Below are positions 1 to 39,081 of a DNA stretch of 39,081 nt, piece after piece. The translations under genes and the position numbers were made by a program. The notes under the pieces are model-generated. The model was not told the origin of the DNA, searched no databases, and worked only from the letters and a program-made list of their open reading frames with translations. Source of the DNA: Rhodocyclaceae bacterium (GTDB taxonomy: Bacteria > Pseudomonadota > Gammaproteobacteria > Burkholderiales > Rhodocyclaceae). The first letter of the stretch is position 1. Every line of letters begins with the position of its first letter. The stretch lies in the NCBI GenBank assembly GCA_028687645.1, contig JAQTZQ010000011.1:1-39081 (forward strand). The letters run 5' to 3'.

Positions 1-952
1 AGGACAATTGTAACAGAGCTTCTTTATAATTTGAATCCCCCAGGCACGCTATTGCTGCTCGTGCGGCTTCTGCTTCCTTTGCTGCCCGGGTTCGCGCATG
101 ATCCAGCGCACCGCTCAGGTGAATTGCATTCAGCACAGAAGGGAAATCGTCGCGTCCGCCCTGATTAATGGCGTTCCTGACGCAAGCGGCGTGTTCGGGA
201 GCTCCGTGGCGCATGACGTATATAAGAGGCAATGTTGGTTTGCCCTCAGCAAGGTCATCGCCAAGATTCTTGCCCGTATCTCCTTCAACTCCCGAATAAT
301 CAAGAACGTCATCAATCAGTTGAAATGCGGTTCCAAGATGCCCACCATAAGTGGTGAGTGCATCCTCAAGGACTGGGTTGGCTTGGCCCAAAATTGCACC
401 AAGCTGAGCTGCGGCCTCGAAAAGCTTGGCTGTCTTGTATCGAATCACTTGCAGGTAGCGGTCTTCGTCGATATCGGCATTGTGGCAATTCATCAACTGC
501 AACACCTCGCCCTCGGCGATGACGTTGGTTGCGTCTGAGAGCACGCCCATAATGCGCATGTCATTGACCTCAACCATCATCTGGAATGCTCTGGAATAGA
601 GAAAGTCACCAACCAACACGCTTGCAGCATTGCCAAATATCGCATTGGCGGTGTCACGGCCACGGCGTAACGCCGACTCATCGACGACATCATCATGCAA
701 CAAGGTTGCGGTATGGATAAACTCGATCACCGCAGCCAGGTCATGATGCTGCTTGCCTTGATAGCCCATCGCACCAGCTGCCAGCAACACAAGTGCCGGG
801 CGCATCCGCTTGCCACCACTGCCGATGATGTATTCTGCCACTTGGCTGACCAGTAGAACATCAGAGTGCAGTTGTTGGCGAATGACCGAGTCCACTGACT
901 TCATGTCGGGCCCGATTAGGGCATAAACTTGTTCAAGCGTCACATTAAGCAT
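1..952 (-). CDS. ispB: Octaprenyl diphosphate synthase (polyprenyl synthetase), 3' end cut by window
   Basis: Trans-polyprenyl diphosphate synthase that lengthens an isoprenoid chain with isopentenyl diphosphate units to make the ubiquinone side chain; cytosolic. I translated the minus strand from an ATG at 952: 317 codons are present and the frame is open to the window edge, so only about the last five residues of a roughly 322-residue family are missing. Both Asp-rich Mg-diphosphate motifs are present: DDVVD following an LLH (first aspartate-rich motif) and DDVLD following an LI (second). A GGKRMRP motif near the N-terminus also fits the family. It is divergent from the Hpt/HD-GYP gene with a 132-base gap. 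Chain length (octaprenyl rather than another) is inferred from the organism type, not from the sequence. Confidence 0.93.
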   Translation of the reverse strand, partial: MLNVTLEQVYALIGPDMKSVDSVIRQQLHSDVLLVSQVAEYIIGSGGKRMRPALVLLAAGAMGYQGKQHHDLAAVIEFIHTATLLHDDVVDESALRRGRDTANAIFGNAASVLVGDFLYSRAFQMMVEVNDMRIMGVLSDATNVIAEGEVLQLMNCHNADIDEDRYLQVIRYKTAKLFEAAAQLGAILGQANPVLEDALTTYGGHLGTAFQLIDDVLDYSGVEGDTGKNLGDDLAEGKPTLPLIYVMRHGAPEHAACVRNAINQGGRDDFPSVLNAIHLSGALDHARTRAAKEAEAARAAIACLGDSNYKEALLQLS

Positions 953-1084
953 GCCTTTGGAGAAGCGCCGAATATTAGGCGTCGCACATGGGCTAGTCAA
1001 GATCGAATTCAGGCCTCAAGCTTCTGATTTCCCTTTGCTTTCAGCTAAACTCGTGCGACCGGAAATATTTTTAGGGAAATGGTT

Positions 1085-2188
1085 ATGGATATTCGATCGA
1101 TCATCGCACCGGTGATACAGGATCGTCAGGCATTCGATGAATTTGCTGAGGCACTGAATGATCGTGCCCCGGAAATTGAGCGTGATGTCGCGCGCCTAAG
1201 AAAATCGCCAGCCGATCGTGAATTAATCGCTGATCTTTTTAGGGCTGTTCATAACATCAAGGGGGATGGATCGCTTTGCAAATATGATTTGGCGGTGGCG
1301 ATCACTCACCCCATCGAAACACTTCTGGCGAGATTTCGCGAAGGAGAGCTACCCTTCTCTGATCTGCTGGCCGAGTTAATTCTTCTGGCGGTTGACCGCC
1401 TGGAATTGGCTACTGAAGGGTTGTCATCCGGAAAATCTCTAGATGGGCTGCGCCTTCTCTCCTTGACACAAGGTCTTGATCGATTGGCTTTGGCGTCAAG
1501 CAAGGATATTGAGGTTCTCGGCGCGGATTTGATTGAAGAGGTTACTGGCTTTAGGCCATCTGCAACTCATGCTTCTGGTCGCACACCGCGTGCATCGACT
1601 CACCGAGAGAGTAATTCCAGCGCCTCCAATGATCTGCAATTTTTTCGCTCCTTGGCGCAGCAACTGGAAAGCCGCTCTCCTTTGTTTAAAGGGAGAACTA
1701 TGAGAATTCTTCGCTTGGCTCAGGAAACGAATAAAGCGAATGGAAATCCGGTGGATCCACTTCAACTTGAAGCGGCAATTTATCTTCACGATATCGGGAT
1801 GATGTTTCTTCCCGAGAGCGTCTGGCTCAAAGTCGGGAAGATGAGCGATGAAGAAAAATTGGCCTTGCGGAATCATCCAGGATTCGCAGCCGGCCTATTG
1901 CAACGCATGCCGGGATGGGAGGCTGCTGCTGAAATGGTTTCTCAGCATCACGAAACTCCGGATGGAGAGGGTTACCCGGCTCAACTATCAGCATCCTCGA
2001 TCTGCGCCGGAGCGAAAGTTTTGGCAATTGTGGATGCATTTGAGGCTGTCATGCTTAAACATATTCATCGCGGGAAAAATCGTTCAGTGCTGCGCGCGGT
2101 CGCTGAAATTAACGCCTGCGACAAACAGTTCGCTCCTGAATGGATCGTGCCTTTTAACAACGTGATTCGTAAAACGATAGAGGCCTAA
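1085..2188 (+). CDS. Hpt domain plus HD-GYP-type phosphohydrolase domain protein
   Basis: 367-residue cytosolic signalling protein. Residues about 1-110 look like a histidine phosphotransfer (Hpt) domain: the HNIKGDG motif, with His near residue 56, matches the usual HTLKGSA phosphoacceptor helix, followed by a helix with a second His (THPIE). After a linker of about 60 residues comes an HD-GYP domain with LHDIG (HD near 235), NHP, a HHE pair near 288 and DGEGYP near 293-298. HD-GYP proteins typically hydrolyse c-di-GMP. Here the Lys of the usual HDIGK is Met and the early GHS histidine seems replaced, so activity is uncertain. I chose ATG 1085 over 1079 because AGGGA (1073-1077) sits 7 bases before it but only 1 base before 1079. 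Its stop overlaps the tcdA start (TAATG). Confidence 0.85.
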   Translation: MDIRSIIAPVIQDRQAFDEFAEALNDRAPEIERDVARLRKSPADRELIADLFRAVHNIKGDGSLCKYDLAVAITHPIETLLARFREGELPFSDLLAELILLAVDRLELATEGLSSGKSLDGLRLLSLTQGLDRLALASSKDIEVLGADLIEEVTGFRPSATHASGRTPRASTHRESNSSASNDLQFFRSLAQQLESRSPLFKGRTMRILRLAQETNKANGNPVDPLQLEAAIYLHDIGMMFLPESVWLKVGKMSDEEKLALRNHPGFAAGLLQRMPGWEAAAEMVSQHHETPDGEGYPAQLSASSICAGAKVLAIVDAFEAVMLKHIHRGKNRSVLRAVAEINACDKQFAPEWIVPFNNVIRKTIEA

Positions 2189-2964
2189 TGGAGCCGGATT
2201 ACGCAAGGCGCTTTGGGGGGATCGCTCGTCTCTACGGTGACGAAGGTGCGGCCAGACTCAGGGGGGCGAATATTTGTGTTGTGGGCATTGGTGGGGTCGG
2301 CTCGTGGGCGATGGAGGCACTCGCCAGAACCGGTGTTGGGCAAATTACAGCGGTCGACCTCGATATGGTGGCAGAATCCAACACCAATCGCCAAATTCAT
2401 GCTTTGGGTGATATTTATGGCAAAGCCAAGGTGGACGCGATGGCCGAGCGCGTGCGCCAAATAAACCCATTTTGTCGCGTTGAATGTGTCGAAGACTTTG
2501 TCACTCTGGAAAATCTGAACCAAATAATCAGTACCGACTTCGATGTCGTCATTGATGCGATTGATCAGGTGAAAATTAAAGCGGCGATGATCAATCATTG
2601 CCGACATCAACATATAGAGATTGTCGTCGCCGGCGCAGCTGGAGGCCAGATTGACCCTACTCAAATTCGTGTGGCGGATCTCACTCAAACCACTCAGGAT
2701 CCTTTGCTCGCCAGGGTAAGAGCCATTCTTCGCAGAGAATATGGTTTTAGCGGAGGAGGAAGAGGGCGGTTTGGTATCAATGCTGTCTTTTCAACGGAGC
2801 CCTTGCGTTACCCAGGCAACAACGGCTCCTGTAGCAGCACAAAAGGCACAACGGGACTGAATTGTGCTGGATTTGGCTCTACGGTTTGCGTTACCTCTAC
2901 GTTTGGTATGGTGGCTGCGTCTGTCGCCATACGCAGCATTTTGAGCAACCCATCTGCCAATTAA
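2188..2964 (+). CDS. tcdA: tRNA threonylcarbamoyladenosine dehydratase TcdA (CsdL)
   Basis: E1-like enzyme that uses ATP to dehydrate t6A37 of ANN-decoding tRNAs to the cyclic form ct6A. The 258-residue product fits the family length. Visible features are the Rossmann nucleotide-binding motif GIGGVGSW (residues 33-40), an acidic DLD strand end, the SNTNRQ segment that binds ATP in this family, and a C-terminal region with GTTGLNCAGFGS that ends in a hydrophobic helix. Its ATG shares a base with the TAA of the upstream Hpt/HD-GYP gene, so the two are translationally coupled. ThiF/MoeB/HesA are distant relatives, but the absence of the zinc-binding CxxC pairs and the gene length favour TcdA. 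Confidence 0.93.
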   Translation: MEPDYARRFGGIARLYGDEGAARLRGANICVVGIGGVGSWAMEALARTGVGQITAVDLDMVAESNTNRQIHALGDIYGKAKVDAMAERVRQINPFCRVECVEDFVTLENLNQIISTDFDVVIDAIDQVKIKAAMINHCRHQHIEIVVAGAAGGQIDPTQIRVADLTQTTQDPLLARVRAILRREYGFSGGGRGRFGINAVFSTEPLRYPGNNGSCSSTKGTTGLNCAGFGSTVCVTSTFGMVAASVAIRSILSNPSAN

Positions 2965-3106
2965 CGCGCATGCAATGCTGTTATGCGGTGTTTCCCCCAG
3001 ATTGCCGACACCGTTTTGTCCTTCAGCTCCTCCTTTGGGGTTAGTAAGGCTTTTTTGCGTGCGCAGTTATCATGTCTGACTTGCTGTTGTCTGGAGGTGA
3101 TGGGTT

Positions 3107-3340
3107 ATGAAATTTCTGTTGTTGATGGCTATTGTTCTGGTGCTTTGGTGGGTATGGAAAAAACGTCCCGAACGTGGCAATAACGAGGCTACGATGCCAA
3201 CACCCAAGCAACCGGAAGAAATCGTTGCTTGTGAGCATTGTGGCGTGCTCCATCCCTTGAGTGAGAGCGTGATCGACGGCAGCGACCACTATTGCAGTAC
3301 AACTCATCGCTTAGCTGCGCGTGCTTCAAAAAAGCCATGA
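3107..3340 (+). CDS. PP0621-like small membrane-anchored protein with CxxC-type zinc-ribbon look
   Basis: 77-residue protein, function unknown. It has an N-terminal membrane segment (about residues 3-17, ending in WWVWKKR) followed by a polar region with CEHCG near residue 43 and further Cys and His residues (HYCSTTH near 62-68), arranged like a small treble-clef or zinc-ribbon fold. This matches the PP0621 family commonly found just upstream of pilS in beta- and gammaproteobacteria. A very strong ribosome binding site, GGAGGTGAT, precedes the ATG. The stop codon overlaps the pilS start (ATGA at 3337-3340), so it is probably co-translated with the kinase; whether it affects PilS is not known. 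Confidence 0.85.
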   Translation: MKFLLLMAIVLVLWWVWKKRPERGNNEATMPTPKQPEEIVACEHCGVLHPLSESVIDGSDHYCSTTHRLAARASKKP

Positions 3341-4905
3341 GCGATTGGCTTTCCTCTACATGGGAAGCTAGTTGGCGACCATTCCAGTATTTTAATTTCT
3401 ACCGGCTGCTCTTGGCGGGCTTGGTTTTGCTGGCCGCTTTGCTACCTGAAAGCCAAATTTCTACTTTTCATTTAGTCAGCGTATCAGGTAGCTTCCTGGT
3501 GATTTTGGTCTACGTCTGCTTGGTGTTTGGCGGCCTGATCCTGTCAATTTACTGGCAGCGTCGTTTCAATATCCAATTGACGGTTCAGGTTTTCGCGGAT
3601 GTGTTTTTTGTCAGCCTGTTGATGTTTTCATTAGGCGGGGTTAGTAGTGGAATGGGAACTTTGTTACTCGTTTCGCTGGCGTCGGCAAGTTTGGTTGGAC
3701 GCGGAAGGTTGGTTCTCTTTTATGCTGCCGTAGCGACCTTGGCGACCCTGTTGGTGCAGGTTTTTGGCATTCTTGCGCATAATTTTGATGCGGGAAGCGT
3801 GGTTCAGGCAGGCTTTCTCTCTGCTGGTTTTTTCGCCACGGCAATTCTTGCGCGCATGCTGGGGCAGCGGGTAATGATCAATGAGGAGTTAGCGCGGCAA
3901 CGGGGGGAATCGCTGGAAAATCAGAGTCGAATCAGCCAGCGTGTAGTCGAGCGCATGCAGGATGGTGTGCTGGTAGTGGATCGAGAGGCCCGGGTACAGC
4001 GCTGTAATCCGATGGCTGAAGCGATGCTGGGCTCCTTGCCTGTTGGTGCGAACCTCGCTGTTCATGCGCCGGAATTGACTGATGTGCTGACTGGGCAGAA
4101 GTTGCTTGGCCGTCAGTTCGAAATTTCAGGGGTTGATGGCCAGCGCTTGCAGGCGCGAATTGAGGAAACGGCAAGCACTAGCGGCGAGATTTTGATTTTT
4201 ATTGAAGATGTTGGACGAATTCGCGAACAGGCGCAGCAATTGAAATTGGCCTCACTTGGCCGGTTGACCGCAAGTATTGCCCATGAAATTCGTAATCCGC
4301 TCTCGGCGATTGGTCATGCTGGAGAGTTGTTGCGTGAAGAACGGCGGGGCGTTATGCAGGATCGTTTGCTGAATATTTTGGCAGACAATGTGGCGCGCCT
4401 TGATCGGATAGTGGCTGATGTGCTTGAGCTGGGCAGACGTGAGCGGACGCAGCAGGAAATGCTGTCGTTGCAAGAGGCTTGCGAGCAGTTTATGGATAAT
4501 TTTCTGGTTTCCGAAGGGCTGGATACGCGCATTCTGGAACTTGATGTGGCGAATGACTTGTATGTTTGTTTCGATCGCGCTCACTTGCATCAGGTGCTGT
4601 GGAATCTGGTTGGCAATGCGGTTCGTTATTCACAGGGCAAGCCGTCCAGTGTTCGAATTTACGCTCGCGCCGGCGCAAATCGGGAGCGCGTAGAATTACA
4701 TGTCCTGGATGATGGTGCAGGTATCCCCGAGGCCGTAAAAGAACAAATTTTTGAGCCGTTTTTTACCACGCACCACAAAGGTACGGGCTTGGGTTTGTTT
4801 ATTGCCCGCGAGCTGTGCGAGGCCAACGCTGCGAGTCTGGAACTGTTGCCAAACAACAAAGGTGGGCATTTTGTAATTTCAGGGAGAGCTGAATCATGTC
4901 GGTAG
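3337..4905 (+). CDS. pilS: Sensor histidine kinase PilS (type IV pilus regulation)
   Basis: Inner-membrane histidine kinase that phosphorylates PilR to control pilin transcription. The 522-residue protein has about six hydrophobic segments in its first 180 residues, a short cytoplasmic PAS-type domain (about 205-300), then HisKA with the phosphoacceptor in SIAHEIRNPLSA and an HATPase domain (N-box WNLVGNAVRY, G1 DDGAGI, G2 GTGLGL). A longer in-frame start at 3292 exists, but ATG 3337 overlaps the stop of the upstream gene in the ATGA manner and gives the conserved family N-terminus. The 3' end overlaps pilR by 10 bases. Gene order pilS-pilR and the PP0621 neighbour make PilS more likely than other NtrB-like kinases. 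Confidence 0.92.
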   Translation: MSDWLSSTWEASWRPFQYFNFYRLLLAGLVLLAALLPESQISTFHLVSVSGSFLVILVYVCLVFGGLILSIYWQRRFNIQLTVQVFADVFFVSLLMFSLGGVSSGMGTLLLVSLASASLVGRGRLVLFYAAVATLATLLVQVFGILAHNFDAGSVVQAGFLSAGFFATAILARMLGQRVMINEELARQRGESLENQSRISQRVVERMQDGVLVVDREARVQRCNPMAEAMLGSLPVGANLAVHAPELTDVLTGQKLLGRQFEISGVDGQRLQARIEETASTSGEILIFIEDVGRIREQAQQLKLASLGRLTASIAHEIRNPLSAIGHAGELLREERRGVMQDRLLNILADNVARLDRIVADVLELGRRERTQQEMLSLQEACEQFMDNFLVSEGLDTRILELDVANDLYVCFDRAHLHQVLWNLVGNAVRYSQGKPSSVRIYARAGANRERVELHVLDDGAGIPEAVKEQIFEPFFTTHHKGTGLGLFIARELCEANAASLELLPNNKGGHFVISGRAESCR

Positions 4906-6248
4906 GTCGTGTCGAAAGGCGTCCGCGCGGAGAGCTGAATCGCGTGCTGGTGATTGATGACGAGCCGGATATTCGAGAACTCATTGATCTCACCCTGTCG
5001 CGTATGGGGTTGGCAGCCGAGTGTGCCGGGACGGTCGCTGAGGCGCGTGAGCATTTGGCCGAGGGTGGTTTCCAGTTATGCCTGACTGATATGCGCTTGC
5101 CCGATGGCGATGGGCTGGAAATGGTGCGATTCATCGCCGAGCACCATCCACAAACACCGGTGGCGGTAATTACCGCCTTTGGTAGTGCGGAAAATGCAGT
5201 GGCGGCGCTCAAGGCCGGTGCTTTTGATTATTTGGCAAAGCCAGTTGGTCTGGAGCAGCTTAGAGCCTTGGTGAAGTCTGCCTTGCGCTTGCCAGATGGT
5301 GAGCGTGGCGCTGATGAGTCGGCTATGGGCCTCACTGGAGAATCGCCGGCCATGGCTCAGGTGCGGGAGATGATTGAAAAGCTGGCGCGTAGCCAAGCGC
5401 CGATTTATGTCTCTGGTGAATCTGGTAGCGGCAAGGAATTGGCTGCACGCCTGATTCATTCGCGTAGTGCTCGCAGCGCTGGCCCCTTTGTACCGGTCAA
5501 TTGTGGAGCGATCCCGGAAAATTTGATGGAAAGTGAATTTTTCGGTTATCGCAAAGGCGCTTTTACTGGGGCGGATGCTGATCGCGAAGGATTTTTTCAA
5601 GCTGCAAGCAACGGTACCCTGTTCCTTGACGAAGTGGCTGATTTACCGCTGGCCATGCAGGTTAAGCTGTTGCGGGCGATCCAGGAAAAGCGTGTGCGCA
5701 AGGTCGGTTGTGCAACAGAAGAGGCCGTCGATGTGCGTATTATTTGTGCCACCCACCGGAATTTGCGCGAGTGTGTTGAGAAGGGGTGTTTTCGCCAGGA
5801 TCTTTACTATCGACTGAATGTGATTGAGTTACGCATGCCGCCTTTGCGTGAGCGGCCAGACGATATTCCTCAGCTGGTGGATTCGATTTGTCTCCGTTTG
5901 TTCGGTGCCTGTGCGCCACGCCTTTCATCCAAGGCGCTCAAGGCGCTGAAGGCTTACCCCTTTCCGGGCAATGTTCGCGAGTTGGAGAACGTGCTGGAGC
6001 GTGCCACCGCATTGTGTTCCGGTGACCTTATTGAGGCAGAGGATCTCCATCTTTCGCCAGAAGAAATGGCGGGAGAGACTCTTGGTCGAGGTAGTGAAAC
6101 GCTGGATGATTATCTCAATCGTTTGGAAAAACAGGCCATCCTTGAGGCCTTGCAAAAGACTGAAGGTAACCGGACGGCGGCCGCCCGTTTGCTCGGCGTG
6201 ACCTTTCGTTCGATGCGATACCGGCTTGAACGGCTGGGCATAGAATGA
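4896..6248 (+). CDS. pilR: Sigma54-dependent response regulator PilR
   Basis: NtrC-type activator that, once phosphorylated by PilS, drives sigma54 transcription of the major pilin gene. The 450-residue protein has a receiver domain (acidic pair D21/D22, phosphoacceptor D65 in TDMRLPDG, T93, K115), a central AAA+ domain (Walker A GESGSGKE at about 174-181, GAFTGA loop at 221-226 that contacts sigma54, Walker B TLFLDE at about 241-246) and a Fis-type helix-turn-helix in the last 40 residues (RTAAARLLGV). It starts inside pilS and its stop overlaps the ampD start (ATGA), so pilS, pilR and ampD appear to be one transcript. No pilin gene lies in this window. Confidence 0.94.
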   Translation: MSVGRVERRPRGELNRVLVIDDEPDIRELIDLTLSRMGLAAECAGTVAEAREHLAEGGFQLCLTDMRLPDGDGLEMVRFIAEHHPQTPVAVITAFGSAENAVAALKAGAFDYLAKPVGLEQLRALVKSALRLPDGERGADESAMGLTGESPAMAQVREMIEKLARSQAPIYVSGESGSGKELAARLIHSRSARSAGPFVPVNCGAIPENLMESEFFGYRKGAFTGADADREGFFQAASNGTLFLDEVADLPLAMQVKLLRAIQEKRVRKVGCATEEAVDVRIICATHRNLRECVEKGCFRQDLYYRLNVIELRMPPLRERPDDIPQLVDSICLRLFGACAPRLSSKALKALKAYPFPGNVRELENVLERATALCSGDLIEAEDLHLSPEEMAGETLGRGSETLDDYLNRLEKQAILEALQKTEGNRTAAARLLGVTFRSMRYRLERLGIE

Positions 6249-6814
6249 GGTTTTGGTTGGCCGGTGGGTGGCTTTCCGGTATTCGCCGGATTTGTTCACC
6301 GAATCAGGAGGCGCGTCCTGCTACAGCAAGTGTGGCGCTGGTTGTTATTCATAATATCAGCCTGCCACCGGATGATTTTACGGGCGACTGGATTGAGCTG
6401 TTTTTCGTCAATCGCCTTGATCCCTCTGCACACCCCTATTTTGCGACTATCGCTGATTTAAAGGTCTCGGCCCATTTTTTGATTCGCCGCAGTGGGCGTG
6501 TGGTGCAATTTGTCGGTTGTGATCAGCGAGCTTGGCATGCTGGTAAATCATCCTGGAAAAGCCAGGAGAATTGTAACGACTACTCGGTCGGCATTGAGTT
6601 GCAGGGTAATGACGAGACGCCCTACACCGAGGCTCAGTATGAGTCGCTGTGGGCCTTGATCGATGCTCTGCGCGCTCGCTATCCCATTGCGGCATTGGCC
6701 GGGCATTGCCACATCGCGCCGGGGCGCAAGACTGACCCCGGGCCGGCTTTTGATTGGGCTGCCGCCCGTCGTCGCTATCCGACGCTGGACTTACCGCCCG
6801 AGATAGCCGGCTAG
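6245..6814 (+). CDS. ampD: 1,6-anhydro-N-acetylmuramyl-L-alanine amidase AmpD
   Basis: Cytosolic zinc amidase of peptidoglycan recycling; it removes the peptide from anhydro-muropeptides and thereby keeps AmpR-type beta-lactamase induction low. The 189-residue length is typical. Zinc ligands are visible at H36 (VIHNIS), H154 (GHCHIAPG) and D164 (KTDPG), and the catalytic pair is E118 (GIELQG) and K162, close to the numbering of the well-studied Citrobacter enzyme (H34, H154, D164, E116, K162). The start overlaps the pilR stop by four bases and the 3' end overlaps the convergent aminotransferase gene by 24 bases. The PGRP/amidase_2 relatives AmiD and phage lysozymes are less likely given the length and the lack of a signal peptide. 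Confidence 0.94.
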   Translation: MRFWLAGGWLSGIRRICSPNQEARPATASVALVVIHNISLPPDDFTGDWIELFFVNRLDPSAHPYFATIADLKVSAHFLIRRSGRVVQFVGCDQRAWHAGKSSWKSQENCNDYSVGIELQGNDETPYTEAQYESLWALIDALRARYPIAALAGHCHIAPGRKTDPGPAFDWAAARRRYPTLDLPPEIAG

Positions 6815-7951
6815 GCGCGATACCGCTTCGCTGAGTCGGCTGAGGTCGGTGGTGTAGGCGAAGCGGATATGTTTTTCCGGCTGGTTGCTACCGAAATCAA
6901 GCCCGGGTGTCGCGGCGACGCCGACCTTTTCAAGCAAGTCTCGGGCGAAACTGAAGCTGTCAGCGCAGAGTGCGGAGCAGTCACAGTAAAGATAAAACGC
7001 CCCTTGGGGTTGGGCGGTAATGCGAAAGCCAAGTTGGCTCAAGGCCGGCGCCAGGTAATCCCGGCGGCGCTTGAATTCGGCGCGCCGGCTTTCCAAAATG
7101 GCAATGGTTTCCGGCTCAAAGGCAGCAAGCGCGGCGTATTGCGCTGGCGTCGACGGGCAGAGCGTGAGGTTTTGGGCCAGTTTCTCAACATCGCGCACAT
7201 AGATTTCCGGCACTACCATCCAGCCAAGGCGCCAGCCGGTCATCTGAAAATATTTGGAGAAACTATTGATCACCCAGATATCGCCACCCGCCGCGCAAGC
7301 GCTGTGGGGATCGGTTTCGTACGTCAAGCCGTGATAGATCTCATCAACGATAAAGTGCCCGTTGCGCTGACGAATGAACTGGGCGAGATGCTTGATTTCA
7401 TCGAGATCAAGCAGCGTGCCGGTGGGGTTGGCCGGCGAGGCAAGCAGCAAACCGGCGGTACGTTTTCCCCAAGATTGCTCAAGCAATTCAGGCGTTGGTT
7501 GAAAATTGGTTGAGGCATCGACCGGAATACCAATCGGCTGACCTTCATAAGTGCGGATAATGTGCCGATTGCACGGGTAGCCGGGGTCAGTGAGCAGCCA
7601 TTCCGATCCCGGGTCGGCCAGGCAGGCAAAGAGCAGATTCAGGGCGCCGGAAGCACCGTTGGTGATGACAATGCGCGAACTTGTTACGGTCAACCCGTAT
7701 TTTGCGGCATAAAATTGAGCAATCGCCGCACGCAATTCCGGCAGGCCGAGCGACTGGGTGTAGCCCGTTTTGCCTTCGCTGATTGCCTTGATCGCGGCAT
7801 TGGCGATTGGCGCAGGGGTCGGAAAATCCGGCTCGCCGACTTCCATGTGGATGATGTCGCGGCCCTCGGCTTCGAGTTGGCGAGCGCGGGTCAGCAACTC
7901 GACAACATGAAAAGGGGCGATATCAGCGAGGCGTTTGGCCGGGTGGTGCAT
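6791..7951 (-). CDS. Pyridoxal-phosphate-dependent class I/II aminotransferase
   Basis: 386-residue fold-type I PLP enzyme moving an amino group between an amino acid and a 2-oxo acid; the specific substrate cannot be read from sequence. Visible residues are N175 (SPANPTG), D203 and Y206 (VDEIYHG) that hold the cofactor, and the Schiff-base lysine K233 in SFSKYFQMTGWRLGW. The EVGEPDFPTP and SFSKYFxMTGWRLGW signatures resemble the aspartate/valine-pyruvate-type aminotransferases often named generically. I chose ATG 7951 because GGAG sits 5-6 bases before it; the longer form would use a TTG at 7963 that overlaps that ribosome site. A terminator hairpin lies directly upstream (see 7962-7991). 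Confidence 0.9.
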   Translation of the reverse strand: MHHPAKRLADIAPFHVVELLTRARQLEAEGRDIIHMEVGEPDFPTPAPIANAAIKAISEGKTGYTQSLGLPELRAAIAQFYAAKYGLTVTSSRIVITNGASGALNLLFACLADPGSEWLLTDPGYPCNRHIIRTYEGQPIGIPVDASTNFQPTPELLEQSWGKRTAGLLLASPANPTGTLLDLDEIKHLAQFIRQRNGHFIVDEIYHGLTYETDPHSACAAGGDIWVINSFSKYFQMTGWRLGWMVVPEIYVRDVEKLAQNLTLCPSTPAQYAALAAFEPETIAILESRRAEFKRRRDYLAPALSQLGFRITAQPQGAFYLYCDCSALCADSFSFARDLLEKVGVAATPGLDFGSNQPEKHIRFAYTTDLSRLSEAVSRLAGYLGR

Positions 7952-7961
7952 GCCTGTCTCC

Positions 7962-7991
7962 AAAACAAACGGCCACCCGGAGGTGGCCGTT
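7962..7991 (-). terminator. Rho-independent terminator after pckG, directly upstream of the aminotransferase
   Basis: A perfect 10-base inverted repeat (AACGGCCACC / GGTGGCCGTT, 7968-7977 and 7982-7991) with a CGGA tetraloop is followed on the minus strand by a T-rich run (TTTGTTTT, 7969-7962). It lies about 20 bases beyond the pckG stop and ends about 11 bases before the aminotransferase start codon. It should end the pckG message; partial read-through would be one way to reach the downstream gene. Confidence 0.8.
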
Positions 7992-8011
7992 GATCAATGC
8001 CTGCGCATTAA

Positions 8012-9856
8012 TTAGTCAGCGTTCTTGAAGAGCGCCATTTCGAACAATTCGCGCTTCAGGGTGAATTCGCGCGGCAGCTTGTCGCCCATCTTGTCGAACC
8101 ACTCTTTATGCCCGGCTAGTTCAGATTTCCAGGCATCGGCATCTATGTTGGTCAGGAAATTGAATTCAGCTTTGGTGATGTCGAGGCCGGTCCAGTCGAT
8201 GTCTTCAAATTGCGGCATCCAGCCCAGTGCGGTTTCCTTGGCTGACACTTTGCCCTTGCAGCGCTGAACGATCCACTTGAGAACGCGCATGTTGTCGCCG
8301 AAACCCGGCCACATGAATTCGCCCTTCTCATTCATGCGGAACCAGTTCACGCAGAAGATCTTCGGTGCGGCATCGACGGTCTTGCCCATCTTCAGCCAAT
8401 GGTTGAAGTAGTCGCCCATGTGGTAGCCGCAGAACGGCAGCATGGCGAACGGATCGCGGCGGACAACCCCTTGCTGACCAAAGGCAGCAGCGGTGGTCTC
8501 GGAGCCGAGGGTGGCTGCCATGTAGACGCCGTAGTTCCAGTTGAAAGCTTCATACACCAGTGGCACGGTAGTGGCGCGACGGCCACCGAAGATGAAGGCA
8601 GAAATCGGTACGCCGGCCGGATCTTCCCAGGCGCTGTCGATCGACGGGCACTGATTGGCCGGGGCCGTAAAGCGCGAGTTGGCGTGCGCGGCCTTTTTGC
8701 CAGCCTTGCCATCTTCCGGCGTCCAGTCGTTGCCTTGCCAGTCGATCAGGTGAGCCGGGGCTTCCTTGGTCAGGCCTTCCCACCACACGTCGCCGTCATC
8801 GGTCAGTGCGACGTTGGTGAAGATGATGTTTTCTTTCAGCGAAGCCAGTGCGTTGAAGTTGGTTTTTTCGCTGGTGCCTGGCGCAACACCGAAGAAGCCG
8901 GCTTCCGGATTGATGGCGTAGAAACGGGTGGTGCCATCGGCTTCGAGGCGCGGCTTGATCCAGGCGATGTCGTCGCCGATGGTGGTGATCTTCCAGCCGT
9001 CGAGCGTCTTCGGCGGAATCAGCATGGCAAAGTTGGTCTTGCCGCAGGCAGATGGGAAGGCGGCCGCGACGTAGTTCTTTTCACCGTCCGGCGATTCGAC
9101 ACCGAGGATGAGCATGTGTTCGGCCAGCCAGCCCTGGTCGCGGGCCATGTTGGAGGCGATACGCAGGGCAAAACACTTTTTGCCGAGCAGGGCGTTGCCG
9201 CCGTAACCGGAGCCGTAGGACCAGATTTCACGGGTTTCCGGGTAATGCACGATGTACTTGACGGTCGGGTTGCACGGCCACTTGCTGTCCTGCTGGCCCG
9301 GTTCGAGTGGGGCGCCAACGGAGTGAATGCAAGGAACGAATTCGCCGTCGGTGCCGAGTACGTCAAAAACGGCCTTGCCCATGCGCGTCATGGTGCGCAT
9401 GTTGGTGACAACGTAAGCGGAGTCGGTGATCTCGAAGCCGATATGAGCGATCGGCGAGCCCAGCGGACCCATGGAGAAAGGAATCACATACATCGTGCGG
9501 CCCTTCATGCAACCCTTGAACAGACCGTTCAGGGTCTGGCGCATGACGGCGGGCTCTTCCCAGTTATTGGTCGGGCCGGCATCTTCTTTTTTGGCCGAGC
9601 AGATGTAAGTGCGGTCTTCTACTCGGGCAACGTCGGAAGGGTCAGAGAAGGCGAGGAAGGAATTCGGGCGCTTGGCTTCGTTCAACTTGATAAAAGTGCC
9701 AGCTTTAACCATTTCGGCGCAAAGGCGGCTATATTCTTCTTCTGAGCCATCGGCCCAGTAAATACTGTCTGGTTGGGTCAGCTCGGCGATTTCGGCAACC
9801 CATTTTTTCAGGCCTTCGTGTTTGACGTAGTTTGGTGCGTTCAGCGGTGCGGTCAT
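8012..9856 (-). CDS. pckG: Phosphoenolpyruvate carboxykinase, GTP-dependent
   Basis: Converts oxaloacetate and GTP to phosphoenolpyruvate, CO2 and GDP, the first committed step of gluconeogenesis. The 614-residue length and motifs fit the GTP class, not the ATP class: [10 protein letters not shown] near the N-terminus, the P-loop region [13 protein letters not shown] with its reactive cysteine, the metal-binding GDDIAWI segment, [12 protein letters not shown], and the FGGRR segment. A purine-rich GAGAGAGAG stretch precedes the ATG. It is divergent from maeB across 244 bases, placing two enzymes of the PEP-pyruvate-oxaloacetate-malate node side by side. A terminator follows the gene. A long open frame on the opposite strand is only a codon-bias shadow. 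Confidence 0.97.
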
Positions 9857-10100
9857 GGCGGCTCTCTCTCTAAATTACTGAAATAGAAGGTTTCACGCCA
9901 GTCGCCGGAAGCTGCTGCTTTTGACATCGAGCGGCGCTGAAAGCCGTCGGCTGGGGAGCCCATAATTATGCCTGAGCTTAGGGTAAACATCTACTTGACT
10001 TCGCTGTCTAAGTGATTTCCGGGGGTGAAATCCGGCTATGCTCATGCTATGATTAACCACGATTCGGGATAACGTTTCACAATATAAAACGGAGGCAGAC
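9857..10100. promoter_or_regulatory. Divergent pckG / maeB intergenic region
   Basis: 244 bases holding the promoters of pckG (leftward) and maeB (rightward). For maeB, a TATGAT (-10-like, 10048-10053) lies 17 bases after GTGAAA (weak -35, 10025-10030); AATATAAAACGGAGGC follows with a GGAGG ribosome site before the ATG. For pckG the best -10-like hexamer on the minus strand is CATAAT near 9966-9961, without a good -35. A small inverted repeat GATTTC/GAAATC lies around 10014-10032. None of these is strong evidence; both genes are expected to be carbon-source regulated. Confidence 0.4.
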
Positions 10101-12380
10101 ATGGATCCAAGACAACTGCGCGAAGCCGCGCTTTATTATCACCGTCACCCAAAGCCGGGCAAAATCGCAGTGACGCCCATCAAGCAGTTGACCAATCAAT
10201 ACGATTTGTCGATGGCGTATTCCCCCGGTGTGGCCTTTGCTTGTGAGGAAATCGTCGCTGACCCGGGCGAGGTCAGCACGCTGACTTCGCGCGCAAATCT
10301 GGTTGGAGTCATTACCAATGGTACCGCCGTCCTCGGTTTGGGGGCCATCGGGCCACTCGCTGCCAAGCCGGTAATGGAGGGCAAGGGGGTCCTGTTCAAG
10401 AAATTTGCCAATATCGATGTCTTCGATCTGGAAATTGAAGAGCGTGATCCAGACAAGTTGATCGACACCATCGCCTCGCTTGAACCTACTTTCGGTGGTA
10501 TCAATCTGGAAGACATCAAGGCGCCCGAATGCTTCTACATTGAGAAGAAGCTACGTGAGCGGATGAAAATACCGGTCTTTCATGATGATCAGCACGGTAC
10601 GGCAATTGTTGTCGGTGCAGCAGTTTTGAATGGCCTGCATTTGATCGGAAAAGACCTGTCGACCGTAAAAATTGTCACTTCCGGTGCCGGCGCCGCTGCC
10701 CTCGCTTGTATTGATCTGCTCGTTATGCTCGGGGCGCCGGTCAGCAATATTTGGGTAACGGACATCAAGGGCGTGGTTTATGAGGGCCGTGTCGATGAGA
10801 TGGACGAGATCAAGGCGCGCTACGCCAAAGTAACCGAAGCCCGAACGCTAGGTGAGGTCATAGAGGGTGCCGATGTGTTCCTCGGGCTTTCGGCAGGTGG
10901 TGTGATGAAGCCCGAGATGGTTGCCAAGATGGCCGCAAATCCCTTGATCATGGCCCTGGCTAACCCGACGCCGGAAATTTCACCGGAACTGGTGAAGAGC
11001 GTGCGTAGTGACGCCATTATTTGCACAGGGCGTTCCGATTACCCCAATCAGGTAAACAACGTGCTTTGCTTCCCCTTTATATTTCGGGGTGCACTGGATG
11101 TTGGTGCGACAACAATTACCGAAGAAATGAAAATGGCCGCCGTCAAGGCTATTGCCGAGTTGGCGCGTGCCGAACAATCGGAAGTGGTGGCGTCGGCCTA
11201 CGGAGAAAAAATTACCGGTTTTGGCCCTGAGTATCTGATACCACGTCCATTTGATCCGCGTTTGATCGTCAAGATAGCGCCGGCGGTTGCCAAGGCGGGG
11301 ATGGATTCGGGGGTGGCGACTCGGCCGATTCTGGATTGGGCTGCCTATATTCAGGGTTTGAATGAATTTGTCTATCACTCCGGCATGATTATGAAGCCGG
11401 TCTTCTCGCAGGCCAAAATTGCACCGCGCCGGATTGTTTTTGCCGAAGGTGAAGATGAGCGGGTACTGCGTGCCGTGCAGGTCGTGTGTGACGAGGCAAT
11501 CGCCAAGCCAATCCTTATCGGCCGTCCGGGCGAAATCCTGCGTCGTATCGAGGAGGCGGGTCTGAGAATTCGTCAGGGCGTCAACTTTGAGGTTATTCAT
11601 GCGGAGGACTCAGAGTTCTTCGACAAGCACTACGAAGAGTTTTGGCAGACCTATCACCAGTTGACCGAGCGCAAAGGCGTCTCTCCAGACTATGCCAAGC
11701 GTGAAATCCGCCGCCGTGCCACGTTGTACGGCGCATTGATGGTTCGCCTTGGGTATGCGGATGGTATGATTTGTGGTACATTCGGAAATCACGAGGCGCA
11801 CCGCAATTATGTCCAGAAGGTGATTGGCAATCAAACCGGACTCGATCGTTGCTATGCGATGAACATGCTGATGCTGCCTGGGCGTACGGTTTTTATCGCT
11901 GATACCTATGTCAATTATGATCCGACCGCTGAGCAGTTGGCAGATATGACTTTGCTTGCGGCTGTAGAAATCCGTAACTTTGGCATGCAACCGAAAGTAG
12001 CCTTGCTCTCGCATTCGACATTCGGTAACGAAGACACGCCGACTTCGCTCAAGATGCGCGAAGTGCTAGCGATCTTGAGCCAGCGTGCACCAGAACTTGA
12101 AGTCGAGGGTGAAATGCATGGTGATGCGGCTCTGGATGAGGAAATTCGACTGGCGGCATTCCCTAATTCTCGACTTAAAGGCCAGGCGAATTTGCTGGTT
12201 ATGCCAACGCTGGATGCTGCCAATATTTCATTTAATCTACTCAAGGTGGCTGCCGGTGACAACTTGACGGTCGGGCCGATTTTGCTCGGAGCAGCCAAGC
12301 CCGTGAATATCCTGACGCCAACCGCGACGGTGAGACGTATTGTCAATATGACGGCGCTAACGGTTGTCAATGCCAGGTAA
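10101..12380 (+). CDS. maeB: NADP-dependent malic enzyme, MaeB type (malic enzyme + phosphotransacetylase-like domain)
   Basis: Oxidative decarboxylation of malate to pyruvate with NADP reduction. The 759-residue protein has the two-part MaeB layout: malic enzyme N- and NAD-binding domains (about 1-425; motifs [17 protein letters not shown] with metal-binding acids, [10 protein letters not shown] nucleotide-binding loop) and a C-terminal phosphate-acetyltransferase-like domain (about 430-759), which in this family acts as an acetyl-CoA-sensing and oligomerisation module, not as an enzyme. GGAGG precedes the ATG with 6 bases of spacing. It is divergent from pckG; together they set flux between C4 acids and C3 compounds. 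NADP preference is inferred from the family architecture. Confidence 0.95.
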
Positions 12381-12433
12381 TTTAAAGTCTTAAGTGTTTC
12401 TGCTATCTCTTTATTTTTGTTGAATTTATGAGA

Positions 12434-12477
12434 CCCCTTGCTAAACTGCGATAGAATCAGCCGAAGTTTAGCAGGGG
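12434..12477. promoter_or_regulatory. Inverted repeat over the pbpG ribosome binding site
   Basis: TGCTAAACT (12439-12447) and AGTTTAGCA (12465-12473) form a perfect 9-base inverted repeat. CCCC (12434-12437) can extend it by pairing with the GGGG of the ribosome site (12474-12477), leaving one bulged T. If both arms are transcribed, the GGGGG Shine-Dalgarno is buried in a stem just before the ATG at 12485. The loop contains TAGAAT (12452-12457), a -10-like hexamer without a matching -35, so the repeat may instead be a promoter operator. Confidence 0.5.
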
Positions 12478-12484
12478 GCAGTGA

Positions 12485-13570
12485 ATGAAGCCAAAATTTA
12501 GAATAGCCATGATTGTCGGTGCATTACTCGGCGTCATGCTCTCGGGTTCGGGAGGGGCTGTAACAGCCAAGAAAGAGCAATCCGCCACGCCCAAGAAGGC
12601 GACGCAGGTTGCAGCAAAATCAGCAAGCAAAGAGGCGTCAAAAACTCGGCATAAATCGCCGGCAAAGTCGGTAACCAAGACGGCTGCAAGCAAGGGTGTG
12701 AGTAAAACTGCGGCAAACAAGGCAACGTCTCGAAAATTTGCCAAGGCGCCCGTGGTTGCAGCACAAAAACCAACACGCAAGGTGTCGTTCCACGACGTAG
12801 ATCCGGATCGTTTGGCGCTTTACTCAGCCTCAGCGCTGGTCATTGACCAAGTTAGCGGACAGCCTTTGCTCGACAAGAATTCCCATGAAATTGTTCCGAT
12901 CGCCTCGATTTCCAAGTTGATGACGGCGATGGTGGTGTTGGATGCCGAACTTGATCTCAACGAGGTTATATCGGTCAGCGAAGATGATATTGATAGCTTG
13001 AAAGGTACGCGCTCACGTTTACCGGTCGGTACCACCATGACTCGGGAAACGGCAATGTTGTTAGCCTTGATGTCTTCAGAAAATCGTGCGGCAAATGCCT
13101 TGGGGCGCCATTATCCGGGCGGCCTGTCAGCATTTGTCGTAGCGATGAATCAAAAGGCCCAGTCGCTCGGGATGAATAGCTCGCACTTCGAGGAGCCAAC
13201 GGGATTGTCGAGTAATAATGTGTCTACCGCACGCGATTTGGCGCGCATGGTTGCGGCGGCAGCGCGTTACCCGGAAATACGCTCGTTCTCGACAACAGCA
13301 GAGGCTAAGGTTGAAATTCACGGGCGAGTTCGTAATTTTGGTAATACCAATGCCTTGGTACGTAGTGACAACTGGGAAATTGGTTTGTCGAAGACAGGCT
13401 ACATTTCAGAAGCGGGGCGTTGTCTGGTAATGCAGGCACGGGTTGCGGACAAGCCGGTGGTGATCGTACTGCTCGACTCGGTTGGCAAGATGTCCCGGGT
13501 TGGCGATGCTAACCGGATCAAGCGCTGGATGGAGAGTGCCGGCTTGCAGCAAGAACGCAAACCAGCCTGA
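12485..13570 (+). CDS. pbpG: D-alanyl-D-alanine endopeptidase, PBP7 type, with long basic N-terminal linker
   Basis: Periplasmic low-molecular-weight penicillin-binding protein (peptidase S11) that cleaves peptidoglycan cross-links. Order of parts in the 361 residues: a signal peptide (about 1-28), a Lys/Ala/Ser/Thr-rich low-complexity stretch (about 29-100) and the S11 catalytic domain with SxxK (S141-K144), SxN (S198-N200) and KTG (K303-G305). Length of the catalytic part fits PBP7/DacB-short proteins and lacks the extra C-terminal domain of PBP5/6. A GGGGG ribosome site lies 6 bases before ATG 12485. It is followed by a clear terminator, so it is probably monocistronic. The exact role of endopeptidase versus carboxypeptidase is inferred from size and family. 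Confidence 0.9.
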   Translation: MKPKFRIAMIVGALLGVMLSGSGGAVTAKKEQSATPKKATQVAAKSASKEASKTRHKSPAKSVTKTAASKGVSKTAANKATSRKFAKAPVVAAQKPTRKVSFHDVDPDRLALYSASALVIDQVSGQPLLDKNSHEIVPIASISKLMTAMVVLDAELDLNEVISVSEDDIDSLKGTRSRLPVGTTMTRETAMLLALMSSENRAANALGRHYPGGLSAFVVAMNQKAQSLGMNSSHFEEPTGLSSNNVSTARDLARMVAAAARYPEIRSFSTTAEAKVEIHGRVRNFGNTNALVRSDNWEIGLSKTGYISEAGRCLVMQARVADKPVVIVLLDSVGKMSRVGDANRIKRWMESAGLQQERKPA

Positions 13571-13590
13571 GCTTGAGTTGGAGATCGAAG

Positions 13591-13619
13591 CAGGGCCGCT
13601 TCAAGCGGCCCTGTTTTTT
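13591..13619 (+). terminator. Rho-independent terminator of pbpG, embedded in the iclR-family 3' end
   Basis: CAGGGCCGC (13591-13599) and GCGGCCCTG (13605-13613) form a 9-base stem with a TTCAA loop, followed by TTTTTT (13614-13619). The stop codon of the convergent IclR-family gene (13601-13603) lies within the hairpin, so the last codons of that gene double as the terminator. The minus-strand side lacks a T run, so it works for pbpG. Confidence 0.88.
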
Positions 13620-14410
13620 GGGTTAATGTAGCCCAGTGTTTGCGAGACTTTGTCGGCCGTTTGCTTTACCTGGCGGGCCCAGTCTGGATCGTGACGGTCA
13701 GCCGGGGCTGATACCGAAAGTGCAGCGACGATACGACCCTCATCGTCGCGGATTGGTGCGGCAACGCATTTAAGACCGAGTTCGGCTTCTTCGTCATCGT
13801 AGGCAATGTCGTGGCGACGAACTTTGTCCAGTTCTTTTTCAAGTGATTCCAAAGTGGTCAGCGAATGCGGAGTTTTGCCCGGCAAGCCGGAGCGCTTTGC
13901 ATAGTCACGAATTTTTTGGGCATTTTCTGCAGCCAGGAAGAGTTTACCGAGGGATGTCAGGTGCAGGGGCGCACGGCCTCCAACCAAATAAACGACGCGA
14001 ACCAGAGCGCGACCGGACGAAGTGCGCTCAAGGTAGACGATGTCATCATCGTGGCGGGCGCCGAGGTTAATGGCTTCACCAATTTTTTCATGCAGTTCCT
14101 GCATGAAGGGCAGGGCGACTTCGCGCAGGTTGATGCGTGATTTGACCAAGCTGCCTAGTTCAAGCAGACGAATGCCGAGGCGGTAATTCCCGGCGTCATG
14201 CCGTTCAGCGAAGCGAGCATTGACCATGGCAGCAAGAATACGGTGGGCCGTGGATGGATGCAGGTCGGTGCTGGCCGCCAGCTGTTTCAGGCTAGCGGGT
14301 TCAGGTGAAGCCGCCAGGGCGTCGAGCAAGGACATCATGCGTTCGATGACCTGAATTGAGCCGGGAGATTTGGCCGCACCGATTTCCGGGCTGCTGACAG
14401 CGTTGGACAA
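13601..14410 (-). CDS. IclR-family transcriptional regulator
   Basis: 269-residue regulator with an N-terminal winged helix (about residues 20-80; KQLAASTDLHPSTAHRILAAM is the recognition region) and the C-terminal IclR effector-binding domain (about 95-265; typical segments GIRLLELG, INLGARHDDDIVYLER, APIRDDEGRIVAALSVS). IclR proteins usually repress or activate nearby catabolic genes in response to small acids. I chose a TTG start at 14410 because AAAGGA lies 6 bases before it and the product then starts as family members do; the upstream in-frame ATG at 14620 would run through the promoter region of the divergent gene. A perfect 18-base palindrome in the divergent spacer is a candidate operator. 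Likely target: the aldehyde-dehydrogenase-like and 2-hydroxyacid dehydrogenase genes. Confidence 0.88.
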   Translation of the reverse strand: MSNAVSSPEIGAAKSPGSIQVIERMMSLLDALAASPEPASLKQLAASTDLHPSTAHRILAAMVNARFAERHDAGNYRLGIRLLELGSLVKSRINLREVALPFMQELHEKIGEAINLGARHDDDIVYLERTSSGRALVRVVYLVGGRAPLHLTSLGKLFLAAENAQKIRDYAKRSGLPGKTPHSLTTLESLEKELDKVRRHDIAYDDEEAELGLKCVAAPIRDDEGRIVAALSVSAPADRHDPDWARQVKQTADKVSQTLGYINPKNRAA

Positions 14411-14493
14411 CTGAATTCCTTTATTTGCGTGGTTTGAGCAGCTTGAGTAGGATTGCCACCTGGCTTTCTTGTGCGGCGCAATATTAGCATGCG

Positions 14494-14511
14494 CTAAGCG
14501 CCGGCGCTTAG
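14494..14511. promoter_or_regulatory. 18-base perfect palindrome, candidate IclR-family operator
   Basis: CTAAGCGCC followed directly by its reverse complement GGCGCTTAG, in the 161-base spacer between the divergent IclR-family gene and the aldehyde-dehydrogenase-like gene. An overlapping smaller palindrome GCGCTAAGCGC lies at 14491-14501. Palindromes of this kind in such spacers are typical regulator sites; assignment to the neighbouring IclR protein is inference. Confidence 0.55.
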
Positions 14512-14571
14512 TCTCAGGGGTCGCCCTGGTGGCCGGGAGAGCAAGCTTTTGAAATTTTACGAAGTGAGAAA

Positions 14572-15282
14572 GTGAGTCTGAGCATGGATTTTGTAGCCGA
14601 TGGCCCAACCGCCATTCCATTGTGGATGAATGGTCACGCGTTTTTGACCGTGTGCGATGGTTTTTTGGATGTCATGAATCCTCAAACCGGCGTCGCAATT
14701 CATCGGGTGCCACTGGCCGGGACTGACGAGGCTTTACAGACGGTGGCAGCAGCACAGGCGGCGCAACCCGCTTGGGCGGACTTAGGCCTGGCGGCGCGGC
14801 GGGTTTATCTGGGCAAGCTGGCGGATCAACTAGAGGAATTTTCGGATCACTTTGCCACTTTGCTGCGTAACGAAACGGGATTTGACCCGGTGCGTGCCAA
14901 TGCTGAAGTCTGCGCCGCGCTTGCGGCTTTGCGCGGCACCAGCGTTGGAGCAAACGGCGTGGCGGCCATTGTTGTGGATGCCACGCGCCCCTTGGCCGGT
15001 TTGGCGGAAGCGATGGCGCCGGCCTTGATGGCGGGGGCGGCGCTGGTGATCAAGCCAAGTCCCAAGGCGCCTTCTGCAGCCTACGCCTTGTGCGAACTTT
15101 CGGCTCGTGCCGAGTGGCCGGCGGGTGTGCTCAATTTGTTGCAGGGCGATACGGCGGCGGTCAACGGTCTGTGCGCCAGCGAAATTGATCGCCTGATTTT
15201 TGTCGGTGCGCCGGCCTTGGGAGCGCAGATCGCAGCGCTGGCGGAGGCTGCTGGTATCAGTTTCGAGTCGTGGCAGCAATGA
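14572..15282 (+). CDS. Shortened aldehyde-dehydrogenase-like protein lacking the catalytic domain
   Basis: 236 residues related to the NAD-binding part of the aldehyde dehydrogenase superfamily, which is normally about 480 residues. Recognisable pieces: the N-terminal MNPQTGVAIHRVPLAG strand, a helix ending AARRVYLGKLADQLEE, ETGFDPVRANAEV, then after an apparent deletion of about 60 residues a VIKPSPKAP cofactor segment, WPAGVLNLLQGD and a LIFVGAPALG stretch. The catalytic Cys/Glu domain is absent, and there is no sign of a frameshift, so it is not simply a fresh pseudogene. Start is uncertain: GTG 14572 or ATG 14584. The stop overlaps the next start (ATGA), so the two are translationally coupled. 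Possible roles, all inference: a binding or regulatory subunit. Confidence 0.7.
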   Translation: MSLSMDFVADGPTAIPLWMNGHAFLTVCDGFLDVMNPQTGVAIHRVPLAGTDEALQTVAAAQAAQPAWADLGLAARRVYLGKLADQLEEFSDHFATLLRNETGFDPVRANAEVCAALAALRGTSVGANGVAAIVVDATRPLAGLAEAMAPALMAGAALVIKPSPKAPSAAYALCELSARAEWPAGVLNLLQGDTAAVNGLCASEIDRLIFVGAPALGAQIAALAEAAGISFESWQQ

Positions 15283-16238
15283 AGCATCGTATCGTTTGCC
15301 TGGAACGGGATTCGCTCATTGCCGAGTTGCGGCGACCGGCTTTTGATCATGATTGGCTTGAATATCCGAGCACTCAGCCGGGGCAGGTGCTTGAGCGCTT
15401 GCAGGGATGCACGATTGCGATCATCAACAAGGCGCCGCTTGACTCGCTGACGGTCGACGCCTTAAATGAGCTAAAAATGGTGGCTGTTTCGGCCACTGGT
15501 ACCAATGTGGTCGATCTTGAAGTCTGCCGTCGGCGCGCCATTGTCGTGTCAAATGTGCGGGGCTATGCCGAACATACGGTGCCTGAGCATGTGTTTTCAC
15601 TGTTGCTCGCTCTCTCGCGCAATCTCTACGCCTGGCGGGCGTCGCTGCTGGCAGGGCGTTGGCAGCAGTCAGATCAATTTTGTCTGTTCGATCACCCGAT
15701 TCGCGACCTGCATGGTGCGACTTTGGGGGTGATCGGTAGTGGCAGTCTGGGTGCCGGTGTGATTCGCCTGGCCGAGGCATTTGGCATGCGTGTCTGGCGC
15801 GCGGAGCGTAAGGGAGTTGCCGTGCCACGTCCCGGTTATCAGCTATTTCAGCAAGTGCTGGCGGAGGCGGACGCGATCACACTGCATTGTCCGCTGAATG
15901 AAGAAACCAGACATTTGATCGGCGAATCCGAGTTGCGCAGCATGAAGCCGTCGGCGCTATTGATCAACACCGCGCGTGGCGGACTGGTTGATGAAGCGAT
16001 GTTGGTCCGGGCGTTAAAAGAAGGCTGGATTGCCGGGGCCGGGTTTGATGTGATTACAGCGGAGCCGCCGCCGGTCGGCCATCTGATGCTTGATCCGGCT
16101 TTATTGGCCCTGCCCAATTTTTTGCTGACACCGCATGTTGCGTGGTCCAGTCGGCCAGCCATGCAGGTGCTGGCCGATCAGACGATCGCCAATATTGAAG
16201 CCTTTGTTGCCGGGGCGCCGGAAAATCGGGTGGTTTGA
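15279..16238 (+). CDS. NAD(P)-dependent D-2-hydroxyacid dehydrogenase (glycerate/hydroxypyruvate reductase-like)
   Basis: 319-residue enzyme interconverting a 2-oxo acid and a D-2-hydroxy acid. The Rossmann motif GSGSLG is at 153-158. Catalytic residues are R233 (NTARGG), E262 (AEPPP) and H286 (TPHVAWS), the full Arg-Glu-His set of the family. TGTNVVDL near 73-80 is the substrate-binding loop. Start ATG 15279 is chosen because it overlaps the upstream stop in the ATGA manner; an earlier in-frame position at 15270 is a GTG inside that gene. Probably co-transcribed with the aldehyde-dehydrogenase-like gene and controlled by the divergent IclR-family protein. Substrate (glycerate, glyoxylate or other) is not determinable here. 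Confidence 0.88.
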   Translation: MKHRIVCLERDSLIAELRRPAFDHDWLEYPSTQPGQVLERLQGCTIAIINKAPLDSLTVDALNELKMVAVSATGTNVVDLEVCRRRAIVVSNVRGYAEHTVPEHVFSLLLALSRNLYAWRASLLAGRWQQSDQFCLFDHPIRDLHGATLGVIGSGSLGAGVIRLAEAFGMRVWRAERKGVAVPRPGYQLFQQVLAEADAITLHCPLNEETRHLIGESELRSMKPSALLINTARGGLVDEAMLVRALKEGWIAGAGFDVITAEPPPVGHLMLDPALLALPNFLLTPHVAWSSRPAMQVLADQTIANIEAFVAGAPENRVV

Positions 16239-16331
16239 GTGCTGTCGCCTGGCGCCAAGGGCACCAAGGCTTGCGTGATAATGTTGGATAAGCTCTACTG
16301 ACGGAGCCAACTAAAAAATGCTGGGAAATTA

Positions 16332-17954
16332 ATGCCTATATTGAACGGCTCTAGTAAAACCAATGTCCTGATTCTCGATGACTTGCCTGAGATGCGTAGT
16401 TCCCTGCGCACCCAATTGGGCTCGTTGGGTTATACGAATGTAGCGGTCAGCGGCACCGTCAAGGATGCGCTGGAGCAATTCAAGCAACGGGGCTTTGACA
16501 TCATCCTTTGCGATTTTTATCTGGCGGGTGGCACGGACGGACAGCAGTTCCTGGAGTATCTACGCACGCGCAAGATCATCAGTCGTAGCACGCTATTCAT
16601 TATGGTGACGGCAGAAAAAGGCTACGAAAGCGTGGTGACTGCGGCTGAGTGCCTGCCGGATGATTATCTGTTGAAGCCATTTACTGCCGATACGCTCAAA
16701 AGTCGCCTTGAACGACTGATTGATAAAAAAAGGCGTCTGGCCAAAGTGGATGCCATGCAGGATAAAGGCAATTGGCCGGCGGTGATCATCGCCTGTGACG
16801 AGATTATTGCCGCCAAAGATCGCTATCTCGTTGACGCCATGCGGATCAAGGGGAATGCGCTGATTCTGGCTGGCCAAACCGCCGAGGCCGTCGCGTTTTA
16901 TGAACAGATGCTGGCCATGCGGCCAATGCCCTGGGCGCGCCTGGGGTTGGCCAAGGCGTTGCATCTGCGTGGCGATGTTGATGCGGGCAAGGAAGCCTTG
17001 CAGACGTTGATTACCGAATCACCAAAAATGATGGCAGCCTACGATCTGCTCGGCAAACTGCATCAGGAATCCGGTAACCATGATGAGGCGCTAGCGGTAC
17101 TCGATAGCGCCTGTCTGATCTCCCCCAACTCGCTGGCCCGGCACCGTGCCATTGCTTCGGTGGCCGAAGAAACCGGTGATTTTTCCCGGGTTGAAGCGGC
17201 GCTCACGCAGGTGGTCAAAAAGACGCGAAATTCACCGCTGCGCGAGACCCGGGATTTTGCCCGTCTGGGCAATGCCTTAACCGAAATGGGTGAGCCCAGC
17301 AAGGCCGTGCAACTGCTTGAAGAGGCACGCACCACTTTCAAGGAAGACGCCAATAACCCGTTATTGGCTGCAGTTGAGGCGGTGGCGCAGCAAAAAGCAG
17401 GGAATCCGGCGCTGGCCGAGCAGGCGTTGCAGCGCGCCATGCAGGGCGAAATGACCAAGCTGCCGCCAGAGGTCGCGATGGCGGTGGCCAAGGCTTGCCT
17501 GGCGACGGGCAAGCAGGAAGAAGGGGAAGGCATCCTGAAAAATCTGGTGCAGAGTGCGCCGGATGCGACCGATTTGCACGGCAAAATTTCCGGCGTGCTG
17601 CGCGACAACGGGCTACATGAGCGCGCCGAGGCGCTGGTCGCCGAGAGTGTGCGCGAGATTATTCAACTCAATAACGAAGCGGTGCGTCGGGCCCGGGCCG
17701 GCGAGTTGAGTGCCGCTGCCGAGATGCTGGTCGATGCCGCCAATCGTTTGCCCGGTAATGTACAGATTGTGACCAACGCTTCGTTTGCCTTGTTGTTTGA
17801 TGTATTCACCAATGGTCTGGACCCGACCAAAATTCGTCTGGCGCAGCAGTTTCAGCAAGCCGCGCAGGCGAAAAATCCGGCCTACCCCAAGCTCAGCGAA
17901 ATTGCCGATCTGATGGGTCGCATTCGCGCCAAATACAGCGCCGGTAAAGCCTGA
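16332..17954 (+). CDS. Response regulator: receiver domain plus TPR-repeat output
   Basis: 540-residue cytosolic protein. Residues 1-130 form a receiver domain with all key residues: acidic pair D16/D17, phosphoacceptor D61 (LCDFYLAGG), T93 (MVTAEK) and K115 (LLKPF). The rest, about 140-535, is helical and rich in TPR-like units (for example AVAFYEQMLAMRPMPWARLGLAKAL and the following 34-residue-spaced helices), with no DNA-binding or enzymatic domain, so the output is probably protein-protein contact. GGGA precedes the ATG. The stop overlaps the start of a minimal histidine kinase (TGATG), which is the likely partner. Similar REC-TPR proteins occur in betaproteobacteria without firmly known roles. 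Confidence 0.85.
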   Translation: MPILNGSSKTNVLILDDLPEMRSSLRTQLGSLGYTNVAVSGTVKDALEQFKQRGFDIILCDFYLAGGTDGQQFLEYLRTRKIISRSTLFIMVTAEKGYESVVTAAECLPDDYLLKPFTADTLKSRLERLIDKKRRLAKVDAMQDKGNWPAVIIACDEIIAAKDRYLVDAMRIKGNALILAGQTAEAVAFYEQMLAMRPMPWARLGLAKALHLRGDVDAGKEALQTLITESPKMMAAYDLLGKLHQESGNHDEALAVLDSACLISPNSLARHRAIASVAEETGDFSRVEAALTQVVKKTRNSPLRETRDFARLGNALTEMGEPSKAVQLLEEARTTFKEDANNPLLAAVEAVAQQKAGNPALAEQALQRAMQGEMTKLPPEVAMAVAKACLATGKQEEGEGILKNLVQSAPDATDLHGKISGVLRDNGLHERAEALVAESVREIIQLNNEAVRRARAGELSAAAEMLVDAANRLPGNVQIVTNASFALLFDVFTNGLDPTKIRLAQQFQQAAQAKNPAYPKLSEIADLMGRIRAKYSAGKA

Positions 17955-18565
17955 TGGATTTTGCCGATCTCGCCGCGTTTACCATTCACGATGCCAAAAA
18001 CCGGCTGGCGCTGGTGGCAACGCGCGCCGAAGCCAATGGCGATGCCGAAACCCTGCGCGGCATACTTGAATCCGCTGCTTCCTTAACGCGCCTGCTGGCT
18101 TATTACAAAGCCGAAAAAGGCAGCCTGGGGGCTGATATTGATGCCCGGGTGCCGGCTGATCTGGTCAATGAACTGATCGTTGATCTCAGCAAGCAAACCG
18201 CGCTAAACATCAGCGCAGATTTGTCGGCGGCGCCGACTTTGTGGTTTTACGACGAAGCTTTGGTGCGCATGGTCTTGCTTAATGCGCTCTACAATGCCCT
18301 GCGTTTTGCCGAGAAAAATGTGCGCTTAAAGGCGGTTGACCGTAACCATTGGCTGGAATTGATCGTCAGCGATGATGGCCCGGGTTTTCCGCCAGAAATG
18401 CTGGGTTTGGCGCATGACATGCAGCCAGTCAGCCGTGAGGGAACCGGCATTGGCCTGCATCTGGCGCGGCAGGTTGCGGCCTTGCACGCCAATGCTGGCC
18501 GCAGCGGCGAAATCGAACTGAGCAATGACGGTGGCGCCGTATTTTGTTTGCGCCTGCCGCAATAA
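17954..18565 (+). CDS. Minimal soluble histidine kinase (dimerisation helices + HATPase)
   Basis: 203-residue cytosolic kinase-like protein with no sensor, membrane or HAMP segment. FTIHDAKNRLALV near residue 10-20 resembles a phosphoacceptor helix with His in a HDxKN context. The ATP-binding domain shows an N-box (LLNALYNALRF, about 115-125), G1 (DDGPGFP, about 140) and G2 (GTGIGLHLA, about 162-170). It starts on the last base of the REC-TPR gene, so the two are co-translated and presumably form a pair. Because it has no input domain, its signal must come through a partner, possibly the TPR region. An alternative is that it serves as a phosphotransfer or phosphatase scaffold. Confidence 0.8.
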   Translation: MDFADLAAFTIHDAKNRLALVATRAEANGDAETLRGILESAASLTRLLAYYKAEKGSLGADIDARVPADLVNELIVDLSKQTALNISADLSAAPTLWFYDEALVRMVLLNALYNALRFAEKNVRLKAVDRNHWLELIVSDDGPGFPPEMLGLAHDMQPVSREGTGIGLHLARQVAALHANAGRSGEIELSNDGGAVFCLRLPQ

Positions 18566-18578
18566 TCGAAAGGGATTT

Positions 18579-18800
18579 ATGAGCCTCACCTTTGCCGTGC
18601 GCGGCGAATATATTCAGTTGGACCAGTTGCTCAAGGCGACTGGCTTGTGTGACTCGGGCGGGGCTGCGCATGCCGCCATTGCCGAGGGCCGGGTGCGGGT
18701 GGATGGGTCGGTCGACACCAGAAAACGGGCAAAAATGCGGCCCGGGCAAAAAGTCGGTTTTGCCGGTGAAACGGTTGAACTGGTCGTTGAGGCGGCTTAA
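18579..18800 (+). CDS. S4-domain RNA-binding protein (YbcJ-like)
   Basis: 73-residue protein made of one S4 RNA-binding domain: IQLDQLLKATGLCDSGGAAH is the RNA-contact helix-turn, and EGRVRVDGSVDTRKRAKMRPGQKV carries the glycine-rich turn and basic residues of the fold. It belongs with small YbcJ/Hsp15-like proteins, some of which act on ribosomes; the target here is unknown. AAAGGGA lies 5 bases before ATG 18579, which I prefer over an earlier in-frame ATG at 18525 inside the kinase gene. The stop codon overlaps the stop of the convergent acyltransferase gene at a shared TTAA. Confidence 0.87.
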   Translation: MSLTFAVRGEYIQLDQLLKATGLCDSGGAAHAAIAEGRVRVDGSVDTRKRAKMRPGQKVGFAGETVELVVEAA

Positions 18801-19354
18801 CTGATCCAGCGGATTGGCGAGGCCAGCTCGTGGCGGTGGCCGCGGCGGCCCGCGTAGATTTCAGCGATACGAGCGATGTCAGCAGCTTCGTCACCAGTCA
18901 GTTTGAGATAGGCCAAAACGCCAACTTCACGTTTGGCGTAATCAACACAGCCGAGCGCTACCGGTACGTTGGCGGCCAGCGCAATGCGATAAAAGCCGGT
19001 TTTCCAGCCTGGCGTCAGGCTGCGCGTGCCTTCGGGGGCGAGGGCCAGCATGAAGTGGTCGCGTGCAGCAAACTGGCTGGCCATCTGCTCGACAAAGCCG
19101 GTACGCTCACGGCGATTCACCGGAATGCCGCCCATCCAGCGCATCAGCCCGGCTACCGGCCAGCGGAACAGGGAATCCTTGGCAACCCAGTGCGCACCTT
19201 GACCAAGCACGGTTTTGCCCAGCATGGTGTATAAAAAATCCCAGTTTGAGGTGTGCGGGTAAGCAATGACGACCGCCTTGAGCGGAAGGTCAGCGGGCTC
19301 CAGCAGGCGCCAGCCGAGCAGTTTCAAGAGCATTTTTGAGGGGGCTTTGGTCAT
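18797..19354 (-). CDS. Lysophospholipid/1-acylglycerol-3-phosphate acyltransferase family protein
   Basis: 185-residue PlsC-superfamily acyltransferase. The catalytic HxxxxD box is HTSNWD (H34-D39) and the acceptor-binding motif is APEGTRS (E108-G-T110); a GGIPVNR segment near 76-82 is the family's third block. These enzymes move an acyl group from acyl-ACP or acyl-CoA to a lysophospholipid or related alcohol at the membrane surface. The short length, without long membrane helices, resembles the group of small acyltransferases rather than housekeeping PlsC of about 240 residues, so the substrate is uncertain. It lies four bases downstream of the GGDEF-EAL gene on the same strand and may be co-transcribed with it. 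Confidence 0.87.
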   Translation of the reverse strand: MTKAPSKMLLKLLGWRLLEPADLPLKAVVIAYPHTSNWDFLYTMLGKTVLGQGAHWVAKDSLFRWPVAGLMRWMGGIPVNRRERTGFVEQMASQFAARDHFMLALAPEGTRSLTPGWKTGFYRIALAANVPVALGCVDYAKREVGVLAYLKLTGDEAADIARIAEIYAGRRGHRHELASPIRWIS

Positions 19355-19358
19355 CTTC

Positions 19359-22300
19359 TCAGTTTAATCGACTCGCCTGCCAACTGGCTGGGGCTTTCCA
19401 GCTATTTAGCCAGTCGTGGAATTCGCGGGCCGGCATTGGGCGGGCGATTCCATAGCCTTGGGCGTGGGTACAGCCGAGATCGATCAGGGCATCGCCCAAC
19501 TCGGTGCTTTCGACGCCCTCGGCGATGACTGAGCGATTAAATGCGGCGGCGAGTCCGATGACACCTTTGACGATGGCCAGATCTTCGGTGTCAATTTGCA
19601 TGTCGCGGACGAAGGACTGGTCGATTTTCAGCGTTTGGGCTGGCAGGTGTTTGAGATACAGGAGCGATGAATAGCCGGTGCCAAAGTCGTCGAGGGCGAA
19701 AGAAACCCCCAGTACGCCGCACGATTCAATCACTTGTGAGACGTGTCTGGTGTCCGATAGGGCGGCAGTTTCGAGAATTTCAAGTTCGATACGACCATGC
19801 GGCAAGGTGGGATGGCGGCTGAGGATAAGCCCCAGGCGGGGCGTGAAGTCAGCCAGTGAGAGATGGCGGGCGGCGATGTTGATGCTGATCGATAGTTGCA
19901 GCCCTTGGTGATGCCAGGCGTCGGCCTGGCGCACGGCTTCGCGGATAACCCATTCGCCGAGCGTGATGGCAAAATCCTGGTTTTCGGTCACCGCCAGAAA
20001 CTCACCCGGTGGCACCAGCCCGCGCTCAGGGTGGTTCCAGCGGATCAAGGCTTCAACGCCGGTGACGGCACCCCGCTGCATGTCGACCTTGGGCTGGTAA
20101 TACAGCTCGAATTCATTTTGCTGCAAGGCCTGCTCAAGGCGTTGAAGGGCCGCCAGTTCGTTACGTGCGGCTTCGTCTTTCATCGGGTCGAAGAGGAAAT
20201 ATCGATTACGCCCGCCTTGTTTGGCGATATACATCGCCTGATCGGCGTGGCGCATCAACATGTCCGGATCTACACCATCGTCAGGGAAGACTGTGACACC
20301 GACGCTGGCGGAAATGACCAGCGTATCCCCGTCAATCTCATAGCCGTGGCTGGCTTCGCTCAGTACCCGGCGAATGACTTCCATGCCTTGCTCCAGGGTA
20401 TCGAGATGGTTGAGCAATATCACAAATTCATCACCGCCAAGGCGCGAAAGCGTATCCGTATCGCGCAGCACGAGCTGGATGCGCCGGGAAAATTCGATCA
20501 GCAACTGATCGCCAGCGGCATGGCCGAAATTGTCATTAACGGCCTTGAATCCATCGAGATCGAGCATGCAAACTGCCAGCAGGGTTTTGCTGCGCGTCGC
20601 TTGCGCGATCGACATGGCGAGTCGGTCATTGAGCAGGGCGCGGTTAGGCAGGCCGGTCAATGAGTCAAAGTGTGCCAGTTTTTCCAGCCGCTGTTCGTGT
20701 TCCTTCTGCATGGTGATGTCGGTAAAAATGCCGACATAGTGGCGCACTTCGCCAGCATTGTTGACGACGGCGGAAATGGTCAGCAACTCGACATAGGTCT
20801 CGCCGGATTTTTTGTGATTCCAGATCTCGCCATGCCATTGACCACTCTCAACCAGCTCCTGCCACATGGCCTGATAAAAGCCTGCGCTTTGTTGGCCGGA
20901 GCGTAGCATTGACGGAGTTTGGCCGATGGCTTCCTCGCGCGTAAAGCCGGTAATGAGAGTGAACGCCTGATTGACGTCGACAATTTTGCCGTTGGGGTCG
21001 GCAATAATGATGCCTTCCCGTGCATGCCGGAAGACGCTGGCAGTCAGGCTCAGTTGTTCAGCGGCTTCATGGCGCTCCGTGACATCAAAGCATGCTCCTA
21101 GGTAGCCGGCAAATTGGCCTTCCAGATCAATGAGCGGGTGTCCCATGTCGAGAATCCAGCGATATTCGCCATCGTGTCGACGCAGGCGGTATTCCATTGC
21201 AAACGCCCGATGTACTTTGAAATTGTCCATGTAGGTGTTGAAGCATCCTGGCAGGTCATCCGGGTGAACGCCCTCGGCCCAGCCGTCGCCCATCTCTTGA
21301 GCCTGCGTTCGACCGGTGAAGTTGAGCCAGGTACTATTGAAATAATTGCATTTGGCATCAAGTCCGGCGCGCCAGATCAGGGCCGGGAAGTTTTCCAGCA
21401 CCGTGAGATAAAAATCGTGTGCCTTTTGCAAGCGGGCCTGGCTTTCAGAAAGTTCGGCAGTGCGCGCCACGACGCGTTGCTCAAGATGTTCATTGGCTTC
21501 TGATAGCTGCTGGTCGGCGGCCTCCCAGCGTCCGGCAAAGCGCATGGCCATGGCCAGGCCTAGCGAGCTGGTGATGAGCAGAATCATGCCGACCAGCAGG
21601 GAGGTGTGGCGAACGGCGGGGGCAATTTCCGCAATCAGCGAGTCGAAGCGCCGTGAGAGCACCAGCTGCATGCCGGAGGGCAAGCGAAAAACGTAGCAAA
21701 GCCAGTTTGTTCCTTGGGCGTCCGTCCACCGGCCAAACTGAATCTCTCTGGCGTTGTCTTGTGCCCGGCCAAAGTCCGGGAGTGTGGCCGGACGCAATTC
21801 CTTGCTCTGGCTCAGGATAGTGGTATCGCTGTGGCCGATCAGCATGCCCTGACGGTCGACCAGGAATCCCCGGTCAAATGGCGCGATCAGCGTGCGCGAA
21901 AGCTCTTTGGAGAGATTGCTGAGATAAACAACGCCACCCAGATGGGCATAAATTTCTCCATTGGCGTCCAGTAGCGGCGTGTCGATGATCACCGCCGGCG
22001 TACCATCGGCGCCGACAATGCTGTCGGAAATGGCAGTCTTTTTGCTGCGTGTTGCTTCAATGAAGTAGGGGCGGTCAGCCAGATTGTATTTTTTCAGCGA
22101 CTGCTGCACCGCATAAGGGTGCGACAGGTAATGGTCACCATTGGCAAGCAGGACAAAAACAACAGCCAGGTTCTCTTGTGCGGCGAGCAGCGCATCCAGC
22201 GCCTGGCGCTTGTCCGACTCAAGTTCAGGTGGAATGCCGTTGAGCGCCGGATTGATACGGTCAACCGCCAAAAGCGCTGAAAATTCCGGTAGCTGGCTGG

Positions 22301-22505
22301 TCAGGGTGAGCATTTTGCTGGCATCGTCCAGCTTTTGCTGCATGCTCTGACCCATACTGCGAACTAGTGCCCGATGCTCGGTTGACCAACGCTCAACGGC
22401 TTGTTGCTGATGCGAATTGTCGACAAAAATCCACACCGCAAGCAGCGCGGCTATCGCGGGCAAAATGAAAGCGAGCAGGATTTTCTGCCGTTGCGTCATT
22501 TCCAT
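19359..22505 (-). CDS. Membrane Cache-PAS-PAS-GGDEF-EAL c-di-GMP signalling protein
   Basis: 1048-residue bifunctional-type c-di-GMP protein. Order: membrane helix (about 8-27), periplasmic Cache-like sensor (about 30-290, with DRPYFIEA and PLLDANGEIYAHLGG), second helix (about 300-320), short coiled coil, two PAS domains (about 365-480 and 490-600), GGDEF (about 605-775) and EAL (about 790-1035). GGDEF is intact with an RxxD inhibitory site five residues before it; the EAL motif is intact ([18 protein letters not shown]), so both synthesis and breakdown are possible. GGAG precedes ATG 22505. It is divergent from the SLAC1-type transporter gene. The ligand of the Cache domain is unknown. Confidence 0.93.
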   Translation of the reverse strand: MEMTQRQKILLAFILPAIAALLAVWIFVDNSHQQQAVERWSTEHRALVRSMGQSMQQKLDDASKMLTLTSQLPEFSALLAVDRINPALNGIPPELESDKRQALDALLAAQENLAVVFVLLANGDHYLSHPYAVQQSLKKYNLADRPYFIEATRSKKTAISDSIVGADGTPAVIIDTPLLDANGEIYAHLGGVVYLSNLSKELSRTLIAPFDRGFLVDRQGMLIGHSDTTILSQSKELRPATLPDFGRAQDNAREIQFGRWTDAQGTNWLCYVFRLPSGMQLVLSRRFDSLIAEIAPAVRHTSLLVGMILLITSSLGLAMAMRFAGRWEAADQQLSEANEHLEQRVVARTAELSESQARLQKAHDFYLTVLENFPALIWRAGLDAKCNYFNSTWLNFTGRTQAQEMGDGWAEGVHPDDLPGCFNTYMDNFKVHRAFAMEYRLRRHDGEYRWILDMGHPLIDLEGQFAGYLGACFDVTERHEAAEQLSLTASVFRHAREGIIIADPNGKIVDVNQAFTLITGFTREEAIGQTPSMLRSGQQSAGFYQAMWQELVESGQWHGEIWNHKKSGETYVELLTISAVVNNAGEVRHYVGIFTDITMQKEHEQRLEKLAHFDSLTGLPNRALLNDRLAMSIAQATRSKTLLAVCMLDLDGFKAVNDNFGHAAGDQLLIEFSRRIQLVLRDTDTLSRLGGDEFVILLNHLDTLEQGMEVIRRVLSEASHGYEIDGDTLVISASVGVTVFPDDGVDPDMLMRHADQAMYIAKQGGRNRYFLFDPMKDEAARNELAALQRLEQALQQNEFELYYQPKVDMQRGAVTGVEALIRWNHPERGLVPPGEFLAVTENQDFAITLGEWVIREAVRQADAWHHQGLQLSISINIAARHLSLADFTPRLGLILSRHPTLPHGRIELEILETAALSDTRHVSQVIESCGVLGVSFALDDFGTGYSSLLYLKHLPAQTLKIDQSFVRDMQIDTEDLAIVKGVIGLAAAFNRSVIAEGVESTELGDALIDLGCTHAQGYGIARPMPAREFHDWLNSWKAPASWQASRLN

Positions 22506-22658
22506 TTGTCTCCATGGAACGGTGTTCTGTGACCCCTGAAATCATTAAAACACATAAGATGAGGCTTGATCAGGGGCTGCGTATTTTTTGTGCTGTATCA
22601 CAGTAAATTGCACAGCAAATCGAATAAAATTAGAGATTGCTAATACATGGGGTCTGCG

Positions 22659-23699
22659 ATGTCCTACCCAAGCTTTTCTGAAATCTCCAAAACCTTTGCC
22701 CCAGGCTGGTTTGCGTCAGTCATGGGAACCGCTGTGCTGGCCATGACAACTCACGCCCTGGCACAGCGCTGGCCGTGGCTTGCTCTGATCGCAGAAGTGC
22801 TGCACTGGTTCAATACCGCCCTGTTCCTGGTGCTTGCAGTGCCCTGGATCACGCGCTGGATTCGTTTCCCGCAAGCCGCCTTGCAAACCATGAAGCACCC
22901 GATTCAGGCTAATTTCTACCCGACTTTCTCGATTGCCCTTTTGGTACTTTCAGCCCAGTGGCTGGCCTTTACCGAATATACCCAAGTGGCGATGGCGCTC
23001 TGGTGGCTGGGCGTGGTGCTGCACTTTGCCTTCAGCTTCGCGGTGCTGTTTTTCATGTTCTCCGGGGAGCATGTTGCGGTCGACCATGTAACGCCCGCCA
23101 ATTTCATTCCGGCGGTGGGTCTGGTCGTCATGCCGCTGGCGGGTGGCCAGTTGCTGCCGCTGATGCCGGAGTCCATGCACGAACTGGTGCTGACCATCAA
23201 TGCCATCGGCCTCGGCGCCGGCAGCATGATGTATATCGCCCTGCTCGGGATGACCTTCTCGCGCAAATATCTGCACAAGCCGACGAGCGGAATTTTGACC
23301 CCGACACTCTGGGTGCACCTAGCGCCGATTGGCGTCATTCCCGTCAGCCTGATGAGCCTGTTGCAGAACCTGCCTTACCCCGCCGCGCGCGAGGCTGCGA
23401 CTGTGTTGATGTTGCTGGTTTGGGGCTTTGGCGTCTGGTGGATTGTCATGGCCAGCTTGCTGACCCTGGCCGCCAAAGCGGCTGGTGAACTGCCCTTTGC
23501 CCTCTCCTGGTGGGGCTTCACCTTCCCGGTCGGCGCCTTTGTCGTTGAGTCATTGCGCCTGTCCAAGCTGATTGGCTGGAGTTCGCCGCTGGTGATTGGG
23601 GTTGCCGCCTGGGTGCTGCTCTGGTTCTTCTGGCTGGTGACGCTGAACAAAACCGTGCGCGGGGTGATCAGCGGAGCAATTTTTAAACCGCATCCGTGA
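22659..23699 (+). CDS. SLAC1/TehA-type (TDT family) membrane transporter
   Basis: 346-residue integral membrane protein with about ten hydrophobic helices, starting FAPGWFASVMGTAVLAM, a hallmark of the tellurite-resistance/dicarboxylate transporter (TDT) family that includes TehA and plant SLAC1 anion channels. Members carry anions such as malate, sulfite or chloride, so the substrate cannot be named. I prefer ATG 22659 because GGGG lies 6 bases before it; ATG 22647 is also in frame. The stop overlaps the GTG start of the following hydrolase gene, so they are coupled. In the divergent spacer a TGTG-N6-CACA element is visible but does not match a known regulator spacing. Confidence 0.88.
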   Translation: MSYPSFSEISKTFAPGWFASVMGTAVLAMTTHALAQRWPWLALIAEVLHWFNTALFLVLAVPWITRWIRFPQAALQTMKHPIQANFYPTFSIALLVLSAQWLAFTEYTQVAMALWWLGVVLHFAFSFAVLFFMFSGEHVAVDHVTPANFIPAVGLVVMPLAGGQLLPLMPESMHELVLTINAIGLGAGSMMYIALLGMTFSRKYLHKPTSGILTPTLWVHLAPIGVIPVSLMSLLQNLPYPAAREAATVLMLLVWGFGVWWIVMASLLTLAAKAAGELPFALSWWGFTFPVGAFVVESLRLSKLIGWSSPLVIGVAAWVLLWFFWLVTLNKTVRGVISGAIFKPHP

Positions 23700-24550
23700 G
23701 TTTGATCTGGGCGGCGCTGTTGCCGCCGGTTTTGCTCTGGGGGCTCAATCGTGTCCTCCGGCGCAGCTTGGCTGCCACGCGTGAGCGAGAAACTGCCGAG
23801 CCTGTGGGCTTGCCCTGGCGTCAAGTCGATATTCCAACGGCCAATAATAAACGGCTGTTCGGCTGGTGGATTCCCGCCCGGTCAGGCGCTCCCGCGCTGG
23901 TTGTGATGCACGGCTGGGGTGGTAATGCCCAAATGATGTTGCCGCTGGCGCAACCGCTCAATGCGGCGGGGTATTCACTGTTATTCGTTGATGCCCGCTG
24001 CCACGGGCAAAGTGACGACGACAGCTTTGCCTCACTGCCACGGTTTGCCGAAGACATCGAGCATGCCATGTGCTGGCTTCAAGCGCAGCCAGAATCCGCC
24101 GCTGCGCCAATCGGCATTGTCGGCCATTCTGTTGGTGCCGGCGCTGCCTTGCTCGTGGCGGCACGCAATAACGAGGTTGCGGCGGTCGTCAGTCTGGCCG
24201 CCTTCGCCCATCCGGCGGTCATGATGCGGCGCTGGATGCGTGCCAAGCACATCCCGTTCTGGCCGCTGGGCGCATATATCCTGTTTTATGTGCAAAGAGT
24301 GATCGGCTATCGTTTTGACGAGATTGCTCCGGTCAACACGATTTTCAGGGTCAAAATTCCGGTGCTGCTGGTGCATGGCCGTGATGACGATACCGTGCCG
24401 GTGAGCGAAGCTGAGGCGATTTTTGCCCGGCGCAGCCATGAGCGGGTTGAGTTGCTGGTGATTCCCGGTAGCCATGACGATTATGGCGATATCGGCCTGC
24501 AAGTCGGTGCGCTAAGCAATTTTCTTGATCGTGCGCTGAAAACCTCCTGA
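23696..24550 (+). CDS. Alpha/beta hydrolase with N-terminal membrane segment
   Basis: 284-residue serine hydrolase. A hydrophobic N-terminal helix (about residues 3-19) suggests membrane attachment. The alpha/beta fold shows the oxyanion region HGWGGN (72-77), nucleophile S145 (GHSVGAG), acid D229 or D230 (HGRDDDTVP) and H259 (PGSHDDYG), so the triad looks complete. The GTG start at 23696 overlaps the stop of the transporter gene (GTGA), so the pair is co-translated. The substrate is unknown; ester or peptide hydrolysis is typical of the family. The gene converges on ccoG, with the ccoG terminator between them. Confidence 0.85.
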   Translation: MSLIWAALLPPVLLWGLNRVLRRSLAATRERETAEPVGLPWRQVDIPTANNKRLFGWWIPARSGAPALVVMHGWGGNAQMMLPLAQPLNAAGYSLLFVDARCHGQSDDDSFASLPRFAEDIEHAMCWLQAQPESAAAPIGIVGHSVGAGAALLVAARNNEVAAVVSLAAFAHPAVMMRRWMRAKHIPFWPLGAYILFYVQRVIGYRFDEIAPVNTIFRVKIPVLLVHGRDDDTVPVSEAEAIFARRSHERVELLVIPGSHDDYGDIGLQVGALSNFLDRALKTS

Positions 24551-24561
24551 ATTGGCGCATG

Positions 24562-24588
24562 AAAAAAGGCGGGAAGACATCTCCCGCC
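24562..24588 (-). terminator. Rho-independent terminator of the MBL-ccoG operon
   Basis: GGCGGGA (24568-24574) and TCCCGCC (24582-24588) form a 7-base stem with a 7-base loop; on the minus strand it is followed by TTTTTT (24567-24562). It lies about 20 bases beyond the ccoG stop. Only the minus-strand side has the T run. Confidence 0.85.
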
Positions 24589-24608
24589 TGCGCTGTGTTG
24601 GTGCGCGA

Positions 24609-26027
24609 TCAGGGCAACATAAACGAAGCTTTTTCACGCACCTTGATTTCGGGATTTTCTTCGGCGACCACTTCAAAGTGGATCTGGTTGGCGCCCTTTT
24701 TGCCCGCATCAGGCGGAACGCGAACGATAGCATTGAAATTTTCCCGAGATGCGCCCGGCACTTCAACCTCACTGATGCCGTCAATGCTGATGTCAGGCAA
24801 GCCATCGACCGTTACTTTGTAACGATGCGGGGTTTCTTCGGTATTGACGATGTGCAGCGAATAAACATTCTCAATCTGGCCGTCGTCGGCTTCACGGGCC
24901 AGGGTAAAACGGTCACGGATCACGTCGACCTTGAGCGGAATACGGTTGGCCAGAAACCAGCCGGAAATGACCGTAATCAAGATCAGGATTGCCGTGTAAA
25001 GAATGATGCGCGGACGGACGATGTGGCTGATGATGCTTTGCTTGTCGAGTTTTTGCGCCATCGCATTTTCAGTCGAATAGCGTATCAGACCGCGCGGCAG
25101 CCCGACTTTGTCCATCACCTGGTCGCAAACGTCGATACAGGCAGCGCAGCCGATGCACTCGTATTGCAGGCCTTTGCGGATGTCGATACCGGTTGGACAA
25201 ACCACCACGCATTGACCGCAATCGACACAGTCGCCCAAGCCAGCCGCTTTGGCGTCGATGCCTTTTTTGCGCGCGCCACGATTCTCGCCACGCGCTTCGT
25301 CGTAGCTGATGATCAGCGTATCCGGATCGAACATCACGCTCTGGAAGCGGGCATAGGGGCACATGTGTTTGCACACCTGTTCGCGCATGAAGCCGGCCAT
25401 CAAGTAGGTGAAACCGCCGTAGAAGAAAATCCAGAAGGTTTCCCAACCCCCGAGATTGAAGGTCAGTACGTTGTGAGCCAGTTCCTTGACCGGGCTGAAG
25501 TAGCCGGTTAGCGTAAAGCCGGTCCACAGTGAAAGAATGATCCAGAGGGCGTGCTTGGTGGCCTTGATGCGCATCTTGCGCGCACTGTTGGGCGCCTTGT
25601 CGAGCTTGAGCCGGGTATTGCGCTCGCCCTCAACCCAGTTCTCGATCCACATGAAAACCTGGGTATAGACTGTTTGTGGGCAGGCATAGCCGCAGAACAG
25701 GCGTCCGGCGACAGCCGTGACAAGGAACAGGGCGTAAGCCGAAACGATGAGCAAAATGGCCAGGTAAATGACATCCTGCGGCCAGAAAACCAGGCCAAAA
25801 ATGTAGAACTTGCGCTCGATAATATGGAACAGGATTGCTTGGCGATCATTCCATTCGAGCCACAGGCCACCGTAAAAAATTGCCTGGGTGAAAATCACCA
25901 TGATGATGCGCCAATTGTCAAAAAAGCCGCGCGCTCGCTTGGCGTAAATGACCTTGTGGCTCTCAAACGCCCTGATCTGTGCGGGCGGTGGCGGTGGCGT
26001 GCCGGTGGGGTTCGGGTTTGTGCTCAT
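24609..26027 (-). CDS. ccoG: Cytochrome c oxidase accessory protein CcoG (polyferredoxin)
   Basis: 472-residue membrane iron-sulfur protein (FixG/RdxA family) that helps reduce copper for assembly of the cbb3 oxidase. About five membrane helices are visible. Conserved motifs: CGYACPQTVYTQ (near 112), CKHMCPYARFQ, and two 4Fe-4S clusters, CVDCGQCVVVCP and CIGCAACIDVCD; a C-terminal immunoglobulin-like domain follows the last helix. ATG 26027 is chosen because upstream in-frame codons fall inside the preceding gene. It follows the metallo-beta-lactamase gene by 19 bases on the same strand and has its own terminator. The cbb3 genes themselves are not in this window. Confidence 0.95.
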   Translation of the reverse strand: MSTNPNPTGTPPPPPAQIRAFESHKVIYAKRARGFFDNWRIIMVIFTQAIFYGGLWLEWNDRQAILFHIIERKFYIFGLVFWPQDVIYLAILLIVSAYALFLVTAVAGRLFCGYACPQTVYTQVFMWIENWVEGERNTRLKLDKAPNSARKMRIKATKHALWIILSLWTGFTLTGYFSPVKELAHNVLTFNLGGWETFWIFFYGGFTYLMAGFMREQVCKHMCPYARFQSVMFDPDTLIISYDEARGENRGARKKGIDAKAAGLGDCVDCGQCVVVCPTGIDIRKGLQYECIGCAACIDVCDQVMDKVGLPRGLIRYSTENAMAQKLDKQSIISHIVRPRIILYTAILILITVISGWFLANRIPLKVDVIRDRFTLAREADDGQIENVYSLHIVNTEETPHRYKVTVDGLPDISIDGISEVEVPGASRENFNAIVRVPPDAGKKGANQIHFEVVAEENPEIKVREKASFMLP

Positions 26028-26046
26028 GACGGCGGACTCTGTTGAC

Positions 26047-26742
26047 TTAGTTGGTTTTGGAAAGAGGTATTCCACATTGGCGATTGGCAGCCGCAATCTC
26101 GTTGCAGCGTGCCGCCATCTGGCAGGGCCGGTTGGCCATGCGAGCGATGAACTCATCGCGGCTGACACCACAGAATAACGGATTATTGCGGCGTTCGTCA
26201 CCTATGCAGCTGACTTGCCTACCTTGCTGGAAATGGCCTGGGTAGAGCAGGGTCTCATCGGCAAAACGGAGTAGTTTGCGAGTAATACTATCGTATAAAC
26301 GCCCGGCATCGGCACCGTTATCGCAAAGATTTCCACAGTCGCCGATCAGCAGACAGTCGCCGGTAAAAAGGCGGTCGGCACAGTGGTAGGTCAGGCAACA
26401 GGGGGTATGGCCGGGAGTTGCGATGACGCTGATCTGAAGCTTGCCAATATTGAGCCGGTCGCCTTCCTGCAGCTGGCAATCAGCATTTTGCATTTGGGCA
26501 TCACCACTGGCGATTTTGGCACCTGTGGCCTGACGCAGGCTAGCTGCGGCAGTGAGGTGGTCAGCGTGCAGATGGGTTTCCAGGACGTAGTCGAGTTGCC
26601 ATTGCATTTCGTCAAGCACGCCTAGATAAAGTGCCAGGTCATCGGCAACTGGATCAATCATCACCGCCCTTTTGCTTTCCGGGCAGGCCAGCAGGTAGGA
26701 GAGTGATCCGCTTGGGCGGTCGAGAAATTGTCGAATGTGCAT
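26047..26742 (-). CDS. Metallo-beta-lactamase-fold protein, ETHE1 persulfide-dioxygenase-like
   Basis: 231-residue protein with the MBL metal site: THLHADH (H57, H59, D61, H62), TPGHTP (H112), FTGD (D129) and YPGH (H170). GDCLLIGDCG, the SITRKLLRF helix and the GDERRNNP segment resemble ETHE1 and bacterial persulfide dioxygenases, which oxidise glutathione persulfide to sulfite, rather than glyoxalase II. It is unusually Cys-rich in the second half. It is co-directional with ccoG 19 bases downstream, forming a two-gene operon. A near-match to a sigma54 promoter lies about 185 bases upstream. Enzyme identity is inference; the fold is firm. Confidence 0.83.
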   Translation of the reverse strand: MHIRQFLDRPSGSLSYLLACPESKRAVMIDPVADDLALYLGVLDEMQWQLDYVLETHLHADHLTAAASLRQATGAKIASGDAQMQNADCQLQEGDRLNIGKLQISVIATPGHTPCCLTYHCADRLFTGDCLLIGDCGNLCDNGADAGRLYDSITRKLLRFADETLLYPGHFQQGRQVSCIGDERRNNPLFCGVSRDEFIARMANRPCQMAARCNEIAAANRQCGIPLSKTN

Positions 26743-27067
26743 GGCAGGCTTGAATAAGGGTGGAAACCGAGAGCCAATCTGTGAGCAAAGCGGTTACGGC
26801 TGCAAAAAATGCCTGCGGGGCGAATTGAAAACTGCAGTCGGAACAAGCGGTTGCCCGCCAGCGTAGCGAACGAAAGGAGGGGGAGGCGCCACTACGCTGA
26901 TGGTTCGGTTTCCGCTCTTTTATAATCAAGATGCGTGCCAGCAGGTCATTAACTTTAAATTATAATTAAATCAATGGGTTATGTATTTTGCTGGATTGGT
27001 GTTGGTATTTTGAAAATAATTGGTGCCATAATTGACATTCAATTTTGGCGAAAGTGACAAATTCGAC
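26743..27067. other. Divergent spacer between MBL-ccoG operon and sigma54 activator operon
   Basis: 325 bases without a gene. It contains an inverted repeat CAGCGTAG/CTACGCTG (26859-26866, 26892-26899), a sigma54-like element on the minus strand (26925-26940), an AT-rich stretch near 26951-26971, a small palindrome TATTTTGAAAATA (27006-27018), and a weaker sigma54-like element on the plus strand (27021-27036). I saw no RNA gene or clear sigma70 promoter, although a TATAAT occurs at 26921-26926 without a good -35. Confidence 0.5.
26925..26940 (-). promoter_or_regulatory. Sigma54-like promoter element facing the MBL-ccoG operon
   Basis: On the minus strand TGGCACG (26940-26934) is a perfect -24 box and is followed four bases later by TTGAT (26929-26925), where the consensus is TTGCA/T. 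The spacing between the two boxes is exact; the only difference is A for the usually conserved C of the -12 box, which weakens the call. Confidence 0.35.
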
Positions 27068-28384
27068 ATGTCTACACGCTTGCTAGGTGAGCTGGTCTCC
27101 TTTCTTGATGCCTTGCCTGAGCCCCGCATCGTCATGGATACCGATTACCGTATTGTCGCGGCTAACCGCGCCTATGTGCGCGAGTTCAGTGGCGGCCAGC
27201 CGATCCGCGGGCGCACTTGCTACGAGGTGTCGCATCGCTTTTCGGTGCCTTGTGATCAAGCCGGAGAATCCTGTCCGCTCAAGCAAAGCCTGGAGGCGCG
27301 TGCGCCGCAGCGTGTGCTGCATTTGCACCACACCCCGCGTGGTGAAGAGCATGTTGACGTGGAAACCACGCCGATTCTCGATGATGACGGGGAGGTTTTG
27401 TACTTTGTAGAAACCATGCGCGTAGTGCGTCAGGCCAGTAGCAGAGCAGCAGCTCAAGGGCTGGTTGGACGCTCGGCGGCTTTTGTTGGCATGTTGCAGA
27501 AGGTGTTGCGTGTCGCCAATTCGATGGCTACTGTTTTGCTGCTCGGTGAAACCGGTACCGGCAAGGAACTGGTGGCGCGTGCGATCCATGAAGCCAGCCC
27601 GCGCAGTAGCGGCCCTTTCGTCGCGGTCGACTGCGCCGGGATGACTGAAAGCTTGTTCGAGAGTGAGTTGTTCGGTTACGAAAAAGGGGCGTTTACCGGT
27701 GCGGCCCATCGCAAGCAGGGGCTGGTCGAGGCGGCCAGCGGTGGCACGCTGTTTCTCGATGAAATTGGTGAGTTGCCGCTTACCCTGCAAGTCAGGTTGC
27801 TGCGCCTGCTGGAAACCGGCACCTATCGCCGGGTCGGCGGTCTGGAGTGGTTGCCGGCGGACTTCAGGATGGTGGCGGCAACGCACCGCGATTTGCGCGC
27901 CATGGTGCAGGCTGAAACCTTCCGTCGTGACCTGTATTTCCGGATCAATACCTTCCCGCTCCACACCCCGGCGCTGCATGAGCGGGTCGAAGATATTCCG
28001 CTGCTCGCCACCTCGCTCCTTGAAAGGGTGGATCGCATCCCCGGGCGACATTTAAGCCCATCAGCGCTGGCCTGGCTGTCGGGCAGGCGTTATGCCGGCA
28101 ATATCCGTGAACTGCGCAACCTGATCGAGCGTGCGACGCTGATGGCCGATGGCGATACGATAGATTTGCCGCACTTGATGGAGATCGAAGATGATCTGCC
28201 GGAAGTTTGGCGTGTCGAGGAAGGGGGCTTTCAAATTGGGCATGTCATTGATCTCGAGCGCCTGGAAAAAGACTACCTGATTTGGGCGCGCAAATATTTT
28301 GATGGTGATTTGAGCGCGCTCGCCGCAAAATTGGGCATCAGCCAGCGTACGCTGTATCGCAAATTACAAGTGAATCATGGATAA
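27068..28384 (+). CDS. Sigma54-dependent transcriptional activator with Cys-containing PAS sensor
   Basis: 438-residue NtrC-family activator without a receiver domain. Residues about 8-125 form a PAS domain carrying C51, C62 and C69 (CYEVSH, VPCD, SCPLK), a pattern seen in PAS domains suspected of binding a metal or responding to redox state. The AAA+ domain shows Walker [21 protein letters not shown], and a Fis-type helix-turn-helix ends the protein ([16 protein letters not shown]). ATG 27068 is preferred to TTG 27032; ribosome site is weak (AAGTGA). The 3' end overlaps the CorA-like gene by 8 bases, placing both with a hydrolase in one operon. Its target promoters are unknown; the divergent MBL-ccoG operon is a candidate. 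Confidence 0.9.
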
Positions 28385-30029
28385 CTCTCTTAAAAGCGAC
28401 ACGCGTGTCAGCCTGTTTCATGCCAGCCTTGTCTGGCCCCTGCAACTTGAACCGCTCCTCGGCAAAAATGCGGAAGGAAGGCATTGGGAGGTCTTCGAAG
28501 GCACCCAGGAGAAGCACGGCTGGCGTCGTCTTGATGACGAATTCACCGACGATACCAGCCAGTTCAAGGAGCGACACTACCGTGAATTCGTTTCCTTTTT
28601 GCCTTATGTGCAGCGTTTTTTGTACGGCGAGGGGCGTTCGCCCCACGTCTCTGCTGCAGACCCTCCGGGCAATTCGCCAATGCACGTTTTTCGCCGCACC
28701 GACATTGCGGCATTGCGCCTGACGCTGCGCCAGGGTCAGGTGCCGATCGAGTTGCACATCGTTCACCTTGATCTCTATTTTTTTCATGATCTTGATCTCG
28801 TCCAGTTGAACGTCGAGGTACGCGCTGATAATTTGGCGCTTGATAGCGTGCGCGATATTCTCTTTCGTTTTGGGCGGGCTTATCCGTCAGGCTGGAACGA
28901 AGAAGGAGAGGGGCTGCACAACTCATACATGGCGGAGTGGCTGGGGCATGACGGCCAGGTCGTGGCGCGTTCAGATGCCGGGCACCGCGATAAATATCTG
29001 GGTTTTGTCTGCGAGCATCGAAGTCCGTGTATATCCGAACATTGGGCTTGCCTGCTGCGCCCGCTGGTGCTGGCACATTCTACCGAGCCGGGCGAGTTGC
29101 GTTACCGGCTGATTGAATATCACCGCATGCCGGTAATGGCCTTCATTGCCCTTGAGCAGCCACGTTTGCTGAGTCGCGAGGAATGGGTGCGCATCGGCTT
29201 GGCGACCATCATGCATCCCGATGAGACTTTGCCGATTAACGAACCTGCGGTTGCTGAATTCGAGCAGCGCTACTGCCAGGATCGTTTCTGGACCGATAGT
29301 GATGTCGGGCCGAATACCCGCTTCATCTGCAGCGGCAATTCGCTGACCGTGGTCGGCGATGCCAGCAAGCCGTTTTTTATAGATAGTGAGCGTGGTGTGC
29401 TGGCGCAATTCCGCCACCAGTATTTTATGGTTTTCCTCATTGCTCATTTACATCGTGCGGCACTGTTGGTGTTTTCAGAGGTATTGGTCGACGCGGTAAA
29501 TGATCTTGATATTCGCAATGACGTTTCAGTGCGCCGCTTCAAGCGCCGGATTCGCGCCAATTTCGAGACATTTCTGCGTTTTACCCACCGCTACTGGTTC
29601 CACGAGCTTTCCGAGCGCCCGCATGTGCAGGCGATATTTCGCTTGTGCGCCAATCATTTGCGGAATGATGATCTGTATAACGAGGTACGTAGCGAAATTC
29701 GCGAAATGAGCAATTATCTTGATAGCGATTCGCAGCGCCGGCAATCCAATACGGTTGTGCGTCTTACGGTGATCACAATCCTCGGCTTGATTGCCACGGT
29801 AACTACCGGTTATTTCGGGATGAACATCATTCCCTTCGGTGAAGGCTCGGTGCTTGAGCGCGTGCTGCATGGCCTTGTGGCAACCAGTATTTTCATTGTG
29901 CTGGTCTTGTCTGCCGTCTCCCGCTCAAAACGCTTGTCCGACTTCCTTGAGGCGGTAGCCGACGAAAAACTTGGCTTGATTGACAAGATCAAGGTGCTGT
30001 GGGGCTCCTTGTTCAGCAAGGAACGCTAA
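28377..30029 (+). CDS. CorA-like GMN membrane protein with large N-terminal domain
   Basis: 550-residue protein. The last 100 residues carry two membrane helices, the first ending in TGYFGMN, the GMN signature of CorA/MRS2 divalent-cation channels, and the second near [15 protein letters not shown]. The preceding part, about 440 residues with long helices (for example [28 protein letters not shown]), is much larger than in typical CorA (about 320 residues in all) and I do not recognise its N-terminal half. The start overlaps the sigma54 activator and the stop shares a base with the next ATG (TAATG), so it is translated within that operon. Divalent-metal transport (Mg, Co, Ni or Zn) is inferred only from the GMN region. 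Confidence 0.75.
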
Positions 30030-30868
30030 TGATGAAAAAATTCACTGCCGACGACGGTGAGCAACTACACCTGCAGCTATCGGGATGCGGTTCTCCGCTG
30101 CTTTGCCTGCACGGCTGGACATCCAGTCACGCCGTCTGGCGGCCACTGCTGGCGGCGCTGACACCCCATCACCAAGTCATTTGTCCTGATGCACGCGGCC
30201 ATGGTGGTCACGCGCTGCAGGTAACGCAGTGCGCGGACGTGGCTCGCCTGGCGCGTGATGTACTCAATCTGATCGACCATTTCGGCCTGGAAAAAGTGGC
30301 CATTGTCGGTCACTCCATGGGCGCGCTGACACTGTGGCAACTTATTCAGGACATCGGCTGTGAACGCATTTCCGCGATTTGTATCATTGACCAGTCACCC
30401 AAACTGGTCACGGATGCGACCTGGGCCAACGGTATTTACGGCGATTTTGACATCACCCGTTCGCAGCGTTTGATCGATCATCTTGAGCGTGATTTTCCCG
30501 AGGCAGTGCTGCAACTCGTTGCCTACGGCCTCAATGTGCGAGCGCGCGAAACCTACGAGCGCAACAGCCGTGGCTGGCAGCAGTCGCGCCTCAATTTGCA
30601 GGGACTTGATCCGGTGCCGCAAATCGCGATCTGGAAATCACTGGTAGCCGCCGATTACCGGGCTGTACTGGCAAAAATCGCGGTGCCAACGCTATTGGCC
30701 TTTGGTACGCAGAGCAATTTCTACACCGCAGCCACGGCAGAATATCTACTCACCCATATCGCAGGCGCGCAACTGAGTTGCTACGAAAAAGCCGACCATT
30801 GCCCACAGTTGATCGACCCTCAGCGCTTTACCACCGAACTGCTTCAGTTTCTCTCGCTGTCGAACTAG
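30029..30868 (+). CDS. Alpha/beta hydrolase fold protein
   Basis: 279-residue cytosolic hydrolase. The oxyanion loop is HGWTS (28-32) and the nucleophile is S96 in GHSMGAL. The C-terminal histidine is in KADHCPQL. At the usual acid position the sequence is FGTQSNFY, without the expected Asp, which occurs in some subgroups where Ser sits there or another acid substitutes. AAGGA lies 6 bases before ATG 30029, which overlaps the stop of the CorA-like gene; a longer frame from 29999 is less likely. It ends the activator operon and overlaps the convergent GGDEF-EAL gene by four bases. The substrate is unknown. Confidence 0.85.
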
Positions 30869-33744
30869 CGCTTATGACCCTTGGCAAAATTGAGGAAATC
30901 TCCGCTGGCGAGTGGCTTGCTGTAAATGTAACCCTGCACTTCGTTACAGCCAGCCTGCCGGATAAAGGCCAGTTGCTCCGGTGTTTCAACGCCTTCCGCA
31001 ATCGAGCGCATATTGAGCGAGTGGGCGATGCTGATGACGGCGCGTGACATGGCGGCGCTTTCCTCGTTGATGCAGACGTCGGAAATAAAGCTGCGGTCGA
31101 TTTTGAGTTTATCCACCTTGAAGCGCTTAAGATAAGCCAGGCTGGAATAACCGGTACCGAAATCATCAATCGCCACGGAGGCGCCAATCGCCTTGATGCC
31201 GCTGATGGCGTCCTGAACCACTACGCTATCTTCAATCAAGGTCGATTCGGTCAGCTCAACCTGAATCAATCCCGGTGAAATGCCGGCACTTTTGGCCGCA
31301 CGCTGGATCGAGGCGACAATGTCGTTACGGTAAATCTGCACACCGGAAACATTGACCGCAATCCGGCAGTGCAGCCCCTGGTCACGCCAACGCCGCGCTT
31401 GTTCGCAGGCTTGCGCAATGACCCACTCACCAATCGGTAGAATCATGCCGATTTCTTCTGCCAGCGGAATGAATTCGTTGGGTGGCACCGCATCCCGCCC
31501 CTCGGGGTGCCAGCGCAACAGGGCTTCAGCCCCAAACAACGTGCTTGAGTCGATATAGACCTGGGGTTGGTAGACCAGATGAAACTGATTTGCCATCAGG
31601 GCTCGGCGCAGGGAATTACTGAGATCGAGCCGGCGTTTTGCATGGTCATCCATCGACTGATGGAAAAAACTGAAACTGCCGCGCCGTTCCTTGGAAACGT
31701 ACATCGCGGTATCCGATTTTTGTAGCAAGCTGTCAAAATCCTCGCCGTCTTCGGGAACCATGGCAATGCCGATCGATACCGAGGTGTTCAGCGAGTGCTC
31801 GCCGACCACGAAGGGCTGGCTCAGACTGTCAATGATCTTTTGCGCAATTGCCGCCGCGTTGTCCTTGTTTTCGATACCGTTGAGAAGCAGGATGAACTCA
31901 TCGCCGCCCTGACGACTGAGCGTGTCGCACTCACGGACACAGGAGCGCAGACGTTTGACGACGCTGATCAATAATTCGTCGCCGATACGATGGCCGAGCG
32001 AATCATTGATCCGCTTGAAATGGTCGAGGTCGAGGAACATGAAGGCCATGCTGCGCCCGGAGCGCCGTATCTGTTCCCGGGTGTGGGTAAAGCGGTCGCG
32101 CAGCAGAAGGCGGTTGGGCAGACTGGTAAGTGCATCGTGATGAGCGAGGTATTGAATTTTTTCTTGCGCTGCCTTGCGCTCGGTGATGTCGGAGAAACAG
32201 CCGATGTAGTTAAGGATTTCCCCGTGCGAATCGCGAACCACCGTGATTGAAAGCCATTTAGGGTACTGCTCGCCATTTTTGCGCTTGTCCCAGACCTCTC
32301 CCTCCCAGTTACCCTTTTCGGCCACAGTCGTCCACATCTCGCGGTAAAAGCTGTCGTTGTGGCGGTCGGACTTGAGTATGCGCGGCGTGTTGCCGATCGC
32401 CTCGTCACGCGAGAAACCGGTGATCTGGGTAAATGCCTTGTTGACGTTGATGATGAGCCCGCTTCGATCGGTAATCAGCAAGGCTTCCGAGCTGTGGGCA
32501 AAAACTCTTTCGGCGAGCAACAGTTGGGCTTCTTGCTCGCGTTTTTCGGTAATGTCGACATACACCCAAATGGAGCCGGAATGGATGTTTTGGGAGTTGA
32601 GCGGACGCCCGGAAAGCATGATCCAGATCGGCTTGCCATCCTGACGGCGCATTTCGTATTCGCCCTGGGCAAAGCCTTTGCGCGCTAGTTCGCCATACAT
32701 CTCTTCGCCCACTTTTTGCCAGTGCTCAATCGACGGGTGAAGTAAGTGGGTGATTTGGCCTTCCAGTTGCTGTGGCGAGTCGAATAAAAACATGTCGGCC
32801 AGGCGCTTGTTGCAACTCAAAATTCGTCGTTGCTGCGCCCAGATGATGCCGACGTGGGCGTTGTCGAAGATCAGGCGCTGTTCTTCGAGCAGGCGGACAA
32901 TGCGGGCTTCCGCCTGCTTGCGTTCGGTGATATCGGTGTAGGAGGTGACAAAACCGCCCTCCGGCAGCGGGGTGCCTTTGACTTCGAGGATCGTGCCATC
33001 CGGGCGGGTGCGCTCAAAGCAGTGTGGCTCCGGGTGGCGCGCCTTGTTCATGGCCTCAGCGACATAGGCGTCGACATCCACCGGGCCATATTCGCCGTGC
33101 TCGGCATTGAAGCGGATCAGGGTTTCGAGATCGATGGGGCCACTACTCAAATCCTCCGGCAACTTGAGCATGCGGCGCAGTTGGCCGTTACGCATGGTGA
33201 TATTGAGCGACGAATCAATCACCGAAACCCCGCTCGGGAAGTGCTCAATAATGGCATTCAGTACCGCGTGCTCGCGACGCAAGGCAAGGTCGGCACGGCG
33301 TTGGGCTGAAATGTCCTGGAGCGTTTCGATAGCCCCGACTAATTCCCCGTTTTCATTGTGTAGCGGCGTTGCCGTGAAATAGAGCCAAGTCCCCTGCGGC
33401 CCCATGGCCGGGAAAAAATCCTCAGCCTCGTAAGAGTCGGGAATGATGGCTGAGCGGCGAAATTTATTGCAGTAATAGGTGTTGATGCCCGAGTCGATCT
33501 GGCCGGAGACCACCAGATCGGCCATTACTGGACGCGGCTGGGGATAGAAGGGTTTCCATTGATTCTTGCTGCCGACCATCTGATCAGCAGGATAGCAAAG
33601 CACAAATTCGCAGGCGCGGTTCCAATGAGTGACCCGGTGATCGAGATCAATGACAAAGGTAGGCACGGGGGTGCCGTTCAGGATCTCATCCAGTCGCTTG
33701 AGTGAGGTCAGCGACGAGGCGAGTGCCAAAGCACGTTTCGGCAT
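30865..33744 (-). CDS. Soluble four-PAS GGDEF-EAL c-di-GMP signalling protein
   Basis: 959-residue cytosolic protein without membrane helices. Four PAS domains are visible (about 10-140, 145-275, 280-400 and 400-525, each ending with a DITE-type PAC segment), then GGDEF (about 530-695) with intact GGDEF and an RxxD inhibitory site five residues upstream, then EAL (about 705-950) with AEALLRW and [10 protein letters not shown]. Both enzymatic activities are plausible. ATG 33744 is chosen because a strong AGGAGG site lies 5 bases before it; the ATG at 33774 lacks one. The first PAS domain has a CNKF segment (YYCNKF) typical of diguanylate cyclases of this group. Cofactors of the PAS domains are unknown. 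Confidence 0.92.
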
Positions 33745-33880
33745 TCTCTCCTCCTGCGTTTGAAGCATGGGCACAAGTCTTGGCGTTGTGTTTTTGTGGA
33801 AACTATTACTTTAGTTATGCCTTGATGCTACTCCTCTTTCTGCCGAACTTGCAACCGCAAAGTATGGCAGTTAAAAAGTT

Positions 33881-33908
33881 GGCATGGCCGGCTTGGCAGG
33901 CGTTTGAC
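33881..33908 (+). repeat. Short dispersed repeat, copy 1
   Basis: The 16 bases GGCATGGCCGGCTTGG are identical to 34771-34786, and after five differing bases the match resumes with GTTTGAC. The two copies lie 890 bases apart on either side of the repeat-protein gene. Nature unknown. Confidence 0.5.
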
Positions 33909-34022
33909 GTGCTCTGTGGCTGGCTCAAGCCGGGACAAAATCAGCGTAAGTCTTGCGGTCAACCTTAAAAATGCCATCAAAAACGCTGTCGACCGTAATT
34001 GTTGGCGACAACTGGCCCCGCT

Positions 34023-34058
34023 TTTACATTTACTTACATCGCCTTAACAGCGCTTAAA
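34023..34058 (+). promoter_or_regulatory. Array of CpxR-like half-sites upstream of the repeat-protein gene
   Basis: Half-sites TTTAC (34023), CTTAC (34033), TTAAC (34044) and TTAAA (34054) start 10, 11 and 10 bases apart. On the minus strand they read GTAAA, GTAAG, GTTAA and TTTAA. The nearest is 70 bases before the ATG at 34129. The same 10-11-10 spacing occurs at 36220-36255. They resemble the established CpxR box GTAAA-N5-GTAAA. Confidence 0.55.
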
Positions 34059-34128
34059 CCATTAGCTGGATAAATTACTTTGGCCAACAAAGCTTGGCAT
34101 CATCTAACGAAATGAAAGGAATTTTGAC

Positions 34129-34644
34129 ATGCGCGGCGGACTAAAAAGCAAACTCCCAGGCACAAAGAGCCAAACCCCGTGGGCAACCACGCAAAGCGAA
34201 GCGGTTCAAAGCGACGGCAGTGTTGATGTTACTTTGACCTCAACCAATGGCAATGCAACTTTGAGCCGTGTGGTTTCATTGGCTGAAAACACGACCGATG
34301 GCAGTTTTTCCATCACTAGCACCCATCACAATCGCGAAACAGTACAAACCATTGCAGCCGATGTTGATGGCGGTGTCGATGTGACATTTACGACGACATC
34401 CACCAGCGGCGTCGAAATGTCACGCACCATTGACCTTGATCTCAATGCAGCCGGTGAACTGATCCTTACCAGCAGTTTTACCGGTGCCAGCGGCAACGCC
34501 GCCACCCACACCCACACGCTGGATCTGGCGACATTCCTGGGTTCCGAGGGCGAAGCCTTGACCGTTGCCGAGGTGGCAGAAGCCTATCTCGAAATGCAAG
34601 GCGTCGATATCACTTTGACGGGCATTGCCGATTTGTTGGCATAG
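34129..34644 (+). CDS. Unrecognised Thr/Ser-rich protein with two internal repeats
   Basis: 171 residues, not matched to a family I know. After a basic N-terminus (about 1-12, no signal peptide visible) come two related units of about 50 residues: one from DGSVDVTLTST (29-77) and one from DGGVDVTFTTT (80-132). Both alternate Thr/Ser with Val/Ile/Leu in a beta-strand pattern and end in a strand followed by D-L or T-I. The last 35 residues are acidic and helical (VAEVAEAYLEMQGVD). AAAGGA precedes ATG 34129. The gene ends before a strong terminator and is single. The CpxR-like array upstream suggests control by the two-component system at 36323-38092. A surface or envelope role is possible but not shown. 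Confidence 0.75.
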   Translation: MRGGLKSKLPGTKSQTPWATTQSEAVQSDGSVDVTLTSTNGNATLSRVVSLAENTTDGSFSITSTHHNRETVQTIAADVDGGVDVTFTTTSTSGVEMSRTIDLDLNAAGELILTSSFTGASGNAATHTHTLDLATFLGSEGEALTVAEVAEAYLEMQGVDITLTGIADLLA

Positions 34645-34701
34645 AACCAGCCCGGCGGTTGGGGAAGCGCTCTGCAAGCAGTGGCGACTTTCTCCAAAAA
34701 C

Positions 34702-34731
34702 AAAAAAGCTCCTTGGCAGGGGCTTTTTTTT
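34702..34731. terminator. Bidirectional Rho-independent terminator between repeat-protein and EF-hand genes
   Basis: AAAAAAGCTCC (34702-34712) pairs with GGGGCTTTTTT (34719-34729) with one G-T pair and a TTGGCA loop. The plus strand continues in T to 34731. The minus strand also ends in a T run followed by GTTTTTGG, so it can stop both the repeat-protein gene (plus) and the EF-hand gene (minus). Confidence 0.85.
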
Positions 34732-34761
34732 ATCCCTACTTGATTGATCGCCAGAAATCAT

Positions 34762-34788
34762 CACCAAGCCGGCATGGCCGGCTTGGTG
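34762..34788. repeat. 12-base perfect inverted repeat past the EF-hand gene
   Basis: CACCAAGCCGGC (34762-34773) and GCCGGCTTGGTG (34777-34788) are perfect reverse complements around ATG. It lies 15 bases beyond the EF-hand stop on the minus strand and may act as an RNA-stabilising stem or weak terminator; no T run follows. The right arm includes copy 2 of the short dispersed repeat. Confidence 0.65.
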
Positions 34789-34798
34789 TGGGTTTGAC
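34771..34798 (+). repeat. Short dispersed repeat, copy 2
   Basis: Identical over 16 bases to 33881-33896, with GTTTGAC shared again at the same offset. Here the copy forms part of the 12-base inverted repeat; in copy 1 the left arm is not complementary, so copy 1 cannot form the same long stem. Confidence 0.5.
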
Positions 34799-34802
34799 AG
34801 AA

Positions 34803-35477
34803 TCAGGCGCTGACTGAAAGCAGGCTCGAAACGGCGTTTCCGGACTGATCCGGTGGTGTGTAGGCTTGCATCAGTTGCATGATTTTCATCATGATTTTGG
34901 CCTCGCCGGTATCGCTTGCGCTCGCGCTGGCGGTGCTGCTGCTATCCGTTGCGCTGCTCTCTGATGAACTGCTGGACTTTGAGGACTGGTCATAGACCAT
35001 GGCCTCGGTAAAGCTGACTTTGCCATCGCTGTTGGTATCGGCGGCCTCAAAGTTGTTGACGATGTTGCTGATGGTACTGCCGCGCTTGCTGTCGCTGCTG
35101 CCAATGGCTTCCAACTGGCTGTTCAGTTCATCCTGGGTGAAACCGGCATCATCAGCCGGTGGCGGGGGAGGGCCGCCGGCACCTTGTGGGCCTCCGCCAC
35201 CACCACCGTGCATGCGCATCTGGTTGAACTGGCTGTCCAGTTGCTCCTGCAATTTGGCGAGGGTGCTGGAAAACTCGCTCTCAGTAACCTGGCCGTTACT
35301 GTCGCTATCGAGGGCGCTGAAAATATCGTCAACGCTGGTGCTGTCGCTGCTACTGCTCGACAATTTGCTGAAGGCTGAAACGAAATCGCTTTTTTCCAGA
35401 AAGCCCTGGCTTTTGGTATCGAGCGCAGAAAATAGTTTGCTGCTGAGTTGTGAGGTATTGCCGATGCCGCTGATCAT
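34803..35477 (-). CDS. EF-hand calcium-binding protein (XopAW-like)
   Basis: 224-residue acidic, Ser-rich protein without a recognisable signal peptide. Two canonical EF-hand loops: residues 57-68 (DSDSNGQVTESE) and 147-158 (DTNSDGKVSFTE); a third at 20-31 (DTKSQGFLEKSD) lacks some Ca ligands. Between them lies a Gly- and Pro-rich hinge (about 91-108, GGGGGG then PPPPP) and near 165-190 a Ser-rich stretch. The arrangement resembles a group named after the Xanthomonas protein XopAW, but no secretion system is in this window, so an effector role should not be assumed. It is transcribed away from box 35579-35603 and ends near a bidirectional terminator. Calcium buffering or sensing is inferred from the loops. 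Confidence 0.85.
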   Translation of the reverse strand: MISGIGNTSQLSSKLFSALDTKSQGFLEKSDFVSAFSKLSSSSSDSTSVDDIFSALDSDSNGQVTESEFSSTLAKLQEQLDSQFNQMRMHGGGGGGPQGAGGPPPPPADDAGFTQDELNSQLEAIGSSDSKRGSTISNIVNNFEAADTNSDGKVSFTEAMVYDQSSKSSSSSESSATDSSSTASASASDTGEAKIMMKIMQLMQAYTPPDQSGNAVSSLLSVSA

Positions 35478-35578
35478 GATGGACTCCTTGATTCGGGTTG
35501 AATAATTGCCGGTTTTTCCGGGCTGTGTTCTATGAGCAAAGTATCGGCCCGAAACGAGCTTGATTGATGGCGGTTGGT

Positions 35579-35603
35579 GTTAAGCGGGGTAAAAGTTTGT
35601 TAA
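35579..35603 (+). promoter_or_regulatory. Array of CpxR-like half-sites upstream of the EF-hand gene
   Basis: GTTAA (35579-35583), GTAAA (35589-35593) and GTTAA (35599-35603) are spaced exactly 10 bases apart on the plus strand. The array lies about 100 bases upstream of the leftward EF-hand start, so relative to that gene it reads TTAAC-TTTAC-TTAAC, as at the other two arrays. Confidence 0.55.
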
Positions 35604-35610
35604 GGAAACG

Positions 35611-35648
35611 AGCCCTGCCTGTGCCAATAGCGGGGTATCGGCAGGGCT
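35611..35648. terminator. Hairpin past the Spy-like gene, possible terminator
   Basis: AGCCCTGCC (35611-35619) and GGCAGGGCT (35640-35648) form a 9-base stem with a 20-base loop. The plus strand continues TTTT, but the gene that ends here (Spy-like) is on the minus strand, where only CGTTTCC follows. It may end the Spy-like message weakly or block transcription coming from the left. Confidence 0.5.
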
Positions 35649-35658
35649 TTTTAGCGTT

Positions 35659-36150
35659 TTAAAGCATGGCACCCGGTTGGGCGGCAATTTTTGCCGTGAT
35701 TTGCTGGCGCTGTTCCGGGGTTAGCAGGGCGACGATTTTTTGCTCGCTCTGGGCGCGCATTAACGCCATTTCGGCCTGGGCGTCGGCGGCGTTGCGCGCC
35801 AGTGATTTGGCGCGTGCCTCGTCGTAGCGATCTGCCAGGGAAAGCTGGCGTAATTCATCCATGGCTTGACGGCTGGCTTTGGCCTTGTCGCGCATGAGTG
35901 GAGCCTGTTTGTGCCGGATTTCAAAAATCTGGTCTTTTTGGGCTTCGCTCAGCTTGAGGCCGCGCAGGAAGGGCGGCATGCCGTCCCGTTCGCCACCATG
36001 GCGACCGGCGCGGTGACCGAAGCCGTGACCGTCGTCGGTGCGGTGATGACCCATTTTGGCCAGACACGACTGGTCGACCGCAGCAAGTGGTTGGGCGTGA
36101 GCAAGAAACGGGGTAACGAGGATCAGAGCGGCAAATAGTTTGGTTTTCAT
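35659..36150 (-). CDS. Spy/CpxP-family periplasmic protein with His-rich segment
   Basis: 163-residue secreted protein. Signal peptide about 1-19 (cleavage after LAHA). A His/Gly-rich segment follows at about 34-57 (MGHHRTDDGHGFGHRAGRHGG), a possible metal site as in ZraP-type relatives. The helical body carries the two LTxxQ-like motifs of this family: LSEAQ near 67 and LTPEQ near 143. Spy and CpxP are periplasmic chaperone and stress-sensor proteins; CpxP inhibits its cognate kinase. It is divergent from the CpxR/CpxA-like pair, with the 36220-36255 array between them, the usual layout of cpxP and cpxRA. Confidence 0.88.
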   Translation of the reverse strand: MKTKLFAALILVTPFLAHAQPLAAVDQSCLAKMGHHRTDDGHGFGHRAGRHGGERDGMPPFLRGLKLSEAQKDQIFEIRHKQAPLMRDKAKASRQAMDELRQLSLADRYDEARAKSLARNAADAQAEMALMRAQSEQKIVALLTPEQRQQITAKIAAQPGAML

Positions 36151-36219
36151 GATTTTTCCTGGTGGGGTTTCGCGTGACCGGAGTGGTGCGGCGATGGCTG
36201 CATTGTTGGTCAGCCTGAC

Positions 36220-36255
36220 GTTAAGAGGCGTTAGCGAGCGGTAAAAGTCTGTAAA
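36220..36255 (+). promoter_or_regulatory. Array of CpxR-like half-sites between the Spy-like gene and the response regulator
   Basis: GTTAA (36220), GTTAG (36230), GTAAA (36241) and GTAAA (36251) start 10, 11 and 10 bases apart. The last two form a perfect GTAAA-N5-GTAAA, the known CpxR consensus. A TATCAT (36284-36289) may be the -10 for the rightward operon. The array is 69 bases upstream of the Spy-like start and about 70 upstream of the regulator start, so it may control both. Confidence 0.65.
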
Positions 36256-36322
36256 AACAGTGTCTGATCGTAACGGGCTTGGCTATCATCGGGGCCATGA
36301 AAATTGACGGATGGATGGCGTG

Positions 36323-37006
36323 ATGACGGCGGTGCTGCTGGTCGACGATGATGTGGAGTTGGCGGAAATGCTAGGCGATTACCTTGTCCAGGAGGGCTTT
36401 GTCGTGACCTCCGTGCATGACGGCGCGAGTGGCGTTGAAGCGGCGCTGAGCGGCAACTACGCGATTGCCGTGCTCGATGTGATGATGCCCAAACTCTCCG
36501 GGATCGAGGCGCTGCGCCAGATCAGGGCCGCGAGTTCGATGCCGGTGCTGATGTTGACGGCGCGTGGTGATGACATGGATCGTATCGTCGGGCTCGAACT
36601 TGGGGCCGATGACTATGTGCCCAAGCCCTGTTTGCCACGCGAGTTGGCCGCCCGCTTGCGCGCCATTTTGCGTCGTAGCGGGCAATCTGGCGAAGCGGCC
36701 AATGCGCCGCTGGTGTTTGGCGCTTTGTGCGTGCGCCCTGAACAACGGCGGGTCGAGTGGGCTGGGCTAGCGGTTGATCTGACCAGTACCGAGTATGCGC
36801 TGGTTGAAATGCTGGCTCGCCATGCCGGGCGTCCAGTCAGCAAGGAAGATTTGTCCGGACAGGCCTTGGGGCGGCCGCTGGCGCGCTTTGACCGGAGTAT
36901 TGATGTGCATCTCTCCAGCATTCGCCACAAACTGGGGCCGCTGGCCGATGGCCGCTCGTGCATCCAGACGGTGTATCGGCAGGGCTATCAGTTGATTCGG
37001 GAATAG
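36323..37006 (+). CDS. OmpR/PhoB-family response regulator, CpxR-like
   Basis: 227-residue regulator with a receiver domain (acidic cluster D8-D10, phosphoacceptor D52 in VLDVMMPK, T79, K101 in VPKP) and a C-terminal winged helix (SSIRHKLG recognition helix, VYRQGYQL wing). ATG 36323 gives the usual family start (MTAVLLVDDD), and GGATGG lies just before it; an in-frame ATG at 36311 would add four residues. It is followed four bases after its stop by the histidine kinase gene. The Spy-like gene upstream and the GTAAA-N5-GTAAA array suggest it is the CpxR of this organism or a close functional analogue. Confidence 0.88.
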   Translation: MTAVLLVDDDVELAEMLGDYLVQEGFVVTSVHDGASGVEAALSGNYAIAVLDVMMPKLSGIEALRQIRAASSMPVLMLTARGDDMDRIVGLELGADDYVPKPCLPRELAARLRAILRRSGQSGEAANAPLVFGALCVRPEQRRVEWAGLAVDLTSTEYALVEMLARHAGRPVSKEDLSGQALGRPLARFDRSIDVHLSSIRHKLGPLADGRSCIQTVYRQGYQLIRE

Positions 37007-37009
37007 GCC

Positions 37010-38092
37010 ATGGGGCGGCTATTCTGGAAGTTTTTCTTTTTTATATGGCTGGCGCAACTGGCGGGTGTGCTGGGTACCGGCATTGTTTTTTGGCTGGATC
37101 GCCAGGCGCTAGAGCAGCGTTTTGAGTCGCGTCCGCCACCGGGTTTTCGACCACCAGCGGCGTATGGTGTGCTGCCGCCACCCCCTCCCCGGGGCGGTCT
37201 TCACCAGCCGCCACTGCCGAGGATTGCGGGGGGATTGCTCGCCAGTTTGCTCTGTGCGGCTGGCCTCGCCTGGTATGTTGCCAAGCCGATTCGCCAGTTG
37301 CGCGGGGCTTTCGAGGCGGCGGCGGAGGGCAATCTTGAGGTAAAAATCGGTGAGCGCATGGGTAAACGCAGGGATGAATTGGCTGATCTGGGGCACGATT
37401 TTGATCGCATGACTGAGCATTTGCGTGCCCTGATGGACGGCCAGCGCCGCCTGCTGCACGATGTCTCGCACGAGTTGCGCTCGCCGCTGGCGCGCTTGCA
37501 GGCAGCGATTGGTTTGGCTCGCCAGCAACCGGCGCGCCTGGAGGATAGCTTGCAACGTATCGAGCGCGAAGGCGAACGGATGAATCGGCTGGTGGGTGAA
37601 TTACTCACCCTGTCACGGCTGGAGGCTGGTGTCGAGGTGCCTCTGGAAGGCGTCGACGTGGGGGAATTGCTCGCCGATCTGGTCGCCGATGCCCGCTTTG
37701 AAGCGGCGGGCAAGCAGGTTACGGTCAACTGCCAAAACAGCCCGAATTTTATCGTCCGGGCGAATGGTGAATTGCTGCATCGGGCAATTGAAAACGTTGT
37801 GCGCAATGCCCTGCGCTATTCGCCGCTCGGCGGGGTGGTGGACATCAAGCTGAGTCGACGGGATGCCGCGCGCTGCCAGATCGAGATTGTTGACCAAGGG
37901 CCGGGCGTCCCGGGCAGCGAGCTGGAAAGTATTTTTGCCCCATTCTTTCGAGTCGTCGGCCAAGGCGATGGTTATGGTTTGGGGCTGGCTATCGCGCGCC
38001 GTGTGCTGGCCGCTATAGACGGCACAATTCATGCCGAAAACGGCGTTGACCGTGGGCTGCGGGTGGTGCTGGAACTACCGCTGGTGGTGTGA
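37010..38092 (+). CDS. Membrane sensor histidine kinase, CpxA-like
   Basis: 360-residue kinase. Two membrane helices (about 7-29 and 71-91) enclose a short periplasmic loop of about 40 residues rich in proline (RPPPGFRPP, PPPPP), much shorter than that of E. coli CpxA. A HAMP linker (about 90-143) precedes HisKA with H154 (SHELRSPLARL) and an HATPase domain (N-box IENVVRNALRY, DQGPGVP, GYGLGLAIA). It is the last gene of the regulator operon. The small Pro-rich sensor loop suggests the stimulus is sensed through a partner such as the Spy-like protein; this is inference. Confidence 0.88.
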   Translation: MGRLFWKFFFFIWLAQLAGVLGTGIVFWLDRQALEQRFESRPPPGFRPPAAYGVLPPPPPRGGLHQPPLPRIAGGLLASLLCAAGLAWYVAKPIRQLRGAFEAAAEGNLEVKIGERMGKRRDELADLGHDFDRMTEHLRALMDGQRRLLHDVSHELRSPLARLQAAIGLARQQPARLEDSLQRIEREGERMNRLVGELLTLSRLEAGVEVPLEGVDVGELLADLVADARFEAAGKQVTVNCQNSPNFIVRANGELLHRAIENVVRNALRYSPLGGVVDIKLSRRDAARCQIEIVDQGPGVPGSELESIFAPFFRVVGQGDGYGLGLAIARRVLAAIDGTIHAENGVDRGLRVVLELPLVV

Positions 38093-38143
38093 AACTCAGT
38101 CAACGCAGAGCGTCGCCGTTGTATTGCTGCGCGAAAATCTGAC

Positions 38144-38998
38144 TTATGGCGCCTCAAGAACGCGTAGTAGCGAGGCGCTATCGTCACTGCCCCAGCCTTG
38201 CGCCATCAGGGCATTGAGTTGCTGGGCAATGCTTGCGGTCAACGGCATATAAACGCCGGATTTTCTGGCCGCATCAAGCACCAGCCCAAAATCCTTGTGA
38301 TGCAGTCGGGCTTCAATGCCGGCTGAAAAGTTGCGCGTTACCATGCGCTCACCCATCACTTCCAGCACCCGCGAACCGGCAGAACCGCCGGACAGGGCTT
38401 GTTTGACTTTGGCGCAATCAACCCCCGCCGCCTGCGCCAGGCGCATGGCCTCGGCAGTGGCTTCAATGGCGGCGACCATGATCATCTGATTGCAGGCCTT
38501 GGCCACCTGACCCGCACCGTTCGGGCCAATATGAACAATGCGCTGGCCGAGGCAGGCGAGCAGTGGCCGGACGCGTTCCAGCACCTCGGCCTTGCCGCCG
38601 GCCATGATCGCCAGCGTGGCATCAAGCGCGCCCTGAACACCGCCCGAAACCGGGGCGTCGAGCATTTCAATGCCTTTTTCGGCCAACTGTGCGGCAATCT
38701 TGCGGGCGCTGTCGGGGGCGATGGTGGAGCAATCGATCAATATCGAACCGGCAGCCATGCCTGCAATCAGCCCATCCGTGCCCAGGGCCAAATGTTCCAC
38801 ATCGGCGCTGGAGGTGACCATGGTAAAAACGATATCGCAGCAGCGCCCCAATTCGGCGGGCGACGAACAAACGGCGAAAGGTAAATCGGCGAGTGCTCGC
38901 GGCCGACGCGCCCAGACCAACAATTCGTAGCCCGCTGTGTGCAAATGCAGCGCCATTGGCCGCCCCATGGCGCCCAAACCCATAAAGCCAATTTTCAT
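38144..38998 (-). CDS. NAD(P)-dependent beta-hydroxyacid dehydrogenase (3-hydroxyisobutyrate / tartronate-semialdehyde reductase type)
   Basis: 284-residue enzyme reducing a beta-aldehyde acid or oxidising a beta-hydroxy acid. Signatures: Rossmann GLGAMG (7-12), DAPVSGG near 115-121 (substrate binding), and GAGQVAKACNQM near 165-176 with the catalytic lysine. It matches the GarR/GlxR/MmsB group; the exact substrate is not evident. It is co-directional with the partial paralogue upstream, overlapping it by four bases (ATGA). It converges on the sensor kinase gene across 51 bases that contain no obvious terminator. Confidence 0.9.
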   Translation of the reverse strand: MKIGFMGLGAMGRPMALHLHTAGYELLVWARRPRALADLPFAVCSSPAELGRCCDIVFTMVTSSADVEHLALGTDGLIAGMAAGSILIDCSTIAPDSARKIAAQLAEKGIEMLDAPVSGGVQGALDATLAIMAGGKAEVLERVRPLLACLGQRIVHIGPNGAGQVAKACNQMIMVAAIEATAEAMRLAQAAGVDCAKVKQALSGGSAGSRVLEVMGERMVTRNFSAGIEARLHHKDFGLVLDAARKSGVYMPLTASIAQQLNALMAQGWGSDDSASLLRVLEAP

Positions 38999-39081
38999 GC
39001 TTGTCCGGAAAGTTGTTCGAGCAGTTTTAAAACGGCAATCGAGTCTTCTTCGCCCATGCCCGACCCGACCATGGCGTTAAA
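38995..39081 (-). CDS. 3' end of a second beta-hydroxyacid dehydrogenase (paralogue), cut by window
   Basis: The last 28 codons and stop of a gene entering from the right edge. They encode FNAMVGSGMGEEDSIAVLKL and on to LSGQA, which aligns well with the C-terminal helix of the adjacent gene (LNALMAQGWGSDDSASLLRV), so a tandem pair of paralogues is likely. Stop and start overlap (ATGA), implying one operon. Confidence 0.75.
   Translation of the reverse strand, partial: FNAMVGSGMGEEDSIAVLKLLEQLSGQA

What the first reader, a model, noticed from the sequence alone, without database searches (positions are those of the whole stretch)
34023..36255. Three arrays of GTAAA/GTTAA half-sites with shared 10-11 base spacing define a candidate local CpxR-like regulon
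Seen directly: half-site starts at 36220/36230/36241/36251, at 35579/35589/35599 and at 34023/34033/34044/34054. The first and third share the same 10-11-10 spacing, and all three have the same orientation relative to the leftward Spy-like, leftward EF-hand and rightward repeat-protein genes. One pair is a perfect GTAAA-N5-GTAAA, the established CpxR box. That three of the four intergenic regions in about 2.2 kb carry them, next to a CpxRA-like pair, suggests one regulator controls the EF-hand and the unknown repeat protein as well as the Spy-like gene. Longer arrays (3-4 half-sites) than the usual pair are unusual.
Basis: partly seen in the sequence, partly recalled or inferred. Interest (0 to 1): 0.75.

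Follow-up and report, generated by a model that had tools for sequence, protein, structure and literature searches.

The report
Conserved CpxR-type arrays control EF-hand gene
Rows of a short repeated DNA word sit in front of three genes beside a CpxR-like stress regulator, and the row in front of a calcium-binding (EF-hand) protein gene is kept in most of the related loci examined, from four orders of Betaproteobacteria, so a stress-response switch probably controls a calcium-binding protein there.

Summary
In detail: all eleven half-sites are at the stated coordinates, though the last one of the 34 kb array is poor. The arrays are not chance. The triple 10-10 array lies upstream of the EF-hand gene, antisense to it, in 69 of 79 homologous loci; sense 0, reversed sequence 0. 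The 10-11-10 four-site array gives 21 hits in 60 genomes against 1 control hit; 18 of 21 precede Spy/CpxP-like genes. The 34023 array has the same class and geometry, but no homologue of its gene (34129) was found, so its conservation is untestable. A GTAAA-N5-GTAAA pair precedes the regulator gene in 20 of 25 orthologous loci, suggesting autoregulation. The neighbouring regulator (43% identical to E. coli CpxR) is the likely binder: arrays track its presence, with exceptions. Spy and autoregulation are the known Cpx layout; an EF-hand gene as conserved Cpx-type target was not seen in the literature searched. In this genome alone neither the plain pair (5 hits, 7 control) nor the one-mismatch triple (2 hits, 3 control) is in excess; the case rests on location and conservation. 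No binding or expression data.

The parts
36220..36255 (+). four half-sites GTTAA-N5-GTTAG-N6-GTAAA-N5-GTAAA between the divergent Spy-like and regulator genes
   Evidence: same class in 21 hits over 60 genomes, 18 of 21 upstream of Spy-like genes
36241..36255 (+). GTAAA-N5-GTAAA pair, 70 bp before the regulator start; probable autoregulatory site
   Evidence: pair 66-107 bp before the (extrapolated) regulator start in 20 of 25 loci with an orthologue
36202..36207 (-). -10-like hexamer AACAAT, 13-18 nt after the Spy array; array reaches the -35 position
   Evidence: same offset holds AACAAT, GAGTAT, GATCAT and similar in relatives
35659..36150 (-). Spy/CpxP-like LTXXQ protein, 163 aa
   Evidence: Pfam LTXXQ 41.6 bits, cut-off 24.3; NCBIfam Spy 62 bits, below cut-off 174
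35579..35603 (+). three half-sites GTTAA-N5-GTAAA-N5-GTTAA upstream of the EF-hand gene
   Evidence: 69 of 79 homologous loci; 19 of 19 EF-hand orthologue loci in genomes with the regulator orthologue, a diverged paralogue in G025 excepted
35541..35548 (-). conserved core-promoter-like element GCCGATAC, 31-38 nt after the array
   Evidence: GATA starts 34 nt after 45 of the arrays in the 79 loci
34803..35477 (-). EF-hand protein, 224 aa, two canonical and two degenerate loops, no signal peptide seen by eye
   Evidence: Pfam EF-hand families above cut-off; alignment A1
34023..34058 (-). four half-sites GTAAA, GTAAG, GTTAA and a weak TTTAA, 10-11-10, upstream of 34129
   Evidence: (one mismatch)
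34071..34076 (+). -10-like TAAATT at the same 13-18 nt offset as in the Spy class
34129..34644 (+). orphan protein, 171 aa, beta-rich in a low-confidence model
   Evidence: no Pfam family; no homologue among the other genomes searched
36311..37006 (+). CpxR-like response regulator, the proposed binder
   Evidence: 43% identical to E. coli K-12 CpxR; NCBIfam CpxR 202 bits, below cut-off 341
37010..38092 (+). CpxA-like sensor kinase with a short proline-rich periplasmic loop

Best explanation
These are promoter operator arrays of a CpxR-type two-component system. Under envelope stress the kinase (37010) phosphorylates the regulator (36311), which binds tandem half-sites as side-by-side dimers. 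At the Spy-like gene, and probably at 34129, it sits on a four-site array (two dimers, 10-11-10) that reaches the -35 position and recruits RNA polymerase. At the EF-hand gene it sits on a three-site array about 30 nt upstream of a conserved core element (GCCGATAn). At its own gene it uses the GTAAA-N5-GTAAA pair (autoregulation). Shown here: arrays, positions, conservation, promoter geometry, co-occurrence with the regulator. Inferred: identity of the binder, phosphorylation, activation rather than repression, the stress signal, and the role of the EF-hand protein (probably calcium buffering or calcium-linked protein handling as part of the envelope-stress output).
For: Triple array antisense to the EF-hand gene in 69 of 79 loci (57 exact, 61 distinct 25-mers), sense 0, reversed 0, and 7 elsewhere in 534,718 bases on both strands; loci include Rhodocyclales, Burkholderiales, Nitrosomonadales and Neisseriales. 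19 of 19 EF-hand orthologue loci in genomes with the regulator orthologue. Four-site arrays: 21 hits v 1 control, 18 of 21 before Spy-like genes, also where Spy faces the other way (G019, G020, G023). Regulator pair in 20 of 25 loci. Genus-level co-occurrence: arrays by the patterns in 17 of 22 genomes with the regulator, 2 of 14 without (Fisher 0.0004, relatedness ignored). Of 22 array-bearing loci with no regulator within reach, 10 genomes were tested and all 10 hold an orthologue elsewhere. Recognition-helix region FDRSIDVHLSSIRHKL against CpxR FDRAIDMHISNLRRKL. The GTCAA variant in the arrays of four genomes (G006, G008, G010, G030) matches an in-vitro P. aeruginosa CpxR motif (PMC12802237, passages).
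Against: G014 and G026 keep a Spy array but lack a close regulator orthologue. Of 10 array-less EF-hand loci 5 genomes were tested: 3 lack the orthologue, but L183 and L177 have it. In L150, L166 and L186, with 63-68% regulators nearby, only arrays with three mismatches are seen. In the window's genome alone there is no excess of the pair or of the one-mismatch triple. A diverged EF-hand paralogue in G025 and the G049 homologue have no array. Three of 21 four-site arrays do not precede Spy. No binding, footprint or expression data. The co-occurrence test ignores relatedness.
Confidence: 0.8

Rival explanations
1. Another OmpR/PhoB-family regulator of the genome, not the neighbouring 36311 regulator, binds the arrays (or shares them with it).
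For: G014 and G026 have a Spy array but no close orthologue; the genomes hold many related regulators.
Against: Arrays co-occur with the orthologue in the genus and in the ten distant genomes tested; the orthologue's own gene carries the pair in 20 of 25 loci.
Confidence: 0.13
2. The arrays repress rather than activate, as some CpxR sites do in E. coli (recalled).
For: The four-site array reaches the -35 position.
Against: PhoB-type activators sit at the same place (recalled); P. aeruginosa CpxR activates cpxP, muxA and mexA (PMC5063474, passages); the EF-hand array lies upstream of the core element.
Confidence: 0.15
3. The EF-hand core promoter is a sigma-28 (flagellar) promoter (consensus recalled), so the array joins stress and flagellar control.
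For: GCCGATA-like letters at a fixed distance after the array in most loci, with TMAA-like letters best at a 15-nt spacer.
Against: Genome-wide TMAA-N15-GCCGATA gives 13 hits, control 5; two are in the window's own region, and behind the other 11 I recognised no flagellar or chemotaxis gene by eye, without a family search. The -35 letters are poorly kept. TAnnTT in the same element would fit sigma-70.
Confidence: 0.08
4. The 34023 array is a leftover or chance array and does not control the orphan 34129.
For: No homologue to test; last half-site weak; 4 of 1000 shuffles give a triple array there; direct repeats flank the segment.
Against: Four-site matrix: 0 of 2000 shuffles; start codon 71 nt from the array and -10-like hexamer at the same offset as in Spy promoters.
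Confidence: 0.3

Closest known systems
CpxRA-CpxP envelope stress system (E. coli, Pseudomonas aeruginosa)
   Same: CpxR-like regulator and CpxA-like kinase, divergent LTXXQ gene, GTAAA-N5-GTAAA box, likely autoregulation. PMC12802237 (passages) says Cpx systems occur throughout alpha-, beta- and gamma-Proteobacteria and that the majority of cpx loci in representative genomes have cpxP divergent from cpxAR.
   Different: Three- and four-half-site arrays (the same pair scan of E. coli K-12 shows one perfect pair at cpxP-cpxR and a one-mismatch pair near spy); an EF-hand gene as conserved target; kinase shorter than CpxA (360 v 457 aa) with a proline-rich loop.
P. aeruginosa muxA and yceJ promoters
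   Same: Two listed CpxR sites 11 bp apart, which I read as three tandem half-sites (PMC12802237 passages).
   Different: Different targets; 11-bp rather than 10-bp spacing; not described as an array in the passages seen.
CaBP-SigV circuit of Caulobacter (PMC13171946, abstract only)
   Same: An EF-hand protein tied to stress regulation.
   Different: Sigma factor SigV, not a two-component system; CaBP is periplasmic with a Sec signal.

Membership tests
CpxR (NCBIfam NF008199) | model score at or above the curated cut-off | tested here: not met
   202 bits, cut-off 341; highest-scoring of the 25 families shown of 91
CpxR | receiver plus winged-helix output domains | tested here: met
   Pfam Response_reg and Trans_reg_C
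CpxR | GTAAA-N5-GTAAA box at own locus | tested here: met
   36241-36255 and 20 of 25 orthologous loci
CpxR | binds the box when phosphorylated | not testable with these tools
   needs protein
CpxA (NCBIfam NF007007) | model score at or above cut-off | tested here: not met
   216 bits, cut-off 486; alignment to E. coli CpxA starts at residue 92, the HAMP region
CpxP/Spy LTXXQ family | Pfam LTXXQ above cut-off | tested here: met
   41.6 bits, cut-off 24.3; NCBIfam Spy and CpxP cut-offs not met
EF-hand proteins | Pfam EF-hand above cut-off with canonical loops | tested here: met
   EF-hand_7 49.9 bits, cut-off 30; loops at residues 57-68 and 147-158
XopAW (NCBIfam NF041410) | model score at or above cut-off | tested here: not met
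   43 bits, cut-off 120; only residues 8-75 match

The most novel reading that the evidence does not exclude
In Betaproteobacteria a CpxR-type system has a calcium-binding EF-hand protein as an ancient core output, kept with its own operator array even where the CpxP/Spy partner is absent from the locus. The window's kinase is short of the CpxA-type sensor region, and the EF-hand protein (with the Spy-like protein) may feed back calcium or envelope state, making a calcium-linked envelope-stress circuit.
Probability: 0.2. Interest if true: 0.75.

Novelty: new variant of a known kind. Interest (0 to 1): 0.52.

Why it matters
It names a conserved, testable target gene for a Cpx-type stress system in Betaproteobacteria and links envelope stress to a calcium-binding protein of unknown role. 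The array classes (three sites for EF-hand, four for Spy, two for the regulator) would let this part of the regulon be read from sequence in related genomes.

Tried and rejected
Sigma-28 core promoter for the EF-hand gene: suggested by GCCGATA, but no flagellar gene was recognised behind the genome-wide hits, so not adopted. Plain CpxR pair as a genome-wide finder: no excess over control. The own-genome triple array in contig C103 (GTAAACGGAT repeated) is taken as a simple tandem repeat with no known target; at one mismatch the own-genome triple pattern gives 2 hits against 3 control hits, so one genome alone would not prove the arrays. Homologues of 34129: none in the 59 other genomes, none in the other 398 of 399 genomes sampled from the order (the two sets overlap), none in viral contigs or plasmids; weak matches only to a PHROGs tail protein, E 0.005, and to an NCBIfam phosphatase model, 17 of 330 bits; single-sequence fold poor, pLDDT 50. 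The EF-hand model is also modest, pLDDT 60, so no fold search was made.

Literature: CpxR with EF-hand gives 2 papers with one or two mentions of each term (listing only); Dechloromonas with two-component and CpxR gives none. The listings show no paper on this link. Passages were read in PMC5063474, PMC12802237 and PMC8041468 (the last has no mention of CpxR in its main text), and the abstract of PMC13171946.

Full report
What is there. The half-sites were read directly at the stated coordinates. On the coding strand of each gene the arrays read TTTAC-N5-TTTAC-N6-CTAAC-N5-TTAAC (Spy-like gene), TTAAC-N5-TTTAC-N5-TTAAC (EF-hand gene) and TTTAC-N5-CTTAC-N6-TTAAC-N5-TTAAA (34129). The weak member is the last half-site of the 34129 array. 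Neighbours: LTXXQ (Spy/CpxP-like) protein, EF-hand protein, CpxR-like regulator and CpxA-like kinase; 34129 matches no Pfam family.

Is it chance? In dinucleotide shuffles of the three intergenic regions a triple array with at most one mismatch arises in 4, 1 and 0 of 1000; the window holds no other such array on either strand and its reversed sequence has none. A four-site matrix from 14 of the 19 non-window arrays ranks 36220 and 34023 first and second of 78,092 positions. In this genome alone the plain pair (5 v 7 control) and the one-mismatch triple (2 v 3 control) carry no excess, so the case rests on location and conservation.

Conservation, EF-hand class. The exact triple pattern has 16 hits in 60 genomes (window's genome included) against 3 for the reversed pattern; 14 of the 16 lie before the EF-hand gene, one near the regulator of G039 before a small Ser-rich gene, and one is an unrelated tandem repeat. 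With one mismatch allowed, all 19 EF-hand orthologue loci in genomes with a regulator orthologue have it (14 exact, 5 with one mismatch), including G010 where the gene lies 4 kb from the regulator; a diverged paralogue in G025 and the homologue in G049 do not. A scan of public genomes with the EF-hand alignment found 83 relatives, of which the best 80 were kept (79 distinct loci, L117-L195); this is a capped list found through two peptide patterns, and it overlaps the previous set. Of these 79, 69 carry the array antisense to the gene within 419 bp, 57 exactly, with 61 distinct 25-mers; sense strand 0, reversed sequence 0; elsewhere in the same loci 7 in 534,718 bases on both strands. Column conservation is partly built in, because arrays were chosen at one mismatch or less. 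The ten without are four Undibacterium, three Uliginosibacterium, L166, L177 and L180. Array-bearing members come from Rhodocyclales, Burkholderiales, Nitrosomonadales and Neisseriales; L142 and L154 bear titles of other groups (metagenome bins).

Conservation, Spy class. The 10-11-10 pattern with one mismatch gives 21 hits in 19 of 60 genomes, control 1. Eighteen of 21 stand before a Spy-like gene, with the start 56-86 nt away. In G019, G020 and G023 the Spy gene faces the other way relative to the regulator and the array has turned with it. The three others precede a short ORF beside the kinase of G058, an unclear ORF in G027, and 34129 of the window. In G058 and G054 further arrays stand before efflux-type operons (outer-membrane factor, MacAB-like; names by eye).

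Regulator class. A GTAAA-N5-GTAAA pair lies 66-107 bp before the extrapolated regulator start in 20 of 25 loci with an orthologue of at least 66% identity (G006 is a partial copy); the five without are G019, G020, G023 (Spy upstream in the same direction), G059 and G006.

Promoter geometry. In the Spy class a -10-like hexamer stands 13-18 nt after the array (AACAAT in the window; GAGTAT, GATCAT and similar in relatives), so the last half-site takes about the -35 place. 34129 has TAAATT at the same offset and its start codon at 71 nt, as Spy has at 70. In the EF-hand class GATA of the element GCCGATAn starts 34 nt after 45 of the arrays in the 79 loci. A sigma-28 reading of that element was tested in part and not supported.

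Who binds? The neighbouring regulator is 43% identical to E. coli CpxR with a similar recognition-helix region but falls below the NCBIfam CpxR cut-off, so it is called CpxR-like. In the genus, pattern-matched arrays occur in 17 of 22 genomes with the orthologue and 2 of 14 without. Of 22 array-bearing loci with no regulator in reach, 10 genomes were searched and all 10 hold an orthologue elsewhere; of the 10 array-less loci, 5 genomes were searched, three lack it and two have it. G014 and G026 keep a Spy array without a close orthologue and remain unexplained.

What is known. The pair, the divergent cpxP and direct activation by CpxR are established (PMC5063474 and PMC12802237, passages read). 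Paired sites 11 bp apart before muxA and yceJ are listed in PMC12802237, so longer arrays have precedent. The searches named in Tried and rejected show no paper linking CpxR with an EF-hand target.

Verdict. The arrays are real and conserved and behave as operator arrays should. The Spy and autoregulatory parts are ordinary Cpx biology; the EF-hand target and the array classes are the new part; control of 34129 is likely but unproven.

Noticed in passing
33881-33909 and 34771-34799: Near-identical direct repeats (first 16 bases identical) flank the orphan gene 34129 and its array; the 16-base word has no other copy in the window within two mismatches. L169, the closest of the 79 loci by regulator identity, has no 34129 homologue. 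It may be an inserted segment.
   Followed up: partly
37010-38092: The kinase is about 96 aa shorter than E. coli CpxA before the HAMP region; its periplasmic loop is a short proline-rich stretch. By uncurated ORF starts, most orthologous loci give 355-394 aa, but G033 (412), G030 (445) and G011 (466) are longer, and G038, G054 and G059 are 442-480.
   Followed up: partly
L087 3522-3998 (coordinates of the locus turned to the regulator's strand): In G039 a small Ser-rich protein without EF-hand match stands behind the triple array, in the place of the EF-hand protein.
   Followed up: no
L086 3663 and L094 4329 (turned as): Arrays upstream of efflux-type operons (outer-membrane factor, MacAB-like, by eye) beside the regulator.
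   Followed up: no
L101 and L114: Genomes G026 and G014 keep the Spy four-site array but lack a close regulator orthologue.
   Followed up: partly
35612-35647: A hairpin (GCCCTGCC ... GGCAGGGC) between the Spy-like and EF-hand genes, seen by eye; it was not among the terminator-like sites.
   Followed up: no
   Followed up: no
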